A stretch of DNA of 64,000 bases from NCBI RefSeq assembly GCF_014642855.1, contig NZ_BMJB01000001.1, positions 1,364,001 to 1,428,000 of the forward strand, in the 5' to 3' direction. Positions 1 through 64,000 of this stretch are shown here, piece by piece. The position numbers were made by a program, and so were the translations under genes. Each line of letters opens with the position of its first letter. Position 1 is the stretch's first letter. The notes below the pieces were generated by a model. The model was given only the letters and a program-made list of their open reading frames with translations, was not told the origin of the DNA and searched no databases. Source of the DNA: Edaphobacter acidisoli. GTDB taxonomy: Bacteria > Acidobacteriota > Terriglobia > Terriglobales > Acidobacteriaceae.

Positions 1-67
1 CCAATCCGCACAAAAACGCTACGGCTGTTTTCATCTTCATCCTGGCTGACACTGCCGTTATCTTCAT
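1..67 (-). CDS. Start of an exported protein (partial, runs off left edge)
   Basis: Only 22 codons are inside the window. On the minus strand an ATG at 67 opens a basic then hydrophobic stretch (MKTAVAFLCGL near the edge), which looks like a signal peptide. An AGGA-type ribosome-binding sequence sits about 9 bases upstream. Codons 10 and 12 are also ATG and could be the true start. The product cannot be named from this fragment. Confidence 0.45.
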   Translation of the reverse strand, partial: MKITAVSARMKMKTAVAFLCGL

Positions 68-411
68 CTTGAATGTCCTTCCTATTTCGAACAATTGATC
101 TCCCTGGTATCGGCGACGAACTCAGACCCGACAAATCGCCTGTTTGCAACATGCTATGTGATGGAGTGTAACCAGACCGAGTTGCACAGTGGGGCTAAAA
201 ATCGATCCTCGCTGTGCAAAGACAAAAAAAAATGGGGATTGCCAGATTGCGTCGGAGGAGTGCCCCTACGCTCTCGTACAATCCCTCTCCCAGGTCTGTG
301 TTGCACGTTTTACTTTGCTCCATCTTCGCCCCTCTCACAACGGTACGGAGGTATACATACCTTCGGGTAAACCATGTTTACCAAAAAGTTAATAGATGAC
401 TCTGTTCGTAG
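68..411. other. Intergenic region without a recognisable gene
   Basis: This 344-base gap separates the divergent-looking left-edge gene from the 3' end of the LuxR-type regulator. It is less GC-rich than its surroundings. I see an A-run near 225-235 and a small inverted repeat around 345-362 (GGTATACATACC). Overlapping short reading frames on the plus strand have no ribosome-binding site and no family resemblance, so I do not call a gene. Confidence 0.5.
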
Positions 412-1047
412 CTACTCGATTAAGCCCCGGCCCACCGCCTGCACCGATAGCGAGATGCGGTTCTCCACGCCCATCTTTCGCATCAGCCGCCCCACGTGGG
501 CTTTGACCGTAATCACATCAATCCCCAACTCGCGCGCGATCTCGCGATTCGGCTGCCCAGCCACCAGCAGCCGCAGCACCTGAAGCTCCCGTTCAGTCAG
601 CTTCAGCCTGTCTTCCGCCTCTGGCACGGGTCTCGCCTCCAGCAACCGCGCCAATACCTTACGCGGCGCCCACACAGACCCGTCCTGCACTACATCAATC
701 GCCATCCGAATCTCAGCTTCTTTTGCCGAGTGCGTCAGATACCCCTTCGCGCCCGCGCCAATGATGCGCTGGATATATTCATGGTCGCTTTCCAGGCCCA
801 ACACAATCAGGCGAAGGCGCGGCCGCGATCTTCGAAATGTAGCCAGCAGCTCGAAGATGTGCTCCGTGCAGGCCGCATCAATCAGCACCAGTGAGACGCC
901 CGAATCATCGAGCGCCCCCGGCACAGAGAGCTGCACCACCTCAACCGGTCCATCTTTCGGGAAAAGTGTCTCCAACCCCAGGATTCGCAAGGGGTCCGTC
1001 GCCACCAGCCCTACCCGAAGGCTTCCCACCTCAGTCATGCTTTGCAT
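412..1047 (-). CDS. NarL/FixJ (LuxR) family response regulator
   Basis: This is a two-domain transcription regulator. The N-terminal receiver domain keeps a likely phospho-acceptor Asp (VLIDAAC) and the conserved Lys in GAKGYLTHSA. The C-terminal LuxR helix-turn-helix begins at LTERELQVLRLLVAGQPNREIA and contains the recognition-helix pattern ITVKAHVGRLMRKMG. No sensor kinase gene is next to it, so its partner is unknown. The start is uncertain: a TTG lies at 1089 and ATG codons at 1047 and 1038; I chose 1047 because the domain begins about 10 residues later. DNA binding and phosphorelay control are known for the family; the target genes are not visible here. Confidence 0.85.
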   Translation of the reverse strand: MQSMTEVGSLRVGLVATDPLRILGLETLFPKDGPVEVVQLSVPGALDDSGVSLVLIDAACTEHIFELLATFRRSRPRLRLIVLGLESDHEYIQRIIGAGAKGYLTHSAKEAEIRMAIDVVQDGSVWAPRKVLARLLEARPVPEAEDRLKLTERELQVLRLLVAGQPNREIARELGIDVITVKAHVGRLMRKMGVENRISLSVQAVGRGLIE

Positions 1048-1120
1048 CGGCCCCTTTGCCCCGTTACTCAGCGTCTTTGTAGCAGGCAATTTCTAAGCGC
1101 AAATCTGAAGCGCTGGCCGG

Positions 1121-1675
1121 CTAGAGCTTTGGCAGCACAATCCCTTGTTGTTTTTGGTATTTCCCTTTGCGATCAGCGTAGCTGACCTCGCAGGTCTCGT
1201 CCGACTCGAAGAACAGTATCTGACACAGTCCTTCGTTGGCATAGACCTTCGCCGGCAGCGGGGTCGTGTTCGAGATCTCGAGCGTCACAAAGCCTTCCCA
1301 CTCGGGCTCGAACGGTGTCACATTCACGATGATGCCGCAACGCGCATAGGTCGATTTGCCCACGCAGATCGTCAGCACGTTACGCGGAATCTTGAAGTAC
1401 TCCACCGACCGCGCCAGGGCAAACGAGTTCGGCGGCACGATCACGCTCTCGGCCTGGACCGAGACGAATGACCGCTCATCGAACGCTTTCGGATCGATAA
1501 TCGCGCTGTTGACGTTGGTGAAAATCTTGAATTCGTCGGAGACCCGCAAATCGTATCCATACGACGAAAGTCCGTAGGAGATCACGCCCTCACGGACCTG
1601 TTTTTCGCTGAACGGGGTAATCATGCCATGCTCAATCGCCTGCCGGCGAATCCATCGGTCACTCTTAATCGCCAC
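1121..1675 (-). CDS. dcd: dCTP deaminase
   Basis: This 184-residue protein matches dCTP deaminase, a homotrimeric cytosolic enzyme that deaminates dCTP to dUTP for dTMP synthesis. Family signatures include KSTYARCGI and the block ending in [13 protein letters not shown], which carries the catalytic Glu. The length is that of the ordinary monofunctional enzyme. Translation appears to start at GTG 1675, preceded by a GAAGGGAAG ribosome-binding sequence. Whether it also has dUTPase activity cannot be told by eye. Confidence 0.93.
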
Positions 1676-1799
1676 TCCGGTACTTCCCTTCGCTCAATAA
1701 TTTGCGTCTAATTCTCGCAGAACCAGGTGACTCCGGTGTTGCAGACCCCGATTCCCCGTTGTTTCATTAGATTCTTCATCTTACGGCAGCGTTATGACA

Positions 1800-1828
1800 T
1801 TGACAATCCGGCCTCAAGTTTCTACCAT
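1800..1828 (+). promoter_or_regulatory. Sigma-70-like promoter of the HU gene
   Basis: A perfect TTGACA (1800-1805) is followed after 17 bases by TACCAT (1823-1828), about 70 bases before the HU start. Downstream, 1848-1868 holds two copies of CTAAGTA, a motif that recurs near 30295 and 56795. Confidence 0.6.
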
Positions 1829-1899
1829 CTCGGTATTAAACCCAGGTCGTACTCTAAGTACCTAAGTAGATAAAATTACAGCCCAAGGACGGCACCAAG

Positions 1900-2172
1900 A
1901 TGATCAAACAGGACCTTATACAAAGGGTTGTTGAACGCACAGGTCTGCCACGCACGAAGGCGGAATCGGCAGTCGACGCCATCTTCGAAAGCATGAAGCA
2001 GGCCCTGATAGGTGGTGACCGTATCGAACTACGCGGCTTTGGCGTCTTCACCGTCAAACCGCGCAAGACCGGCATCGGCCGCAATCCGCGCACAGGAGCT
2101 GAAGTCACCATCGCTCCCGGAAAGGCCGTTCGCTTCAAGCCCGGTAAGGAACTCCACCTTATCAACAACTAA
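1900..2172 (+). CDS. HU/IHF-family DNA-binding protein
   Basis: This 90-residue nucleoid protein has the HU/IHF fold: an N-terminal helical dimerisation part, then GFGVF, and the DNA-minor-groove arm with the signature GRNPRTG, where the intercalating Pro sits. It bends and compacts DNA as a dimer. The start ATG at 1900 has only a weak AAGGA-like sequence upstream, but the promoter and the full family length support it. It ends 12 bases from the convergent priA stop. HU and IHF subunits cannot be separated reliably by eye, so no symbol is given. Confidence 0.93.
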   Translation: MIKQDLIQRVVERTGLPRTKAESAVDAIFESMKQALIGGDRIELRGFGVFTVKPRKTGIGRNPRTGAEVTIAPGKAVRFKPGKELHLINN

Positions 2173-2184
2173 GCGGCTCGCCTG

Positions 2185-4698
2185 CTACATCAGGTGAACT
2201 GCGTCCACGTCGACCACCAGGTTACGGCGCGGGATATTTTGCGCTTCGGCGAACCTCAACATCGCACGCAGCACTCCGCCCAGCGCCTGCCTCTGCTCGG
2301 CCTTCAGCACGAAGTGGTAGCGATAGATGCGCTTCAGCCGCACAATCGGCGCGGCTGCCGGGCCCAGCACGCGCACTTTGTCCAGATGCGTCTGCTGGAA
2401 CCACTTACCCAGCACGCTCGACCACCCCGTAGCCTCTTCCAGCCGCTCGCTCTGCACCACAACGTTCGCCAGCACGGCAAACGGCGGATAATGCATCCAC
2501 CTCCGGTAGTTCAGCTCCTTCGCCACAAACCCCGGATAATCATGCTTCGCCACAAACTGAATCGCGTAGTGGTCCTGGTGATACGTCTGCACCAGCACCT
2601 TGCCCGGCAACTCACCACGACCGGCCCGGCCTGAGACCTGCGTCAGCAATTGAAACACCCGCTCGGCGGCGCGAAAGTCCGGCAGCCCCAGCGCAAAGTC
2701 CGCGCCCACAACACCAACAAACGTCACGCCATGTATGTCATGCCCCTTCGCGATCATCTGCGTGCCCACCAGCAGATTGATCTCGCCCGCATGAAGCCGC
2801 GCGAGCAGCCGCTCCATGTCGGCGCGTCCGCGCACCGTGTCGCGGTCCATGCGCCCAATCCGCGCGCCTGGGAACAGCTCCTGCAGCCGCTCCTCGCCCT
2901 GCTGCGAACCAGCGCCAAGAAAGTACAGATGCTCGCTCCCACACTTTGGACACGTCTTCGGTACGCCGCGCCTGAAGCCGCAGTAGTGGCACTCGAGCCG
3001 CTGCCCCGGCTGCGCCACATCGCCCGTCACAGGCTTGTGATACGTCATCGAGATCGCGCAGTTCTCGCACTCCACCTTCTCGCCACAGCTTCTGCACATC
3101 ACCACAAACGAGTACCCCCGCCGGTTCAGTAGAATAATCGCCTGCTCGCCGCGCTCAAGCGTCGCCTGCGTTTCTTCAATTAATCGCCGCGAAAATAATT
3201 GCTCCTGCCCCGTCTCGCGGAACTCCGCGCGCATATCCACCAGCTCCACCGCAGGCAGCGGACGGTCCGCCACACGCGACCGCATCTCCACCCGCACATA
3301 CCGTCCCTTGTCCGCATTCGCCCAGCTCTCCAGCGAAGGCGTAGCCGAGCCCAACACCACCACTGCCTCATTCAGCTTCGCGCGCATCACCGCCACATCG
3401 CGCCCGTGGTAGCGCGGGGTCTCCTCCTGCTTGTAGCTGCCGTCATGCTCCTCATCGACGATGACGAGCCCCAGCTTCACCATCGGTGCAAACACCGCCG
3501 ACCGCGTCCCCACCACCACACGCGCATCGCCGCGCCGAATCCTGTGCCACTGCTCCGCGCGCTCATCCGGCGTAAGCTGCGAGTGCAGCAGCGCGACTTC
3601 ATCTCCAAACGCCGCGACCAACTGCCCAGTCATCGCAGGAGTCAGCCCAATCTCCGGCACCATCAGCAGCGCCGACTTGCCCGCATCGAGCGCCCGCCGC
3701 ATCGCCGCAAAATAAACCGCCGTCTTGCCCGAGCCCGTCACGCCATACAGCAGATGCGGCGCAAACCCGTCCTTCGCAATCGCCGTCGCAATCGTTGCCA
3801 ACGCCTCCGTCTGCGCTTCGTTCAGCGTGTGTTCATGCGCGTGCTTCTTGCCCTCGGCACTCACACCGCCAAAGTGGAACTCCTCCGCCGTCTCTTCCAT
3901 CGCAATCAGCCCACGCTTCACCAGCGTGCCCAGCGTAGAATCCGGAATCCCCACGCGCTCCAGCGTCATTCGCAGATCGCGCACGCGCATCCGCCCGCCA
4001 ACAGCGGCCAGCTCCGCCATCACCGCCAACTGATTTTCATTCAGCTTCGGCAGCCGCCGTCCAACAGCCTCCGCACCCTCTTGCTTCGTCTCGACCAATA
4101 CAGCAATCTTCTCCAGCCGCCGCGCATCCCGCTCCTCGGCCACAGCCTCGCGCACCAGCCACTTCTTGCGAACCATCCCCTCCAGCAAAGCCTTGTTCGC
4201 ACCAGTAGCCGACCGCAGCGCCGACATCTTCGCCGCCTCACCATCCTCCAGATAGTTCAGCACCGCATACTCGCAATTCTGGTCCTCCGCCGAAAGCCGC
4301 GACCGCCGCGAAGCCCCTTTCGCCGCGCCGTCGTACAACACTTTCCTCCCGGCCTCAGCGATCCGATAGACAAAGTGCCGCTTCACCTCCGCACTCAGAG
4401 GCAACATCCCACGCAGCACCTCGCCCAGCGGAGCCACATAGTACGCCGCAATCCACCGCGCCAGCTCCATCAATTCATCCGGCAGCAGCGCCGCATCATC
4501 CAGCACCTGCTGTAGCGGCTTGATCCCAACGCCATCCGGCGGAGCGTCATCGTGCACGCGCACCGCGACGCCCATCAGCCGCTGCCCGCTAAAAGGCGCC
4601 AGCACGCGCGCACCAACCACAGGCACAACGCCATTCACCGCATAGGTGAACACCTGGTCCAGCGGTACCGGCAACGCAACATCGCAATACAGAGGCAT
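2185..4698 (-). CDS. priA: Primosomal replication-restart helicase PriA
   Basis: PriA reloads the replisome at collapsed forks as a 3'-5' DNA helicase. Visible parts in order are the N-terminal 3'-end-binding domain (starting MPLYCDVALPVPLDQ), Walker A GVTGSGKTAVY near residue 320, Walker B-type VIVDEEHDGSY, and a cluster of paired cysteines (CRSCGEKVECENC, then CHYCGF and CPKCGS) that binds two zincs. The C-terminal helicase lobe follows. I placed the start at ATG 4698, giving 837 residues, because the frame upstream of it lacks family similarity and runs into the divergent kinase gene. The cysteine set is complete. Confidence 0.93.
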   Translation of the reverse strand: MPLYCDVALPVPLDQVFTYAVNGVVPVVGARVLAPFSGQRLMGVAVRVHDDAPPDGVGIKPLQQVLDDAALLPDELMELARWIAAYYVAPLGEVLRGMLPLSAEVKRHFVYRIAEAGRKVLYDGAAKGASRRSRLSAEDQNCEYAVLNYLEDGEAAKMSALRSATGANKALLEGMVRKKWLVREAVAEERDARRLEKIAVLVETKQEGAEAVGRRLPKLNENQLAVMAELAAVGGRMRVRDLRMTLERVGIPDSTLGTLVKRGLIAMEETAEEFHFGGVSAEGKKHAHEHTLNEAQTEALATIATAIAKDGFAPHLLYGVTGSGKTAVYFAAMRRALDAGKSALLMVPEIGLTPAMTGQLVAAFGDEVALLHSQLTPDERAEQWHRIRRGDARVVVGTRSAVFAPMVKLGLVIVDEEHDGSYKQEETPRYHGRDVAVMRAKLNEAVVVLGSATPSLESWANADKGRYVRVEMRSRVADRPLPAVELVDMRAEFRETGQEQLFSRRLIEETQATLERGEQAIILLNRRGYSFVVMCRSCGEKVECENCAISMTYHKPVTGDVAQPGQRLECHYCGFRRGVPKTCPKCGSEHLYFLGAGSQQGEERLQELFPGARIGRMDRDTVRGRADMERLLARLHAGEINLLVGTQMIAKGHDIHGVTFVGVVGADFALGLPDFRAAERVFQLLTQVSGRAGRGELPGKVLVQTYHQDHYAIQFVAKHDYPGFVAKELNYRRWMHYPPFAVLANVVVQSERLEEATGWSSVLGKWFQQTHLDKVRVLGPAAAPIVRLKRIYRYHFVLKAEQRQALGGVLRAMLRFAEAQNIPRRNLVVDVDAVHLM

Positions 4699-4812
4699 TC
4701 TCTTCAGCCTATAGCGAAACCAGGGCCGCCGCACCTCACGCACGCCGCTCGGCAAAGGCGCAATTTTCTCGCCGTCCCGGGCCTCCAGCCTTGCATCCGT
4801 TACCGCTACCGT

Positions 4813-4818
4813 TACACT
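4813..4818 (+). promoter_or_regulatory. -10 element for leaderless PfkB gene
   Basis: TACACT lies 6 bases before the ATG at 4825, so a transcript starting 7 bases downstream would begin at the start codon. A weak -35 candidate TTGCAT (4791-4796) is 16 bases upstream. No ribosome-binding site is present. Confidence 0.5.
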
Positions 4819-4824
4819 AAAAGC

Positions 4825-5772
4825 ATGCCGCTTTCGTCGAAGGTCGATCTGGTTGGCGTCGGGCTTAACGCCACCGACACCCTCATTCCGCTCTCCAACT
4901 TCCCATCGCGCGGCTCCAAGGTCGAGTACACCTCCGCCAACCTCCTCCCCGGAGGCCAGGTCGCCAGCACCGTCGTCGCCTGCCAGCACTGGGGCATGAC
5001 CACCCGCTACGTCGGCAAGCTCGGCGACGACCACGCCGCCCAGATCCACCACGAAGCCTTCAGACGTGCAGGCGTCGAGACCGAGATCATCACCGTAGCC
5101 GGAGGCATCAGCCCGCAGTCGCTCGTCCTCGTCGACGCCGGTGGCGAGCGAACCGTCCTCTGCCGCCGCGACGAGCGTCTCGCACTACAACCCCACGAGC
5201 TCCGTCGCGAATGGATCACCAACGCCCGCGCCCTGCACGTCGATGGCTTCGACACTGTTGCCGCCACCCTCGCCGCACGCTGGGCGCGCGAAGCCGGCAT
5301 CCCTGTCATCGCCGACCTCGACGAACTCTACCCGGGCGTCGAAGAACTCATCCGCAACATCGACTACCTCATCGTCAGCCGTGACTTTCCCTGCCGCTTG
5401 ATGGCCGAGTCCGACCTCGAAAAAGCCCTCCAACTGATGCAGCACCGCTACGGCTGCACTCTCACCGCAGCCACACTTGGCGAAGAAGGCGTCCTCGCCT
5501 GGGACGGCGCGCAGTTCACGCACGCTCCCGCCTATGCTGTCCGCGTCGTCGATACCACCGGCGCAGGCGACATCTTCCACGCCGGTTTCATCCACGCGCT
5601 CCTGAAAGGCTGGCCGCTACAGCGTCAGCTCGACTTCGCCTGCGCCGCCGCCGCGCTCAACTGTATGGCCACGGGAGCTCGCGGAGGCATCCAGCCGGTC
5701 CACATCATCGAGGACCTCATGGCGAACGGAGCGCGTCATCAAGACACCTGGGTCATCACCACTCCCGACTAA
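4825..5772 (+). CDS. PfkB/ribokinase-family sugar kinase
   Basis: This 315-residue cytosolic kinase belongs to the PfkB family. The C-terminal signature DTTGAGDIFHAGF contains the catalytic Asp and the anion hole; an N-terminal substrate-binding Gly-rich segment (LLPGGQVAST) and VGKLGDD are also present. The order of motifs resembles ribokinase and sulfofructose kinase-like members, but the substrate cannot be deduced. Translation from ATG 4825 is supported by the family alignment and by the TACACT element 6 bases upstream. It stands alone, divergent from priA. Confidence 0.88.
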   Translation: MPLSSKVDLVGVGLNATDTLIPLSNFPSRGSKVEYTSANLLPGGQVASTVVACQHWGMTTRYVGKLGDDHAAQIHHEAFRRAGVETEIITVAGGISPQSLVLVDAGGERTVLCRRDERLALQPHELRREWITNARALHVDGFDTVAATLAARWAREAGIPVIADLDELYPGVEELIRNIDYLIVSRDFPCRLMAESDLEKALQLMQHRYGCTLTAATLGEEGVLAWDGAQFTHAPAYAVRVVDTTGAGDIFHAGFIHALLKGWPLQRQLDFACAAAALNCMATGARGGIQPVHIIEDLMANGARHQDTWVITTPD

Positions 5773-6091
5773 CATCTCCGTCAATTCAAACAATTGAACT
5801 CCAGCGCAAGCTCACTGTCAGCGAGCTTGCGCCGCGCTGTGTCGTCGCTTCATTCCATCGCTGGCAAAAGTGTGTCGCCGAGTGTCGCCAAAAAACGCGC
5901 TCACTCTCCATTCTTGAATAGAAATAATTCCCTGCCATGCATCAAGCTCTTCCCAGAGTTCTTCAGATTTCAAACGTGCCAATATAGACAAATTTTTCCG
6001 TTGACAATTAGTTTTTACTTATGACAATGTGGCTGCCGTCCCAGATTAGACCCAATCGCAGCTAAAAATTCATCCACTCCAGGAGAGCTTC
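5773..6091. other. Intergenic leader region of the secreted multidomain protein
   Basis: This 319-base gap is noticeably AT-richer than its neighbours, especially 5920-6065. It holds the promoter described at 6001-6028 and a ribosome-binding site just before 6092. The reading frame at 5794-6024 has no ribosome-binding site or recognisable product and is not called. Confidence 0.5.
6001..6028 (+). promoter_or_regulatory. Sigma-70-like promoter
   Basis: TTGACA at 6001-6006 is followed after 16 bases by GACAAT at 6023-6028, in an AT-rich stretch 64 bases before the start of the secreted multidomain protein. Confidence 0.5.
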
Positions 6092-8845
6092 ATGCACAGA
6101 GCATCTCTCAGTTCCCTCCCCAAAAGAGTCCTGATTCTTCTAGCCTGTCTCTCACTCACCGCCTGCGTTTATGCGCCTGCGCAGACCAGCATGAGCATCG
6201 ACAGCTTCGATGGCGCACCCACGACAAACGAGATCAACTCCTTCGTGTCCTACGTCACAGCACAGACCCCCGCCACCAACAACATCGGCAACAACTGGGC
6301 CCAGGGAACCAGCGGCGAAGAGGTCAAAGCCATGGGGATGGTCTACGAAATCACTCAGAACACCGCCATCCTCGATCAGATGATCCGCTTCTGCGATGCC
6401 GTACTCTCAGAACGCGATGACCTCGCGCCCGCGCCCACAGGCCAGATCGTCATCTGGACCGGCAACGTTGATCCCGTCTGGCCCAACACCACAACCACGC
6501 CCATCGGCACCGGCGGCGAACAGGGCGACCCCGTCGGCCATCTCGGCAACTGCGCACGCCTCATCCTGCAGACGCCGTCCATCTGGAACAACACCGTCAC
6601 CATCGGCGACCCAGACGGTTACGGCGCAACCTACCTCGCCCGTGCCAAGACCTACGTGCAGCAGGGAGACACCTCGATCAGCGGCCACATCCTCAAGTAC
6701 GAGCTCGACCTCTCCAACAGCGACCATCAATACTTCGCCGCCGCCGATCCCTACAAGGGCGGCACGCCCGTCCCCTGGAACCAGCAGATGATGTTCAACT
6801 ACGCATTCCAGAACCTCGCCATCGACCACGACATACTCGGCGACAACCCCACCCTCGCCGCGCAATATCACAAGATCGTGCAGGACAGCATCAACTGGTT
6901 CTTCGCCTCTGGCGTCACATCCTACACCGACAACGCAGGCAACACCGCCTATAGCTGGGGCTATGCAATGCCTGCAACCACCAAAGAAGACAACGATCAC
7001 GGGAGCTTGGATGTAAACGGCTTTTATCGCGCTTACATGACGGGCGAGTATGGCATCACTCCCGCCATGATGGTTCCCTTCGGCAACACCTTCAACGACG
7101 TGATGACGCTCGGACCCGGCGACTACTCAGGCGTCATCGACGGCACAACCGGCTCCGGAAATTCGGCCAGCACCGACTACATCCGCAGCGGCTGGTTGCT
7201 GACCGCCGACTTCCTGCCCGCTGACTACGAGACCATGGTTGGCGCCGACTTCACCGCCGGAGGCACGACAACCAGTGCCGACCGCTTCTCGAAATTCCTC
7301 TGGCTCAAAAACAAGCGTTATCAGTCCTTCACCTTCACTGCAACTCCCGCATCCCAGACCGTCTCCGCAGGAAGCAACACAAGCTTCATCGCGACTGTCA
7401 CCGCACAAGGTGCATTCGCGGGAAACGTAACTCCATCTGTTACAGGTTTACCCACTGGCGCCACAGCCACTTTCAGCCCTGCCACCATCACTGGCGGCGG
7501 CGACTCCACCCTCACCGTGCAAACCTCCAGTTCAACACCCACCGGAACCTATCCACTCACCATCCTCGCTATGTCGATGGGCTCCGTCTCCCAGACCGCC
7601 ACAGTGAATCTTACGGTCTCAGCAGAACCAGCAGCCGCGGCCCCAACCTTCAGCCCCTCAGGCGGAACCTACACCACAGCACAGTCGGTCACGATCAGCA
7701 CCACCACCAGCGGGGCCACCATTCGCTACACCACCAACGGCACCGCGCCCAGCGAAACCAACGGCACGATCTACACCGGCCCGGTAGCAATCAGCAGCAC
7801 CACCACTCTTGAAGCAATCGCCTACGAGAGCGGCTACACAGACAGCTCTGTGACCTCAGCCAACTACACCATCAGCTCAACCACCCTGCCCTCAGGCTGG
7901 TCCGACACCGACATCGGCGCGCCCGGCGTCGCGGGCAGCGCGACCTACAGCGGCACCACCTTCACCGTCAACGGCAGTGGCACAGACATCTACAACACCT
8001 CCGACCAGTTCAACTACGTCAGCACCGCGGCCAACGGCAACATCACCATCACCGCCCGCGTCGCCTCGCAGACCAACACCAACTCCTGGGCCAAAGCCGG
8101 CGTCATGATTCGCGAGACCACCGCCGCCGGTTCCACCTACGTCGGCATCTACATCACACCCGGCAAAGGTGCGAGCCTGCAATACCGTGCCACCACCAAT
8201 GCCAGCGCCATCAACGGCCCCGAAGTAACCGGCCCAGTCGCGCCGTACTGGGTGCAGCTCACCCGCTCCGGCTCCACCTTCACCGCGTCGATCTCTCCTG
8301 ACGGCACAACATGGACGCAGGTCGGCACCGAGACCGTAACGATGGCGACCAACGCCACCGCTGGCCTCGCCGTCTGCTCGCACAACAACACCGTGCTCAA
8401 CACCAGCACCTTCGACAACGTCAACATCACCGCAGCCCCATCCAACGGCCTTCCCATCTCGGCAACAGCCGAGAGCGGCGACGATGGCGGCGGCCACACG
8501 GTCGCCATGACCATCGACGGCAACTACAGCACCTACTGGCAATCCACCACCAACGGCAGCAACTCCGCCTACGTCCAGTACGATCTCGGCAGCACGCAGT
8601 CCGTCAACTCCGTCAAGATCGCCTGGTATCTCGGCAACACCCGCTCCACATGGTTCGACGTCGACACCTCCACCGACGGCAGCACATGGGCCACAACCCT
8701 CAGCGGCGTCAACAGCAGCGGCACAACCACCGCGCTCGAAACCTACAACTTCACCTCCGCCGTCAACGCGCGCTACGTGCGCTACGTCTGCTACGGCACC
8801 AACCACGACAACGTCAACGCCATCGCCGAAACGCAGATCTGGTAG
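6092..8845 (+). CDS. Secreted multidomain protein, putative carbohydrate-active enzyme with CBM32-like end
   Basis: This 917-residue protein starts with a lipoprotein-type signal (LSLTAC, Cys 25). Residues about 35-410 form a helical-looking domain of unknown class with many Trp and acidic residues, which could be an alpha/alpha-barrel glycanase or lyase. Then come an Ig-like repeat domain (about 413-510), a chitobiase C-terminal-type domain (about 518-595, IRYTTNGTAPSE), a concanavalin-like DUF1349-type domain (about 600-780, KAGVMIRE) and a discoidin/F5-8 type C carbohydrate-binding module (about 785-917). The start has an AGGAGAG ribosome-binding site. Accessory modules are typical of polysaccharide-degrading enzymes; catalytic activity is inference because I cannot assign the N-terminal domain. 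Confidence 0.8.
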   Translation: MHRASLSSLPKRVLILLACLSLTACVYAPAQTSMSIDSFDGAPTTNEINSFVSYVTAQTPATNNIGNNWAQGTSGEEVKAMGMVYEITQNTAILDQMIRFCDAVLSERDDLAPAPTGQIVIWTGNVDPVWPNTTTTPIGTGGEQGDPVGHLGNCARLILQTPSIWNNTVTIGDPDGYGATYLARAKTYVQQGDTSISGHILKYELDLSNSDHQYFAAADPYKGGTPVPWNQQMMFNYAFQNLAIDHDILGDNPTLAAQYHKIVQDSINWFFASGVTSYTDNAGNTAYSWGYAMPATTKEDNDHGSLDVNGFYRAYMTGEYGITPAMMVPFGNTFNDVMTLGPGDYSGVIDGTTGSGNSASTDYIRSGWLLTADFLPADYETMVGADFTAGGTTTSADRFSKFLWLKNKRYQSFTFTATPASQTVSAGSNTSFIATVTAQGAFAGNVTPSVTGLPTGATATFSPATITGGGDSTLTVQTSSSTPTGTYPLTILAMSMGSVSQTATVNLTVSAEPAAAAPTFSPSGGTYTTAQSVTISTTTSGATIRYTTNGTAPSETNGTIYTGPVAISSTTTLEAIAYESGYTDSSVTSANYTISSTTLPSGWSDTDIGAPGVAGSATYSGTTFTVNGSGTDIYNTSDQFNYVSTAANGNITITARVASQTNTNSWAKAGVMIRETTAAGSTYVGIYITPGKGASLQYRATTNASAINGPEVTGPVAPYWVQLTRSGSTFTASISPDGTTWTQVGTETVTMATNATAGLAVCSHNNTVLNTSTFDNVNITAAPSNGLPISATAESGDDGGGHTVAMTIDGNYSTYWQSTTNGSNSAYVQYDLGSTQSVNSVKIAWYLGNTRSTWFDVDTSTDGSTWATTLSGVNSSGTTTALETYNFTSAVNARYVRYVCYGTNHDNVNAIAETQIW

Positions 8846-8943
8846 AAACGGCGATTGAATGAGGGATGGCGCACCAGCGACATCCCTCATCATTCCTTAT
8901 CGCAGACAACCGCGCGAGCAATGTTCTACACTCACGCACAAAC

Positions 8944-9630
8944 ATGAAGACCGTTCAATCACTTGCACTCACCGCACTCCTCGCACTCACGATCACCGCA
9001 TGCAAGAGCACTCAGCCCTCCCCGCAAGCTACAAGTCAGCACACATATAGCGCGGCGTCCTCCACCGAAGAGACAGCACCTACCTCACAACAAAACTTCG
9101 ACTACTATCTACTCAATCTCTCCTGGTCGCCCGAGTTCTGCTACTCGCACCCCAATGCCGTCGAGTGCTCCCAGCACGCCACCTTCGTCCTGCACGGCCT
9201 CTGGCCGCAAAACACCAGCGGAGGCTACCCGCAAGACTGCTCCGACGCCCCCGGCCCGCGCAATCCCTCGCAATACTCCGACATCTATCCCGACCCCGGA
9301 CTGCTCCAGCACGAGTGGCGCACCCACGGCACCTGCTCCGGCCTCGCCCCCGATGCCTTCTTCTCTCTCGCTCGCCAGGCCGTCCACTCTGTAGCCATCC
9401 CTGCCGAGCTCACATCGCTCGATCACCAGATCTCGATGCCGCCCGCAGACATCCTCAACCTCTTCACCCAGGCCAACCCATCCATTCCTGCCAGTAGTCT
9501 CGTCCTCAGCTGCGGCCATAACTTCCTCACGGCCGTCGAAGTCTGCTTCAGCAAATCGCTCCAGCCCATCGCCTGCGGCCCTGTCCGTTCCTGCCGCGCC
9601 AACACGGTCCGCATCCCGCCTCCGCGATAA
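8944..9630 (+). CDS. Ribonuclease T2 family lipoprotein
   Basis: The mature part carries both RNase T2 active-site blocks, HGLWPQ (CAS I) and EWRTHGTC (CAS II), each with its catalytic His. RNase T2 enzymes are secreted endoribonucleases that cut RNA via a 2',3'-cyclic phosphate. I place the start at ATG 8944 because it opens a clean lipoprotein signal, with the lipobox ending LTITAC, whereas the 26 codons upstream are not signal-like. That gives 228 residues. Cysteines that could form disulfides are present. A TACACT hexamer at 8927-8932 may be its -10. The orphan PstS gene follows, which fits a role in scavenging phosphate from RNA. Confidence 0.9.
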   Translation: MKTVQSLALTALLALTITACKSTQPSPQATSQHTYSAASSTEETAPTSQQNFDYYLLNLSWSPEFCYSHPNAVECSQHATFVLHGLWPQNTSGGYPQDCSDAPGPRNPSQYSDIYPDPGLLQHEWRTHGTCSGLAPDAFFSLARQAVHSVAIPAELTSLDHQISMPPADILNLFTQANPSIPASSLVLSCGHNFLTAVEVCFSKSLQPIACGPVRSCRANTVRIPPPR

Positions 9631-9771
9631 CTGCATCCAACGAACAGAGGCAGCGGGCGGCGAGGCGTATCGTGTGAAATCTCGGTTAATTCCACGCCAA
9701 AACCCTTGTAAACACTAGCGCTGCGCTCCTCCGCACGTTCACAATAGCTTCATCCACAAATGGAGGAATGA

Positions 9772-10854
9772 ATGCAGACCAACGCCAGCCGGCCCGCGAA
9801 GATGCTTGCCGTCCTTACCGCAGTTGCCCTGACCACCGTCCTTACTGCCTGCAAATCCAGCAGCGGCCCATCCACCGAGAACGTTACGCTCAATGGCGGA
9901 GGCAGCACCTTCGTCAATCCGGTTATGTCGCGCTGGACACATGACTTTGCAGCTGCCCACACCGGCACGCAGATTAACTACCAGTCCATCGGTTCCGGGG
10001 GCGGTGTTCAGCAGGTCAAAGCCGGTACAGTCGACTTCGGCGCTTCGGACTACCCGCTGACCGACGCCAACCTCGCTGAGATGAAGCCTATGCTGCAGAT
10101 CCCCGAGACCGCAGGCCCCGTCTGCATCACCTACAACCTCCCCGGCCTCACCAAGCCGCTCCAGCTTTCGGCTGAAGCCATCTCCGGCATCTTCCTAGGC
10201 AAAATCACCAGCTGGCAGGATCCCATCCTGAAGAAGGACAACCCCGGCGTCGCCCTCCCCAATATCAAAGTCGTCGTTGCCCACCGCACCGACGGCTCCG
10301 GCACCACCGCCGCTTTCACCACCTACCTCTCGGCCGTCTCGCCTGAGTGGTCCACGAAGGTCGGCAAAGGCGGAGCGGTCTCCTGGCCCGTCGGCCTCGG
10401 CGGCAAAGGCTCCGAAGGCGTCACCGCGCAGGTTCGCCAGTCCCCTGGCGGCATCGGCTATGTTGAGCTGATCTACGCGCAGCAGAACAACCTCGCAGTC
10501 GCCAACGTCCGTAACCAGGCCGGCAACTACATCACGCCCAGCACGGCCAGCACAACCGCAGCCATCGCGGCCTTCGCCGATCAGCTCAACAAAGACCCGC
10601 GCGTGCCCATCGTCAACGCTCCCGCCTCCGCGCCCGAAGCCTACCCCATCTCGACCCTGACCTTCCTCATCATCCCGAAGGACGGCACAGACGTGGGCAA
10701 GCGCACGATGCTGAAGAAGTTCATCCAGTACATCGTCACCGACGGACAGCTCATCGCATCCCAGCTCAACTACGCTCCACTCCCCGACGGGGTGAAGCAG
10801 TATGACCAGCAGCAGCTCAGCCAGATGACCGTCAACGGTCAGCCGGTACAGTAA
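9772..10854 (+). CDS. pstS: Phosphate ABC transporter substrate-binding lipoprotein PstS
   Basis: This 360-residue protein is a PstS-type phosphate binder. It has a lipoprotein signal (VLTAC), the phosphate-loop GGGSTFVNP, the GSGGGVQQV turn, DFGASD, and the second phosphate loop HRTDGSGTT. A GGAGG ribosome-binding site precedes ATG 9772. No pstC, pstA, pstB or phoU gene is beside it, so it must work with permease components encoded elsewhere or serve as an extra binding protein. A long inverted repeat with a T-rich tail lies just downstream and probably ends transcription. Confidence 0.93.
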   Translation: MQTNASRPAKMLAVLTAVALTTVLTACKSSSGPSTENVTLNGGGSTFVNPVMSRWTHDFAAAHTGTQINYQSIGSGGGVQQVKAGTVDFGASDYPLTDANLAEMKPMLQIPETAGPVCITYNLPGLTKPLQLSAEAISGIFLGKITSWQDPILKKDNPGVALPNIKVVVAHRTDGSGTTAAFTTYLSAVSPEWSTKVGKGGAVSWPVGLGGKGSEGVTAQVRQSPGGIGYVELIYAQQNNLAVANVRNQAGNYITPSTASTTAAIAAFADQLNKDPRVPIVNAPASAPEAYPISTLTFLIIPKDGTDVGKRTMLKKFIQYIVTDGQLIASQLNYAPLPDGVKQYDQQQLSQMTVNGQPVQ

Positions 10855-10860
10855 AACCCT

Positions 10861-10950
10861 CGACCACGGATTCACACGGATCGATACGGACAAGGCTTTC
10901 TAAGCACCAAATCCGTGTTCATCCGCGTGAATCCGTGGTCGTTTTCTTTT
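10861..10950 (+). terminator. Long inverted repeat acting as terminator after pstS (CCACGGATT family)
   Basis: Arms of 21 bases at 10861-10881 and 10921-10941 pair with one mismatch around a 39-base loop, and a TTTTCTTTTT tract follows. The core CCACGGATTCAC also forms the inverted repeat at 12623-12693. The element separates pstS from convergent thiD. Confidence 0.7.
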
Positions 10951-10953
10951 TAA

Positions 10954-11748
10954 TCAGTCATCCCACCGCATCTGCCAAAGATGCTCCACCGGTCCGCGCC
11001 CCTTCCCCATTGCATGCGCGGCGCGCAACGCACCCGTCACATACTCTTTCGCGCTGCGTGGAGCATCTGCATCGCCCCGCACCAGTCCGCACAGCAACGC
11101 GCTCGAAAGCGCGCACCCGGTCCCATGGGTCGAACTGGTCTCCACATGCTCGCCGGACAGCCAGCGCATCCTGCCATCTGCCGTCATCACAAAATCGTCC
11201 GGCACCGCGAGATGCCCGCCCGTAGCCATCACGCTCAACCCGCGCACAGCCCGTTGCAACGCCCGCGCCGCCTCCGGTACATCGTCGCGCTCGGCAACAC
11301 GTCTGCCGGAGAGCATCGCAAGCTCATCCAGATTCGGAGTCACCCAATCCACCAGCGGCAACAGCCGCTCACGCATCAACGCGACGCCATCGGCCTCCAA
11401 CAGCTCTCTGCCCGAACTCGACCGCAGCACCGGGTCCAGCACAACCGCAACACCCGTCCTGCGAACGCGCTCCAGAAAATCCGCGACAGCCACTACATTC
11501 GCCGCCGTCGCCAGCATCCCAATCTTGATCCCTGCCGCAGGCAGATCGTCCCACAGGCAATCCAGCGTCTCCCGCACCACCTCGGCCTTGACCGGATGCA
11601 TACCGCGCACCCCCACAGTAGACTGCACCGTCAACCCTGTAATGCAAGAAGTCCCAAACAACCCATGCGCGCGAAACACCATCAGGTCCGCCGTAATTCC
11701 AGCACCCGACGAGGGATCAAACCCCGCAATCGTCAAAACCGTCTTCAT
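10954..11748 (-). CDS. thiD: Hydroxymethylpyrimidine/phosphomethylpyrimidine kinase
   Basis: ThiD phosphorylates HMP and then HMP-P in thiamine biosynthesis. The start MKTVLTIAGFDPSSGAG is the family's N-terminal signature, and the C-terminal HGTGCALSSALL is the ATP/anion-hole motif of this ribokinase-fold enzyme. Start ATG 11748 gives 264 residues; a GTG 15 bases further upstream would add five residues of no family value. GATAAT lies 7 bases before the ATG, suggesting a leaderless mRNA. No other thi gene and no obvious TPP riboswitch are adjacent. Confidence 0.93.
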   Translation of the reverse strand: MKTVLTIAGFDPSSGAGITADLMVFRAHGLFGTSCITGLTVQSTVGVRGMHPVKAEVVRETLDCLWDDLPAAGIKIGMLATAANVVAVADFLERVRRTGVAVVLDPVLRSSSGRELLEADGVALMRERLLPLVDWVTPNLDELAMLSGRRVAERDDVPEAARALQRAVRGLSVMATGGHLAVPDDFVMTADGRMRWLSGEHVETSSTHGTGCALSSALLCGLVRGDADAPRSAKEYVTGALRAAHAMGKGRGPVEHLWQMRWDD

Positions 11749-11755
11749 CCACTCG

Positions 11756-11761
11756 ATTATC
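11756..11761 (-). promoter_or_regulatory. -10 element for leaderless thiD
   Basis: On the minus strand GATAAT is separated by 7 bases from the thiD ATG at 11748, with no ribosome-binding site in between. Confidence 0.45.
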
Positions 11762-11792
11762 ACCCACTCGCAAACACGTCTCCCCTATGTCG

Positions 11793-11822
11793 GTCATTCT
11801 GAGCGCAGCGAAGAACCCCAGC
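11793..11822. repeat. TCATTCTGAGCG intergenic repeat, copy 1
   Basis: The sequence TCATTCTGAGCGCAGCGAAG followed by AACCCC belongs to a dispersed family with further copies near 22862, 29961, 30048, 60331 and 62927. This copy lies between thiD and pyrF. Confidence 0.75.
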
Positions 11823-11886
11823 ATTGTGCCCAAAGCTCCACGTGTCTCGATGAAGACCACCACTGCGTTATCTGCCCCACACCCGC

Positions 11887-11892
11887 TAAACT
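11887..11892 (+). promoter_or_regulatory. -10 element for leaderless pyrF
   Basis: TAAACT is 6 bases before the GTG start at 11899. The spacer AAAAGC is identical to the one before the PfkB gene. Confidence 0.5.
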
Positions 11893-11898
11893 AAAAGC

Positions 11899-12621
11899 GT
11901 GACCTCAAGATTCGACCCCAAAGACCACCTCATCGTAGCCCTCGACTTCCCCGATGCCCGCCAGGCCCTCGATCTCGTCGACTCACTCGGCGACGCCTGC
12001 CAGTGGTTCAAGGTCGGCCTCGAACTCTACTTCGCCGCCGGCAACCGCCTCATCGAAGACCTCCGCAACCGCGGCTTCGACGTCTTCCTCGACCTCAAGC
12101 TCCACGACATCCCCAACACCGTCGCCAGCGCCGTCCGCACCGCCACCGCCGCAGGAGCATCGCTGCTGACCATCCACGCCTGCGGAGGCGCCGCCATGAT
12201 GACCGCTGCCGCTCAGGCAGCCACTGCGCCCGGCTCGCCGCGCCTGCTCGCCGTCACCGTTCTCACCAGCATGGACTCGGTCGAGCTCGCCGGCATAGGC
12301 ATCCCGGACACTCCCGCCGTGCAAGCACTCCGCCTGGCCAAACTCGCCCACTCGTGCGGCATCGACGGCATGGTCTGCTCACCTGAAGAAGTCGCCACCC
12401 TGCGCTCCGAACTCGGCCAGGACGCCCTGCTCGTCATCCCTGGTATCCGCCCCGCAGGAGCAGCCCTGAACGACCAGAAACGCGTCGCTACGCCCGAATC
12501 AGCCATGGCCGCAGGAGCATCCATGCTCGTCGTCGGCCGTCCCATCACCCGCGCCGCCAGCCCCATTCGGGCCGCCCGCGCCATCCTCGACGAGATCACC
12601 GCCGGAGCACCCACAACGTGA
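11899..12621 (+). CDS. pyrF: Orotidine 5'-phosphate decarboxylase
   Basis: PyrF makes UMP from OMP in the last step of de novo pyrimidine synthesis. The catalytic block DLKLHDIPNT, with its Asp-Lys-x-x-Asp array, is intact, and the phosphate-binding end VVGRPITRA is present. The 240-residue length is usual for the short-type enzyme. The start is GTG 11899, with a TAAACT element 6 bases upstream and no ribosome-binding site. It is monocistronic and ends in an inverted repeat shared with the convergent gene. Confidence 0.95.
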   Translation: MTSRFDPKDHLIVALDFPDARQALDLVDSLGDACQWFKVGLELYFAAGNRLIEDLRNRGFDVFLDLKLHDIPNTVASAVRTATAAGASLLTIHACGGAAMMTAAAQAATAPGSPRLLAVTVLTSMDSVELAGIGIPDTPAVQALRLAKLAHSCGIDGMVCSPEEVATLRSELGQDALLVIPGIRPAGAALNDQKRVATPESAMAAGASMLVVGRPITRAASPIRAARAILDEITAGAPTT

Positions 12622-12622
12622 A

Positions 12623-12693
12623 ACGGCCACGGATTCACGCGAAATTCACGAGATGAAAATCAATCCGTGAGATCTGCACAAATCCGTGGCCGT
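12623..12693. repeat. CCACGGATT inverted repeat between pyrF and the convergent gene
   Basis: Arms ACGGCCACGGATT (12623-12635) and AATCCGTGGCCGT (12681-12693) pair perfectly. It begins right after the pyrF stop and ends 13 bases before the stop of the convergent gene, so it may serve as a two-way terminator. The core is shared with the element at 10861. Confidence 0.65.
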
Positions 12694-12705
12694 CTTGTCT
12701 GATTC

Positions 12706-13620
12706 CTACTGCCTGTTCCCGACGTTCTGCTTCTCCGCCACGACATTGCTGTCGCTCAGACGCAGCGCCAGCGCCTTGGCCGATCCTCCGCTCTGCTGAA
12801 ACTCGCTCAGGTCCAACTCAGCCACATCGTAGCCAAGACGCCTCAGCCGACTAGCCAGGTCCGTCCCGACCTTGCCCATCAGGATGCGGTCGCCAATGTT
12901 GATCACGTTGCAGGCAAACTGCGTCGCCTCGTGCTCATTGACCACAATGCGCTTCTCCGCCGGATACGCCGCCTCAATCTTCTTGATCGAAGCCGCGTCA
13001 AACGCCTCCGCGAAGTACATCACATGCCCCAGGCCCAACGGCGCAAAGCACATATCCAGATGGAAGAACCTCGGGTCCATCAGGTGCAGCGAAGTCACGC
13101 CAACATGCCACGCATCTGCAACATGCTTATGGCTCTGCTTGCACGTCCTGACGCCATGCGCAGCCCAAAGATGCTGCCCCTTCTCGTCAAAAAGCGCATC
13201 GCCTTCGCCCTCGAAGGAAGTCTCCCGCGGCGTCTCCCACAGCAGGAAGCCAGCATCCTGCAACCACTTACGCAGATGCTGTTCCTCGGGCTCGCGCTGC
13301 TTGTGCGCAAAGCTCGAAATGGCTGCGACCCCATGCTGCACCAGCGCCGCGTGGGCCACAAACACCATGTCAGGCGACCCCTTCCGAGCCGGCAACAGCC
13401 GCACGTCAGCGATCTGCTGTAGATGCTGATACAGGTTCTTCCACTGCGCAAACACCACATCGCGCGCAGGCTGATGAAGATTTCCCGCCATCCAGGGGTT
13501 AATGACGTAGTTAACGTCATACCACTCCGGAGGACACATCAGGTAGGTTGGTTTGTCGAAATGGGGAAGTGGAGCAAAGGTTGAAGCGAGGGAAGAAGCT
13601 GTACTGCAGGTGGTATTCAT
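12706..13620 (-). CDS. Amidinotransferase/DDAH-fold protein lacking the usual catalytic Cys
   Basis: The 304-residue protein has the guanidine-group-modifying fold of arginine/dimethylarginine hydrolases and amidinotransferases. Motifs include PDMVFVAHAAL, FEGEGDALF and FFHLDMCFAPLG (with the catalytic His). The C-terminal block that is normally SGG-x-x-KC-L/M-T-LR reads SGGSAKALALRL (residues 277-288), so Ala 283 stands where the nucleophilic Cys is expected. The codon is plainly GCG. Start ATG 13620 is preceded by an AGGAAA sequence; 15 codons upstream have no family value. The fold call is good; loss of the standard activity is inference. Confidence 0.8.
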   Translation of the reverse strand: MNTTCSTASSLASTFAPLPHFDKPTYLMCPPEWYDVNYVINPWMAGNLHQPARDVVFAQWKNLYQHLQQIADVRLLPARKGSPDMVFVAHAALVQHGVAAISSFAHKQREPEEQHLRKWLQDAGFLLWETPRETSFEGEGDALFDEKGQHLWAAHGVRTCKQSHKHVADAWHVGVTSLHLMDPRFFHLDMCFAPLGLGHVMYFAEAFDAASIKKIEAAYPAEKRIVVNEHEATQFACNVINIGDRILMGKVGTDLASRLRRLGYDVAELDLSEFQQSGGSAKALALRLSDSNVVAEKQNVGNRQ

Positions 13621-13773
13621 AAAAGCCGTTTTCCTACTTTCCGGTCTAGAGTCTGCCCCTCCCAATAGGCCTTAGTCAAGTCCGGCACTAATGATTTTCT
13701 GTACAACTTTGGTTCGGCCTACCACATTCGGAATACAGTTGACAACCGCATGAAAACCAAATGAATTGCCAGC

Positions 13774-13796
13774 AAAAAAGCCCCATTCCTGGGGCT
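13774..13796 (-). terminator. Rho-independent terminator of the small zinc-ribbon gene
   Basis: On the minus strand AGCCCC and GGGGCT pair around a 6-base loop and a run of six T follows. It lies about 80 bases beyond the stop of the 59-residue protein at 13876-14055. Confidence 0.75.
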
Positions 13797-13875
13797 CTTT
13801 CACCGCTGCATCTTGCAGCTCTCAAATCAGTTGATGAAAATTGATCGACACCGAAAAACAGCATCAGCGGCACCG

Positions 13876-14055
13876 TTACAGCTTCTCGTAAAAATCACAA
13901 GCCGAGCACGAGATATACACCCCACCCGGAACACCGCGCTCGCGGTCCTTCACGCGCTTGACGATGCGCGTCGGCTTGGAGCACTTCGGACAATCCGTGC
14001 TCTTCTGCGTATCCATGACTTTCTTGCGGTCACCAGTCTTGGCAATCTTTGCCAT
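13876..14055 (-). CDS. Small four-cysteine zinc-ribbon protein
   Basis: This 59-residue frame starts at ATG 14055 behind a GAGATGAGGGA ribosome-binding site. It has a basic N-terminus (MAKIAKTGDRKK) and two CxxC pairs, CPKC (22-25) and CSAC (50-53), as in zinc ribbons. It ends FYEKL. The pattern resembles small ribosome- or nucleic-acid-associated zinc-ribbon proteins, but I do not recognise a named family. The terminator just downstream supports it being a real, independently transcribed gene. Confidence 0.75.
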   Translation of the reverse strand: MAKIAKTGDRKKVMDTQKSTDCPKCSKPTRIVKRVKDRERGVPGGVYISCSACDFYEKL

Positions 14056-14272
14056 AATCCCTCATCTCCCTGTTTCAGATAGTGCGGCCCGTGCGCGCGA
14101 ATCGAACTTCTCAAGGGTTGTCGCGGAAAGCCACAACGAAACCACGGCGAGAAAGACTGCGATTGAGAGCCTCTTAACAGTCTACACGACCACAGCCCTG
14201 AGGGGTACGCTGCCTGCATGTGCGGAAAAGCCCCCATGCAGCCACCTGCCTGTTCATGAGAAAATCCCTCAC

Positions 14273-14470
14273 ATGAACGACTTCATCCCCAAAGCTCCCA
14301 CGCAAAAGATCGGCGGACTCGGCCCCAAGGCGGCCCGGCTCCAGGCCCTGCGCGAAAAAGCCGCCAAGCTCAACGACTCGGCCAAGAGTACCCACGCCGA
14401 CTCCGGGCCTTCAGCCAAGGCCAGCAAGGCCCCTGCAAAGAAGACCGCATTCCAGCGCAAAGCCACCTAG
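14273..14470 (+). CDS. Small basic Ala/Lys-rich hypothetical protein
   Basis: A 65-residue frame beginning MNDFIPKAPTQKIGG with a low-complexity, Lys/Ala/Ser-rich second half. It is predicted to be mostly helical then disordered. Only a weak TGAGAAAA sequence stands before the ATG. There is no recognised domain, and the frame continues open upstream, so the call rests on position between genes and a plausible start. It may be a nucleic-acid-associated small protein, or not a gene. Confidence 0.4.
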   Translation: MNDFIPKAPTQKIGGLGPKAARLQALREKAAKLNDSAKSTHADSGPSAKASKAPAKKTAFQRKAT

Positions 14471-14502
14471 CCGCAAGTCCGGCTTGTAGCAAATCATGAA
14501 TC

Positions 14503-14547
14503 CGGGTGCCCCATCTTCGCGGCAGTTTATCGCCGCTAAGGTGGGGT
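14503..14547. repeat. GGGTGCCCCA hairpin repeat, copy 1
   Basis: GGGTGCCCCATC is followed by a GCGG...CCGC stem that closes with GGTGGGG. Related elements lie at 24019, 29386, 29459 and 54588. Confidence 0.6.
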
Positions 14548-14565
14548 TCTTATCAGGCCACAAGC

Positions 14566-14976
14566 CTACCGCCAGCTCACCGCCAGGTGCCATCGCAGGT
14601 CCCGCGCCCTGGTCTTCTCCAGCACCACCGCATACTCCATCAGCTCCGCGAGCACCTGTTCTCCCTCGCTCCCCAACTGCTGCGGCTCATGCTGCAAGGT
14701 GTCCACCAGCGCCAGCACCGTCCTTAACCCGTCCGCGGGGGAATACCACTGCGGCGGAGGCAGCCGGCGAATCAGGTCCTTGTCTCCCGCACCTTCTTCA
14801 ATCAGCAGCGACATCGAGTTCTCATCTGCCGAAAAGAACTCAATCAGCGGCTTCACCCCTAGCTTAAGCGCCAGCCGTTCCAGCGCATCCTCATGCCGCG
14901 CCATCGAGCGCCCATTCACAAAAATATCGAACCCAGGGTCATCACCCTCAACCACGATGTACATCGAAGCAGCCAT
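14566..14976 (-). CDS. Conserved-looking hypothetical protein (136 aa)
   Basis: The protein begins MAASMYIVVEGDDPGFD and is acidic, with no signal peptide or membrane segment. It contains no motif I can assign. The ATG at 14976 is 7 bases downstream of TAAACT on the same strand, matching the leaderless pattern seen at other genes here, and supports this start over one 25 codons upstream. It lies 40 bases after the membrane-protein gene on the same strand but probably has its own promoter. Confidence 0.65.
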   Translation of the reverse strand: MAASMYIVVEGDDPGFDIFVNGRSMARHEDALERLALKLGVKPLIEFFSADENSMSLLIEEGAGDKDLIRRLPPPQWYSPADGLRTVLALVDTLQHEPQQLGSEGEQVLAELMEYAVVLEKTRARDLRWHLAVSWR

Positions 14977-14983
14977 GACTGAA

Positions 14984-14989
14984 AGTTTA
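14984..14989 (-). promoter_or_regulatory. -10 element for leaderless hypothetical gene
   Basis: TAAACT on the minus strand lies 7 bases before ATG 14976; no ribosome-binding site is seen. Confidence 0.45.
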
Positions 14990-15016
14990 TCCCCACCACA
15001 CGGATCGGAAAAAGTA

Positions 15017-15883
15017 TCAGCGCAGAGACAGGACCTCGCTTTTGTCATCACACCGCAACATCAACAGCAGCGCGGCGCCGCATGTCAGCAAAGCAATTCC
15101 GCAACCCATCCTGATCGTGAATCGCGGCGTCCACAGAACAAAACCTACGGCCAGCACCAGCAAAGGGACAATCAAATAACGAGCGGCAAATCGCACGGGA
15201 CGCATCTCACGCAAAAGCCACACCGTCAGCAGCGTACTCACCGCGCCAGAAACCAATATCCACGCTCCCGGCAGGCCACCGAAGCCCTGACCGCCGTGCC
15301 CACACAGCAACAAACCCAGCCCAGGTGGAAGACACACCGCCGCAGTCGCCTCCGCAAAGCCAACACCCTGAAGAGCCTTATGCAGCCAGACACTCAAAGC
15401 AGCGATCAGCAGCACTGTGACGATCAAACCACCAAACGGAATCCAACCGGCAGTGTCCGCAGGCATTTCAAGCGGAAGCAATAACAGCAGACCACCAAGA
15501 CCGGCCAGCGAAGGAAGCAGCAACCGCATGGTGTCGTCTCGAGACAGCGATTCGATCACCACCACCGCAACCGGGATCGCGGAGAACCCTGCCACACCGA
15601 TCGTATCCGTCAGTCTCGAAGTCACCCCGGCAAAGAACAGCGCCGGAACGCCGAAGAATCCGAGCCCACCGACGGCCAGCAAGAGCCGACTGCGCCATTT
15701 CAACCTGGCGCGGCCTCCGTTCCAGATCAGCGCACAAAGACCAGCTCCGGTCCCAACAGCTGCAAGTTCCACCCCTTGGCGTCGAACGCCGCTCCATGCA
15801 TCGCCGCCTGAAAAAGCAACCAACGACGCACACGCAGAGAGCGCGCAGAGAACCGCGAATGCCAGCCAGACTCTCCAACTCAT
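15017..15883 (-). CDS. Multi-spanning membrane protein, DMT/EamA-like
   Basis: The 288-residue sequence has about nine or ten hydrophobic helices in series and short loops, consistent with a drug/metabolite-transporter-like permease of the inner membrane. The repeat-like arrangement (two halves of four to five helices) fits EamA proteins, but there is no diagnostic motif, so substrate and direction are unknown. ATG 15883 has a GATGAGG ribosome-binding sequence. Confidence 0.65.
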   Translation of the reverse strand: MSWRVWLAFAVLCALSACASLVAFSGGDAWSGVRRQGVELAAVGTGAGLCALIWNGGRARLKWRSRLLLAVGGLGFFGVPALFFAGVTSRLTDTIGVAGFSAIPVAVVVIESLSRDDTMRLLLPSLAGLGGLLLLLPLEMPADTAGWIPFGGLIVTVLLIAALSVWLHKALQGVGFAEATAAVCLPPGLGLLLCGHGGQGFGGLPGAWILVSGAVSTLLTVWLLREMRPVRFAARYLIVPLLVLAVGFVLWTPRFTIRMGCGIALLTCGAALLLMLRCDDKSEVLSLR

Positions 15884-15969
15884 CGCCTCATCCCGCTCTC
15901 CATTCCATCTACCCGCAAAGCAAAGAGGCCGCGCACCTGCGCGACCTCTTTTTCATTTATGCTACTGCC

Positions 15970-18366
15970 TTACCGGTTGCCGCCGCCCTGCGGAGCGCCC
16001 GGCCCCTTGCGGCCACGACGACGCCGTCCACCACGACGATTACCCTGACCACCCGGACGGCCTTGCCCCTGGCCCTGTCCGCCAGCCGGCACTGGAGCCT
16101 CGGCGCGGTTGAAGTTCGGCTCATCCTCGGCCTCATCTCCCTCCTCGTCGAAGTCCTCCTCGTCCTCGCCGTCGACTTCCTCTGCATCAGCCGCGTGTCC
16201 GCCACGCGTCTGCGGAGCAGCCTCCGCGCCATTGCCATTCGGAGCAGCCGCACCAACTTCCGGCAACCCAAGCTTGGCTCGCTGCTCACGCAACACTGCC
16301 TTGCGCGACAGCTTGATGCGGTTGCCTTCAATCGCCAGCACCTTCACCAGAATCTGATCGCCCTCGCGCAGTTCGTCCTTCACTTCCTTCACGCGATGCT
16401 CTGCAATCTCCGAGACGTGCAGCAAGCCATCGGTACCGGGGAAGATCTCAACAAACGCACCGAACTCCGCAATCCGCACTACCTTACCGAGGTAGGTCTT
16501 CCCAACCTCAGGCACAGCCGTGATGTCGCCTATCATCTGCAGCGCGCGCGCCAGACCATCCGCATCGCTCGAAGCCACATTCACGCGGCCCGTATCGTCC
16601 ACGTCGATCTTTACGCCCGTCGCATCGATGATTCCGCGAATCACCTTGCCGCCCGGCCCGATCAGATCGCGAATCTTATCCGTCGGAATCTGTAGCGTAT
16701 GAATCCGCGGAGCAAACTGCGACTTCTCCTTGCTCGCACCCGCGATCACCGCATCCATCTTGTCCAGCAGGAATAGCCGTCCCTTGCGCGCCTGCTCCAG
16801 CGCCTCGCGCATAATCTGCGGCGTAATCCCCATGATCTTGATGTCCATCTGGAGCGCCGTAATCCCATTGCGCGTACCGGCAACCTTGAAGTCCATGTCC
16901 CCGTAGTGATCTTCCGCACCAGCAATATCGGTCAGAACAGCGTACTTGTCGCCCTCCTTCACCAACCCCATCGCCACGCCGGCAACCGAGCCCTTCAGCT
17001 CAATGCCCGCCTGCATCAGCGACAGCGACGCACCGCACACCGTCGCCATCGACGACGACCCATTCGACTCCAGAATGTCCGACACCACCCGCAGCGTATA
17101 CGGAGACTGCGTCTCATCAGGCAGCACCGCCTCAATCGCCCGCGAAGCCAGCGCACCGTGTCCAATCTCGCGGCGACCCACGCCGCTCATCCTGCCCACT
17201 TCACCCACCGAGAACGGCGGGAAGTTGTAGTGCAGCATGAACCGTCGCTTGACCTCGCCCTCGTAGCTCTCCAGCCGCTGCGCATCGTCCGTCGTGCCCA
17301 GCGTGGCCGATACCAGCGCCTGCGTCTCGCCACGTGTAAACACCGCCGACCCGTGCACTCGCGGCAGCACGCCTACTTCAATCGAGATCGGACGAATCTC
17401 ATCGAACGCGCGATGATCCGGACGAATCCGCTCATTCAGCACCTGCTCGCGGAAGATGTTCTCGCGCAGAATCTCGTAGTACTTGCCAAGCTTCTTGAGC
17501 GCGGCCGTGTCCTCCGGCGCAATCTCCGCCTTCAGCTCGTCCTTCAGCTCCTTCACCTTCGCGTAGCTCTCAAACTTCGGATGCTTCTTCGTATCCAGCG
17601 CATCCTTCAGCCGCGCGCCAATCTTCGCAGTCAGAGCGGCCAGATATTCCTTATCGATCTCGACCGCCGTCACCAGCCGCTTCTGCTTGCCCGCGCGCGC
17701 AACCAGGTCTTCAATCGCTACACAGATCTTTTTGATCTCCGTGTGCGCAAACTCAATCGCGTCCACCACGCGCTCTTCAGCCACTTCATTCGCGCCCGAC
17801 TCAATCATCACAATGCCGTCCTTCGTGCCGACGACCATGATGTTCAGCTTGCTCTTCGCACGCTCCGTATATGTCGGGTTCACGATGAACTGGTCATCGA
17901 CCAATCCAATCCGCACCGCGCCCACCGGCCCGTGGAACGGGATATCGCTCAGCGCCAGCGCGCAGCTCGCGCCGTTGATGCCCAGCACATCGGGGTCATT
18001 CTCCTTGTCCGCCGAGTACACAAACGCAACCACCTGCGTCTCATTGCGGAACGCCTCCGGAAACAGCGGACGAATCGGGCGATCGATCTGACGGCTCGTC
18101 AGGATCTCCTTCTCGCTCGGCCTTCCCTCACGCTTGATGAACCCGCCCGGAATGCGTCCACCCGCATAGGTGAACTCGCGGTACTCCACGGTCAGCGGGA
18201 AGAAGTCGATGCCTTCCTTCGGCTCAGGCGAAGCCACAGCCGTCGAAAGCACCACATTGTCGCCGCTCGAAACCAGCGCTGCGCCGGAGGCCTGCTTGGC
18301 CAACCGTCCCGTCTCAAATTTAATCTGCCTGCCACCAGCAAGCTCTACTGTCACGTCCTGTTTCAT
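15970..18366 (-). CDS. pnp: Polynucleotide phosphorylase with acidic and Arg/Gly-rich tail
   Basis: PNPase is the trimeric 3'-5' phosphorolytic exoribonuclease of the RNA degradosome. The 798 residues contain two RNase PH-like cores, a KH domain (GPGGKVIRGI) and an S1 domain (VGKTYLGKVVRIAEFGAFVE). The core ends near residue 700; the remaining roughly 90 residues are an acidic block (VDGEDEEDFDEEGDEAEDE) followed by a Gln/Gly/Arg-rich tail with RRGGRRRRGRKG. This tail goes beyond the usual length and may bind RNA or partner proteins. rpsO lies upstream on the same strand, as in many bacteria, separated by a terminator-like hairpin. Confidence 0.95.
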   Translation of the reverse strand: MKQDVTVELAGGRQIKFETGRLAKQASGAALVSSGDNVVLSTAVASPEPKEGIDFFPLTVEYREFTYAGGRIPGGFIKREGRPSEKEILTSRQIDRPIRPLFPEAFRNETQVVAFVYSADKENDPDVLGINGASCALALSDIPFHGPVGAVRIGLVDDQFIVNPTYTERAKSKLNIMVVGTKDGIVMIESGANEVAEERVVDAIEFAHTEIKKICVAIEDLVARAGKQKRLVTAVEIDKEYLAALTAKIGARLKDALDTKKHPKFESYAKVKELKDELKAEIAPEDTAALKKLGKYYEILRENIFREQVLNERIRPDHRAFDEIRPISIEVGVLPRVHGSAVFTRGETQALVSATLGTTDDAQRLESYEGEVKRRFMLHYNFPPFSVGEVGRMSGVGRREIGHGALASRAIEAVLPDETQSPYTLRVVSDILESNGSSSMATVCGASLSLMQAGIELKGSVAGVAMGLVKEGDKYAVLTDIAGAEDHYGDMDFKVAGTRNGITALQMDIKIMGITPQIMREALEQARKGRLFLLDKMDAVIAGASKEKSQFAPRIHTLQIPTDKIRDLIGPGGKVIRGIIDATGVKIDVDDTGRVNVASSDADGLARALQMIGDITAVPEVGKTYLGKVVRIAEFGAFVEIFPGTDGLLHVSEIAEHRVKEVKDELREGDQILVKVLAIEGNRIKLSRKAVLREQRAKLGLPEVGAAAPNGNGAEAAPQTRGGHAADAEEVDGEDEEDFDEEGDEAEDEPNFNRAEAPVPAGGQGQGQGRPGGQGNRRGGRRRRGRKGPGAPQGGGNR

Positions 18367-18672
18367 ATCGTCTCTCTTTTCTATCGTTCGTCTTTAAGCT
18401 TGTGTCGCGCCGTCACTCTGGCGGGCGCGAAAAAAGCGCAACCCGGCGTGGCCACTATCTGGCCGCCAGACTGCGCTCGTTGAAAATTGAATGTTGTGGC
18501 ATGGATCCATCGTCGCCGAAGCTCGAAACCAGGCAGCACAACACTGGGCCCGCCATTGTCAGCGACTCCAGCCACAAGACCCGCTTAGGTCTTGCACGAA
18601 GTTCGCCGCCAGATAAGGTCGGGCCATGTGTGCTTCCATGCTGTAACGGTGCTCCGGACAGGATGCTCGGGG
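18367..18672. other. pnp leader / rpsO-pnp intergenic region
   Basis: This 306-base stretch holds the terminator-like hairpin at 18430-18476 and otherwise no reading frame I support. It should contain the pnp promoter or leader; in E. coli the equivalent region carries an RNase III-processed stem used for pnp autoregulation. I cannot identify such a site beyond the hairpin. Confidence 0.5.
18430..18476 (-). terminator. Intrinsic terminator between rpsO and pnp
   Basis: On the minus strand a stem starting GCGCA and ending TGCGC, with an internal GGCG...CGCC and GGCC...GGCC pairing, is followed directly by TTTTTT. It lies 64 bases before the pnp start and about 200 bases after the rpsO stop, so it may end rpsO transcripts or attenuate read-through into pnp. 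Confidence 0.7.
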
Positions 18673-18939
18673 TTACTTGCGGATTCCCAGTTTGCCGATG
18701 ACCTCACGATACCGGTCAGCGTCATTCCGCTTCAGGTAGTCGAGCAGACGGCGACGCTTGCTCACCAGCATCAGCAAGCCGCGGCGCGATCCGTGGTCCT
18801 TCTTGTGTTCCTTGAAGTGCTCGGTCAACTGTCCGATGCGCTCGCTCAAAATGGCGATCTGCACCTCCGGACTTCCCGTGTCCGAATCATGCGTGCGAAA
18901 TTTTTCAATAATGTCGGTCTTCTTGGCGGGTGCTAGCAC
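18673..18939 (-). CDS. rpsO: 30S ribosomal protein S15
   Basis: The 88-residue protein has the S15 signature [19 protein letters not shown] and [20 protein letters not shown]15 binds 16S rRNA helix junctions early in small-subunit assembly. Translation starts at GTG 18939 (MLAPAKKTD), with AGGAGTAGG upstream. It sits directly before pnp on the same strand. Confidence 0.97.
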
Positions 18940-19173
18940 AGCGGTTCCTACTCCTGATCTCTTCTAATCACTCTCGTGTTCTAACTAGAATAGCATCGCT
19001 TCCGCGCACACGGCAATAAATCCAGACGCAAACATTTCCAGCACAATCAAACATTTGCGCCTCATCGTTGAACACCGCAGGCATACCATCTCACCTTGAA
19101 TTGCCATCCTGTGCGAAGCCGCAGAACGAGCTGACAGTCAGCTCTTTCGCTAACTTGCTAACTCGCTGACTCT

Positions 19174-19866
19174 TCACCCCACATTCGTCCGCAAAAACTC
19201 AAGCGTCCGCTCCCGCGCCAGCTTCGCCGCCGCCTCACGATACTTCGCCGGGTCCGCGGCGCGGTTGAACGCATGGTCCGCGCCCTTGTAAATAAACACC
19301 TCCACCTCAGGATGCGCCTTCTTCACCGGCTCCACCTGCTCCGGCCCAATATGCGAGTCATCGGCGCCAATATGAATCATCACCGGGCAGCTCGGCTCCT
19401 CCGACGCATACTTCCCAATTCCGCCGGGGTAGTAGCACACGCAGCAGGCCGGCTGCACCTTCAGCGTCTCGCCGCGCGTCGCCGTCACCCAGCTCATCAA
19501 CCCGCCATAGCAATACCCAATCACGCCAATCGCATTACCAACCGTCTTCCTGGCAAACTCAAACGCCGCCGCAACGTCCTTCATCTGCACCTCAGGATTG
19601 AGCTTCCCATAAAGCTCATACGCCTTCTTCGAATCCTCGCCCGTATACTGCAACTCCAACCCACGCTCAAACCGGTCAAACAACGCCGGAGCGACCACCA
19701 GATACCCATCCTTCGCATACCCATCCGCCACACCGCGAATATGCGAATTGATCCCGAAGATCTCCTGCACCAGCACCACCGCACCCCTCGGCGCGCCCGC
19801 AGGATGCGCAACGTACGCCTCCAGCTCATGCCCATCCACAGCCGTTAACTTCACCCGCTCGCTCAT
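19174..19866 (-). CDS. Dienelactone hydrolase family protein
   Basis: The 230-residue alpha/beta hydrolase has the dienelactone hydrolase nucleophile motif GYCYGG, with Cys in place of Ser, an Asp in HIGADDSHI and a His in GADHAF, completing the triad. Such enzymes open lactone rings in aromatic degradation, but many act on other esters, and no aromatic-degradation genes are nearby. ATG 19866 has an AGAGGATGG ribosome-binding site. A perfect 17-base palindrome (19129-19145) lies just downstream. Confidence 0.9.
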   Translation of the reverse strand: MSERVKLTAVDGHELEAYVAHPAGAPRGAVVLVQEIFGINSHIRGVADGYAKDGYLVVAPALFDRFERGLELQYTGEDSKKAYELYGKLNPEVQMKDVAAAFEFARKTVGNAIGVIGYCYGGLMSWVTATRGETLKVQPACCVCYYPGGIGKYASEEPSCPVMIHIGADDSHIGPEQVEPVKKAHPEVEVFIYKGADHAFNRAADPAKYREAAAKLARERTLEFLRTNVG

Positions 19867-19910
19867 CGTTCCATCCTCTCTTTGCTAGTCTCCATCTCTA
19901 CTGCCCAACC

Positions 19911-19988
19911 AACGCCGTTGCCGTTGTCTTTGCTGTTGTCGTTGCCTTGCCGTTGTCTTTGCCTTTGCCGTTGCTGTTGTCGTTGTCA
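19911..19988. repeat. Hexamer-like GTTGCC/GTTGTC tandem repeat
   Basis: Degenerate six-base units such as GTTGCC, GTTGTC and TTTGCT run in tandem for about 80 bases. It is non-coding and lies upstream of the dienelactone hydrolase gene. Confidence 0.75.
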
Positions 19989-20002
19989 TTATTCCTGAGA
20001 TA

Positions 20003-20023
20003 GGCCCGGACTTCAGTCCGGGC
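20003..20023. repeat. Perfect GCCCGGACT inverted repeat
   Basis: GCCCGGACT and AGTCCGGGC pair around a two-base centre, forming a tight hairpin just beyond the terminator of the hypothetical gene at 20063. Confidence 0.6.
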
Positions 20024-20032
20024 ACACCAGCC

Positions 20033-20059
20033 AAAAAAAAACAGGGGCTTTAGCCCCTG
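20033..20059 (-). terminator. Rho-independent terminator of the 76-aa gene
   Basis: On the minus strand CAGGGGCT/AGCCCCTG form a hairpin with a two-base loop, followed by nine T. It starts three bases after the stop codon of the gene at 20063-20293. Confidence 0.88.
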
Positions 20060-20062
20060 GGA

Positions 20063-20293
20063 CTACTCCCTCCGCTCCGGCTCCGCATACTGCTTCATCT
20101 CGCCGGTCCAACGCAGAAACCGCATCACCTGCCGCTTCTCTTTCCAGAACATCTCCCAGAAATCCTTCAGCTCCACCGACTCAGCCCACTTCCCCGAGTA
20201 AGTCTCCAGCCGCCAGCGCAGGTACTTGCTCCGCCACGGCCGCAGTCGATCGCCCCGCGTCGCGTTCCACAAAAATCGAATGCTCTCAATCAT
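20063..20293 (-). CDS. Small basic hypothetical protein (76 aa)
   Basis: The protein starts MIESIRFLWNATRGDRLRPW and is rich in Arg, Trp and Tyr, with no signal or Cys motif. A TTGGAG ribosome-binding sequence precedes ATG 20293, TATACT lies 9 bases upstream of it, and a strong terminator follows the stop. These controls make it a convincing gene of unknown function. The 12 codons upstream have no support. Confidence 0.75.
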   Translation of the reverse strand: MIESIRFLWNATRGDRLRPWRSKYLRWRLETYSGKWAESVELKDFWEMFWKEKRQVMRFLRWTGEMKQYAEPERRE

Positions 20294-20393
20294 CTCCAAA
20301 CCAGTATAAGAGGCGCACGAAGGCGGCAATGAAATCCCCGTTCCATTCAGATGCAGGATTTTAGGTAAAGAGGTGCAACGCAGAGATCACACC

Positions 20394-21593
20394 CTACGAT
20401 GGCTGCTGCATCCGCTGCCCCGGCGCAACCGGCGGCGCGCCTATCTGCGGATTGCTCTGCGGATTACCCTGCTGCGGCGGCCCCATCGTCGGCCCCGTCT
20501 GCGACGCCGGCAGGTCCACATCCGGTGCACTTGGCGGCGCAGGAATCGGCTGTGCTGTAGGCTGCTTGTCCGTGCTGTTCGGGAACTGCACCTTGCCCTC
20601 GCCGCCAGCCGGAATCGGCTCACCCGGCTTGCGCAACGTGGGCGGGGCCTGCCGCCCTGAGCCCGGCTGCTGATCGCCCAGCGAAATCTCCCGCGTCGGC
20701 GGTCCAGGATTGTATCCGCCCATCTCATCCTGATCGTGAACCTCAAGCGGCTTGCCCAGCGCCGCAATCTCCACGCGCGTCACACGATCTCCCTGAAACC
20801 GGATGAAGCGCACCGTCTGCGGCACATGCCCGTATATCCAATCCTCATGTATCGGAGCATTCGGATCGCCATTCTCATGTTCGCGGACTTTGTTCTCCGG
20901 CTCGCCCAGCGCCGCCAGCACCATGCGCTGGTTCATCCCCACCAACACCTTGTGCTCTTCAATCGAAGTCTTCACCAGCGGCGGCAGCGTATCCGCGTAT
21001 GCCTCCGCCGAGTTCTTCACCCCAAAATCAATCACCGGCGCCAGCAACGACTTCACCTCTGGAGCCGAAATCGCAGGAATATATCCCGGAAAGACCAGCG
21101 TAATCCGCGACCCCGTCGCCTGGTCCATGATCGTCTGTCCCACTACATTGCTGTCGTTCAGTTGAACGTGCCGCAGAAAACGGTGCTTCACATAAGGCCC
21201 GCCGTTCAGGTCCAGAATGATGCGGTCACCCTTGAACTCCATGCTGGTAATCATCACGCGGCCGCCCAACTCAACCGCCTGCCCCTTCGTGTAGAGCAGT
21301 TGCCTGTACTCAGTCGGCCCCGGCGACAACGGCCCATTCGCATCCAGCTTCATCGCCGCCGTCACCGGCAGCGCTATATGCGCGAAGCCCTGCTCATCTT
21401 CCAGATTGCGAACCAGCTCTCTCCGTCCAAGCTCCGTCAGCTTGTCTTTCGAGAGAGGAACATGCGTGGGAGTAAAGCTCGTCTTGATTCCATCCGTAGC
21501 GGACGCTTCGCCCACAACAAACACCTGAGCCCTCGCCGCAGTTGCGCTGAGAGCCAGCACCACAACCACCAGAGACCATGTGCGCAGTGCCAT
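20394..21593 (-). CDS. Exported hypothetical protein with BamE/SmpA-like segment and Pro-rich tail
   Basis: A 399-residue protein with a clear signal peptide (cleavage after ATAARA). The middle region includes VGMNQRMVLAALGEPENKV and EDWIYG, similar in pattern to the SmpA/BamE-type fold found in outer-membrane-associated proteins. From about residue 300 the sequence becomes Pro/Gln/Gly-rich and is likely disordered. The GTGAGGTG sequence upstream of ATG 21593 is a good ribosome-binding site. A periplasmic or envelope role is likely, but the specific function is unknown. Confidence 0.75.
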   Translation of the reverse strand: MALRTWSLVVVVLALSATAARAQVFVVGEASATDGIKTSFTPTHVPLSKDKLTELGRRELVRNLEDEQGFAHIALPVTAAMKLDANGPLSPGPTEYRQLLYTKGQAVELGGRVMITSMEFKGDRIILDLNGGPYVKHRFLRHVQLNDSNVVGQTIMDQATGSRITLVFPGYIPAISAPEVKSLLAPVIDFGVKNSAEAYADTLPPLVKTSIEEHKVLVGMNQRMVLAALGEPENKVREHENGDPNAPIHEDWIYGHVPQTVRFIRFQGDRVTRVEIAALGKPLEVHDQDEMGGYNPGPPTREISLGDQQPGSGRQAPPTLRKPGEPIPAGGEGKVQFPNSTDKQPTAQPIPAPPSAPDVDLPASQTGPTMGPPQQGNPQSNPQIGAPPVAPGQRMQQPS

Positions 21594-21740
21594 ACAAGCA
21601 CCTCACGGATACCAACAGCTTGCGCCTTCTCTTCTCTTTTGACAAGTGCCCGCCAGCCACACTCAGTCAATTAAGTTTCATGCCATGCGTTCGCTCTCAT
21701 ATTTCCCGGGTGCCTCAAGACGCAGCGGCGGGGGTAGGGT

Positions 21741-22760
21741 CTACTTCGTCTCATCCGTCGGCGGAGGCCCACTTGGCGCAGGCAGAATCTGCACCAGCCC
21801 ACCCGGCCTCGCCTGCTCTTCCATCGCCGCATGCACCGCAGGAGGCTTCGCCTCCATCGGATACCCGCCCGGCACCGGAGCCTCATACGTGTAGTGCCAC
21901 GCATAGTCACGCGTCGCCCGCACCAGCACCGCCATCGCGACCACCAGCACCACCCCCGTCAGCAACGCAGCCTCCGGCCCGTAATCGCCGCCCGTCAGCC
22001 ACTCACGCCCAATCGCCCGCGTCTGCACCACGGTCGAAAACGTCACCAGCCCGCTCACCGGAAGCCCGAACAGCACTCCCATGCTCGCGTTCCACCCAAA
22101 ATGCAGCCCCCACGGCAGCCACAACCCACGCGTCCGCAGCCACGCAATCGAAAGCAGCACGCCCGCCAGCATCGTAATCAGCGTGCTGATCCACGTAGCA
22201 TCGGGGTTCAGCAGATGCATCGCGCCAAACAGAAACGCCATGACGATCGTCGCCTTCACCGGCCCGATCGCTTCAATCAAACGCCTGAAAGGAAATCCTC
22301 GAAACGCAACCTCTTCGGCCAGCGCCGCGGCGGCCAGCGTCAACAGGTTGATGATCGCCAGCTCATACGAACGAAACCCCGTCCAGAACCGCACATGCAA
22401 CGCTCCAGCCAGCGCCATCGGCAGCACCGCCACTGCGACCGCTCCCCAGCCAATCGCAGCGCCAACGGCCCACTCCCTGCGCGAAGTCGCACGCCGCGGC
22501 AACCCCAGCACCTCTCGCGCAGTCGCGGAGCCAAGTGAAATCGCCTGCAGCAACGAAAATCCCACCCACAGCAAAAACACGAAGAAGAGCGCACTCAGCA
22601 GATATCGCTCCGCTCCCATGTCGAATGCCATCGAGATGCCGCTGGCCGCGCGCGCCGCCAGCCCCTGCGCCGCCAGCACCCACGCCACCGACGTGATGAA
22701 CAGCGCAAACTGAAACACGCGCCCCGTACGCTCCCGTGGTGTCGAATCAAACGCCTGCAA
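21741..22760 (-). CDS. CPBP family intramembrane metalloprotease
   Basis: The 339-residue membrane protein has the CAAX-protease/bacteriocin-processing (CPBP) motifs: EEVAFRGF (EExxxR), FGAMHL with its His, and GLHFGWN with the second His. About eight membrane helices are visible. Family members cut prenylated or other membrane substrates, or protect against bacteriocins; the substrate here is unknown. The start looks like TTG 22760, with GGAGCGG upstream. Confidence 0.87.
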   Translation of the reverse strand: MQAFDSTPRERTGRVFQFALFITSVAWVLAAQGLAARAASGISMAFDMGAERYLLSALFFVFLLWVGFSLLQAISLGSATAREVLGLPRRATSRREWAVGAAIGWGAVAVAVLPMALAGALHVRFWTGFRSYELAIINLLTLAAAALAEEVAFRGFPFRRLIEAIGPVKATIVMAFLFGAMHLLNPDATWISTLITMLAGVLLSIAWLRTRGLWLPWGLHFGWNASMGVLFGLPVSGLVTFSTVVQTRAIGREWLTGGDYGPEAALLTGVVLVVAMAVLVRATRDYAWHYTYEAPVPGGYPMEAKPPAVHAAMEEQARPGGLVQILPAPSGPPPTDETK

Positions 22761-22861
22761 GTATCGCCGCTCCAGGACAGCGCACGAAGCATTGTGTCTT
22801 ATCGCTTCGAGTGCGCCGCTTTATTTTGTCCACTCCCGCATCGCCCGCAATATCTCGGTCT

Positions 22862-22912
22862 GTCATTCTGACCGTGAGCAACGCGAAGCGAAGAACCCCC
22901 GCATTTTGCTCG
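22862..22912. repeat. TCATTCTGA intergenic repeat, copy 2
   Basis: GTCATTCTGA, then GCGAAGCGAAGAACCCCC and GCATTT; a variant with an insertion after the first block. It lies between the CPBP protease gene and accA. Confidence 0.7.
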
Positions 22913-22942
22913 GAGCCGCAACCATCCTGCCCCCTGCAACAA

Positions 22943-23800
22943 CTAAACGACGTTATAAAACTGCGCTATATTGCGGAACTTCCTGTACCGCCGCTCCAGC
23001 AGCTCATCGAGCGAAAGCGCCCGCAGCTCGCCCATGTGATAGCGCAGCTTCTCATCCACAATCGCCATCGCCGCTGCCGGATCGTTGTGCGAGCCGCCCT
23101 CAGGCTCAGGCAACACGTCGTCCACGCAGCCGAGCTGCCGCACGCTGTCCGCCGTGTACTTCAGGGCCGACGCGGCATGCTGCTTCTTCCCCGCGTCCTT
23201 CCACATAATCGACGCGCATCCCTCCGGCGAGATCACCGAATAGATCGCGTTCTCGAGCATCAACACCTTGTCCGCCACGGCCAACGCCAGAGCGCCGCCC
23301 GAGCCGCCCTCGCCCGTAATCGTCGCAATCGTCGGCACTCGCAGCCGCGACATCTCTAGCAGGTTCCGCGCAATCGCCTCGCCCTGCCCGCGCTCCTCTG
23401 CGCCAATCCCCGGGTTCGCGCCCGCAAGATCAATGAACGTAAAGATCGGCCGCCCAAACTTCTCAGCAATCTTCATCGCACGCATCGCCTTGCGATAGCC
23501 CTCGGGATCGGGGCTGCCAAACTTGCGCGCCACACGCTCCTTCAGCGTGCGGCCCTTCAGGTTGCCGACCACCATCACCGGCTCGCCATGAAAATACGCC
23601 ATGCCGCAGCTCATGGCCGCGTCGTCGCCAAACGCGCGGTCGCCGTGGATCTCGCTGAAGTCGGTAAACAGTGCCTCGATAAAGTCCATCGGATAAGGGC
23701 GCTGCGGGTGCCGCGCCAGCTCCGTCTTGACCCACGCCTCGGGAGGCGGTTCCTCGACGTGCTGGGAATGAGTATGTCTGCCTGCTTCGTGTTCAGCCAT
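22943..23800 (-). CDS. accA: Acetyl-CoA carboxylase carboxyltransferase subunit alpha
   Basis: AccA pairs with AccD to transfer the carboxyl group from biotin to acetyl-CoA for fatty-acid synthesis. Typical blocks are present: RPYPMDFIEALF, GDRAFGDDAA, FIDLAGANPGIGAEERGQ and GEGGSGGALAL, followed by SPEGCASI. Start ATG 23800 gives 285 residues; compared with E. coli the N-terminal helical extension is shorter. A TATACG hexamer lies 6 bases before the ATG. accD is not in the window. Confidence 0.95.
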   Translation of the reverse strand: MAEHEAGRHTHSQHVEEPPPEAWVKTELARHPQRPYPMDFIEALFTDFSEIHGDRAFGDDAAMSCGMAYFHGEPVMVVGNLKGRTLKERVARKFGSPDPEGYRKAMRAMKIAEKFGRPIFTFIDLAGANPGIGAEERGQGEAIARNLLEMSRLRVPTIATITGEGGSGGALALAVADKVLMLENAIYSVISPEGCASIMWKDAGKKQHAASALKYTADSVRQLGCVDDVLPEPEGGSHNDPAAAMAIVDEKLRYHMGELRALSLDELLERRYRKFRNIAQFYNVV

Positions 23801-23905
23801 AATTATCGTATAGAGTCGTTCGTGCACCTACGATTGTACCGGCATTTCCCGATTGAGGTCAGACGCTTCCACTCAAAAGCATCGGCATCCGCTCCGATGA
23901 AAGCT

Positions 23906-24060
23906 GTCATCCTTCGCCGCAGCCGGAGGACCTGCTTTGCATCTCCATTTCGTAGACACTTTTGCTTTTGCACAGCGAAGCGGAGGAATCTGCTGTTCCT
24001 TCACCCGCCACAAACGTACGGGTGCCCCATCCATCGCGGCTTCATGCGATGGGTGGGAAA
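23906..24060. repeat. Composite repeat: CATCCTTCGCCG module plus GGGTGCCCCA hairpin
   Basis: The gap between accA and dnaE carries, in order, GTCATCCTTCGCCG, CGGAGGACCTGCTTT, GCGAAGCGGAGGAATCTGCT, CCACAAACG and GGGTGCCCCATCCATCGCG with a matching CGCGATGGGTGGG-like arm. The same order of blocks recurs at 55239-55357, and parts recur at 54588-54695. Confidence 0.75.
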
Positions 24061-24086
24061 GCAAACACTCGCTCACCCATCGTCCA

Positions 24087-27000
24087 TCACTCCATCACCC
24101 GCACACTCCCTCGCCCCACCAGCTCCTCCACGCGATCAATAAACAACCGGTCCGCCGCCACTGTCACTCCCTGCGGCTCCAGCACCGCACAGAACTCCCC
24201 CGGCTCCTCCAGGTCCAGCAGCAGCTTCCCCTTACCCGGAGCCCCCGCCAGAATTGCATGCAGCTTCTCCAGCAGCGCCGTATCCGGCGAGTGCAGCGGC
24301 ACCTTGATCCGCAGCGCATCCGGCAGCTTGATCTTCACATCCTCCAGCGCCTGAATCGCCGACACCGCCAGCTTCGGAGCCGAATCCTCCTCACCCCGCA
24401 ACGCCCCACGCACCAGCACCGGCACATCGATCTTCAGCTTCTCCGCCAGCTTCTCGTAGCTCTGCGGAAACACAATCAACTCAATCTTGCCCGTCGTATC
24501 TTCCAAACCAGCCTGCGCATAAAGCTCGCCCGACCGCTTCGACTTCGCCACCTTCAGCCCCGTAATCACGCCGGCAATCTGAATCTCATTCTGCGGCTCC
24601 TCGCCACGCCGCCGAAACGTCTGCGGCTCAGGCTTCATCTCGCACGCCGTAGCCGTATCGACCACCTTCAAATTCCGCAGCTTCTCCCGATACTTATCCA
24701 TCGGATGCCCCGACACAAAGAACCCAAGCACCTCTTTCTCGTGCTGCAACCGCGTATGCTCGTCCCAGTCCGCAACGCTCGGCAACGCATCATCCTGCGC
24801 GCCCGCCGCCGGACCTGCATCGTCAAAGATCCCAAACAACCCGCTCTGCCCCGCGGCCTCGTCCTTTTGAGCCTTCTGCGCGCGCTCCATCGCCTTATCG
24901 AGAGCCACGGTCAGTTGCCCACGCCCGCCAAAGCTATCCATCGCGCCAGCCTTAATCAGCGACTCGATCACGCGCTTGTTCATCAGCCGCAGATCGACCT
25001 TCTCGCAGAACTCCCACAGGCTCTTGAACCCCTGCCGCCCCTCCGCCTGCAGCGCCGCACGCGCCGCAATAATCGACTCAATCGCGTTGTGCCCGACGTT
25101 CTTGATCGCGGCCAGCCCAAACCCAATCGCATCACCCACCGGCGTGAAGTTCGCAAACGACGCCTGTACATTCGGCGGCACGACGGCGATGTTCATCTCG
25201 CGGCATTCGGAAATATATTTGACGACATTCTCCGGCTTCGAGGTTTCACTCGTCAGCAGCGCCGCCATAAACTCCACCGGATAATGCGTCTTCAGCCAGG
25301 CCGTGTGATACGCCAGCAGCGCATAAGCCGCCGAGTGCGACTTGTTAAACCCGTACCCCGCAAACTGCTCCATCAAATCAAACAGCGCCCCGGCCCTGTC
25401 CTTCGCAAATCCCTTCGCAACCGCGCCGGCCATAAACGTATCGCGCTGCTTCGCCATCTCCGCAGGGTCTTTCTTACCCATCGCGCGCCGCAACAAGTCC
25501 GCGCCGCCCAGCGAATATCCGCCAATCACCGAGCTGATCTGCATCACCTGCTCCTGATACACAATCACGCCCAGCGTCTCACGCAGAATCGGCTCCAGCT
25601 CCGGAAACATATACTCCACCGCCCGCCGGCCCCACTTCCGCTCAATGAAGTCATCAATCATGCCGCCCTGAATCGGCCCCGGCCGATACAGCGCATTCAA
25701 AGCGGTCAGGTCTTCCACCGTCGTCGGCTTATACCGCCGCAACACATCCCGCATCCCGCCCGACTCAAACTGAAACACGCCCGAGGTCAGCGCGCGATGA
25801 AACACCTGCTCATACGTCTTCTCGTCATCCAGCGGCACCGTAGCCATATCCAGCGCCTCGCCGCGATTCTGCTGAATCAGCTTCAAGCAGTCATCGATCA
25901 CCGTCAGCGTCGTCAGGCCCAGAAAGTCCATCTTCAGCAGGCCCATCTTCTCGACGGCCTTCATGTCATACGCCGTGACGACAGCATCGTCCTTCGTGCG
26001 CGTCACCGGCACCAGCTCCGTCAGCGGCTCCGGAGCGATCACCACGCCCGCCGCGTGAACGCCCGCCCCGCGAATCAATCCCTCCAGCCTGATCGCGGCA
26101 TCGATCACTTCCTTCACCTTCGCGTCGCCGTCATAAGCTTGCCCCAGCATCGGCGAATCCTTCATCGCCTGCTCAATCGTGATTCCAATCGTCGTCGGAA
26201 TCATCTTCGCAATGCGGTCCACCTCGCCGTACGGCATATCCAGCGCGCGTCCTACGTCCTTGATCGCAGCCTTCGCCGCCATCGTATTGAACGTAATGAT
26301 CTGCGCCACTTGGTCTTCACCGTACTTGCGCTTGACGTAATCAATCACCTCGCCGCGCCGGTTCATGCAGAAGTCGATATCGATATCCGGCATCGACACG
26401 CGCTCCGGATTCAGAAACCGCTCAAACAGCAGCTCATTCTGCAGCGGGTCAATGTCCGTGATCTCCATCACGTACGCCACCAGCGACCCCGCCGCCGAAC
26501 CACGCCCCGGCCCTACCGGAATCCCCTGCTCCTTCGCATACCGGATGAAGTCCCACACGATCATGAAGTAGCCCGGAAACTTCATCTGCTTAATGCAATC
26601 GAGCTCCCGCTCCAGCCGCGCATGGTAGTCCGCAACCGACTTCCGCCGCAGCCCGCGCGACTCCAGGTGCGCCACAGCCGTCTCCAGCCGCTTCTTCAAA
26701 CCCTCCCGGCACACGTGCTCGAAGTAGCTTTCAAGCGTGTAACCCTCCGGCACCTCAAACACCGGAAACGAGTTCTTCACCTTCGACATCTTCAGATTGC
26801 AGCGGTCAACAAACTGCATCGTCCGCGTGCAGACCTCAGGGTTTTCCGCAAACGTCCGATGCATCTCCTCCGCACTCTTGATGTAAAACTCCTGCGTGTC
26901 GAACTTGAACCGGTTCGGATCGTTCATCGACCCGGCCGTCTGCACGCACAGCAAAATCTCATGCGCCTTGCTGTCGTCATTCGCCACATAGTGGCTATCG

Positions 27001-27608
27001 TTCGTCGCAATCAGCGGAATATCCAGTTCGCGTTCCAGCTTGAAGAGCGCGTCGCAAACACCTTTATCCGGTTGCAACCCGTGGTCCTGAATCTCAAGAA
27101 AATAATTCCCCTTGCCAAACAGGTCCTGATAAAACCCAGCCGTCTTCTTCGCCTCTTCGTACTTGCCCGCCATCAGGTACTGATTCAGCTCACCCGCAAG
27201 GCATCCGGAAAAACCGATCAACCCCTCCGTATGCTTCGCCAGAAACTCCTTCGACACCCTCGGCTTGCGATAAAACCCATGCAGCGCCGCCTCGCTCGTC
27301 AGCCGCACCAGGTTGCGATAGCCCTCTTCGCTCTCAGCCAGCACAAGAAAGTGGTTATACCCATCGGCCAGCTCACGATGGTTCGCTGTCTTTGAGATGT
27401 AAAGCTCGCACCCCAGAATCGGCTTCAGGTTCTTCTTCTGCATCGCATCGAAGAAGTGCACCGCGCCAAAGATATTGCCATGGTCGGTAATGGCCGCCGC
27501 CGTCTGGCCAATCTTGCTGACGTGCGCCGCCAGCTTGTCCACATCGCAGGCCCCGTCGAGTAGTGAATAATCCGAATGAAGATGAAGATGGGTAAACTCA
27601 GCCGCCAT
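24087..27608 (-). CDS. dnaE: DNA polymerase III subunit alpha
   Basis: This 1173-residue protein is the replicative polymerase catalytic subunit. It opens with the PHP domain (HLHLHSDYSLLDG), continues with the C-family polymerase core containing the catalytic Asp block MPDIDIDF and GRGSAAGSLVAY, the palm and finger regions (GYGFNKSHSAAYALLAYHTAWLK), a helix-hairpin-helix part and an OB-fold near the C-terminus. Length is close to the E. coli enzyme. TACACT 7 bases before ATG 27608 suggests a leaderless mRNA. A long open antisense frame here is a codon-bias shadow. Confidence 0.97.
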   Translation of the reverse strand: MAAEFTHLHLHSDYSLLDGACDVDKLAAHVSKIGQTAAAITDHGNIFGAVHFFDAMQKKNLKPILGCELYISKTANHRELADGYNHFLVLAESEEGYRNLVRLTSEAALHGFYRKPRVSKEFLAKHTEGLIGFSGCLAGELNQYLMAGKYEEAKKTAGFYQDLFGKGNYFLEIQDHGLQPDKGVCDALFKLERELDIPLIATNDSHYVANDDSKAHEILLCVQTAGSMNDPNRFKFDTQEFYIKSAEEMHRTFAENPEVCTRTMQFVDRCNLKMSKVKNSFPVFEVPEGYTLESYFEHVCREGLKKRLETAVAHLESRGLRRKSVADYHARLERELDCIKQMKFPGYFMIVWDFIRYAKEQGIPVGPGRGSAAGSLVAYVMEITDIDPLQNELLFERFLNPERVSMPDIDIDFCMNRRGEVIDYVKRKYGEDQVAQIITFNTMAAKAAIKDVGRALDMPYGEVDRIAKMIPTTIGITIEQAMKDSPMLGQAYDGDAKVKEVIDAAIRLEGLIRGAGVHAAGVVIAPEPLTELVPVTRTKDDAVVTAYDMKAVEKMGLLKMDFLGLTTLTVIDDCLKLIQQNRGEALDMATVPLDDEKTYEQVFHRALTSGVFQFESGGMRDVLRRYKPTTVEDLTALNALYRPGPIQGGMIDDFIERKWGRRAVEYMFPELEPILRETLGVIVYQEQVMQISSVIGGYSLGGADLLRRAMGKKDPAEMAKQRDTFMAGAVAKGFAKDRAGALFDLMEQFAGYGFNKSHSAAYALLAYHTAWLKTHYPVEFMAALLTSETSKPENVVKYISECREMNIAVVPPNVQASFANFTPVGDAIGFGLAAIKNVGHNAIESIIAARAALQAEGRQGFKSLWEFCEKVDLRLMNKRVIESLIKAGAMDSFGGRGQLTVALDKAMERAQKAQKDEAAGQSGLFGIFDDAGPAAGAQDDALPSVADWDEHTRLQHEKEVLGFFVSGHPMDKYREKLRNLKVVDTATACEMKPEPQTFRRRGEEPQNEIQIAGVITGLKVAKSKRSGELYAQAGLEDTTGKIELIVFPQSYEKLAEKLKIDVPVLVRGALRGEEDSAPKLAVSAIQALEDVKIKLPDALRIKVPLHSPDTALLEKLHAILAGAPGKGKLLLDLEEPGEFCAVLEPQGVTVAADRLFIDRVEELVGRGSVRVME

Positions 27609-27615
27609 AACCCCC

Positions 27616-27621
27616 AGTGTA
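27616..27621 (-). promoter_or_regulatory. -10 element for leaderless dnaE
   Basis: TACACT on the minus strand stands 7 bases before the dnaE ATG; the spacer is GGGGGTT. Confidence 0.45.
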
Positions 27622-27711
27622 GAACCGCACGGCAGAGGAAAACGCGGTACGAAATTACCTGCCGCTCTCGAGTGGCGGCAGCCGCTTTCTCGTTTTGTCC
27701 TCTATCTCCCG

Positions 27712-27717
27712 TACCAT
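27712..27717 (+). promoter_or_regulatory. -10 element for leaderless exporter gene
   Basis: TACCAT is 6 bases before GTG 27724, matching the spacing at pfkB, pyrF, ispH, ribA and ridA. Confidence 0.4.
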
Positions 27718-27723
27718 GAAGAA

Positions 27724-29346
27724 GTGGCATCCACCGGGCCCATCGCCGTGCAGTCGCCAGCCTCCGCTCCGGCAAGCCGCACACACGAGGTCGGCATACA
27801 AACCGACAAGTGGCTCCGATGGATGATCTCCATCGCCGTCATGACCGCCGCCATGATGGAGCTGGTCGACACCTCCGCCGTCAACGTCAGCCTTCCCTAC
27901 ATCGCCGGCAACCTCTCCGCATCCGTCGACGAAGCCACCTGGGTGCTGACCTCGTACCTCGTCGCCAACGCCATCATCCTCCCACTCTCCGGCTGGCTGT
28001 CGAACCACTTCGGGCGCCGCCGCCTGGTCATGATGAGCATCGTCGGATTCACCGTATCCAGCATCCTCTGCGGCCTCGCGCCAACGTTGCCCGCGCTCAT
28101 CTTCTTCCGCGTGCTGCAAGGAGCGTCAGGAGGCTCGCTCCAGCCCACCACCCGCGCCATCATGCTCGAAGCCTTTCCCCGCGAACAGCGCGGCCAGGCG
28201 ATGGCCTTCTGGGGATTCGGCATCGTCATCGCGCCCATCGTCGCACCTGTGCTGGGCGGCTGGCTCACCACCGACTTCTCATGGCGCTGGATCTTCTTCG
28301 TCAACATACCCATCAGCCTGCTCAGCCTCTTTCTCGTGTGGACCTACGTCTTCGACCCGCCCTACATTCGCCGCGCAACCAGCCGCATCGACTACTGGGG
28401 CATCGGCCTGCTCGCCATCGGCATCGCCGCGCTCCAGATCGTCTTCGACAAAGGCCAGGAAGACGACTGGTTCGGCTCCCACTTCATCGTCACGATGAGC
28501 ATCATCGCCGTCGTCGCGCTCGTAGCCTTCACCCTCTGGGAGCTGCACACAAAAGACGCCGTCGTGCACTTCCACCTCTTCCGCTACCGCACCTTCGCCA
28601 CCGGAACCTGCCTTTCGATGGTTCTCTTCTTCTCGCTCTACGGCAGCATCGTCCTGCTACCGCTCTTCATGCAGGAACTCCTCGGCTTCCCGGCCATCAC
28701 CGCAGGCGCATGGAATGCGCCCCGAGGCATCGCCACCCTCGCCATGATGCCTGTCGCCGCCTGGGTCATCGGCCGACGCTGGGACATGCGCGCCCTCCTG
28801 AGCTTCGGCCTCGCCATGTCAGCCATCGGCGCGCTCATGTTCTCGTACCTGAATATGAACGCAGGCACCTGGAGCTTCTTCTGGCCTGAAGTAGTCATGG
28901 GCGCCGGACTCTCTTTCATGTTCGTCCCTCTGGCAACCATCACGGTCGACCCCATCCCGCAACAGGAGATGGGCTACGCAACCAGCCTCATTGCCCTTGC
29001 CCGCAACCTCGGTGCCGGCATCGGCATCTCCGTCTTCGCGGCATTCGAGGCGCGGCGCGAACAACTCCACCAGCTCCGCCTGTCCTCCACGATGACCGAA
29101 GAGCAAGGCCTGCCCGCCCGCATGGTCCAGCAGCTCGGGACCTATCTGAGCCATCACACCGGAAGCACCTCAGGAGCAGCGCACGGAGCAACAGCCATGC
29201 TCTATCAACGCCTGCTCGAACACGCCGCCGCGCTCAGCTACCTTGACGGCTTCCGTGTCATGGCCATCGTCATGTTCCTCACCATCCCCTTCGTCTGGAT
29301 CATGAAGAAGCCGGTCTTCCACTCCCCAAAGAGCAGCGGAGAGTAA
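27724..29346 (+). CDS. DHA2-family MFS multidrug efflux transporter
   Basis: This 540-residue inner-membrane protein has the EmrB/QacA layout of 14 predicted helices. Visible motifs are ELVDTSAVNVSLPYI (helix 1), GWLSNHFGRRRLVMM (motif A, loop 2-3) and GFGIVIAPIVAPVLGGWL (motif C, typical of antiporters). It probably exports toxic organic compounds by proton antiport, with a membrane-fusion partner encoded elsewhere. The start is GTG 27724; codon 36 is an alternative Met. Divergent from dnaE. Confidence 0.88.
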   Translation: MASTGPIAVQSPASAPASRTHEVGIQTDKWLRWMISIAVMTAAMMELVDTSAVNVSLPYIAGNLSASVDEATWVLTSYLVANAIILPLSGWLSNHFGRRRLVMMSIVGFTVSSILCGLAPTLPALIFFRVLQGASGGSLQPTTRAIMLEAFPREQRGQAMAFWGFGIVIAPIVAPVLGGWLTTDFSWRWIFFVNIPISLLSLFLVWTYVFDPPYIRRATSRIDYWGIGLLAIGIAALQIVFDKGQEDDWFGSHFIVTMSIIAVVALVAFTLWELHTKDAVVHFHLFRYRTFATGTCLSMVLFFSLYGSIVLLPLFMQELLGFPAITAGAWNAPRGIATLAMMPVAAWVIGRRWDMRALLSFGLAMSAIGALMFSYLNMNAGTWSFFWPEVVMGAGLSFMFVPLATITVDPIPQQEMGYATSLIALARNLGAGIGISVFAAFEARREQLHQLRLSSTMTEEQGLPARMVQQLGTYLSHHTGSTSGAAHGATAMLYQRLLEHAAALSYLDGFRVMAIVMFLTIPFVWIMKKPVFHSPKSSGE

Positions 29347-29385
29347 GGAAGCTCTGATTCAATCGCAGCCTTGGAGGAGCGTAGC

Positions 29386-29420
29386 CGGGTGCCCCAGGTC
29401 TCGATTTTGAGACCTGGGCT
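29386..29420. repeat. GGGTGCCCCA hairpin repeat, copy 2
   Basis: CCCAGGTCTC and GAGACCTGGG pair around ATTTT after the leading GGGTGCC. It lies 40 bases after the DHA2 gene and might act as a terminator, although no T-run follows. Confidence 0.7.
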
Positions 29421-29458
29421 CATTCGCGCAAGGCGCGAACCGTTTTCTCGACCACGGT

Positions 29459-29492
29459 ACGGGTGCCACGTCTCGCTTTTGAGACGTGGGCT
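29459..29492. repeat. GGGTGCC hairpin repeat, copy 3
   Basis: CCACGTCTC and GAGACGTGG pair around GCTTTT after GGGTG. It is a second unit in the same orientation, 40 bases from copy 2, with compensating changes in both arms. Confidence 0.7.
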
Positions 29493-29559
29493 CTCCGAAC
29501 ACCGATTGCATCCAATCCACGTTTGCGCTAAAAGCTAAAGCCAGGAGCCCAAACGCACC

Positions 29560-29931
29560 ATGAGCAATCCTCTCGGCTTCATCCGCACCCAGCTCCACCG
29601 TCACACCGTCCACAAGCTGATTGAGCAGGCTCACGCCTGGCCCACCGCCACCGGCGAAGTCAATCACTGGCAAGTCACAGCCGCCGACGAGAGCGAGCTC
29701 ACCGGAGCAACCCCCAACCAGATCGAAGCCCGCTTCCACTTCAGCGTCAACGGCGAGTACTACGGCGGCTACTTCCGCAGCGTAGCCATGGGAGTCCACC
29801 AATCCGAAACCCTCGCCAAAGGAGCGCCAACGGTCAAAGTCCGCTACGACCCCACCAGCCCGGACACCAACATCGTCCTCCCCGAAGACAACGCCGAAAA
29901 CCTGCCCTTCCGCATCTCCACCGGTGCATAA
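29560..29931 (+). CDS. DUF3592-like hypothetical protein (123 aa)
   Basis: A 123-residue soluble protein beginning MSNPLGFIRTQLHRH. The segment HFSVNGEYYGGYFR ... VKVRYDPTSPDTNIVLPED resembles the extracytoplasmic part of DUF3592 proteins, which is often VxYDPxxPxxS. Here the flanking membrane helices normally found in that family are absent. A CAGGAG ribosome-binding site precedes ATG 29560. Function is unknown. Confidence 0.65.
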   Translation: MSNPLGFIRTQLHRHTVHKLIEQAHAWPTATGEVNHWQVTAADESELTGATPNQIEARFHFSVNGEYYGGYFRSVAMGVHQSETLAKGAPTVKVRYDPTSPDTNIVLPEDNAENLPFRISTGA

Positions 29932-29960
29932 AAACTGCGCCGGACCCGCCACTCCTACCT

Positions 29961-30020
29961 GTCATTCTGAGCGCAGCAGCCTGCCCTGAGCGAAGTCGAA
30001 TGGGAAGAATCTGCTTTTCA
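29961..30020. repeat. TCATTCTGAGCG intergenic repeat, copy 3
   Basis: GTCATTCTGAGCGCAGCAG, then a GAGCGAAGTCGAATGGG block and GAAGAATCTGCTTTTC. An enlarged member of the family. Confidence 0.7.
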
Positions 30021-30047
30021 CTCGTTTTCCCGTATCAAATAAAAGCC

Positions 30048-30094
30048 GTCATCCTGAGCGAAGCGACCACAGGGAGCGGAGTCGAAGGACCCCG
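30048..30094. repeat. TCATTCTGAGCG intergenic repeat, copy 4
   Basis: GTCATCCTGAGCGAAGCGAC, then GGAGCGGAGTCGAAGGACCCC; adjacent to copy 3 in the same orientation. Confidence 0.7.
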
Positions 30095-30242
30095 ATGCCG
30101 CCCAACTCCCCCATAGCCTCGAACCCCTTCCCCATGAAGCATTGCTCACCACATTGTCAACCCCTTCCAACTCATTCCAAACCACTTCCACTTGGCGGTT
30201 TAGTTTCTCAAACCTGCTAAACTTAAAACAGTAGAGACAAGC

Positions 30243-30280
30243 AAGCCCCTGAGGGATATCCCCAGGGGCTTACCCTTTTG
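30243..30280. terminator. Two-way terminator between convergent genes
   Basis: AAGCCCCTG and CAGGGGCTT pair around AGGGATATCCC; ACCCTTTT follows on the plus strand. It lies between the DUF3592-like gene and the convergent hydrolase gene and can serve both. Confidence 0.7.
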
Positions 30281-30285
30281 AAATG

Positions 30286-30319
30286 AAGACTTTGGTACCT
30301 AAGTACGGGGAGGGGGTAC
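30286..30319. repeat. GAAGACTTTGGTACCTAAGTACG element, copy A
   Basis: GAAGACTTTGGTAC, then CTAAGTACGGGGAGGGGGTACC. Nearly identical to 56783-56820. It overlaps the stop codon of the hydrolase gene. A similar CTAAGTACCTAAGTAG lies upstream of the HU gene. Confidence 0.65.
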
Positions 30320-31003
30320 CAACCCGAAGGTATCCGCCAGCCACCCGCGCATCTCCTCCTGCATCAACCCCAGCTTCGCGCCCGGCGACTCCGCCGTCCC
30401 CTGGAAGAAGTGGTCGGCCCCGGCAATCCACCGCAGCCGCTTCGGCTCCGGGGCCGTCGCGAAGATCCGCTCCATCACCTCCCGCGGCCCGTACTGGTCA
30501 TGGTCGCCGCTCACAAACAACTTCGGCTGCCCGCACTGCGGCAGAAACCGGTAGTGGTAATCCCGCCCCTCCGCGTGGACCGGAACCCCTAACCCAATCA
30601 ACCCCTTCACCCGCCCATCCGGACAACACGCCCGCAACCCCACCGACGACCCAAACGAAAACCCGCAGAAGAGCATCGGCAAACCAAACCGTCCATCCAG
30701 CCAATCGAGCGCCGCACGAACATCGTCCTGCTCGCCGCGCCCCTCGTCGTGGACACCTTCACTCAACCCCACACCGCGAAAATTAAACCGCAGCACCGGC
30801 AGCCCAACCGACGCCAGCGCCTTCATCGCGTGGTACACCACCTTGTTGTGCATCGTCCCGCCACCCGCCGGATGCGGATGGCACACCAGCGCGGCAAACC
30901 GAGCGTCCACATGCCCGGTATTCAATAACGCCTCCAGCCGCCCCGCCGGACCGCGAAGATCTTCGATGGATTGAATGGAAGCAGCAGGAACAATCGAACT
31001 CAT
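30299..31003 (-). CDS. Alpha/beta hydrolase (COG2945-like)
   Basis: The 234-residue protein has HPHPAGGGTMHNK near the N-terminus, LRFNFRGVGLSEG, the nucleophile elbow GFSFGS and a late HFF, the standard order in COG2945 hydrolases. There is no signal peptide, so it is probably cytosolic with unknown ester substrate. I chose ATG 31003: TAAACT lies 7 bases upstream, and the 13 extra codons of the longer frame overlap this promoter. Its stop codon lies inside the GGTACCTAAGTACG repeat element. Divergent from the M20 peptidase. Confidence 0.87.
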   Translation of the reverse strand: MSSIVPAASIQSIEDLRGPAGRLEALLNTGHVDARFAALVCHPHPAGGGTMHNKVVYHAMKALASVGLPVLRFNFRGVGLSEGVHDEGRGEQDDVRAALDWLDGRFGLPMLFCGFSFGSSVGLRACCPDGRVKGLIGLGVPVHAEGRDYHYRFLPQCGQPKLFVSGDHDQYGPREVMERIFATAPEPKRLRWIAGADHFFQGTAESPGAKLGLMQEEMRGWLADTFGLVPPPRT

Positions 31004-31010
31004 CGTTCCA

Positions 31011-31016
31011 AGTTTA
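31011..31016 (-). promoter_or_regulatory. -10 element for leaderless hydrolase gene
   Basis: TAAACT on the minus strand lies 7 bases before ATG 31003; no ribosome-binding site is visible. Confidence 0.45.
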
Positions 31017-31067
31017 TCGCCGCACGCAGCCGGAACACGCAACCCGTATCGTATTCTGGAAGAACCT

Positions 31068-32105
31068 ATGCCAATCGACCCAATTCAGTTGACGAGACAG
31101 CTCGTCGATATCGAGTCCACGACCTATCACGAAGGCCGCGCCGGCGCCTTCCTGCACGAATTCCTGGCCAGTCAGCGCTACGCAGTCGAGCGCATGCCAG
31201 TGTCCCAGCCCGAACTCGCTCTCACGCCCGGCGGAGGCACCGGCGAACGCTTCAACGTCTACGCCGCCATGCCCGGCGTCACGCCCGACGTCGTCCTCTC
31301 CACCCACATGGACACGGTCCCACCCTACTTCGGCTGCCGCGAAGACGACGAGTACCTCTACGGGCGCGGCACCTGCGACGCCAAAGGCATCATCGCCGCG
31401 CAGATCGCCGCTGCCGACAGGCTCCGCGACTCCGGCGTGAAGGTCGGCCTGCTCTTCGTCGTCGGCGAAGAGCGCGACTCGGCGGGCGCAAAGGTCGCCA
31501 ACAAGTCGCCCAAGGGTTCGCGCTTCCTCATCAACGGTGAGCCAACCGACAACCGCCTCGCCCTCGCATCGAAGGGCGCACTGCGCGTCGAACTCCGCGC
31601 GAAAGGCAAGATGGCGCACTCCGCCTATCCCGAACTCGGTGAGTCGGCCATCGACAAACTGCTCGAAGCCCTGCGCGATGTCCAGGCGCTGCCTCTACCT
31701 GTCGAGCCGGAGATCGGCCCCTCGACCCTGAACATCGGTCTCATCGAAGGCGGACGCGCACCCAACGTCATCGCCGACAAAGCCGAAGCGCACCTGCTCA
31801 TCCGTCTTGTCAGTCCCGCCGAAGAGACCAAGCAGGCCATCATCAAAACCGTCGGCAACCGCGCCGACGTCACCTTCAGCCTGGAGCTTCCCTTCGTCCG
31901 CATGAGAAAGGTCGCCAACCTGCCGACAATGGTCGCCAAGTTCACCACCGATATCCCCTCGCTGACCGCCTGGGGCGAACCGTTCCTGCTCGGCCCCGGC
32001 TCCATCCACGTGGCGCACACGCCGAACGAGAAGATCAGCAAGAAAGAACTGCTCGAAGCTGTGGAAATGTATGCACAATTGGCCCAGGACCTGGTTCGCG
32101 GCTAA
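31068..32105 (+). CDS. M20 family metallopeptidase / deacylase
   Basis: The 345-residue enzyme belongs to the M20 group (ArgE/DapE/CPDG2-like). Zinc ligands and catalytic residues are visible in STHMDTVPP (His, Asp), GRGTCDAKG (bridging Asp) and VVGEERDSAG (catalytic Glu pair), with the last His in SIHVAHT. The dimerisation domain lies between. Start ATG 31068 follows GGAAGA, and TATTCT lies 10 bases upstream. Candidate substrates are N-acyl amino acids or dipeptides; arginine or DAP synthesis genes are not nearby, so a pathway is not assigned. Confidence 0.85.
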   Translation: MPIDPIQLTRQLVDIESTTYHEGRAGAFLHEFLASQRYAVERMPVSQPELALTPGGGTGERFNVYAAMPGVTPDVVLSTHMDTVPPYFGCREDDEYLYGRGTCDAKGIIAAQIAAADRLRDSGVKVGLLFVVGEERDSAGAKVANKSPKGSRFLINGEPTDNRLALASKGALRVELRAKGKMAHSAYPELGESAIDKLLEALRDVQALPLPVEPEIGPSTLNIGLIEGGRAPNVIADKAEAHLLIRLVSPAEETKQAIIKTVGNRADVTFSLELPFVRMRKVANLPTMVAKFTTDIPSLTAWGEPFLLGPGSIHVAHTPNEKISKKELLEAVEMYAQLAQDLVRG

Positions 32106-32174
32106 GCGCAAATCTGCTCTTGTTGGATCCAGCAGGAGCAGACGCACCAGTTTCTCGTTTCATTCCAGTAAATT

Positions 32175-32198
32175 CCCATCTATATATTTCGGGATGGG
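32175..32198. promoter_or_regulatory. Possible enhancer: CCCATC inverted repeat
   Basis: CCCATC (32175-32180) and GATGGG (32193-32198) form an inverted repeat with a 12-base AT-rich spacer, about 70 bases upstream of the sigma-54-like promoter. Such placement suits an NtrC-type activator site, but this is only position and symmetry. Confidence 0.3.
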
Positions 32199-32265
32199 TT
32201 ATGATTTTCTGTAGCCGAATCGGGACAAGTGCCAACTAAATGCACCTTCTTTGCATATTCCTGTT

Positions 32266-32281
32266 TGGCAACCGGTGTGCT
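32266..32281 (+). promoter_or_regulatory. Sigma-54-type promoter of the sensor kinase operon
   Basis: TGGCAACCGGTGTGCT has GG at -24 and GC at -12 with the required 10 bases between, and TGGCA matches the consensus fully. The predicted start of transcription is about 20 bases before the kinase ATG. The operon itself encodes a sigma-54 activator, so autoregulation is likely. Confidence 0.6.
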
Positions 32282-32312
32282 CAGGGAGTAGTTAAAGTCG
32301 TCCGGGTTTAGC

Positions 32313-35279
32313 ATGAACACCTCCTCCCAAACCCGTATCCTCGCTATCGCGCTTGCACTGGCGACCTTGGCAGCCTGCGTCCTGGCAGCGATCAACTTTG
32401 AGCAGGAGCGCGGCTACGAGGTTCCCACCGACGGCATCTGGTGGACCGAGGTCGCAGGAGGTCTCCAGGCCCAGCGTGTCCCGAAGCCCTCGCCTGGGCA
32501 CCGCGCCGGCATCCGCACCGGCGACATTCTCATCAGCATCGACGATCACCAGACCACACGGCTTGCCGTGCTCGTCCGCGAGATGTTCCGCAGCGGAGCC
32601 TGGGCACATGCAACCTACTCGATTCTGCGTCCACCTTCGAACTCCGACAGCCTGAAAAACGCAACGCCCCTGACAATTCAGGTCATCCTGGAGCCCAAAG
32701 ATCGCTCCATCAATCAGGGCCTTCGCTTCATCGCGCTGGTCTACCTCTGCATCGGAATCTACGTTCTCTTTCGACGCTGGACCGCGCCCAAATCGACGCA
32801 TTTCTACGTCTTCTGTCTGGTCTCGTTCGTCCTTTACGCCTTTAAGTACACAGGAGAACTCGACACCTTCGACCAGATCATCTACTGGTGTAACATCGCT
32901 GCCGGAGCCTTGCAGCCTGCGCTCTTCCTGCACTTTGCCTTCAGCTTCGCGGGCGACCACCCAGCGGTCAAACATGCGCGCCTGCGCCGCAAGATCTTCA
33001 GCTCGCTACTCTACATTCCCGGCATCTTCCTGATCGTGCTCCAGTATGCGGCGATTCGCTACTGGTCTGCCACCGAGCTGCTGCACCACCGCTTGGACCA
33101 GATTGCGGTCGGTTATCTGGCGCTCTATTACGTTATCGCCGCAGTCGTCTTCCGCTTCCGCTATCGCCGCGCCGACACTGCGCTCGAGCGCCAGCAGCTC
33201 AAGTGGCTCACGCGCGGAACGCTGCTCGCCGTCACGCCCTTCACGCTGTTGTACGCGATTCCCTACATGGCGGACTGGAACGTCCCCGATCTGCAAACCA
33301 AGATCGCCGGACTCTGCCTGGTGTTTCTGCCGCTGACGTTCAGCTGGGCCATCGTCCGCTATCGCCTGATGGACGTTGACCTGATCTTCAAACGCGGCGT
33401 GACCTATACGCTGGCCACAGCCGCGCTTGTAGGAGTCTACTTCGGCATCGTCGCGCTGACCGGCGAGATGGTACACAACCGTCTCTCGAACCTCGGCGTC
33501 TGGGGCCTGCTGGTCGCCATCATCATCGCCGGGATTGCATTCGAGCCGCTCAAGCGAGCCATTCAAGCTCGGGTAGACCGCGTCTTCGACCAGAAGCGCC
33601 TGGACTACCGCGAGACTCTGGTCGAGTTTGGCCGCAGCCTGAACTCACAGACGGACCTCCGGACGCTGCTGGACTCGATCGTCGAGCAGTTGCCGCAGAC
33701 GCTCCTGGTCACACGCGTCGCGGTCTTTCTCGCCTCAGACGAATCTGCCACGCGGCACTTCGATCTTGCTGCCTCGCACGGCCTGACGAACCTGCAAGAA
33801 GCGGACCTCGACGCGCTCGATGTACGCTTCCTCGACTTTGACCGTCCCGGCGCGCACAATCACATCTTCCTGGAGAATCCGCAGCAGGTGCTTCGCCTGC
33901 CAGAGCCGCAGCGCGCCACTGCCGGACGGCTCGACCTGAACTACTACCTGCCCTGCCGTGTCGCCAATCGTGAAGGCGGTGGAACACGCACAGTTGCCAT
34001 CATTGGACTCGGTCGTACCGACGACGGAGACTTTCTGTCCAGCGAAGACATGGAGCTGCTCGAAACGCTCGCCGGATACATCGGCATCGCCATCCAGAAC
34101 GCGCGGCTCTACCAGCGCCTGGAGCAGAAGATTACCGAGTTCGAGAGCCTTAAGGAGTTCCACGAGAACATCGTCGAGTCGATCAACGTCGGCGTCTTCG
34201 CGGTCGATCTCGATGGCCGCATCGAAAGCTGGAACACCGAAATGGAGACGATGTACGCGAAGACCCGCTCCGCAGTGCTGCACCAGCCTGTCTCCGACGT
34301 CTTCTCCGCGGACTTCGTCGCGCGCTTCAACGCTGTGCGTGAAGAGCAGGGCACACACACGCTCTACAAGTTCCGCCTTGCCCTGCCAAACGGCGAAACG
34401 CGCGTTGCCAATATCGCCATCGCACCGCTGGTCACGCGGAACTTCGTTGCCGTTGGACGCATCGTCCTGGTGGACGACATCACCGATCGCATTCAGCTCG
34501 AAGCGCAGTTGACGCAATCGGAAAAGCTCTCCTCCATCGGCCTTCTTGCCGCAGGCGTCGCACATGAAGTCAATACTCCGTTGGCAGTCATCTCCAGCTA
34601 CACGCAGATGCTCACCAAGCACATGCGTGATGACGACCGTCTCGCGCCGGTACTAGAAAAGATCACGCAGCAAACCTTCCGGGCCTCTGAGATCGTCAAT
34701 GGCCTGTTGAATTTCTCGCGCACCAGCGGCTCGGAGTTCACCACGGTCGACCTGAACGAGCTGCTGCGCGACACGATTATCCTGCTCGATCACCAGTTCA
34801 GGACCGCGCAGATCCGCGTCGAAACGAACTTGGACCCGCAACTCGCGCGCATCCACGGCAACCCTGGCAAGCTCCAGCAAGTCATCCTGAACCTAATGCT
34901 CAACGCGAAAGACGCGATGTTCGGCATGAATAACGCAATGCTGCGCGTAGCCACATTCAACGGCCCCGGACGCGTCTTCGTCCGCATTCAAGACACGGGC
35001 GCCGGCATCGAGCGCGAGCACCTCAACCGCATCTACGATCCCTTCTTCACCACCAAGACCAAGCCGCAGGACGGCGCGCACAAAGGCACAGGTCTCGGCC
35101 TCGCGGTAAGCTACGGTATCATCCAGGAACACGCCGGCAAGATTCACGTCGAAAGCGAAGTAGGTGTGGGCACTGCGTTTCAGCTTGAGTTCCCTGCCTC
35201 CGCCACGCGCCCGCTGACCACAGCCGCACCGTCCTCCATCCGTCTGCAGGACGCCGACAAAGGAACAATTCATGCCTGA
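32313..35279 (+). CDS. Membrane sensor histidine kinase with PDZ, multi-TM, GAF and PAS domains
   Basis: The 988-residue kinase begins with an N-terminal helix, then a periplasmic PDZ-like domain (about 55-115, AGIRTGDILISIDD), a block of about eight membrane helices (about 135-405), a GAF domain (about 440-590), a PAS domain (about 610-730, VGVFAVDLDGRIESWN), the HisKA domain with phospho-acceptor His 751 in GVAHEVNTPL, and an HATPase with N-box LNLMLNAKDA and G-boxes DTGAGI and GTGLGLA. Its stop overlaps the next gene's ATG by 8 bases, so the pair is translationally coupled. PDZ plus multiple helices suggests sensing of envelope peptides, by inference. Confidence 0.92.
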   Translation: MNTSSQTRILAIALALATLAACVLAAINFEQERGYEVPTDGIWWTEVAGGLQAQRVPKPSPGHRAGIRTGDILISIDDHQTTRLAVLVREMFRSGAWAHATYSILRPPSNSDSLKNATPLTIQVILEPKDRSINQGLRFIALVYLCIGIYVLFRRWTAPKSTHFYVFCLVSFVLYAFKYTGELDTFDQIIYWCNIAAGALQPALFLHFAFSFAGDHPAVKHARLRRKIFSSLLYIPGIFLIVLQYAAIRYWSATELLHHRLDQIAVGYLALYYVIAAVVFRFRYRRADTALERQQLKWLTRGTLLAVTPFTLLYAIPYMADWNVPDLQTKIAGLCLVFLPLTFSWAIVRYRLMDVDLIFKRGVTYTLATAALVGVYFGIVALTGEMVHNRLSNLGVWGLLVAIIIAGIAFEPLKRAIQARVDRVFDQKRLDYRETLVEFGRSLNSQTDLRTLLDSIVEQLPQTLLVTRVAVFLASDESATRHFDLAASHGLTNLQEADLDALDVRFLDFDRPGAHNHIFLENPQQVLRLPEPQRATAGRLDLNYYLPCRVANREGGGTRTVAIIGLGRTDDGDFLSSEDMELLETLAGYIGIAIQNARLYQRLEQKITEFESLKEFHENIVESINVGVFAVDLDGRIESWNTEMETMYAKTRSAVLHQPVSDVFSADFVARFNAVREEQGTHTLYKFRLALPNGETRVANIAIAPLVTRNFVAVGRIVLVDDITDRIQLEAQLTQSEKLSSIGLLAAGVAHEVNTPLAVISSYTQMLTKHMRDDDRLAPVLEKITQQTFRASEIVNGLLNFSRTSGSEFTTVDLNELLRDTIILLDHQFRTAQIRVETNLDPQLARIHGNPGKLQQVILNLMLNAKDAMFGMNNAMLRVATFNGPGRVFVRIQDTGAGIEREHLNRIYDPFFTTKTKPQDGAHKGTGLGLAVSYGIIQEHAGKIHVESEVGVGTAFQLEFPASATRPLTTAAPSSIRLQDADKGTIHA

Positions 35280-36714
35280 AACCACCGAAGTCGCCTCCGA
35301 GCAAGCAGCAAAGCCGGGGGCCCGCATCGTGGGCGATCCGCGCATCCTCATCATCGACGACGAAGCGGCCATCCGCGAATCGCTCGACACGCTGCTCACG
35401 CTCGAAGGCTTCGTCATCAACGCGGCTGCAGACGGCCCGACAGGCATGGACCTGCTCGCCCGCAACGAGTACGACCTGCTTCTGCTCGACCTCGCCCTGC
35501 CCGGTGAAAGCGGCATCGACCTGCTGCCGCGTATCAAAGAGATGCAGCCAAACCTGCCGATCATCATGATTACCGCGTTCGGCACGGTCAACAATGTAGT
35601 CGACGCTATTCGAGCAGGCGCAGAGAACTTCGTCCAGAAGCCCTGGGACAACGAAAAGCTGCTCGCCGACATTCGCGCCGCCATCGCACGCCACCGCGCA
35701 GAAGAAGAAGTTGTCCAGCTGAAGCGCACGCTCAAGCAGCGATACAACTTCTCGAACATCGTCGGAAAAAGCGACCCGATGCTGAGACTCTTCGACCTGA
35801 TCGCGCAGGTCGCGCCCAGCCGCTCTACCGTACTGATTCAGGGCGAGAGCGGCACCGGCAAAGAATTAATCGCCAAAGCGCTGCACGCTAATTCACCGCG
35901 CCGCGACCGGCCATTTGTGCCAGTCAACACGGGCGCTGTCCCGTCAGATCTTCTCGAATCGACCCTCTTCGGCCACGTCAAAGGCGCGTTCACTTCCGCC
36001 GTCACGGCTAAGAAGGGCCTCTTCGAAGTAGCCAACGGAGGCACTCTCTTTCTCGATGAGATAGGCACGATGAGCCTCGACATGCAGGCCAAAATCCTGC
36101 GCGTCCTCCAGGACCGCCGCTTCATGCACCTGGGCGGCACGCAGGAGATTCAGGTCGACGTCCGCATCATCGCCGCAACCAACGTCAACCTGCAGGACGC
36201 CGTGCGCGAAGGTCGCTTCCGCGAAGATCTCTTCTACCGGCTGAACGTCATCTGTCTCGAACTGCCTTCGCTGCGCTCACGCCGCGAAGATGTCCCGCTG
36301 CTCGCCTCGCACTTCCTAAAACTGTACGCACGCGAAAACGGTACACCAGAGCCAACTCTCTCACCCGAAGCCCTTCGCGTCATGATGGAGTACGAGTGGC
36401 CTGGCAACGTCCGCGAGCTTGAAAACGCAATGGAGCGCGGCGTCGTGCTGGCAACCTCGCAGACCATCACACCAGACCTGCTGCCCGCGCAACTGACAGG
36501 CAGCACCTACACGGCCAGCATTCTCGATCACGAGCCAAACGCTTCTCTCTTCGATGTCATGGAAGAGATCGAACGCCGCATCATCGCCGACCGCCTGGAA
36601 CGCTGTCACTGGAACCAGACCGAAGCCGCCGAATACTTCAAGATCCCGCTCTCCACCCTCAACCAGAAGATCAAGCGCCTGAACGTCGAGATCAAAAAGC
36701 GCAAAGGCGACTAG
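35272..36714 (+). CDS. NtrC-family sigma-54-dependent response regulator
   Basis: This 480-residue activator has a receiver domain with phospho-acceptor Asp 73 (LLLLDLALPG), an AAA+ domain with Walker A GESGTGKE and Walker B-type GGTLFLDEIG, the arginine-finger region FREDLFYRLNV, and a C-terminal Fis-type helix-turn-helix (NQTEAAEYFKIPLSTLNQKI). The sigma-54-contact loop reads GAFTSA (238-243) rather than GAFTGA. It is coupled to the histidine kinase just upstream and very likely regulates genes from -24/-12 promoters, possibly including its own operon. Confidence 0.94.
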   Translation: MPETTEVASEQAAKPGARIVGDPRILIIDDEAAIRESLDTLLTLEGFVINAAADGPTGMDLLARNEYDLLLLDLALPGESGIDLLPRIKEMQPNLPIIMITAFGTVNNVVDAIRAGAENFVQKPWDNEKLLADIRAAIARHRAEEEVVQLKRTLKQRYNFSNIVGKSDPMLRLFDLIAQVAPSRSTVLIQGESGTGKELIAKALHANSPRRDRPFVPVNTGAVPSDLLESTLFGHVKGAFTSAVTAKKGLFEVANGGTLFLDEIGTMSLDMQAKILRVLQDRRFMHLGGTQEIQVDVRIIAATNVNLQDAVREGRFREDLFYRLNVICLELPSLRSRREDVPLLASHFLKLYARENGTPEPTLSPEALRVMMEYEWPGNVRELENAMERGVVLATSQTITPDLLPAQLTGSTYTASILDHEPNASLFDVMEEIERRIIADRLERCHWNQTEAAEYFKIPLSTLNQKIKRLNVEIKKRKGD

Positions 36715-36764
36715 CGCCCAGGCTCTAGCTGGCATTCTCTTGCACGAAGCGAGGAAGCTGGACG

Positions 36765-37238
36765 ATGGATATCGTAGACCACATCGAGAAGATGATTTTA
36801 GATGGATCCTGCGGCTTTTTTGACAAGTTTGACGTTGAAGATCTGCACGTAACAATTCGCATCGCTCGGGATTTCAATAGTTTTCTCGAAAAATTTGGAG
36901 AGAATCCTCCCACAGACGAGATCGTTTATGTTTCTGACACCGTAAGGTCAGGCATGGATCAGTTCTTCTCTCTTGCTCAGGTGTGTGGATTTATCGAGAC
37001 AGAAGACGAGAAGTGGTCTTTCGATCAGCACTTATCGTGGAATTATGGCGCATTGCGATTAGAGTTTCTGGACACCTTTGAACGTCTCCATGAATCGCTC
37101 GATGTCAATGTTGTTCAGAGACTCACCTGGCTTCTTACTCTGACTCATCTTGAGCTTGTGTTTCTCGCCAAGCACTTCCCATCCGCAATGTTGAGCGGAA
37201 TATCTGAGGGTTCACGTCGACCAAGTGAGCCAGCCTAG
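36765..37238 (+). CDS. Hypothetical protein of unusual base composition (157 aa)
   Basis: The acidic 157-residue protein starts MDIVDHIEKMILDGS behind a good GAGGAAG ribosome-binding site. It lacks signal, Cys motifs or recognisable domain. Its codons use A/T at third positions far more than neighbouring genes do, which suggests horizontal acquisition. A TGGCA...TTGCA sequence (36730-36744) just upstream looks like a -24/-12 promoter but is one base too short between GG and GC. It overlaps the convergent dehydrogenase by 4 bases. Confidence 0.7.
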   Translation: MDIVDHIEKMILDGSCGFFDKFDVEDLHVTIRIARDFNSFLEKFGENPPTDEIVYVSDTVRSGMDQFFSLAQVCGFIETEDEKWSFDQHLSWNYGALRLEFLDTFERLHESLDVNVVQRLTWLLTLTHLELVFLAKHFPSAMLSGISEGSRRPSEPA

Positions 37239-38308
37239 CGTCCAGGCTGAATCACAATCTTCAGCGAGTCCGCCTGCGGGTGCGATGCCAGATTGATCGC
37301 CTCAACTGCGTTCTCTAGCGAAAAGCGGTGCGAGATGAGCGGCGTCAGGTCGAAGCCATTCGTATAACCCTCGAAGACCAGTCGCGTCACGTCGTCCTGA
37401 ATCGCAACGGACGCGCTGTACGAACCCATCAGCGTCTTCTCATCCATGCAGACCGCAGCCGGATCAAACGGTGCCTCACCATGCTGTGTCGCGGCAAACA
37501 GCATCACACGCCCGCCAGGGCGCACAGCATCCATCGCAAGTTGGATCAGCGCATTGCCACCGACTGCGAGCAGAACGACATCTGCGCCGCGCTCCTCCGT
37601 TGCAGCCTTCGCAGCAGTCACCACATCTCTGCGCGCATCCAACGGATGCTTCAATCCAAACTTTGCCGCAACGGCATGACGCTCGGCATAAAGATCGCTT
37701 GTTAGAACGGTCGCTCCTGTTCGATTCGCAAGCGCAGCGAGCAGAATCCCAATCGGCCCCTGTCCAATGACAAGCACAGTCTCATCACGCTGAAGCCCAA
37801 GCAACTCAATCGCCTTGTAGCATGTGTTCACCGGCTCAAGAAACGCCGCCTGCTCCAACGGAATCTCATCTGGAACCTTCACCAGACCACGCCGCACTAT
37901 CCAGTCCATCACGCGGATGTATTCGGCAAAGCCTCCACCCGAAGGCGCAAAACCAGCGGTGCAGCCAACCTTCTTGTAGGTCTCACACTGCGCGAAGGTC
38001 TTCTTGCGACAGTAATAGCATTCGCCGCAGGGAATATGGTGATACGCCATCACACGGTCGCCCACAGCGAAGCCACTCACGCCCTCGCCAGCTTGGACTA
38101 TGGTGCCAGCCATCTCGTGCCCGAAGATACGAGGCGCGCTGTGCGAACCAGTATGAATCTTCTTGAGGTCTGTGCCGCAGATGCCGCACGTGTCAATCTT
38201 CACCAGCACCTCGCCAGCAGTAATCTCCGGCACCGGCACCGTCTCCACGCGCACATCATTCACGCCGCGATACACTGCGGCTCGCATTGTCTTCGGAATG
38301 TTATCCAT
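37235..38308 (-). CDS. Zinc-dependent alcohol dehydrogenase at end of hopanoid operon
   Basis: This 357-residue medium-chain dehydrogenase has the catalytic zinc site (CGICGTD and GHEMAG), the structural zinc cysteines (CGECYYCRKKTFAQCETY) and the NAD(P)-binding VIGQGPIGIL. It resembles threonine/sorbitol dehydrogenase-like enzymes; the substrate cannot be read. It starts 10 bases after hpnG on the same strand, so it probably belongs to the hopanoid operon. A role in oxidising a hopanoid side-chain alcohol or sugar is inference. I place the start at ATG 38308. Confidence 0.87.
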   Translation of the reverse strand: MDNIPKTMRAAVYRGVNDVRVETVPVPEITAGEVLVKIDTCGICGTDLKKIHTGSHSAPRIFGHEMAGTIVQAGEGVSGFAVGDRVMAYHHIPCGECYYCRKKTFAQCETYKKVGCTAGFAPSGGGFAEYIRVMDWIVRRGLVKVPDEIPLEQAAFLEPVNTCYKAIELLGLQRDETVLVIGQGPIGILLAALANRTGATVLTSDLYAERHAVAAKFGLKHPLDARRDVVTAAKAATEERGADVVLLAVGGNALIQLAMDAVRPGGRVMLFAATQHGEAPFDPAAVCMDEKTLMGSYSASVAIQDDVTRLVFEGYTNGFDLTPLISHRFSLENAVEAINLASHPQADSLKIVIQPGR

Positions 38309-38318
38309 CTTCAAAATC

Positions 38319-38999
38319 TCATCCTCTTACCTGATACAAATCCAGTATCGCCTGAAGCTCGCGCGTCAGCGCCTCCACCGCGCGGCTACTGTTGCGCGCA
38401 AGCACAGCCACCTTCCCCCAGAGCCTCGGACGCACCACAGCGTAAGCGGCAAAAGCCACATCCCGAAACTGCCCGTCGTTCGTGGCGAATCGCGCGAGAT
38501 CCTGCATCTCGAAGTCCGCCTCGTCGGAGATCGCCTTCACCGCCCTAAACGAAACACCGCGTGCTGAAGCAAGCCGCGCAACTGTCGCGGCCTCCATGTC
38601 TACCGCGGCCGCGCCGTAGGATTCGTAGAGCCTCCGCTTCTCCTTTACACCAGCAACTACCTGCGCTGTGACAAGCACCTGGCTGTAACGCGAATCGTTG
38701 TATCGCTCCCCCGACTTCGCATCGATCACAACGCCGGCACGCACCATCTCACCAACCCGCAGCGCCGGGTCGCACGCTCCAGCGAGCCCGACCGACAGCA
38801 ACTGAGTGATCGGCTTGGTCGCCATCGCAGCTTCAACAGCCAGGGTCGCACGCGCAGCCCCCATCCCTGCACATGCAACAACGGCCGAGCCCTTCGTATA
38901 AACGCGGACTCGACCCGCCAGTCGCTCCTCGCGCCAGCCACGCACCAGCGGCTTGATCTCACGAGGCAGAGCAGCGATGATTCCCACACATTCGCTCAT
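38319..38999 (-). CDS. hpnG: HpnG, adenosylhopane nucleosidase
   Basis: The 226-residue protein belongs to the nucleoside phosphorylase/hydrolase fold: GIIAALPREIK at the start, SVGLAGACD and the substrate-binding VDMEAATVARLA near the middle. In the hopanoid pathway HpnG removes adenine from adenosylhopane to give ribosylhopane. The ATG at 38999 overlaps the hpnA stop (ATGA), so translation is coupled. The longer frame upstream would lie inside hpnA. Position next to hpnA and hpnH makes the assignment firm. Confidence 0.88.
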   Translation of the reverse strand: MSECVGIIAALPREIKPLVRGWREERLAGRVRVYTKGSAVVACAGMGAARATLAVEAAMATKPITQLLSVGLAGACDPALRVGEMVRAGVVIDAKSGERYNDSRYSQVLVTAQVVAGVKEKRRLYESYGAAAVDMEAATVARLASARGVSFRAVKAISDEADFEMQDLARFATNDGQFRDVAFAAYAVVRPRLWGKVAVLARNSSRAVEALTRELQAILDLYQVRG

Positions 39000-40006
39000 A
39001 GCGGCTGCTTTTCTGGCGCCGGCGCGTATCCATGCGCAACAAACCAATCAATCGCTCCACGCAGCGCCTGATAGATCGGCAGCACTTTGAAACCAAGATC
39101 ACGCTCTGCCTTCGCCGACGAAGCAAACATCATCTTCTTCCCCATGCGAACGGCTTCCACAGTCGCACGCGGCTCTTTGCCGCGCAGTTTGCCGGTGATG
39201 GTCTCATCGAAGAACGCGAAGGCCATCGCTACTGCATGAGGCACCTTCATCTTCGGCGAAGGCAAACCCGTAATCGACGACATGCGATCAAGAATCTGCT
39301 TCAGCGTCAGGTTTTCTCCGCCCAGAATGTAGCGCTCGCCGGGAGTTCCACGATCGAGAGCAACGACATGCATGCGCGCCACTTCATCGACATCGACCAG
39401 ATTCAGCCCTGTATCCACGTAAGCAGGAAACTTCTTATTGAGAAAGTCAACGATGATCCGGCCCGTAGGCGTCGGCTTCACATCACCGGGACCAATCGGT
39501 GTCGTCGGATTCAGAATCATCACATGTTGGCCAGTCTGCGCGGCGCGAATCGCTTCCTGTTCCGCGAGAAATTTCGATCGCTTATAGTGCCCAATCATAT
39601 CGGCAAGCGAAACCGGCGTATCCTCATTCACAATCGTGCCATCGGCCTTGAAGCCCATCGTCGCCACGCTCGATGTGTAGACGACGCGCTCGACTCCACA
39701 CTCACGGGCCAGGCGCAGCAACTCGCGCGTGCCATCGACGTTTGCGGCATACATCTCTTTCGGGTCACGCACCCACAGGCGATAGTCCGCAGCCACATGC
39801 ACCAACGCATCGCAACCGTTGAGTGCCGAGCGTAGTTTCTCCGGTTCGCGCAGATCACCCACTACAGTCTCTGCATTCAATCCAGCAAGCGAGTCGAGGC
39901 GGCTGGTCTGCCGCGTCAGCAGGCGCAGTTCAGCACCCTCGGCTGCATAGTGCCGAGCCACATGGCCACCGACAAACCCTGTCGCTCCCGTAATAAATAC
40001 GCGCAC
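38996..40006 (-). CDS. hpnA: HpnA, hopanoid-associated sugar epimerase
   Basis: This 336-residue extended SDR has the NAD(P)-binding ITGATGFVGGH at the N-terminus, SSVATMG and the active-site YKRSK. HpnA proteins are a distinct group of NAD-dependent epimerase/dehydratase-like enzymes found in hopanoid clusters; the exact reaction is not settled. It starts at GTG 40006, with only a weak AGGGA upstream, and follows a hairpin at 40038-40068, so its level may differ from that of the upstream genes. Confidence 0.9.
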   Translation of the reverse strand: MRVFITGATGFVGGHVARHYAAEGAELRLLTRQTSRLDSLAGLNAETVVGDLREPEKLRSALNGCDALVHVAADYRLWVRDPKEMYAANVDGTRELLRLARECGVERVVYTSSVATMGFKADGTIVNEDTPVSLADMIGHYKRSKFLAEQEAIRAAQTGQHVMILNPTTPIGPGDVKPTPTGRIIVDFLNKKFPAYVDTGLNLVDVDEVARMHVVALDRGTPGERYILGGENLTLKQILDRMSSITGLPSPKMKVPHAVAMAFAFFDETITGKLRGKEPRATVEAVRMGKKMMFASSAKAERDLGFKVLPIYQALRGAIDWFVAHGYAPAPEKQPL

Positions 40007-40037
40007 GCTTCGTCCCTAATCCTGATCTTCGAAGAAG

Positions 40038-40068
40038 AAGCCGTGGGCCCGATTAAGACCCACGGCTT
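40038..40068 (-). terminator. Hairpin between the 148-aa gene and hpnA
   Basis: AAGCCGTGGG and CCCACGGCTT form a 10-base perfect stem around CCCGATTAAGA. On the minus strand it is followed by CTTCTTCTTC, not a strong T-run. It may be a partial terminator or attenuator inside the hopanoid operon. Confidence 0.5.
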
Positions 40069-40089
40069 AGTTCATACCAAAGCTCTGTT

Positions 40090-40536
40090 TCAATCCAGTT
40101 TTTCCGGATCGATCCGAATATTCTTTTCTCCCGCAACCTTCTTCTCCCAGTATTTCTTTACCCAGGCCTCGAAGCTCTTGCCCGCAGCGTTGTCGCGACC
40201 AGTAAAGGCAAGCGCAGCAATCTCTGCATAAACCACGTTCACTTTAACGCGCTCATTGGTTGGAATGACACGCACGAATGAATCCGTTAGTGAAGAACCA
40301 GTGCGGCGGTCGAAGAGATACCCCGTCACCTGCGAGCCGTCTTTGCGCGTAATCGTCACGTCGCCGCGATAGTCGAATGCCTTTTCAAGCGCATCACGCA
40401 CCTCAGCGTCACTGGCAAGCGTGGGAATCCAACCTTCGAGATTCTCCTTCTCGCGTCCAGCGATAGTCTCAATCTCGTCAGCATTGTGTTGTCGCAGTTG
40501 CTCAATCTTCAGGTGTTCCTGCTGCTCTGTCGCCAT
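40090..40536 (-). CDS. Uncharacterised protein inside the hopanoid operon (148 aa)
   Basis: The 148-residue soluble protein (MATEQQEHLKIEQLRQ) starts with a charged helix and then a compact, beta-rich region around ITRKDGSQVTGYLFDRRTG. No signal peptide, Cys motif or family I know is visible. It starts 6 bases after hpnH with an AGGAGATT ribosome-binding site and precedes hpnA, so it is very probably co-expressed with hopanoid biosynthesis. A chaperone, regulator or transport role is possible; none can be shown. Confidence 0.8.
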   Translation of the reverse strand: MATEQQEHLKIEQLRQHNADEIETIAGREKENLEGWIPTLASDAEVRDALEKAFDYRGDVTITRKDGSQVTGYLFDRRTGSSLTDSFVRVIPTNERVKVNVVYAEIAALAFTGRDNAAGKSFEAWVKKYWEKKVAGEKNIRIDPEKLD

Positions 40537-40541
40537 GCTGC

Positions 40542-41678
40542 CTAATCTCCTGAAACTTCCTGAAGCTCATCGTTCACTGCATTGTTCGACTGAATCTGCA
40601 CGAGCGGACCAGAGTGCTCGGGCCGCCACTCATTCAGCAGCTTCTGCGCATCTGGATCGGGATAGGCCGAGGGAAACATATACTTCCTCGCCGTGACCAG
40701 AAATCCTTTGAGCGAGCTGAAGTTGTAATCGACCGCCGAAGCCTCATGCCCCGAATGCACCATGCAGTTGGCGCACTGCGGATTGCCGCTCTTCGCGCCG
40801 TAGTTCTCCCACGCGGTCTCCTCCATCAACTCCTTGAAGGTGTCCGCGTAGCCATCCTGCAGCAGATAGCAAGGCTTCTGCCAGCCGAAGATCGAGAACG
40901 TCGGCATGCCCCACGGCGTGCACTCAAAGTTCTGCTTGCCCATCAAGAACTCAGAGAACAGCGGGTGCGTGTTGAACTGCCACGACTTCTTACGGTTCGA
41001 AAGAATCGCGCGGAACAGACGCCGCGACTTCGCCTTACCGAGAAAGTGATTCTGGTCAGGCGCCTTGTCGTACGTGTAACCCGGCGACACCATCATGCTC
41101 TCAACACCAGCAGCCATCAGATCATCGAAGTGCGCGCGCACTGAGTTCGGGTCCGCTCCATCAAACAGCGTCGTGTTCGTCGTCACACGGAAGCCAGCAG
41201 CGACGGCTGCACGAATCCCCTCCATCGCGATATCGTATCCACCCTCGCGACACACGGAGAAGTCATGGTGCTCACGCTGCCCGTCCACGTGCACCGAGAA
41301 CGACAGATACTTGCTCGGCTTGAACAGGTGCAGTTTCTCCTTGAGCAGCAGCGCGTTCGTGCACATGTAGACATACTTCTTGCGAGCCACCAACCCAGCG
41401 ACAATCTCCGGCATCTGCGGATGCAGCAGAGGCTCACCACCCGGAATCGAGACCATCGGCGCGCCACATTCCTCCGCCGCGCGGAAGCACTCCTCCGGCG
41501 TCAGCTCCTGCTTCAGGATGTGCGCGGGGTACTGAATCTTTCCGCAACCTGCACACGCCAGGTTGCAGCGGAACAAGGGCTCCAGCATCAGCACCAGCGG
41601 ATACCGCTTGCGTCCCTTCAGCTTCTGCGTCAAAACATACGATGCAACCGTCCAGGCTTGCGAGACTGGCACTGCCAT
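40542..41678 (-). CDS. hpnH: HpnH, radical SAM adenosylhopane synthase
   Basis: HpnH joins the 5'-deoxyadenosyl radical to diploptene, the first step of making extended (C35) hopanoids. The 378-residue protein has the radical-SAM cluster motif CNLACAGC (Cys 38, 42, 45), the GGEP block (IPGGEPLLHP) and the Cys-rich end CANCMVHSGHEA typical of SPASM/twitch-like tails. ATG 41678 has an AAGGAGA ribosome-binding site. It follows shc by 56 bases. The HpnH assignment rests on sequence and on the adjacent hpnG, hpnA and shc. Confidence 0.93.
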   Translation of the reverse strand: MAVPVSQAWTVASYVLTQKLKGRKRYPLVLMLEPLFRCNLACAGCGKIQYPAHILKQELTPEECFRAAEECGAPMVSIPGGEPLLHPQMPEIVAGLVARKKYVYMCTNALLLKEKLHLFKPSKYLSFSVHVDGQREHHDFSVCREGGYDIAMEGIRAAVAAGFRVTTNTTLFDGADPNSVRAHFDDLMAAGVESMMVSPGYTYDKAPDQNHFLGKAKSRRLFRAILSNRKKSWQFNTHPLFSEFLMGKQNFECTPWGMPTFSIFGWQKPCYLLQDGYADTFKELMEETAWENYGAKSGNPQCANCMVHSGHEASAVDYNFSSLKGFLVTARKYMFPSAYPDPDAQKLLNEWRPEHSGPLVQIQSNNAVNDELQEVSGD

Positions 41679-41734
41679 CCGTTGTCTCCTTCAAATCCTT
41701 CGCGCAACCAACCAGGCGTGCGCGGCAAAATCTT

Positions 41735-43765
41735 TTATGCTGCCTCTTCCGCTTCCCTCTCCATCGCGCGACGGTAGGTCGTCAGCGCAAGCAGTGGGAA
41801 GTACTGCTTATACAAGTGATACCCCAGATAAAAGACGCGCGGGAACCCCGTCCCGGTGTAATAACTTTCGCCGTTGCGTCCAGCGGCCAGCTCGTCCCAG
41901 CTTCCATCCTCGTGCTGGTGCTGAATCAGCCATCGCACGCCCTTAGCCACAGAATCCGAACGCGTATCTCCTGCAGCAAGCAGCCCCAGCACGGCCCAAG
42001 CCGTCTGCGAAGGCGTGCTCGGGCCAACACCGCGTTGCGATGGATCATCGTAGGTTCCGCAGGTCTCACCCCATCCACCATCGGCGTTCTGCACCATGCG
42101 AATCCACTCCGCCGCCTGCTGAATCGCAGGTTCGTGGTTCCACATGCCCATCGCTTCGAGGCCACGCAGCACCAGGAACGTGCCGTACAAATAGTTCACG
42201 CCCCAGCGGCCAAACCAGCTTCCGTCCGGCTCCTGCTCTTTCAGAATGAACTGCACGGCCTTTTCAACGCGCGGGTCCTTGCGCGTATAGCCATAGAGCG
42301 CCAGCATCTCCAGCATCCGGCCCGTAATATCCACCGTCGGCGGATCGAGCATCGCGTTATGGTCGGCAAACGGAATGTACTGAAAGATCATCTTCGTGTT
42401 GTCTTTATCGAAGCTGGCCCATCCGCCGTTCTTGCACTGCATCGCCCATACCCAGTTAATCGCCCGCTGACAGACCTCGTACTGGTAGCGCTCGCGCGGA
42501 TTGTCCACGCAGTTCAACGCCATCAACACCTGGCCGGTATCATCCACGTCCGGATAAAACTCATTGTTGAATTCGAAGTACCAGCCACCGGGCTCGCAGT
42601 TTTTGACCTTCTCGGCCCAGTCGCCCTTCATCCGGACTTCTTTCGACAGAATCCAGTCGGCAGCCTTCAACATGCGCGAATCGCTGCGCGAAACACCAGC
42701 CTCGCCCAGTGCATACATCGCCTGTGCCGTATCCCACACAGGGGGAAAGCACGGCTGCATCCGGAACGTCGGCGTCGGATAGCCTGGCTCGCCGTCCGGG
42801 CAATCGATCCCGAGCTTCTCAAACTCATCTATCGCGCGAATCATCTGCGGATCGTCGAGCGAGTAATCCAAGCACCGCAAAGCCACAATTGCGTTCAGCA
42901 TAGCCGGATAAATCGCGCCCAGGCCATCGGACTTCTCAAACCGCTCCAGCATCCACTTCTCAGCCTTGCGAATCGCAATAGTCCGCAACGGACGAATATG
43001 CACTCGTTCAAACCAGTGAATCATCCGATCCGTAAAGAGGAAGAAGTTGCGCCAACTGATCGGGCTCTTCTTGTCCCACTTGAGGTGCAGGTTAGAGTTT
43101 TTCCGTCCGCCAACAAAAAGCTCTTCAATTCCCTGTTCCGGCGGAATTTTTTTGAAAGGCTTCTTCGCATAGATGATCGACAGCGGCACCAGAATGCCGC
43201 GCGACCACGACGAGATCTCGTAGAGATTGAAGTAGAACCAGTTCGGAAACAGCACAATCTCCGGCGGAATCGCAGGCACGGCATCGTAATCGTACTGTCC
43301 CAGCGCGCAGAGATATATCTTCGTGAAGGTGTTGCACGCAGTGACGCCTCCGTGAGCCAACACCCACTCCCGCGCCTTCACCATCCGAGGATGGTCCGCT
43401 GACCATCCCATCAGCTTCAGCGCAAAGTAGCACTTCACCCCATAGCTGATATTCGATGGCCCGCCCGGATACAGACTCCAGCCACCGTCATCATTCTGGT
43501 GCCGAACAATCTCATTAACCGCACGCTCCATCTTGCCGCGGTCGCCCGTGCCCAACAGAGTATGCATGAAGATGTAATCGGACTCGAGCATGCTGTCTGC
43601 TTCGAGTTCCCCGCACCAGTAGCCGTCCTCGTGCTGCTGACCAAGCAGCCAGTCCTTCGACTTCCGAATGCCCTCCAGCACATGCTCAAGCCCCAGGTCC
43701 ATACGCCCAAAGCGAGGCTGTGCCGGTTGGTTTCCGACCACCGGATTACGTGAAGATGTATCCAT
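41735..43765 (-). CDS. shc: Squalene-hopene cyclase
   Basis: The 676-residue cyclase folds squalene into hopene/diplopterol on the membrane surface. The protonating DXDD motif is DVDD at residues 406-409 (followed by TGQ), and several QW repeats such as GSWFGRWG and GGWGETCG are present. Start ATG 43765 is chosen because it opens the homologous region; the frame extends 32 codons further upstream into ispH. ispH ends only 28 bases before it, so the two are probably transcribed together. Confidence 0.95.
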   Translation of the reverse strand: MDTSSRNPVVGNQPAQPRFGRMDLGLEHVLEGIRKSKDWLLGQQHEDGYWCGELEADSMLESDYIFMHTLLGTGDRGKMERAVNEIVRHQNDDGGWSLYPGGPSNISYGVKCYFALKLMGWSADHPRMVKAREWVLAHGGVTACNTFTKIYLCALGQYDYDAVPAIPPEIVLFPNWFYFNLYEISSWSRGILVPLSIIYAKKPFKKIPPEQGIEELFVGGRKNSNLHLKWDKKSPISWRNFFLFTDRMIHWFERVHIRPLRTIAIRKAEKWMLERFEKSDGLGAIYPAMLNAIVALRCLDYSLDDPQMIRAIDEFEKLGIDCPDGEPGYPTPTFRMQPCFPPVWDTAQAMYALGEAGVSRSDSRMLKAADWILSKEVRMKGDWAEKVKNCEPGGWYFEFNNEFYPDVDDTGQVLMALNCVDNPRERYQYEVCQRAINWVWAMQCKNGGWASFDKDNTKMIFQYIPFADHNAMLDPPTVDITGRMLEMLALYGYTRKDPRVEKAVQFILKEQEPDGSWFGRWGVNYLYGTFLVLRGLEAMGMWNHEPAIQQAAEWIRMVQNADGGWGETCGTYDDPSQRGVGPSTPSQTAWAVLGLLAAGDTRSDSVAKGVRWLIQHQHEDGSWDELAAGRNGESYYTGTGFPRVFYLGYHLYKQYFPLLALTTYRRAMEREAEEAA

Positions 43766-43793
43766 TGACACCAAACTCTCTATCTGCGCTTCT

Positions 43794-44807
43794 CTACTGA
43801 GCGGCTGGCGGAGCGGACGCAATCGCCTGCACAATCTCCGGCGGCAGGCCGAACCGGACATTCTCCGGCATTACTTCCACTTCGTCCACAGAGCCGTAGC
43901 CCCGCTCCAGCAGATATTCGACAACATGCTGCACCAGGACCTCCGGAGCCGAAGCCCCGGCCGTCACGGCTACCGTGTCGACGCCATCCAGCCACTCCGG
44001 CTTGATCGCGTCCGCCGAATCAATCAGATACGAGTTCGTATCCAGGTTTTTCGAAACCTCAACCAGACGGTTCGAGTTTGAACTGTTCCGCGAACCCACA
44101 ACCAGCACCAGGTCCGCGCCATGCGCCACATTCTTCACCGCCGTCTGGCGGTTCTCCGTTGCGTAGCAGATGTCCTGCGCATGCGGGCCCACAATATTGG
44201 GGAACTTCCGCTTCAGCGCCTCAATCATGTACCGCGCCTCGTCGAGCGAGAGCGTCGTCTGCGTCAGATAGGCGACCTTGTTCGGGTCAGGTACCACCAG
44301 CGCCTCCACCTCGGCCACAGTCGAAACCACCTGCGTCACCTCTGGCGCTTCCCCTTGCGTACCTTCCACTTCCTCGTGGTCGCGATGTCCCACCAGCACC
44401 AGCGAATAGCCCTGCTTGGCAAACTTGATTGCCTCAACATGAACCTTCGTCACCAGCGGACAGGTCGCATCGATCACCTTCAACCCCCGCTCCTTGGCGC
44501 GCTCACGCACCGCAGGCGAAACCCCGTGCGCCGAATAGATCACTCGTGCGCCCTCAGGCACCTCGTCCAGTTCATTGACGAAGATTGCGCCCTTCTTGGC
44601 CAAGTCGTTCACAACATAGCTGTTATGAACGATCTCCTTGCGAACATAGATCGGTGCGCCAAACGTCTCCAGTGCAATCCGCACCACGTCGATGGCCCGC
44701 ACTACACCCGCACAGAAGCCACGGGGCTTCAGGAGAAGTACACGTTTGGTCTTGGTCGCGTTGCCGTCTTCCGCAACAGCAGCATGGTCAAGGATGGTCG
44801 TAGTCAC
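43794..44807 (-). CDS. ispH: 4-hydroxy-3-methylbut-2-enyl diphosphate reductase
   Basis: IspH is the iron-sulfur enzyme that makes IPP and DMAPP, the last MEP-pathway step. The three cluster-ligand cysteines are present in GFCAGV (Cys 32), DATCPL and QDICYATENRQ, as is the catalytic Glu region VVGSRNSSNS. It heads the hopanoid operon and would boost precursor supply. Start is GTG 44807; TATACT lies 6 bases upstream, with TG at the extended -10 position, so the mRNA may be leaderless. Confidence 0.95.
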   Translation of the reverse strand: MTTTILDHAAVAEDGNATKTKRVLLLKPRGFCAGVVRAIDVVRIALETFGAPIYVRKEIVHNSYVVNDLAKKGAIFVNELDEVPEGARVIYSAHGVSPAVRERAKERGLKVIDATCPLVTKVHVEAIKFAKQGYSLVLVGHRDHEEVEGTQGEAPEVTQVVSTVAEVEALVVPDPNKVAYLTQTTLSLDEARYMIEALKRKFPNIVGPHAQDICYATENRQTAVKNVAHGADLVLVVGSRNSSNSNRLVEVSKNLDTNSYLIDSADAIKPEWLDGVDTVAVTAGASAPEVLVQHVVEYLLERGYGSVDEVEVMPENVRFGLPPEIVQAIASAPPAAQ

Positions 44808-44813
44808 CCTCTG

Positions 44814-44819
44814 AGTATA
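44814..44819 (-). promoter_or_regulatory. Extended -10 promoter for leaderless ispH operon
   Basis: TGG-TATACT on the minus strand ends 6 bases before the ispH GTG. The expected start point coincides with the start codon. No clear -35 is seen. Confidence 0.55.
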
Positions 44820-44860
44820 CCAATTTCGGCAAACAAATAGCGCAAAATTGAACCCCTCTC

Positions 44861-44901
44861 AGTGCATTTCGTGCACCTTCGACGACACCGCGAAATGCAC
44901 T
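44861..44901. promoter_or_regulatory. AGTGCATTTCG inverted repeat upstream of ispH
   Basis: AGTGCATTTCG (44861-44871) and CGAAATGCACT (44891-44901) are perfect 11-base arms around 19 bases. It lies 54-94 bases before ispH and 59 bases after the metallothionein stop. It can be an operator for ispH or a terminator for the metallothionein gene; no immediate T-run favours the first. Confidence 0.5.
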
Positions 44902-44960
44902 CAAATCGCGCCAGATTTGCAACTTCTTTTACTTAGCTGCATCGCAGAAGCGGCTGCAAC

Positions 44961-45122
44961 TCAAAGCTTCTGCCTCGCACAAGCCGGATGCCCACAGTCG
45001 CATTCCAGCGTCGTCGAGCCTTTTGCATTCTCACAATAGCTTGAACAATATTTCTCTCCGTCCTTCACCTGACAAAGACAACCTTCCATCGCGCACTTTT
45101 TCGTCCCTGTATTCTCAGTCAT
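44961..45122 (-). CDS. Bacterial metallothionein
   Basis: A 53-residue cysteine-rich protein on the minus strand with a GGGAGG ribosome-binding site before ATG 45122. Eight cysteines lie at residues 10, 15, 17, 26, 30, 41, 43 and 48, with a His at 45; the order CxxxxCxC ... YCSSYC ... CDCGHPAC is that of SmtA/BmtA-type metallothioneins. It should bind zinc, copper or cadmium in the cytosol. It is not in the same operon as ispH, and no ArsR/SmtB-type regulator gene lies beside it. Confidence 0.88.
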   Translation of the reverse strand: MTENTGTKKCAMEGCLCQVKDGEKYCSSYCENAKGSTTLECDCGHPACARQKL

Positions 45123-45264
45123 CCGACTTCCTCCCACGCGGTAATCACGCTTCCATCATCGGATGCCACAGGCAAAGTGGACAGCACAGCGATCTGCCCT
45201 GGAGGTTTTGATTGGCTCAAATTATCGTCCCAGTTTCATCGTCCCAGTCAAGGCGAATGTGCCT

Positions 45265-46959
45265 CTACCGGCTGCTCGCCAGCAGATGCTCCGCATGCTT
45301 CAGACTCGTCTCGGTGAGCTTCGCCCCGCTCAACATCCGAGCAATCTCCTCGGTCCGCTCCGCATCATCCATCAAGCGAATCCCCGTCTGCGTCCGCCCT
45401 TTCTTTTCCGTCTTCTCAATCAAAAAGTGTTGGTCACCAAACGCCGCAATCTGCGGCAGGTGCGTAATACACAACACTTGCTGCCCCCGCGCCAGCGTTT
45501 TCAGCTTGCGTCCCACCGCCTCCGCCGCACGCCCGCCAATACCAATATCAATCTCGTCAAAGACCAGCGTGCGCGGCAAAACCGTCTTCTTCTTGCCACC
45601 CGAAGAACCAGACACAGCCTCCTCAACCGTCACCTTCAGCGCCAGCATCACACGCGACATCTCACCACCCGAAGCAATCTCATGCAGAGGCTTCAATGGC
45701 TCACCCGCATTCGTCGCAATCAAGCACTCCACGTCATCCCACCCGTTCGAAGTCCAGTGCTCCTGCGTCTTCAGCGGAGCGACCTTCACGCTGAACCGCG
45801 TACTCATCGCCAAATCATTGATCTGCCCAACCGCTAACTTCTCCAGCCGCCTCGCCGCCTCTGCACGCACGCCAGACAACTGCCCTGCCGCAGCCTCATA
45901 TGCCGCAGCCTCCTTCTTCTCCTTCGCCCTCAACTCCTCGATCAGCGCATCGCGGTTCTCCACCTCAGCCAGCCTGCGCGAAGCCTCCGCACCAAACGCA
46001 ATCACCTCAGCCAGTGTCTGCCCATATTTCCGCTTCAGCCGATCGAGCGCGGCCAAACGATCCTCAATCTCCTCCAAACGCCCCGGAGCAGCGTTGATGT
46101 TCTCAGCAAACTCCCGCACCTCGGCGTCGACATCCTCCACCGCCGCCTTCGCCGAAGCCAGTTGCTGCGCCGGCCCCACAAACCGCGCATCAAACTTCGC
46201 CAACTCCTCCACATGCTTCAGAGCAGCCCCCAGCGCGCTCTCAGCCGAGTTCTCCGACTCATACAAAACCTCATGCGCACTCATCGCCGCCGTATACAGC
46301 CGCTCAGAGTTGCTCAACACGCGCTTCTCCGCCTCAAGCTGCGCATCCTCATCCTCAGCGCTCAACCCGGCCTGCTCAATCTCCTTGCTCTGAAACCTCC
46401 ACAAGTCAGCCATGCGCAACCGGTCCTGCTCATCCGAGAGCAGTTCTTCCAGCTTCGCCCGCGTAGCCTTCCACGCAACAAACGTCGCAGCCACGCCCTC
46501 AGTCGCAATCCCGCCAAACCGGTCCAGCAACAGCCGTTGCTGCGCCTGGTCAAACGAAGTCATCGTCTCGCCCTGCGAGTGCACCAGCGCCAGCTCAGGC
46601 GCAAGCTGCCGCAAAACCCCCACCGTCGCAGGCTGATTATTCACAAACACGCGACCCTTGCCGTTCGCCAGAATCTCCCGCCGCAGCAGCACCTCATCAC
46701 CCTCAGCGTCGATGCCGTTCTCTTCCAAAATCGCCGCCGCGCCCGGCGTCATCTCGAAGACGCATCCCACCACAGCCTTCTCTTCGCCATGCCGCACCAC
46801 GTCAGCCGAAGCCTTCCCACCCAGCAGCAGCACCAGCGCATCGATCAGGATCGACTTCCCCGCGCCCGTCTCGCCTGTCAGCAGGTTCAGCCCCGCGCCA
46901 AACGCAGCCGAAGCCCGGTCGATCACCGCATAGTTTTCCGCGCGCAACTCCAGCAGCAT
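45265..46959 (-). CDS. recN: DNA repair protein RecN
   Basis: RecN is an SMC-like ATPase for double-strand-break repair. The 564 residues start at MLLELRAENYAVID, contain Walker A GETGAGKSIL, a long coiled-coil-rich middle (Glu/Ala-rich), and the C-terminal ATPase half with ASGGEMSRVMLALK, FDEIDIGIGG and THLPQIAAFGDQHF. I place the start at ATG 46959, since the upstream 36 codons lack similarity, and a GGAGAAG ribosome-binding site precedes it. TATTCT about 30 bases upstream is a possible -10. Divergent from ribA. Confidence 0.94.
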   Translation of the reverse strand: MLLELRAENYAVIDRASAAFGAGLNLLTGETGAGKSILIDALVLLLGGKASADVVRHGEEKAVVGCVFEMTPGAAAILEENGIDAEGDEVLLRREILANGKGRVFVNNQPATVGVLRQLAPELALVHSQGETMTSFDQAQQRLLLDRFGGIATEGVAATFVAWKATRAKLEELLSDEQDRLRMADLWRFQSKEIEQAGLSAEDEDAQLEAEKRVLSNSERLYTAAMSAHEVLYESENSAESALGAALKHVEELAKFDARFVGPAQQLASAKAAVEDVDAEVREFAENINAAPGRLEEIEDRLAALDRLKRKYGQTLAEVIAFGAEASRRLAEVENRDALIEELRAKEKKEAAAYEAAAGQLSGVRAEAARRLEKLAVGQINDLAMSTRFSVKVAPLKTQEHWTSNGWDDVECLIATNAGEPLKPLHEIASGGEMSRVMLALKVTVEEAVSGSSGGKKKTVLPRTLVFDEIDIGIGGRAAEAVGRKLKTLARGQQVLCITHLPQIAAFGDQHFLIEKTEKKGRTQTGIRLMDDAERTEEIARMLSGAKLTETSLKHAEHLLASSR

Positions 46960-47087
46960 CTTCTCCAGCCTCTTCGTAGAACGTACCGCGAGAATAGCAA
47001 ACATCCGCCATCGGAAAAATCGCCGCGCCACGGCGGTTGCATCAAACCGCACCGCCCGCGAATCCAATGTCCATGTCAGCCGAAACG

Positions 47088-47093
47088 TATAAT
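47088..47093 (+). promoter_or_regulatory. Consensus -10 for leaderless ribA
   Basis: A perfect TATAAT is 6 bases before ATG 47100 with spacer CAGGCC. It settles the start against upstream in-frame ATGs at 47067 and 47073. Confidence 0.65.
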
Positions 47094-47099
47094 CAGGCC

Positions 47100-47738
47100 A
47101 TGCCCTTTACGAGCGTAAAAAAGGTCGCCGACGCCGACTTCCCCACCCGCTGGGGACACTTCCGCATCCTCGGCTTCCAGGGCATATTCGACAACTCCTC
47201 CCCCTGCAACGACTCCGCGCCATCCACGCCGACACGCACCGAAGACGCCGTTGCGCTCGTCATGGGCGAAATCCATTCCGCCCCGCCGATCGTCCGCATC
47301 CACTCCCAATGTCTCACCGGCGACGTCTTCCACTCCCTGCGCTGCGACTGCCGCCAGCAGCTTGAGCTTGCCCTCTCGACCATCGCCGAAGCAGGCACCG
47401 GCATCCTCCTCTACGAGCAGCAGGAGGGCCGCGGCATCGGCCTCATGGCTAAGCTCCGCGCCTACGAACTACAAGACCAGGGCCTCGACACCATCGAAGC
47501 CAATCTCGAGCTCGGCTACAAAGCCGACTGCCGCGAGTTCGAGCTGCCCGCCGCCATCCTCAGGCAGCTAGGCGTGACCAGCGTCCGCCTCATCACCAAC
47601 AACCCCGCCAAAGTCGAAGCCCTCGAACAGGCCGGAATCAAAGTCACCGAGCGCATCTCCGCCGAGGTCCCCACCGAGCCAACCAACGAGCGCTACCTCA
47701 AGACCAAGCGCGAAAAGATGGGCCACCTCGTCGGATAA
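47100..47738 (+). CDS. ribA: GTP cyclohydrolase II
   Basis: RibA makes the first intermediate of riboflavin synthesis from GTP. The zinc-binding triad lies in HSQCLTGDVFHSLRCDCRQQ, and the catalytic stretch EQQEGRGIGLMAK is intact. The 212-residue protein has no RibB half, so DHBP synthase must be encoded elsewhere. Start ATG 47100 is fixed by the TATAAT element 6 bases upstream; other in-frame ATGs lie upstream of that element. Monocistronic, divergent from recN. Confidence 0.94.
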   Translation: MPFTSVKKVADADFPTRWGHFRILGFQGIFDNSSPCNDSAPSTPTRTEDAVALVMGEIHSAPPIVRIHSQCLTGDVFHSLRCDCRQQLELALSTIAEAGTGILLYEQQEGRGIGLMAKLRAYELQDQGLDTIEANLELGYKADCREFELPAAILRQLGVTSVRLITNNPAKVEALEQAGIKVTERISAEVPTEPTNERYLKTKREKMGHLVG

Positions 47739-47755
47739 ATATTCCTACAGCGCTC

Positions 47756-48808
47756 TCACTTCCCCAGCTCCCGATCAAAGAAGTTTGCCATCATCCTCAC
47801 CGCATCCTTCGACTCCGGCAGCTCAGGATTATTCCAGAACGCATGAGGCAACGCCTCGAACACCACCAGTCGCGCATCCACGCCATCCGCTAAAAACTTG
47901 CGATGCAGAATCGTCGTCCCGCTCAGCAGCAGGTCCCGCTCGCTGGTAATAAACAACGTCGGCGGAAACCCATGCACATCCGCAAACACCGGCGATAACA
48001 CCGGATCGCGCGCGTCGGTCGTTCCGACATACTCCGGCAGAATCGGTGGCTTTGCCGGCGGATCAAGATGCCCCGAGAGCCCATTCAGAGCGAACAATGC
48101 CTGCGAATCTCCGACCCGGCTGAAGTCACCCATCCCTGAAAAAATCCCCAGCGCCCCCGGCAGCGGCAACCCAAGCTGCTTCAGCTTCACCGCAACCTCG
48201 CCCGTCAAAATCGCGCCCGCCGATGTCCCATAGATCGCAATCCGCTCCGGCTTGTATGTCTTCAGCACTTCCTTGTACACCGCAACCGCGTCATCCACGT
48301 CAGCCGGAAAAGGATGCTCCGGAGCCATCCTGTACAGCACCGAGATCACCTTCGTCTGCGTCAGGTTCGCAATCGGCACACTCTCGGTCAGCGATCCCGA
48401 ATCCACCACAAATCCGCCGCCATGCAGATTAATCAGCACCCGCCCACGGTTCGCCTCCGGCATCGTCAGCGGAGTCACCACCCGCACCGGCACGCCAGCA
48501 ATCGTGTCCGCTCCCACATGCACCGGATACATCGCCTCAAACGCCTTCCCCGCCGCCGCCTGCCACGCATCGGTCCCTGCACGCTGCTGCGCGACGGTCG
48601 GCTTCTTCAACTCATCCGACTCCTGCCGCCCAATAAACCGCTGCGCCTCCGCGCTGATCGTCTCCGGCACCGGCACAACGCGCGTCACATGCGCCGTCCC
48701 ATCCGCGGCAATCACGCTCGAATCCTTCGTCACGCCAGTCTGTCCCACAGCCACGCCACAAACCAGCCCAACCGCGGCCACACCACTCCATAAAATTTCC
48801 AGGCGCAT
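47756..48808 (-). CDS. Secreted HSL-type alpha/beta hydrolase
   Basis: The 350-residue protein begins with a signal peptide and has the hormone-sensitive-lipase signature LHGGGFVVDSG, the nucleophile elbow YGTSAGA and late Asp and His (LPHAFWN). It is probably a periplasmic carboxylesterase for small or carbohydrate esters. ATG 48808 follows a strong GGGAGGT ribosome-binding site, which rules in this Met over two earlier ones. Convergent with ribA, 17 bases apart. Confidence 0.88.
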   Translation of the reverse strand: MRLEILWSGVAAVGLVCGVAVGQTGVTKDSSVIAADGTAHVTRVVPVPETISAEAQRFIGRQESDELKKPTVAQQRAGTDAWQAAAGKAFEAMYPVHVGADTIAGVPVRVVTPLTMPEANRGRVLINLHGGGFVVDSGSLTESVPIANLTQTKVISVLYRMAPEHPFPADVDDAVAVYKEVLKTYKPERIAIYGTSAGAILTGEVAVKLKQLGLPLPGALGIFSGMGDFSRVGDSQALFALNGLSGHLDPPAKPPILPEYVGTTDARDPVLSPVFADVHGFPPTLFITSERDLLLSGTTILHRKFLADGVDARLVVFEALPHAFWNNPELPESKDAVRMMANFFDRELGK

Positions 48809-48957
48809 CCAAACCTCCCTCATCAAACGCCCCAGTCTACAACGCTAGCCCTTCAAACAACCCCTCTTCATCCATAAGTCATCGCACGGGGGTAAACTTC
48901 TATCTCCATCGCGCACATCAGATGAGATACCGTCAATCCGAATGAAAGGCGTCTCGA

Positions 48958-50667
48958 ATGGCACTCCCTCGCCGCCCCATCCTCATCGCCATCGGAAGCA
49001 TTATCGTCCTCATCATCCTCGCCATCCTCTCGGTCCCGCTCTTCCTCAACGCCGACAGCTTCCGCGCCCGCATCGAAACGGCTCTCACCAACTCACTCGG
49101 CCGCAAAGTCACTCTCGGCAAGCTCAACCTGTCCATCCTCTCAGGCAGCCTCGAAGCGCAGGACGCCACCATCGCCGACGACCCAGCCTTCAGCTCGCAG
49201 CCATTCCTCCACGCCTCAAGCCTCAAGATCAACGTCGATGTTATCCCGCTTGTCTTCCACCATCAGCTTCACATCGAAGGCTTCGACCTCGACTCGCCTG
49301 GCATCACTCTCATCCGCGCCGCCAACGGCACCTGGAACTACTCCACCATCGGCGGAGCACAACAAAGCACCAGCGCCAATCAGCAATCCAGCTCGCTCAT
49401 CCCCAACCTCACCGTCGGCCACATCGCTATCACCAACGGCAAGATGACCGTGGACACGCAGTCTTCTCCAGGCGCACCTGCCATCCCGCCCCACACCTAC
49501 GACCAGCTCAATCTCAAGGTCACAAACTTCGCCTTCGACAAATCTTTCCCCTTCACCGCCTCCGCGCACGTTCCCGGCGATGGCAACATCTCGCTCAACG
49601 GCAACGCCGGTCCCGTCGACCCGCGTGACGCTTCAGTCACACCCTTCACCGTCCAGGGCACGCTCAAACACATCGACCTCGCCTCCAGCGGAGTCGTACC
49701 ACCCGACACCGGCATCAGCGGCCTCGCCGATGTCGACCTCAAAGCCAACTCCAACGGCCAGATCCTCAACGCCGATGTCACCGCAACCGCGCAGAACCTG
49801 CAACTCGCCAAAAACGGATCGCCATCGCCTAAGCCGGTCAACGTACAGCTCACCGTCGCGCAAAACGTTCGAGCGCTCACCGGCCAGATTCAGAAAGGCA
49901 CCATCACCATCGGCAAAGCCGTCGTCAACATCGCTGGCACGTATCAAACCAGCGGCTCCACCACCGCACTCAACATTCAAATCAACGGCCAGTCCATGCC
50001 CATCGACGAACTCCAGGCCTTCCTGCCCTCCGTCGGAGTCCATCTACCCAGCGGCTCTCATCTCCAGGGCGGAACCCTCACCACAACCCTCGCCGTCACC
50101 GGTTCCACCGCAGCTCCCTTCCTCAACGGCCCCGTCCGCGTCGACAACACCAGCCTCGCCGGCTTCGACCTCAACTCCAAACTCGGCCCCATCACCAAAC
50201 TCACCGGAGCCAAATCCGGCTCAGCCACCTCCATCCGTTCCTTCAGCACCAACATTCACGTCGAAGGCGGCAACATCCGCACCGACAACCTCACCCTCGA
50301 CGTCCCCTCGCTCGGCACTGCTAGCGGAGCCGGAACCGTCAGCGCCACCGGCGCACTCAACTACAACATCGTAGTCAAACCCACACTCTTCTCCGGCAGC
50401 AGCCAGCCAGCATCAGGCGGAGGCATAGCAGGACAACTCCTCGGCGCAGCAAATGTCGGTGGAATCGGCGGAGTCGCAGGCAACGCTCTAAAAAATGGCG
50501 TCCCGGTAGCCATCGGCGGCACCACCTCCAATCCCACCTTCTCGCCCAATATGAACAACCTCCTGCGCAATGGAGCAGGCAACGCAATTCAAAGCCTCAC
50601 CAAACCCTCCACAACAAACAGCCCGCTCTCCAACGCACTCGGTGGTTTATTCGGCAAGCACAAATAG
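48958..50667 (+). CDS. AsmA-family envelope protein
   Basis: The 569-residue protein has a single N-terminal membrane helix and then AsmA-type long beta-rich sequence with RKVTLGKLNLSILSG and IEGFDLDSPGITLIR. AsmA proteins belong to bridge-like lipid transfer proteins linked to outer-membrane lipid homeostasis. It has no stop of function-specific motif, and a Gly/Ala/Asn-rich C-terminal part. Start ATG 48958 has an AAAGG sequence upstream. No neighbour reveals a specific partner. Confidence 0.8.
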   Translation: MALPRRPILIAIGSIIVLIILAILSVPLFLNADSFRARIETALTNSLGRKVTLGKLNLSILSGSLEAQDATIADDPAFSSQPFLHASSLKINVDVIPLVFHHQLHIEGFDLDSPGITLIRAANGTWNYSTIGGAQQSTSANQQSSSLIPNLTVGHIAITNGKMTVDTQSSPGAPAIPPHTYDQLNLKVTNFAFDKSFPFTASAHVPGDGNISLNGNAGPVDPRDASVTPFTVQGTLKHIDLASSGVVPPDTGISGLADVDLKANSNGQILNADVTATAQNLQLAKNGSPSPKPVNVQLTVAQNVRALTGQIQKGTITIGKAVVNIAGTYQTSGSTTALNIQINGQSMPIDELQAFLPSVGVHLPSGSHLQGGTLTTTLAVTGSTAAPFLNGPVRVDNTSLAGFDLNSKLGPITKLTGAKSGSATSIRSFSTNIHVEGGNIRTDNLTLDVPSLGTASGAGTVSATGALNYNIVVKPTLFSGSSQPASGGGIAGQLLGAANVGGIGGVAGNALKNGVPVAIGGTTSNPTFSPNMNNLLRNGAGNAIQSLTKPSTTNSPLSNALGGLFGKHK

Positions 50668-50735
50668 AAGACACAGCTCGCAAAAAGAGCTAGTGTAAGT
50701 TCATCGACCCACACCATGAGACGGGCACTTCTCTG

Positions 50736-52031
50736 ATGGCAACCGCGGCGCTGACCGAAAACCACATCCCCCGCCGCCGCTGGCGCATCGCCTGGCTGCT
50801 CGGCCTCGGCGTCCTCGTCAACTACTTCGACCGCGTCAATCTCTCCGTCTCGCAAGCCGCGCTGCACACCACCTTCGGCATCTCCGCCATCACCTTCGGC
50901 TATCTCTCCGGCGCATACAACTGGACCTACGCCGCCTGCCAACTCCCCATCGGCGTCGTGCTCGACCGCTTCGGCATCCGCCGCGTCGGCCGCGTCAGCA
51001 CCTTCCTCTGGAGCATGGCCTCCTTCGCCGCCGCCCTCACACCCACGCTCGGAGGCCTCTTCGGCGCGCGCTTCGCACTCGGCATCGGCGAATCTCCCAC
51101 CTTCCCCGCCAACGCCAAAGCCATCGGTTACTGGTTCCCGCCCAACGAACGCAGCTTCGCCACATCGCTCTTCGACTCCGCCGCCAAGTTCGCCTCCGCC
51201 ATCGGCGTCCCGCTCATCGGAATCCTTCTCCTCCGCATTGGCTGGCGCATGAGCTTCGCCGCCACCGGCGTCATCAGCTTCCTCTACTTCCTGCTCTTCT
51301 GGCGCATCTACCGCGACCCCACCGAAGACCCCGGCCTCACCGCCACCGAGCGGCAATATATCCATCACGAAGACGCCGAGCTCTCCCACGAACAATGCGA
51401 GCCGCTCTCCACCCTGCTCCGTCAACCGAAGGTCATCGGCATGGCGCTCGGCTTCGGCGCTTACAACTACGTCTTCTACCTGCTGCTCACCTGGCTACCC
51501 AGCTATCTCTCCGAAGCCCTGCACATCGACCTGCTCCACTCGTTCCTCTACACCGGAATCCCCTGGCTCTTCGCCACCTTCACCGACCTCTTCATCGGCG
51601 GCCTGCTCGTCGACGCCCTCGTCCGGCGCGGCTCGAACGGCAATCTCGTCCGCAAGATCGTCCTCATCGGCGGCACCGCCTGCGGCCTCGGCATCGTCGG
51701 CGCAGCGCACGCAAAAACCGCAGCAGACGCCCTCTTCTGGATCAGCCTCTCCATCGGCGGCCTCTCCGCAGCCGCACCCGTCGGTTGGTCGATCCTCACG
51801 CTCATCTCACCACGCAACAGCGTCGGAGCAGTCGGAGGCATCATCAACTTCTCCAACCAGCTCTCCGGCATCGCCGCCCCCATCATCACCGGCTATCTCG
51901 TAGCCGGCCACCAATCCTTCGCCCGAGCCTTCAGCGTCCCCGGCATCTACCTGCTCATCGGCATCGCCGGATACATCTTCCTGCTCGGCAAAATCGAACC
52001 CATGCCCATCAAGTCTTCTTCCGCACCGTAG
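50736..52031 (+). CDS. MFS transporter, anion:cation symporter (ACS)-like
   Basis: The 431-residue permease has 12 predicted helices and the ACS-type N-terminal motif NYFDRVNLSVSQAAL. ACS members import hexuronates, glucarate and related organic anions. Its 3' end overlaps the convergent SDR gene by 23 bases. With the SDR and zinc dehydrogenase that follow, it resembles an idonate/gluconate-type utilisation set, so a sugar-acid substrate is likely, though not provable here. Confidence 0.83.
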   Translation: MATAALTENHIPRRRWRIAWLLGLGVLVNYFDRVNLSVSQAALHTTFGISAITFGYLSGAYNWTYAACQLPIGVVLDRFGIRRVGRVSTFLWSMASFAAALTPTLGGLFGARFALGIGESPTFPANAKAIGYWFPPNERSFATSLFDSAAKFASAIGVPLIGILLLRIGWRMSFAATGVISFLYFLLFWRIYRDPTEDPGLTATERQYIHHEDAELSHEQCEPLSTLLRQPKVIGMALGFGAYNYVFYLLLTWLPSYLSEALHIDLLHSFLYTGIPWLFATFTDLFIGGLLVDALVRRGSNGNLVRKIVLIGGTACGLGIVGAAHAKTAADALFWISLSIGGLSAAAPVGWSILTLISPRNSVGAVGGIINFSNQLSGIAAPIITGYLVAGHQSFARAFSVPGIYLLIGIAGYIFLLGKIEPMPIKSSSAP

Positions 52032-52806
52032 CCCGCGTAGCCCCGGTCGAAATCCCGCCATCCACCAGCAGCGTCTGCCCGGTCACATACCTGCTCTCCT
52101 CCGAAGCCAGAAACACCACAGCCCCATCCAGATCGCGCGGCTCCCCAGGCCTCTTCATCGGAATCCGATCCACCAGATACTCCACCCACTCCGGATCCTC
52201 ATACATCACCTGATTCTGCGCCGTCTTGAACCACCCCGGAGCCAGACAATTCACCGTAATCCCATACCTACCCCAATCATCCGCTAGGCTCATCGTCAAC
52301 TGCTTAATCCCGCCCCTGCTCGCGCCATACGGACCAAGCCCCGCATACCCGGCAACGCTCGTCACCGACCCGATATTGATGATGCGCCCATACCCATGCT
52401 TCACCATCCCGCGCGCCATCGCCTGAGCAACAAAAAAACTCCCCCGCAGATTCGTATCGAGCACCAGATTCCAGTCATCCCACGTCACATCCAGCGCAGG
52501 CTTGCGCACATTGCACCCGGCATTGTTCACCAGAATATGAATCTGCCCACACGCCGCCTCCGCCGCAGCAACCATCCGCTCGATGCTCGCCTGATCGCGC
52601 ACATCCAGATCGAGCGTCACCACCCTGCGCCCCAGCGCCTCCATCTCCGCGGCAAACGCAGCCGTATCCTCACGCCGCCGACTCGTCAAAATCAAATTCG
52701 CCCCAGCGGTCGCCAAAGCCCGCGCAAAGTACTGCCCCAGCCCCCGGCTCGCGCCAGTCACCAAAGCCACCTGCCCCGTCAGATCAAACAATCTCTCACT
52801 CGCCAT
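52009..52806 (-). CDS. SDR oxidoreductase, gluconate 5-dehydrogenase-like, with Lys-to-Arg change
   Basis: The 265-residue short-chain dehydrogenase has the cofactor motif TGASRGLG and NNAG, the Ser of INIGSVTS, and YGASR where the family has YxxxK: Arg 164 replaces the catalytic Lys (codon AGG is clear). Sequence resembles the IdnO/gluconate 5-dehydrogenase group. The start ATG 52806 has a weak ribosome-binding site; the frame upstream is unrelated. It may be active with Arg or be impaired. It overlaps the transporter gene by 23 bases. Confidence 0.87.
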   Translation of the reverse strand: MASERLFDLTGQVALVTGASRGLGQYFARALATAGANLILTSRRREDTAAFAAEMEALGRRVVTLDLDVRDQASIERMVAAAEAACGQIHILVNNAGCNVRKPALDVTWDDWNLVLDTNLRGSFFVAQAMARGMVKHGYGRIINIGSVTSVAGYAGLGPYGASRGGIKQLTMSLADDWGRYGITVNCLAPGWFKTAQNQVMYEDPEWVEYLVDRIPMKRPGEPRDLDGAVVFLASEESRYVTGQTLLVDGGISTGATRATVRKKT

Positions 52807-52886
52807 CCAACCATCCCAACACGATCCACATTCGTTATTGTCATCTTTCTCGCCCATCCGTTTCGGCATCGCGCTTTTTCACACGA

Positions 52887-53438
52887 TCACGTCGTTTTAA
52901 GTGGCGGCCCCAGCACTTTCCCGCCGTAGAACCCTGCGTCGCGGTTGATTGGATTCGGGCGCGCTCTGTCAATGAAGAACTGCTCCATGTTTCCGGCAGG
53001 AGAGAATGCGATAGTCATTTTGGCCAGCCGCCCTGGCATAGCGCTGAAGGTGTGTGGCGTGTTGCGCGGCACCAGAACGGTGTCGCCCGACTTCAACGTC
53101 ATCTGCTTTTCGCCTATCTGAAACAGGACCTCGCCTTCTTCGACGTGGAACCATTCCTCCTGCGCGAAGTGCAAGTGCAGGTGAGGTCCGCCGGGGGTCA
53201 TGTCGGTGTGCTGAAAGACAAAAAGATTGCCGTTGGTCTCTTTGCTTGAGACCTTGAAAGCGATATGGCTGAATCCCAGCGAGCGCGTTGCGCCGAAGAT
53301 ATCCTGACCGGCCGGAAGCACACGCCCCTCTTTGGCGGACGTGGCTGTAGACGACTCGGCTTGTGCGGCAGGTTGCTCTAACACGAACGGAAAAGCCGCG
53401 GCGATTCCTGCAGACTGCACAAAACGGCGACGATTCAT
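52887..53438 (-). CDS. Exported cupin-domain protein
   Basis: The 183-residue protein has a twin-Arg-like start MNRRRFVQSAGIAAA, so it may use Tat export. The cupin motif is PGGPHLHLHFAQEEWFHVEEG, giving the expected His-His-Glu metal site, with the second motif VPRNTPHTF. The reaction of this stand-alone exported cupin cannot be predicted. A clear AGGAGACC ribosome-binding site precedes ATG 53438. It lies between the SDR and dehydrogenase genes on the same strand. Confidence 0.85.
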   Translation of the reverse strand: MNRRRFVQSAGIAAAFPFVLEQPAAQAESSTATSAKEGRVLPAGQDIFGATRSLGFSHIAFKVSSKETNGNLFVFQHTDMTPGGPHLHLHFAQEEWFHVEEGEVLFQIGEKQMTLKSGDTVLVPRNTPHTFSAMPGRLAKMTIAFSPAGNMEQFFIDRARPNPINRDAGFYGGKVLGPPLKTT

Positions 53439-53517
53439 GAGGTCTCCTGGAGGCTTCTGTAGGGGAGTGGGAGAAGTGTACTCCCCGGCTGATTCCCGAC
53501 AAAGAACAACTGAGACC

Positions 53518-54558
53518 CTAACCCTCCCGCGGGTCCAGTACCACCTTCATCAAATTCGGCTCCCGCGCATAAAGCCGCGCAAACCACTCCGGCCCATCAC
53601 GCAACGGAGCAACCGCCGTAATCAGCGGCCCCACCTTAATCTTCCCCGCCGACATCAACCGCATCGCCTCGCCATACTCCCCCGCCGACGCACACGACCC
53701 CTGCAACCGTATCTGCCGCGTCACCACCCGCTGCAGCGGCAGCGTCACCTTCGGCGCAATATTGCCCACCAGCGTCACCGTCCCACCCTTGCGCACACAC
53801 TCAATCGCCGCCGTCACCGTCTCATCCCGCCCAACCGCCTCCAGCGCCACATCCACACCACGCCCCGATGTCAGCCTCATCACCTCAGCCACCAAAGCCT
53901 CACCCGAAGCAAGCAGAGTCGCATCCGCGCCCAAATCCTTCGCCAGCTTCAGCCGCGTCTCATCCACATCCGCAATCAACACGCGCGAACAACCCGCAGC
54001 CCGCGCCGCCTGCAACACCAGCAGCCCAATCATCCCCGCGCCAATCACCAGCGCTGTCTCGCCACCCTTCAGCTCCGACACCCGCACCGCATGAAGCGCC
54101 ACCGACACCGCCTCCAGCATCGCCGCCTCGGCAAACCCCAGCCCATCCGGCAGCCGATACACCACCCGCTCCGGCACCGTCACAAACTCCGCAAACGCCC
54201 CCGCCCGCCGATACTCCCCACACGACACGCCAATCACCTGCCGGTCGTTGCAAAGATTCGCCTCACCCCGCCGACAAAACTCACACTCTCCACAAAACAC
54301 CGTCGAATCAAACGTCACCCTGTCGCCCACGCGAAACCCACGCACCTCTGCACCCACGCCCGCGACCACACCTGCAGCCTCATGCCCCATCACAATCGGA
54401 GGAATCCGTCGCCCCGAAGATCCGTCGTACCCATGCACATCGCTCCCGCATATCCCACACGCCGCCACACGAACGAGCACATCTTTCGGCCCCACAACCG
54501 GCGCCGGCACATCCGCCACATCCAAACGCTTGTACTCCGACAGCAACAAAGCCTTCAT
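53518..54558 (-). CDS. Zinc-dependent dehydrogenase, idonate/galactitol-phosphate type
   Basis: The 346-residue medium-chain dehydrogenase has both zinc sites (CGICGSD with GHEAAG, and CGECEFCRRGEANLCND) and the NAD-binding VIGAGMIGLL. It resembles the galactitol-1-phosphate/L-idonate 5-dehydrogenase group. ATG 54558 has an AGAGGAAAAC ribosome-binding site. Together with the SDR and MFS genes it suggests oxidation of a sugar acid or polyol, by analogy with idnD-idnO-idnT; this is inference. Confidence 0.86.
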   Translation of the reverse strand: MKALLLSEYKRLDVADVPAPVVGPKDVLVRVAACGICGSDVHGYDGSSGRRIPPIVMGHEAAGVVAGVGAEVRGFRVGDRVTFDSTVFCGECEFCRRGEANLCNDRQVIGVSCGEYRRAGAFAEFVTVPERVVYRLPDGLGFAEAAMLEAVSVALHAVRVSELKGGETALVIGAGMIGLLVLQAARAAGCSRVLIADVDETRLKLAKDLGADATLLASGEALVAEVMRLTSGRGVDVALEAVGRDETVTAAIECVRKGGTVTLVGNIAPKVTLPLQRVVTRQIRLQGSCASAGEYGEAMRLMSAGKIKVGPLITAVAPLRDGPEWFARLYAREPNLMKVVLDPREG

Positions 54559-54587
54559 GTTTTCCTCTCATCCATGCCAAAAATGCT

Positions 54588-54695
54588 CGGGTGCCCCATC
54601 CATCGCGTTTTATGCGATGGGTGGGAATGAACACAGCCCAACCTGCCGGCTTTGGCATTTCCATTCCGCAGCGCAGCGGAGGAATCTGCTTTTCT
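54588..54695. repeat. GGGTGCCCCA hairpin followed by GCGAAGCGGAGG-type module
   Basis: GGGTGCCCCATCCATCGCG with a matching CGATGGGTGGG arm (54588-54627), then GCATTTCCATTCCG and CGCAGCGGAGGAATCTGCTTTT. It combines the parts seen at 23906 and 55239 in a different order. Confidence 0.7.
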
Positions 54696-54715
54696 CTTTT
54701 TAATCTGCAAAAACC

Positions 54716-55213
54716 TTACACCTGCACTCCCTTCACCACCTTCACCGTAGTCACCGCCTGCCCAACATGCCGCTGCGTGTGGTCGGCACAATGAACCATC
54801 AACCCGCCCACAGTCGTCGGCAACATCTTGCGCCCCACTCCACGCGGAGTCTCATAGCTCCCAGGAGAAATCGCCCTCACCCGCCGCATCGCCGCCGCCA
54901 GCCCCTTACGAAACTCCGTCAACACTGCTGCAGCCGAAGCCCCACCATCCAGCTCACTACGCAAGCTCGCCAACTGCGCATCGCTCAACTGATTCCCCTC
55001 GGCATACGTCAGCAGCCGATCCAGGCTCCGCACAATATGCCGCAGATGAAACGCCACCGAAGCAATCTCAAACGGCCGTGCATTCACCTCCGCGTCGCTC
55101 AACCCAGCACACCACTTCTCCACATCCTCACCCGCGAGTTCGAGCGCATGAAGCACCTGCCGCCTCACCGCATCCACCTCTGTCAGCGTCCCACGCAACC
55201 ACGGCTCAACCAT
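54716..55213 (-). CDS. DinB-family protein
   Basis: The 165-residue four-helix protein has the DinB/YfiT metal triad spread over HLRHIVRSLDRL and HCADHTQRHVGQA. Members act on thiols or in stress response; the reaction is unknown here. I start at ATG 55213 because GAGAGGA lies upstream; an earlier in-frame ATG at 55243 lies within the composite repeat and is less likely. Confidence 0.8.
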   Translation of the reverse strand: MVEPWLRGTLTEVDAVRRQVLHALELAGEDVEKWCAGLSDAEVNARPFEIASVAFHLRHIVRSLDRLLTYAEGNQLSDAQLASLRSELDGGASAAAVLTEFRKGLAAAMRRVRAISPGSYETPRGVGRKMLPTTVGGLMVHCADHTQRHVGQAVTTVKVVKGVQV

Positions 55214-55238
55214 GTCCCAAATCCTCTCACTCTCAATT

Positions 55239-55357
55239 GTCATCCTTCGCCGAAGGCGGAGGACCTGCTTTTATCGTTGCCTATCCGTTTTTGCATTTCC
55301 ATTCCGTAGCGCAGCGGAGGAATCTGCTGTTCTCTGCTGCCACAAACGCTCGGGTGC
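55239..55357. repeat. Composite repeat, second full copy
   Basis: Blocks GTCATCCTTCGCCG, CGGAGGACCTGCTTTT, GCATTTCCATTCCG, GCGCAGCGGAGGAATCTGCT, CCACAAACGC and GGGTGCC occur in the same order as at 23906-24030. Confidence 0.75.
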
Positions 55358-55402
55358 CTGGCTCAGATAGAGTACAAAGTAAGAGGTCTACGGAGTGCAA
55401 TA

Positions 55403-55693
55403 GTGAAGAAGATGAGTTTGTGGGCAGTTCTCGGCTTAGTGGTGGCTGGATTGGCGTTTTGGATTGTTACCAGTACCGCGACACCCCCTCCCCACCCATT
55501 GCCCCTTTTGATCCTGGCCTTAGTCTTTGCCGTTTCTCCTCTCGGCACTTTTTGGATGTTGTACATGGTAATCCGCTATGAAAAGCGCCCATTACCGTAT
55601 ATTGCACTTGCTTTTGTCCCGTACTTCTCCTTGGGGTATTACTTTGAACGTGTCAGGTGCAAGACAACAGTTGACAGGCCCCCTACAGACTGA
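55403..55693 (+). CDS. Small membrane protein (96 aa)
   Basis: The protein (VKKMSLWAVLGLVVAG at the start) has three hydrophobic segments (about 6-24, 34-57 and 66-80) and a polar C-terminus, so it probably sits in the inner membrane. The frame begins at GTG 55403; ATG 55412 is an alternative. There is no good ribosome-binding site, and the gene stands isolated. The function is unknown. Confidence 0.55.
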   Translation: MKKMSLWAVLGLVVAGLAFWIVTSTATPPPHPLPLLILALVFAVSPLGTFWMLYMVIRYEKRPLPYIALAFVPYFSLGYYFERVRCKTTVDRPPTD

Positions 55694-55777
55694 CTTGTCT
55701 CATTGGTAATGGCCGCCCTGCGGGCACTCCATTCTTCACGGTTTTTGTGCGAAGGGCAGGGAGACATACTCCAAACC

Positions 55778-56683
55778 TCAAAGCCCCTTCCTCTGCCGAA
55801 ACTCCCGCACCACATCCCCAACATCCCGATGCTCCGTATCCACAGCGTAGTTCATCTCGCGCACATCTTCAGCCGACACCTTCCCCGCCAGCCGCTCCAT
55901 CGCCACCCCAATCCCCGGATGCCGCCGAATCGAATCCTCCCTTACCAGCGGTACCGCCTCATACGGAGGAAAGTAGTGCCGGTCATCCTCCAGCACCACC
56001 AGCCCCAGCGTCCGAATCGGCGAATCCGTCGAGTTGCCCGCAACCATATCCACCTGCCCCACCTCCAGCGCCCGATACAACAGCCCCAGATCCATCACCC
56101 GGGGAGCCTCCTTAAAATGCAGCCCATACGCAGCCTCCAAACCACGCAACCCATCCGGCCGCTCCTCAAACTCATACCCCACCCCCAGCCGCCAGTCGGG
56201 CGCAACCTTTACCGCATCCGAGATCGTCTTCAACCCCAGCCGCCGCGCATCATCCCCCCGGACCACCATCGCAAACGTGTCCTCGAACCCAAGCCCCCGT
56301 CCGACCCGCACCCCATACCGCGACGCATACAAATCCCTCACCTGCCGCCAGACCGTAGCTTCGTCACGCTCGCCCACCGGAGGCAGCGGCTGCTTCAAGA
56401 TCGCCGTCAGCGCCGTACCCGTGTACTCCACATACCCATCGATCCTCCCGCTCACCAGCGCCTGATGACAGATATAGCTCCCCGCCAGGTAAAACCGCCG
56501 GTCCACCTTCTCACCCGTCGTCGCCTCAATCTCCTGCGCCAGCAACTCCCCCAGCACCACCTGCTCCGTAAAATTCTTCGCCCCAATCACCATCCGCGAA
56601 GCCCGCGGCGGAGCACACCCCACCATCAGCAAAGCCCCCATCGCAAAAGCCCACACAGCCCTCCCAAAACCAGCTCGCCGCAC
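55778..56683 (-). CDS. Osmoprotectant ABC transporter substrate-binding lipoprotein
   Basis: The protein resembles OpuC/OsmF-type glycine-betaine and choline binders: after a lipobox (LLMVGC) come IGAKNFTEQVVLGELLAQEIE, GRIDGYVEYTGTAL and DMVAGNSTDSPI. I start at GTG 56683 for a 301-residue protein of usual length; an ATG at 56767 with a good AGAGGAAAGG sequence could be the start instead, but gives an unusually long leader peptide. It is the last gene of a three-gene operon after the permease and ATPase. Confidence 0.83.
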   Translation of the reverse strand: MRRAGFGRAVWAFAMGALLMVGCAPPRASRMVIGAKNFTEQVVLGELLAQEIEATTGEKVDRRFYLAGSYICHQALVSGRIDGYVEYTGTALTAILKQPLPPVGERDEATVWRQVRDLYASRYGVRVGRGLGFEDTFAMVVRGDDARRLGLKTISDAVKVAPDWRLGVGYEFEERPDGLRGLEAAYGLHFKEAPRVMDLGLLYRALEVGQVDMVAGNSTDSPIRTLGLVVLEDDRHYFPPYEAVPLVREDSIRRHPGIGVAMERLAGKVSAEDVREMNYAVDTEHRDVGDVVREFRQRKGL

Positions 56684-56782
56684 TTGACAAATCTGTCCTG
56701 CAGAAGCACCCCTCTGGCCGTGTCGAGTCTCGTCCCGGCAGCAGAAGTACCCAGGTACCCCCCTCATTAAAGCCTTTCCTCT

Positions 56783-56820
56783 GAAGACTTTGGTACTTAA
56801 GTACGGGCAGGGGGAGTACC
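56783..56820. repeat. GAAGACTTTGGTACTTAAGTACG element, copy B
   Basis: The palindrome GTACTTAAGTAC sits in GAAGACTTTG...CGGGCAGGGGGAGTACC, nearly the same as 30286-30319. It lies between the permease stop and the binding-protein gene. Confidence 0.65.
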
Positions 56821-57453
56821 TCACGCGCGCCTCACCCGAAGCCGCCGCTCCACCCATCCCAATCCCGCATCCGCCAACAGCGCCAGCAGAGCCGCCGGAA
56901 TCGCTCCAGCCAGAACCAGCCCATTATCCACACTCGCCACCCCACGAAAGATCAACTCACCCAACCCTCCCGCACCAATCGCCGCCGCAATCGTCGCCAC
57001 CCCCACGCAAGTCACAGTCGCCGTCCTGATTCCAGCCAGGATCACACTCGACGCAAGTGGAAGTTCAACCTTAAATAGCAGCTGCATATTACTCATTCCA
57101 ATCGCACACGAAACATCAATGAGCGAAGCATCAATCCCTTCAATCCCCGCATACGTATTCCGCAGAATGGGCAGCAACGCATATCCAGTCAAAGCAAGAA
57201 TCGCCAGCCGCGCCGCATTCTCTCCGAGAAACGGAACCGGCAACAACAGTCCAAACAGCGCCAGACTAGGAATCGTCTGAATGACATTCGCAAGACCAAT
57301 CACAGGTCCAGCCCATCGCTTCCGCCGAGTCAGCAAAACCCCAACCGGCAATCCAATCCCCACAGCAATCAGCATCGCAAACACAGTCAGCCAGAGATGC
57401 TCAAACGTCAGCCGTGCAATCTCCCACCCATGCTCCGATAGAAAATGCATCAT
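56821..57453 (-). CDS. Osmoprotectant ABC transporter permease
   Basis: The 210-residue permease has five or six membrane helices and the OpuCB/YehW-type EAA-loop region (GIEGIDASLIDVSCAIGMSNMQLLFKVELPLA). It is the sole permease gene in the set, so it may act as a homodimer or with another permease encoded elsewhere. The ATG at 57453 overlaps the ATPase stop (ATGA), so they are co-translated. Confidence 0.88.
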   Translation of the reverse strand: MMHFLSEHGWEIARLTFEHLWLTVFAMLIAVGIGLPVGVLLTRRKRWAGPVIGLANVIQTIPSLALFGLLLPVPFLGENAARLAILALTGYALLPILRNTYAGIEGIDASLIDVSCAIGMSNMQLLFKVELPLASSVILAGIRTATVTCVGVATIAAAIGAGGLGELIFRGVASVDNGLVLAGAIPAALLALLADAGLGWVERRLRVRRA

Positions 57454-58199
57454 GCTGACACCACACGATGTACAGCAGAAACATAATCTTTTACATGAGG
57501 ATTATCAGAACCCAGAACATCCCCAACAGACAGGTCCGCCACGATCACGCCAGTTTCAAGAAACACCACGCGCGAGGCAAGAAACAGCGCCTCATCCAGA
57601 TCATGCGTCACCAGAAGCACCGTCTTATGCACGCGCTCCAGCAGCCCCTTGAGCATCGTCTGCATCTCCGCCCGAGTCAGCGGGTCGAGCGCACCGAACG
57701 GCTCGTCCATCAGCAGAACCTCCGGATCCATCGCCAGCGCCCGCGCTACCCCCACTCGCTGCCTCTGCCCACCCGAGAGCTGCCACGGATATCGCTTCCT
57801 GAACTCGTCATAATCCAATCCGACAAGCCCCAACACCTCACGCACCCGCGCCGCAATCTCCTCCTTCGAGCGTCCTGCAACCTCCATCGCGAGCCCTGCA
57901 TTCCGCTCCACCGTCATATGCGGAAACAGCCCCACATCCTGAATTACATAACCAATATCTCGACGAATCGCATTTATTTCAGAGTAATTTACAGCTTTAT
58001 CTGCAACCGAAACTTCACCAAAAGTTGGCCGCGCCAACCCGTTCACCATCCGAAGTAGAGTCGTCTTCCCCGACCCGCTTCTCCCCAGAATGGCGGTCGT
58101 CGTCCCAGCCTCCAGCCGCAACAAAATATCGCGCAAAAGAACATGCCCATCGGGCAACGTGTAGCTCACCTTCGCGAACTCAACGCCAACCGTGGGCAT
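57450..58199 (-). CDS. Osmoprotectant ABC transporter ATPase
   Basis: This 249-residue ATPase has Walker A GRSGSGKTTLL, signature LSGGQRQRVGVA and Walker B VLLMDEPFGALD, as in OpuCA/ProV-like proteins. It lacks the C-terminal CBS pair often used for ionic-strength sensing in that group, so regulation must be different. It is the first gene of the operon ATPase-permease-binding protein. Confidence 0.92.
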   Translation of the reverse strand: MPTVGVEFAKVSYTLPDGHVLLRDILLRLEAGTTTAILGRSGSGKTTLLRMVNGLARPTFGEVSVADKAVNYSEINAIRRDIGYVIQDVGLFPHMTVERNAGLAMEVAGRSKEEIAARVREVLGLVGLDYDEFRKRYPWQLSGGQRQRVGVARALAMDPEVLLMDEPFGALDPLTRAEMQTMLKGLLERVHKTVLLVTHDLDEALFLASRVVFLETGVIVADLSVGDVLGSDNPHVKDYVSAVHRVVSA

Positions 58200-58230
58200 C
58201 TTCTCTACTCTGGGTTTCCTGTGGAAATCG

Positions 58231-59076
58231 CTAACTTTGCTCTACTGCTCCAGCCGCTTCCCCCGTGGTTGCAACCGGCAAACTTCCAGGCTGCCCCTTC
58301 ACGCGGACAACAGTAATTTTCTGAAACCCTTCCTTGAAGGTTGGCGGCTTAAGCCGTTCAGCCATACGATGCATCACTTCGTCTGAAACCTGCCGCTCGC
58401 GCTTCGCATTCCGCTCGAGGCAAACCGCCAAAGGCACGTCGAAGAACACAGCATGGACCTCATAGCCAAAACTCTTGGCCATCTTGATCCACTGCCTCCG
58501 CTCGTGCGGCGAAAGATTCGTGGCATCGACATAGTTCCACGGCATCTTGGCAATCAGCCTCGCCCGCAGCAGACTCCGTAGCGTGGAAAATACCAGGCCT
58601 TGATATCGCTGCTCCGAGATGTCATCGAACAGCAGCGTCCGAAGCAGGTCACTCGACAACGGGGTTACCCCGCGCCGCTTGTACCAGGTCGTCTTGCCCG
58701 ATCCAGGAAGCCCAATCGCCAGAACCACATAGCCCTTCGGCGATTTCGCAGCCACCGGTTCAACTGGCGGCGTAGCCAACGACTCCGGCTGAGTCTCAAT
58801 CTCAATCTTTGGCTCAGAGACAGGCGTTTCCACGGCATCATGATGCTCGTGCTGACCATGCTGCTCAACAGCCGTCTCAACAGGCTGAACAGTATCTGGC
58901 TCAGCCTCAGATGCTGCCGCCTTCGAGGGCAATTCATCCGGGTAGGCCGGTCTCAGCGGAGCAGGCTGGTTGGCCGGCAGTTCCTGTCCACTCTTCCCAG
59001 TGGACTCCGAATTATTCGGGCCACGTCTCGGGCGTCTTCTCATTTTTTCGCTTATCCAATCGCGCAGCTCGCGCAT
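58231..59076 (-). CDS. P-loop (AAA) kinase with disordered N-terminal region
   Basis: The 281-residue protein has an N-terminal 105-residue, Pro/Glu/Ser-rich disordered part, and then a P-loop kinase like the Pnk/zeta-toxin/COG4639 group: Walker A IGLPGSGKTTWYKRRG, SSDLLRTLLFDD, and the hydrophobic VHAVFFDVPLAVCLERN. Such enzymes phosphorylate nucleic acid ends, tRNA or small nucleotides. No toxin-antitoxin partner is next to it. ATG 59076 gives the shortest form that keeps the family region. Confidence 0.8.
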   Translation of the reverse strand: MRELRDWISEKMRRRPRRGPNNSESTGKSGQELPANQPAPLRPAYPDELPSKAAASEAEPDTVQPVETAVEQHGQHEHHDAVETPVSEPKIEIETQPESLATPPVEPVAAKSPKGYVVLAIGLPGSGKTTWYKRRGVTPLSSDLLRTLLFDDISEQRYQGLVFSTLRSLLRARLIAKMPWNYVDATNLSPHERRQWIKMAKSFGYEVHAVFFDVPLAVCLERNAKRERQVSDEVMHRMAERLKPPTFKEGFQKITVVRVKGQPGSLPVATTGEAAGAVEQS

Positions 59077-59295
59077 GTTTCGCTTGTAACACACGGCGGA
59101 AGCCGCCCGCAAATTACCCGCACCCGTCCCGTCAACCTCCAGTCGAGCGTTTGATTCTTGTAGACGATGGTTGTAGCATTCTTTTTTAATGGGGTGCGTC
59201 TGATTCTGCCGCGCTCTATTTCTGGAAGAAACGCACGATCAGACATCTTTGTTAACGCGCACAGGCGCACCACCATCATAGGAGCACGCTAAAAC

Positions 59296-60300
<1,005 letters not shown>

Positions 60301-60330
60301 TCAATCCAGGCGCATATCCAAAAGCGCCTG

Positions 60331-60388
60331 CCATCCTGAGCGAAGCGAAGAATCCCGCATTTGTACCTGCGACAAGGTTCTTCGCTTC
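60331..60388. repeat. TCATTCTGAGCG-type repeat, copy 5
   Basis: CCATCCTGAGCGAAGCGAAG, then AATCCCGCATTT and a downstream AAGGTTCTTCGCTTC that pairs back with GAAGCGAAGAA. Just after gapA. Confidence 0.7.
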
Positions 60389-60476
60389 CTCATTTAAGAT
60401 TCTCTGCCCTAACAAAGCTTGGTCCAGCCGGGTAGGCTTCCTCGCTCAATGCCGAAGCATAGAGCCCTTCACCGAC

Positions 60477-61145
60477 TCATCCCCAAATTGCTTCTGCATA
60501 CTTGAACGGCCTTGTAAGCTGGCTCTTCCAGAAGTAGACCAGGATAATCACGCTCGCCGCTGCCGCATACGCACACCACACTGAAGTGAATGCATACCGC
60601 TTCACCGCCATTACCACCAACAGAATTGTCAGATTCGCCGCGCCAAAAATCACCATATCCCGCACCTTCGAGAAGAACAACGAACCGCACGTGGCAATCA
60701 CATACAACACCCCAAGCACTGTATTGTTCGTTCCATCATTGATGTAAACGATGCTGTTGCCTCTCACGAAAATGTGAAGCGGATACGCGATCAGTGCCCA
60801 GAGCATATAAAGTGTCGTTGCCGTTCCGATTGCAAGAAACGGCAGCATTCGCTTACGGCTCTTCGCGTTAGGCTCAAACAGCAGCACAGCCAACGGAATC
60901 ACAAACGGCAAGAGCCCCTGCGCATACAGCACAAATGCCGCGCCCATGTTGTGCGTCACGGCAGGTGAAAGAATCCCATCCAGCCCAAGCCACACAAATC
61001 CCTCCATAAACTGATGTACAGCAAACAACGTAGGCAGCGACGCGAATAGCAGTTCGCGCTTGTGCTTCACCTTAGTCAAGGTGACGACCCCCACCGCACC
61101 AAGCACCCCGCTCCCCACAAAGTTTGCTGTCGCTGAAAAGCACAT
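60477..61145 (-). CDS. Membrane protein, DUF6629-like
   Basis: The 222-residue protein starts MCFSATANFVGSGVLG and has six or seven helices, matching the short N-terminal signature of the DUF6629 integral membrane family. It may be a sensor or transporter; nothing specific can be read. ATG 61145 is preceded by GGGGGTG, a weak ribosome-binding sequence. Confidence 0.75.
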   Translation of the reverse strand: MCFSATANFVGSGVLGAVGVVTLTKVKHKRELLFASLPTLFAVHQFMEGFVWLGLDGILSPAVTHNMGAAFVLYAQGLLPFVIPLAVLLFEPNAKSRKRMLPFLAIGTATTLYMLWALIAYPLHIFVRGNSIVYINDGTNNTVLGVLYVIATCGSLFFSKVRDMVIFGAANLTILLVVMAVKRYAFTSVWCAYAAAASVIILVYFWKSQLTRPFKYAEAIWG

Positions 61146-61227
61146 CCGCACACCCCCAGAAGTAAGCAGATGATACCTGACTTGCTGGCGCGAACTTCCA
61201 CGAATATTCGCTACGCACTGCAGCCTT

Positions 61228-61233
61228 TACAAT
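61228..61233 (+). promoter_or_regulatory. -10 element for leaderless ridA
   Basis: TACAAT is 6 bases before ATG 61240, with spacer CAACCC and no ribosome-binding site. Confidence 0.55.
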
Positions 61234-61239
61234 CAACCC

Positions 61240-61611
61240 ATGACCCGCACCAACATCCCAGGCACCTCTCCCTACGAGCCGATCATCGGTTTCTCTCGCG
61301 CCGTCCGTATCGGCAACCACGTCCACGTCTCGGGCTCCGGTCCGGTCGGCGCCGACGACGCCTCACCCGCCGAGCAGACCCGCGTCTCCATCGCCATTAT
61401 CCAGGCCGCGCTCGAAAAGGCCGGCGCCCGCATCGAGCACGTCTACCGCACCCGCATCTTCCTCGCCAGCGCCCAAAACTGGGAAGAGATTGGCCGCGCC
61501 CACGGCGAAGTCTTCGGCGCCATCCGCCCCGCCTGCACCATGGTCGTGGCTCCGCTGCTCAGCCCCAAATGGCACGTCGAGATCGAGGCCGACGCCTACA
61601 TCCCCGAATAG
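61240..61611 (+). CDS. ridA: RidA-family enamine/imine deaminase
   Basis: This 123-residue protein is a RidA/YjgF-type trimer component: the conserved Arg lies in IRPACTMVV, and VEIEADAYIPE ends the fold. Such enzymes hydrolyse reactive 2-aminoacrylate and related enamines. The start ATG 61240 has a TACAAT element 6 bases upstream. It overlaps nothing and stands between gapA and pgk. Confidence 0.9.
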   Translation: MTRTNIPGTSPYEPIIGFSRAVRIGNHVHVSGSGPVGADDASPAEQTRVSIAIIQAALEKAGARIEHVYRTRIFLASAQNWEEIGRAHGEVFGAIRPACTMVVAPLLSPKWHVEIEADAYIPE

Positions 61612-61699
61612 TTTCCGTTGCGGCAACGCACCACGAAATCTGTCAAACCACGCCCAGACCCGCTATCATGGCTCTATAAAACAAATCCAAGGAATCAGA

Positions 61700-62914
61700 A
61701 TGCCGAAGCTGTCTATTCGTGATCTCGACCTCACCGACAAGCGCGTGCTCATCCGCGTCGACTTCAACGTGCCGCTCACCAAAGACGGCCTGACCATCAC
61801 CGACGACACCCGCATCCGCGAGACCATCCCGACCATCGAGTACGCCCTGCGCCGCAAGGCGAAGGTCATCCTCTGTTCGCACCTCGGCCGCCCCAAGGGC
61901 AAGCCCGTGCCGACCATGAGCCTCCGCCCCATCGTCGATCGCCTGCGCAAGCTGCTCGATCACGTCATGGGCGAAGACGAAAACGTGGCCTTCTCGCCCA
62001 ACTGCGTCGGCGAAATCGCCACCGAGATGGCCGCCAACCTCGAGTCCGGCCAGCCGCTGCTGCTCGAAAACCTCCGCTTCCACCCCGAAGAAGAGGCAAA
62101 CGACCCGGCCTTCGCCAAAAAACTCGCCTCGCTCTGCGACATCTACATCAACGACGCCTTCGGCAGCGCCCACCGCGCCCACGCCTCCACCGAAGGCATC
62201 ACGCACTTTGTCAAGGTCTCGGCCGCTGGCCTGCTCATGGAAAAAGAGCTGAACTATCTCGGCAAGGCGCTCAGCGAGCCCGATAAGCCCTTCGTCGCCA
62301 TCATCGGCGGCGCCAAAGTCTCCGACAAGATCCAGGTCATCGACAACCTGCTCGACATCGCCGACGCCATCATCATCGGCGGCGGCATGGCCTACACCTT
62401 CCTGAACGCGCAGGGCCAGACCACCGGCAAGTCGCTCGTCGAACTCGACAAGATCGACATTGCCAAAGCCGCACTCGAAAAGGCGAAGGCCAAAGGCGTG
62501 CGCTTCCTGCTGCCCATCGACCACGTTCTCGCCGACAAGTTCGCGCACGACGCGAAGACGCAGCTTCACGAAGGCGAAGGCCCGTTCCACGCCGAGATGA
62601 TGGCGCTCGACATCGGCCCCAAGTCCATCAAGCTCTTTGAAGAAGAAATCTCCGAGGCCCGCACCGTCATCTGGAACGGCCCCATGGGCGTCTTCGAGAT
62701 GCCGGCCTTCGCCAAGGGCACCCACGCCATCGCCCACTGTGTCGCACGCAACGGCGACGCCATCACGATCATCGGCGGTGGAGACTCAGTCGCAGCGATC
62801 AAGCAGTCCGGAGTCTCCGATCGCATCACGCACATCTCCACCGGCGGCGGAGCCTCGCTCGAATACCTCGAAGGCAAAATCCTCCCGGGCGTAGCTGCAC
62901 TCACAGATAAATAG
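61700..62914 (+). CDS. pgk: Phosphoglycerate kinase
   Basis: The 404-residue enzyme makes ATP and 3-phosphoglycerate from 1,3-bisphosphoglycerate. Visible motifs are [21 protein letters not shown] and the nucleotide-binding [10 protein letters not shown], with PGVAAL at the end. An AAGGAATC ribosome-binding site precedes ATG 61700; the frame upstream overlaps ridA out of frame and is spurious. Confidence 0.96.
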
Positions 62915-62926
62915 CAATAAGCACTG

Positions 62927-62972
62927 GTCATTCTGAGCGAAGCGAAGAACCCCCGCATTTCGCTCGAATCGC
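62927..62972. repeat. TCATTCTGAGCG repeat, copy 6
   Basis: GTCATTCTGAGCGAAGCGAA, then GAACCCCCGCATTTCGCTCG, between pgk and tpiA. It closely matches copies 1 and 2. Confidence 0.75.
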
Positions 62973-63001
62973 CACGAACGAACAAAGGAATCGAAAACAC
63001 A

Positions 63002-63760
63002 ATGCGCAAAAAACTATTCGCCGCTAACTGGAAGATGTTCAAGACCCCTGCGGAGGCAACGGCCTTTACCGAAGCCTTCTTCCCTCTCGTCGCCGGTCAC
63101 AAGAGCGCCGAGATCGTCCTCTGCCCCTCGATGACCTCGCTCGGCACCGTCATCGCCGCCGCGAAGGGCACACACGTCCACGTCGGAGCCCAGACCATGG
63201 ACTACCACGACAACGGCGCCTACACCGGCGAGACTTCGCCCGTGATGCTCAAAGCCATCGCAGCCACGCACGTCATCCTCGGCCACTCCGAGCGCCGCCA
63301 GTATTTCAACGAGACCGACACCACCGTCAACCTGAAGCTCAAGGCAGCCCTCGCCCACGGCCTCGTCCCCATCGTCTGCGTCGGCGAGCACCGCGAAGAG
63401 CGCGAGTCGGGCAAGACCAACGAAGTCCTCGAACTCCAGATCAGAATCGCGCTCGAAGGCATCGACCGCGCAGCCGCAAAGCCGCTCGTCATCGCGTATG
63501 AGCCCGTCTGGGCCATCGGCACCGGCCTCACCGCCACGCCCGAGATGGCAGCCGACGCGCACAAGTTCATCCGCGCCGAAGTCGCCAAGGCCCTCGGCTC
63601 CGAACTCGCCGCCAGCACCCGCATCCTCTACGGCGGCTCCGTCAAGCCCGACAACGCCGCAGCCTTGTGCGCGCTCGAAGACATCGACGGCGCACTCGTC
63701 GGCGGAGCCAGCCTCGATCCCAAATCCTTCAACGACATCATCCAAAACGGCTGCGCCTAG
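63002..63760 (+). CDS. tpiA: Triose-phosphate isomerase
   Basis: This 252-residue enzyme has AANWKM (substrate Lys), VILGHSERR (electrophilic His) and AYEPVWAIGTG (catalytic Glu), all at their usual positions, and ends with YGGSVKPDN phosphate loop and GGASL. An AAGGAATC ribosome-binding site precedes ATG 63002. It closes the gapA-pgk-tpiA set and is followed by a strong terminator. Confidence 0.97.
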   Translation: MRKKLFAANWKMFKTPAEATAFTEAFFPLVAGHKSAEIVLCPSMTSLGTVIAAAKGTHVHVGAQTMDYHDNGAYTGETSPVMLKAIAATHVILGHSERRQYFNETDTTVNLKLKAALAHGLVPIVCVGEHREERESGKTNEVLELQIRIALEGIDRAAAKPLVIAYEPVWAIGTGLTATPEMAADAHKFIRAEVAKALGSELAASTRILYGGSVKPDNAAALCALEDIDGALVGGASLDPKSFNDIIQNGCA

Positions 63761-63780
63761 CCTCCGGCCAAAAACACAAA

Positions 63781-63818
63781 GGCCCTTGCAGACACCAGCC
63801 TGCAAGGGCCATTTCCTT
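63781..63818 (+). terminator. Terminator after tpiA
   Basis: GGCCCTTGCAG and CTGCAAGGGCC pair around ACACCAGC-type loop bases, and ATTTCCTTT follows. It lies between tpiA and the convergent gene at the right edge, so may act both ways. Confidence 0.75.
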
Positions 63819-63838
63819 TGCCGATAGACTTCGCTAAG

Positions 63839-64000
63839 CTACTTATGGTTCCGGTTCGCGTCCGTCGCCGCCGCTCTCAATTCACGGTTTGCCTGGTCAA
63901 GCAGGTCTTTGGCCTTGGCAGCATGACCATCCATATCCCACTCATTGGCCTGCTGAGCAGCCGTGATCTTCTGATACGCCTGTTCCGTTAACCGCTGCGC
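63839..64000 (-). CDS. Partial CDS at right edge, Ala/Asp-rich protein
   Basis: On the minus strand an open frame enters from the right edge and stops at 63839. The last 53 residues are helical and Ala/Gln/Asp-rich (AQRLTEQAYQKITAAQQ, then HAAKAKDLLDQANREL), ending NRNHK. The pattern suggests a small helical exported or stress protein. The product is not recognised, and the start is outside the window. Confidence 0.6.
   Translation of the reverse strand, partial: AQRLTEQAYQKITAAQQANEWDMDGHAAKAKDLLDQANRELRAAATDANRNHK

Follow-up and report, generated by a model that had tools for sequence, protein, structure and literature searches.

The gene and its neighbourhood

We report the analysis of a gene of Edaphobacter acidisoli whose product resembles arginine dihydrolase and lacks the nucleophilic cysteine, together with the stretch of 64,000 nucleotides in which it lies (the window). 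An earlier reading made from the letters of the DNA (the sequence-only reading) had delimited the gene correctly, to which we add that it is encoded on the minus strand (Table 1). The 304-residue protein matches the NCBIfam profiles NF052231 (8e-94) and NF052232 (4e-92) below their curated cut-offs, its NF052232 score being 308 bits against a cut-off of 450, under which the paralogues that retain the cysteine (at most 392 bits) likewise fall. A Pfam match to DDAH_eukar (2.8e-8) was also found, and among proteins of solved structure the best relatives were Sll1336 (ArgZ; 272 bits in a search of PDB sequences) and Alr4995 (AgrE). These are two-domain proteins, whereas the present one has a single domain without the ornithine cyclodeaminase part, and no separate ornithine cyclodeaminase (PF02423) was found in the same genome.

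Table 1. Features of the gene, its encoded active site and its surroundings, in positions of the window
Feature	Position	Strand	Remarks
Cys-less arginine-dihydrolase-like CDS	12706..13620	-	304 aa; ATG at 13620, stop 12708-12706
Ala283, codon GCG	12772..12774	-	at ArgZ nucleophile Cys264; orthologues 41 Ser, 15 Ala
His187 (ArgZ His168)	13060..13062	-	retained catalytic base; invariant 84/84
Arg158 (ArgZ Arg139)	13147..13149	-	retained in alignment; carboxylate-binding Arg in superfamily
Glu137 (ArgZ Glu118)	13210..13212	-	retained partner of base; invariant 84/84
Arg109 (ArgZ Arg90)	13294..13296	-	retained in alignment; carboxylate-binding Arg in superfamily
His90	13351..13353	-	at ArgZ Asn71; His 56/56 in clade, Asn 28/28 in Cys-type relatives
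Conserved upstream footprint	13637..13713	-	cross-genome comparison; only before Cys-less gene in genomes scanned
CAGACT	13650-13655	-	then GGAAAGTAGGAA ahead of ATG
TTGACT, -35-like	13674-13679	-	then 18-bp spacer
Upstream box ACCAAAGTTGTACA	13700-13713	-	part of footprint
Zinc-ribbon protein, 59 aa, upstream	13876..14055	-	synteny conserved
pyrF, convergent neighbour	11899..12621	+	synteny conserved
thiD-type kinase	10954..11763	-	synteny conserved

The names of neighbouring genes were read by eye from their sequences. In most of the genomes read from Edaphobacter and its sister genus, g80, the order runs dnaE, accA, two further genes, the zinc-ribbon gene and the Cys-less gene, and continues with pyrF (in Edaphobacter), thiD, thiS and thiG. 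The upstream side is rearranged in the window (13876-18366): beyond the zinc ribbon come pnp and two unknown genes in place of the accA and dnaE of relatives. Two related genera carry genes that retain the cysteine in a matching neighbourhood (L065, 6995-7924, and L066, 7142-8017), with pyrF and thiD present beside the former and the contig of the latter covering the accA side only; the Cys-less gene therefore probably holds the ancestral locus, and a Cys-type gene at this locus is the likely ancestral state. Further along the window, a plus-strand gene for a lipoprotein-like product that reads by eye like a T2-type ribonuclease (8866-9630) stands beside one that reads as a PstS-like phosphate-binding protein (9772-10854).

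Ahead of the start codon, the promoter-like pattern CTTGACGA, about 18 bp, AGACTC and TAGGA is conserved in both genera and recurs weakly before L065, and the box ACCAAAGTTGTACA occurs only in front of the Cys-less gene in the five genomes scanned. We read the conserved leader as a promoter followed by a Shine-Dalgarno sequence, and the box may be the site of a regulator. An upstream riboswitch was rejected as an explanation of the leader, there being no Rfam match in the window.

Active-site substitutions and retained pocket residues

An AlphaFold2 model built from the alignment (pLDDT 92) predicts the five-bladed alpha/beta propeller of the penteins, with the same predicted fold as ArgZ. It is matched most closely by ArgZ and AgrE (Z 42, 1.4 A over about 271 residues), with an identity to ArgZ of about 45-46% by structural alignment, followed by DDAH (Z about 28-30), ADI (Z 28), further penteins and RESC5. 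The alignment to ArgZ runs at an offset of exactly 19, so that Ala283, in the C-terminal block SGGSAKALALRLSD, falls on Cys264 and His90, in the first motif PDMVFVAHAALV, falls on Asn71, which we take to be the guanidine-facing residue of that enzyme.

We aligned 84 sequences, made up of 56 distinct orthologues without the cysteine and 28 Cys-type relatives of the family. The absence of the nucleophile, the central claim of the sequence-only reading, proved to be a property of the whole clade: that reading would have been overturned by orthologues all carrying Cys at position 283, and none does, the residue being Ala or Ser throughout. All 28 Cys-type relatives retain both Asn and Cys, in TANA(G/A) and AKC motifs. 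The same split was seen at a handful of further orthologue loci, and more distant Acidobacteriota relatives retain the Cys. The two alanines of the C-terminal block had been identified correctly, but the Thr supposed to be usual at the second of them, residue 285, was not found, since the close relatives have Val there (25 of 28) and Ala285 is consequently not diagnostic. The altered first motif had only been touched upon; the change from Asn to His within it is, as judged from the alignment, a sharper difference than Ala285 and as telling as the loss of the Cys.

The remainder of the pocket is preserved, as had been claimed for its His and acidic residues. Of the features that mark an arginine dihydrolase, the catalytic base and the carboxylate clamp (H187 with E137, and R109 with R158) are invariant, while Cys264 and Asn71 are replaced in every orthologue; the Cys-His-Glu triad of DDAH is likewise without its Cys. 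The carboxylate-binding role of the Arg pair is established for DDAH and ADI (PMC11659421, PMC9980740). The Cys-type genes have 106 conserved columns; the Cys-less clade fully keeps 48 of them, including all eight cradle and base residues (N41, D84, R109, E137, D141, R158, H187 and D189), an enrichment with a hypergeometric probability of 0.001 for a residue set of our own choosing. In five columns (88, 90, 116, 277 and 283) the residue is wholly replaced, and four of these (T88, N90, A277 and C283) lie in the two catalytic loops that bear Asn71 and Cys264 in ArgZ. From this distribution of kept and replaced columns we infer that the clamp and base have been kept and the chemistry end of the pocket remodelled. 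One further residue, Asn238, which all Cys-type relatives conserve, has given way to Cys or Ser in 24 of the 56 orthologues.

We also considered whether a cysteine elsewhere might have taken over. The protein has Cys at residues 5, 29, 160, 191 and 237, of which C29, C191 and C237 are common to the Cys-type relatives and C5 lies in the variable N-terminus. Cys160, two residues from a carboxylate-binding Arg, is the sole clade-specific Cys near a pocket motif (55 of 56), but it is Ala in one orthologue (L044), and on the aligned sequences a relocated nucleophile appears unlikely.

Distribution, selection and the Cys-type paralogue

Our genome samples are draws and not exhaustive. In the first draw from Edaphobacter the gene was present in 28 of 37 genomes, the host included, one of them with two copies; draws across the family (300 genomes) and the class (299 genomes) placed it in Edaphobacter and g80. 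The Cys-less sequences form a single clade (support 100/100) whose stem is long, at 0.6 changes per column, and this clade evolves under purifying selection, with an omega among close pairs of 0.085, against 0.11 in the Cys-type genes. The protein shows a hallmark of a pseudoenzyme, in that a clade under selection has lost a catalytic residue. When state changes were counted on a tree built without columns 90 and 283, position 90 had a single change and position 283 had seven, with Ser ancestral in the Cys-less clade. Because position 283 switches repeatedly between Ser and Ala, Ser is not a required nucleophile, and we reject it as a replacement for the Cys.

A pseudogene, or a sequencing error confined to one strain, would account for the missing nucleophile and for nothing else. 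The gene is intact in dozens of independent genomes, its omega is low, and its synteny and promoter footprint are conserved; decay or assembly error can therefore be practically dismissed, in agreement with the sequence-only reading, which had argued against simple decay.

Elsewhere in the host genome, far from the Cys-less gene and among other neighbours, lies a Cys-type paralogue (L002) of 52% identity, which would be an arginine dihydrolase. Many Edaphobacter genomes hold both copies, as would be expected if the Cys-less protein tuned the paralogue as a non-catalytic subunit; the sequence-only reading had listed a partner subunit among its options. The two genes are far apart, however, and in at least ten genomes of at least 98% completeness the Cys-less copy is the only gene of the family, so that an obligate partnership must be abandoned and a partner subunit of any kind appears quite improbable. 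Some Cys-type relatives from the sister genus and from genus g48 (L087, L088, L089, L090 and L093) lie in open frames of 709-756 amino acids, which is the size of two-domain ArgZ/AgrE; the Edaphobacter copies are single-domain.

Binding, new chemistry or scaffold

We favour, with a probability of roughly 0.55, the interpretation that the protein is a pseudo-arginine-dihydrolase, with non-covalent binding of arginine or a related amino acid and a role as sensor, regulator or buffer. With Cys264 replaced by Ser or Ala, Asn71 replaced by His and the remaining amino-acid cradle and His-Glu base intact, no covalent alkylthiouronium intermediate should form, and for this reason the dihydrolase, deiminase and DDAH reactions would all be lost; the pocket would still hold arginine or a relative such as ornithine or citrulline, and the output would be the sensing, regulation or buffering of the bound amino acid. 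The binding protein that the sequence-only reading had listed among its options is thus the one we prefer, as a probable rather than an observed function. The N-terminal domain of ArgZ and AgrE shares the fold, the cradle residues and the His168/Glu118 base, and the natural double change resembles their laboratory mutants (C264S/A and N71S). According to the titles of their PDB entries, cysteine mutants have been solved as complexes of ArgZ C264S with substrate (6jv1), AgrE C264A with L-arginine (6lrh), ADI C406A with arginine (2a9g) and DDAH C249S with citrulline (1h70). By analogy, such binding of ligand by Cys-to-Ser/Ala mutants of relatives suggests that the Cys-less protein could bind as well. 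DDAH (1h70, human DDAH-1) has the same pentein fold at about 20% identity and keeps its Cys-His-Glu.

Several observations count against binding. ADI and DDAH hold the guanidino group from one side with an Asp; in the 2-nitroimidazole hydrolase NnhA, a pentein with a new substrate, this Asp is replaced by Trp149, six residues past the amine-binding position (PMC11659421). By the same spacing position 90 matches the Asp site, and His90 may therefore weaken guanidinium binding and may suit some other ligand better than arginine. NnhA is in other respects the reverse of the Cys-less protein, since it has lost the carboxylate-binding Arg pair and keeps its Cys, the mutations C357A and C357S abolishing its activity (PMC11659421). 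A natural precedent for the loss of the Cys is RESC5 (MRB11870), a kinetoplastid RNA-editing protein of Trypanosoma with about 16% identity to the Cys-less protein, in which Cys has become Ala and most binding residues are kept; this pseudo-DDAH nevertheless binds neither dimethylarginine nor citrulline (PMC9980740), and by analogy its failure to bind may serve as a warning. In addition, binding alone does not require the retained His-Glu base, and the drift of Asn238 to Cys or Ser, together with the lack of an operon partner or nearby regulator at the locus, would also tell against it.

The retained base could also serve new chemistry, as the sequence-only reading had allowed, His187 and Glu137 being kept beside the new, invariant His90. 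On such an account, His90 would act with His187, Glu137 and an Asp in Cys-independent chemistry on a guanidino, ureido or other amino acid, by general base or metal-assisted hydrolysis or transfer. The invariance of His90, which arose once on the tree, as against the shifting of the Cys site between Ser and Ala, the retention of Asp141 and Asp189 beside the base, and the long stem with its concerted change in two catalytic loops all point in this direction. No cofactor or pathway neighbour at the locus suggests a reaction, and the known catalytic penteins that modify guanidines rely on Cys; we therefore hold this account to be unlikely. A new class of pentein enzyme without nucleophilic Cys, in which His90, His187/Glu137 and Asp, perhaps with a metal, would act on an arginine-related substrate, is doubtful. 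It is similarly unlikely that the propeller surface is used and the pocket is not, as in a structural or protein-binding scaffold: eIF6 and RESC5 are non-catalytic members of the fold, and RESC5 is among the fold matches of the model, but all 56 sequences share eight unchanged pocket residues, a larger number than chance would give among conserved columns, and RESC5 has lost the base His that the Cys-less protein keeps while gaining an extra one.

Cyanobacteria rely on arginine dihydrolase as a central enzyme of nitrogen storage and recycling. A limited literature search found no paper on the Cys-less Edaphobacter clade. Automated annotation would probably label the genes of this clade as amidinotransferase, DDAH or arginine dihydrolase, thereby predicting a reaction of which their products are probably incapable. 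The double active-site change has become fixed in a single clade of soil Acidobacteria that covers two genera, in a gene that is intact, selected and syntenic; with the amino-acid clamp kept and the locus apparently ancestral, it offers a clean test case for how an enzyme becomes a sensor, or else an enzyme that works without Cys.
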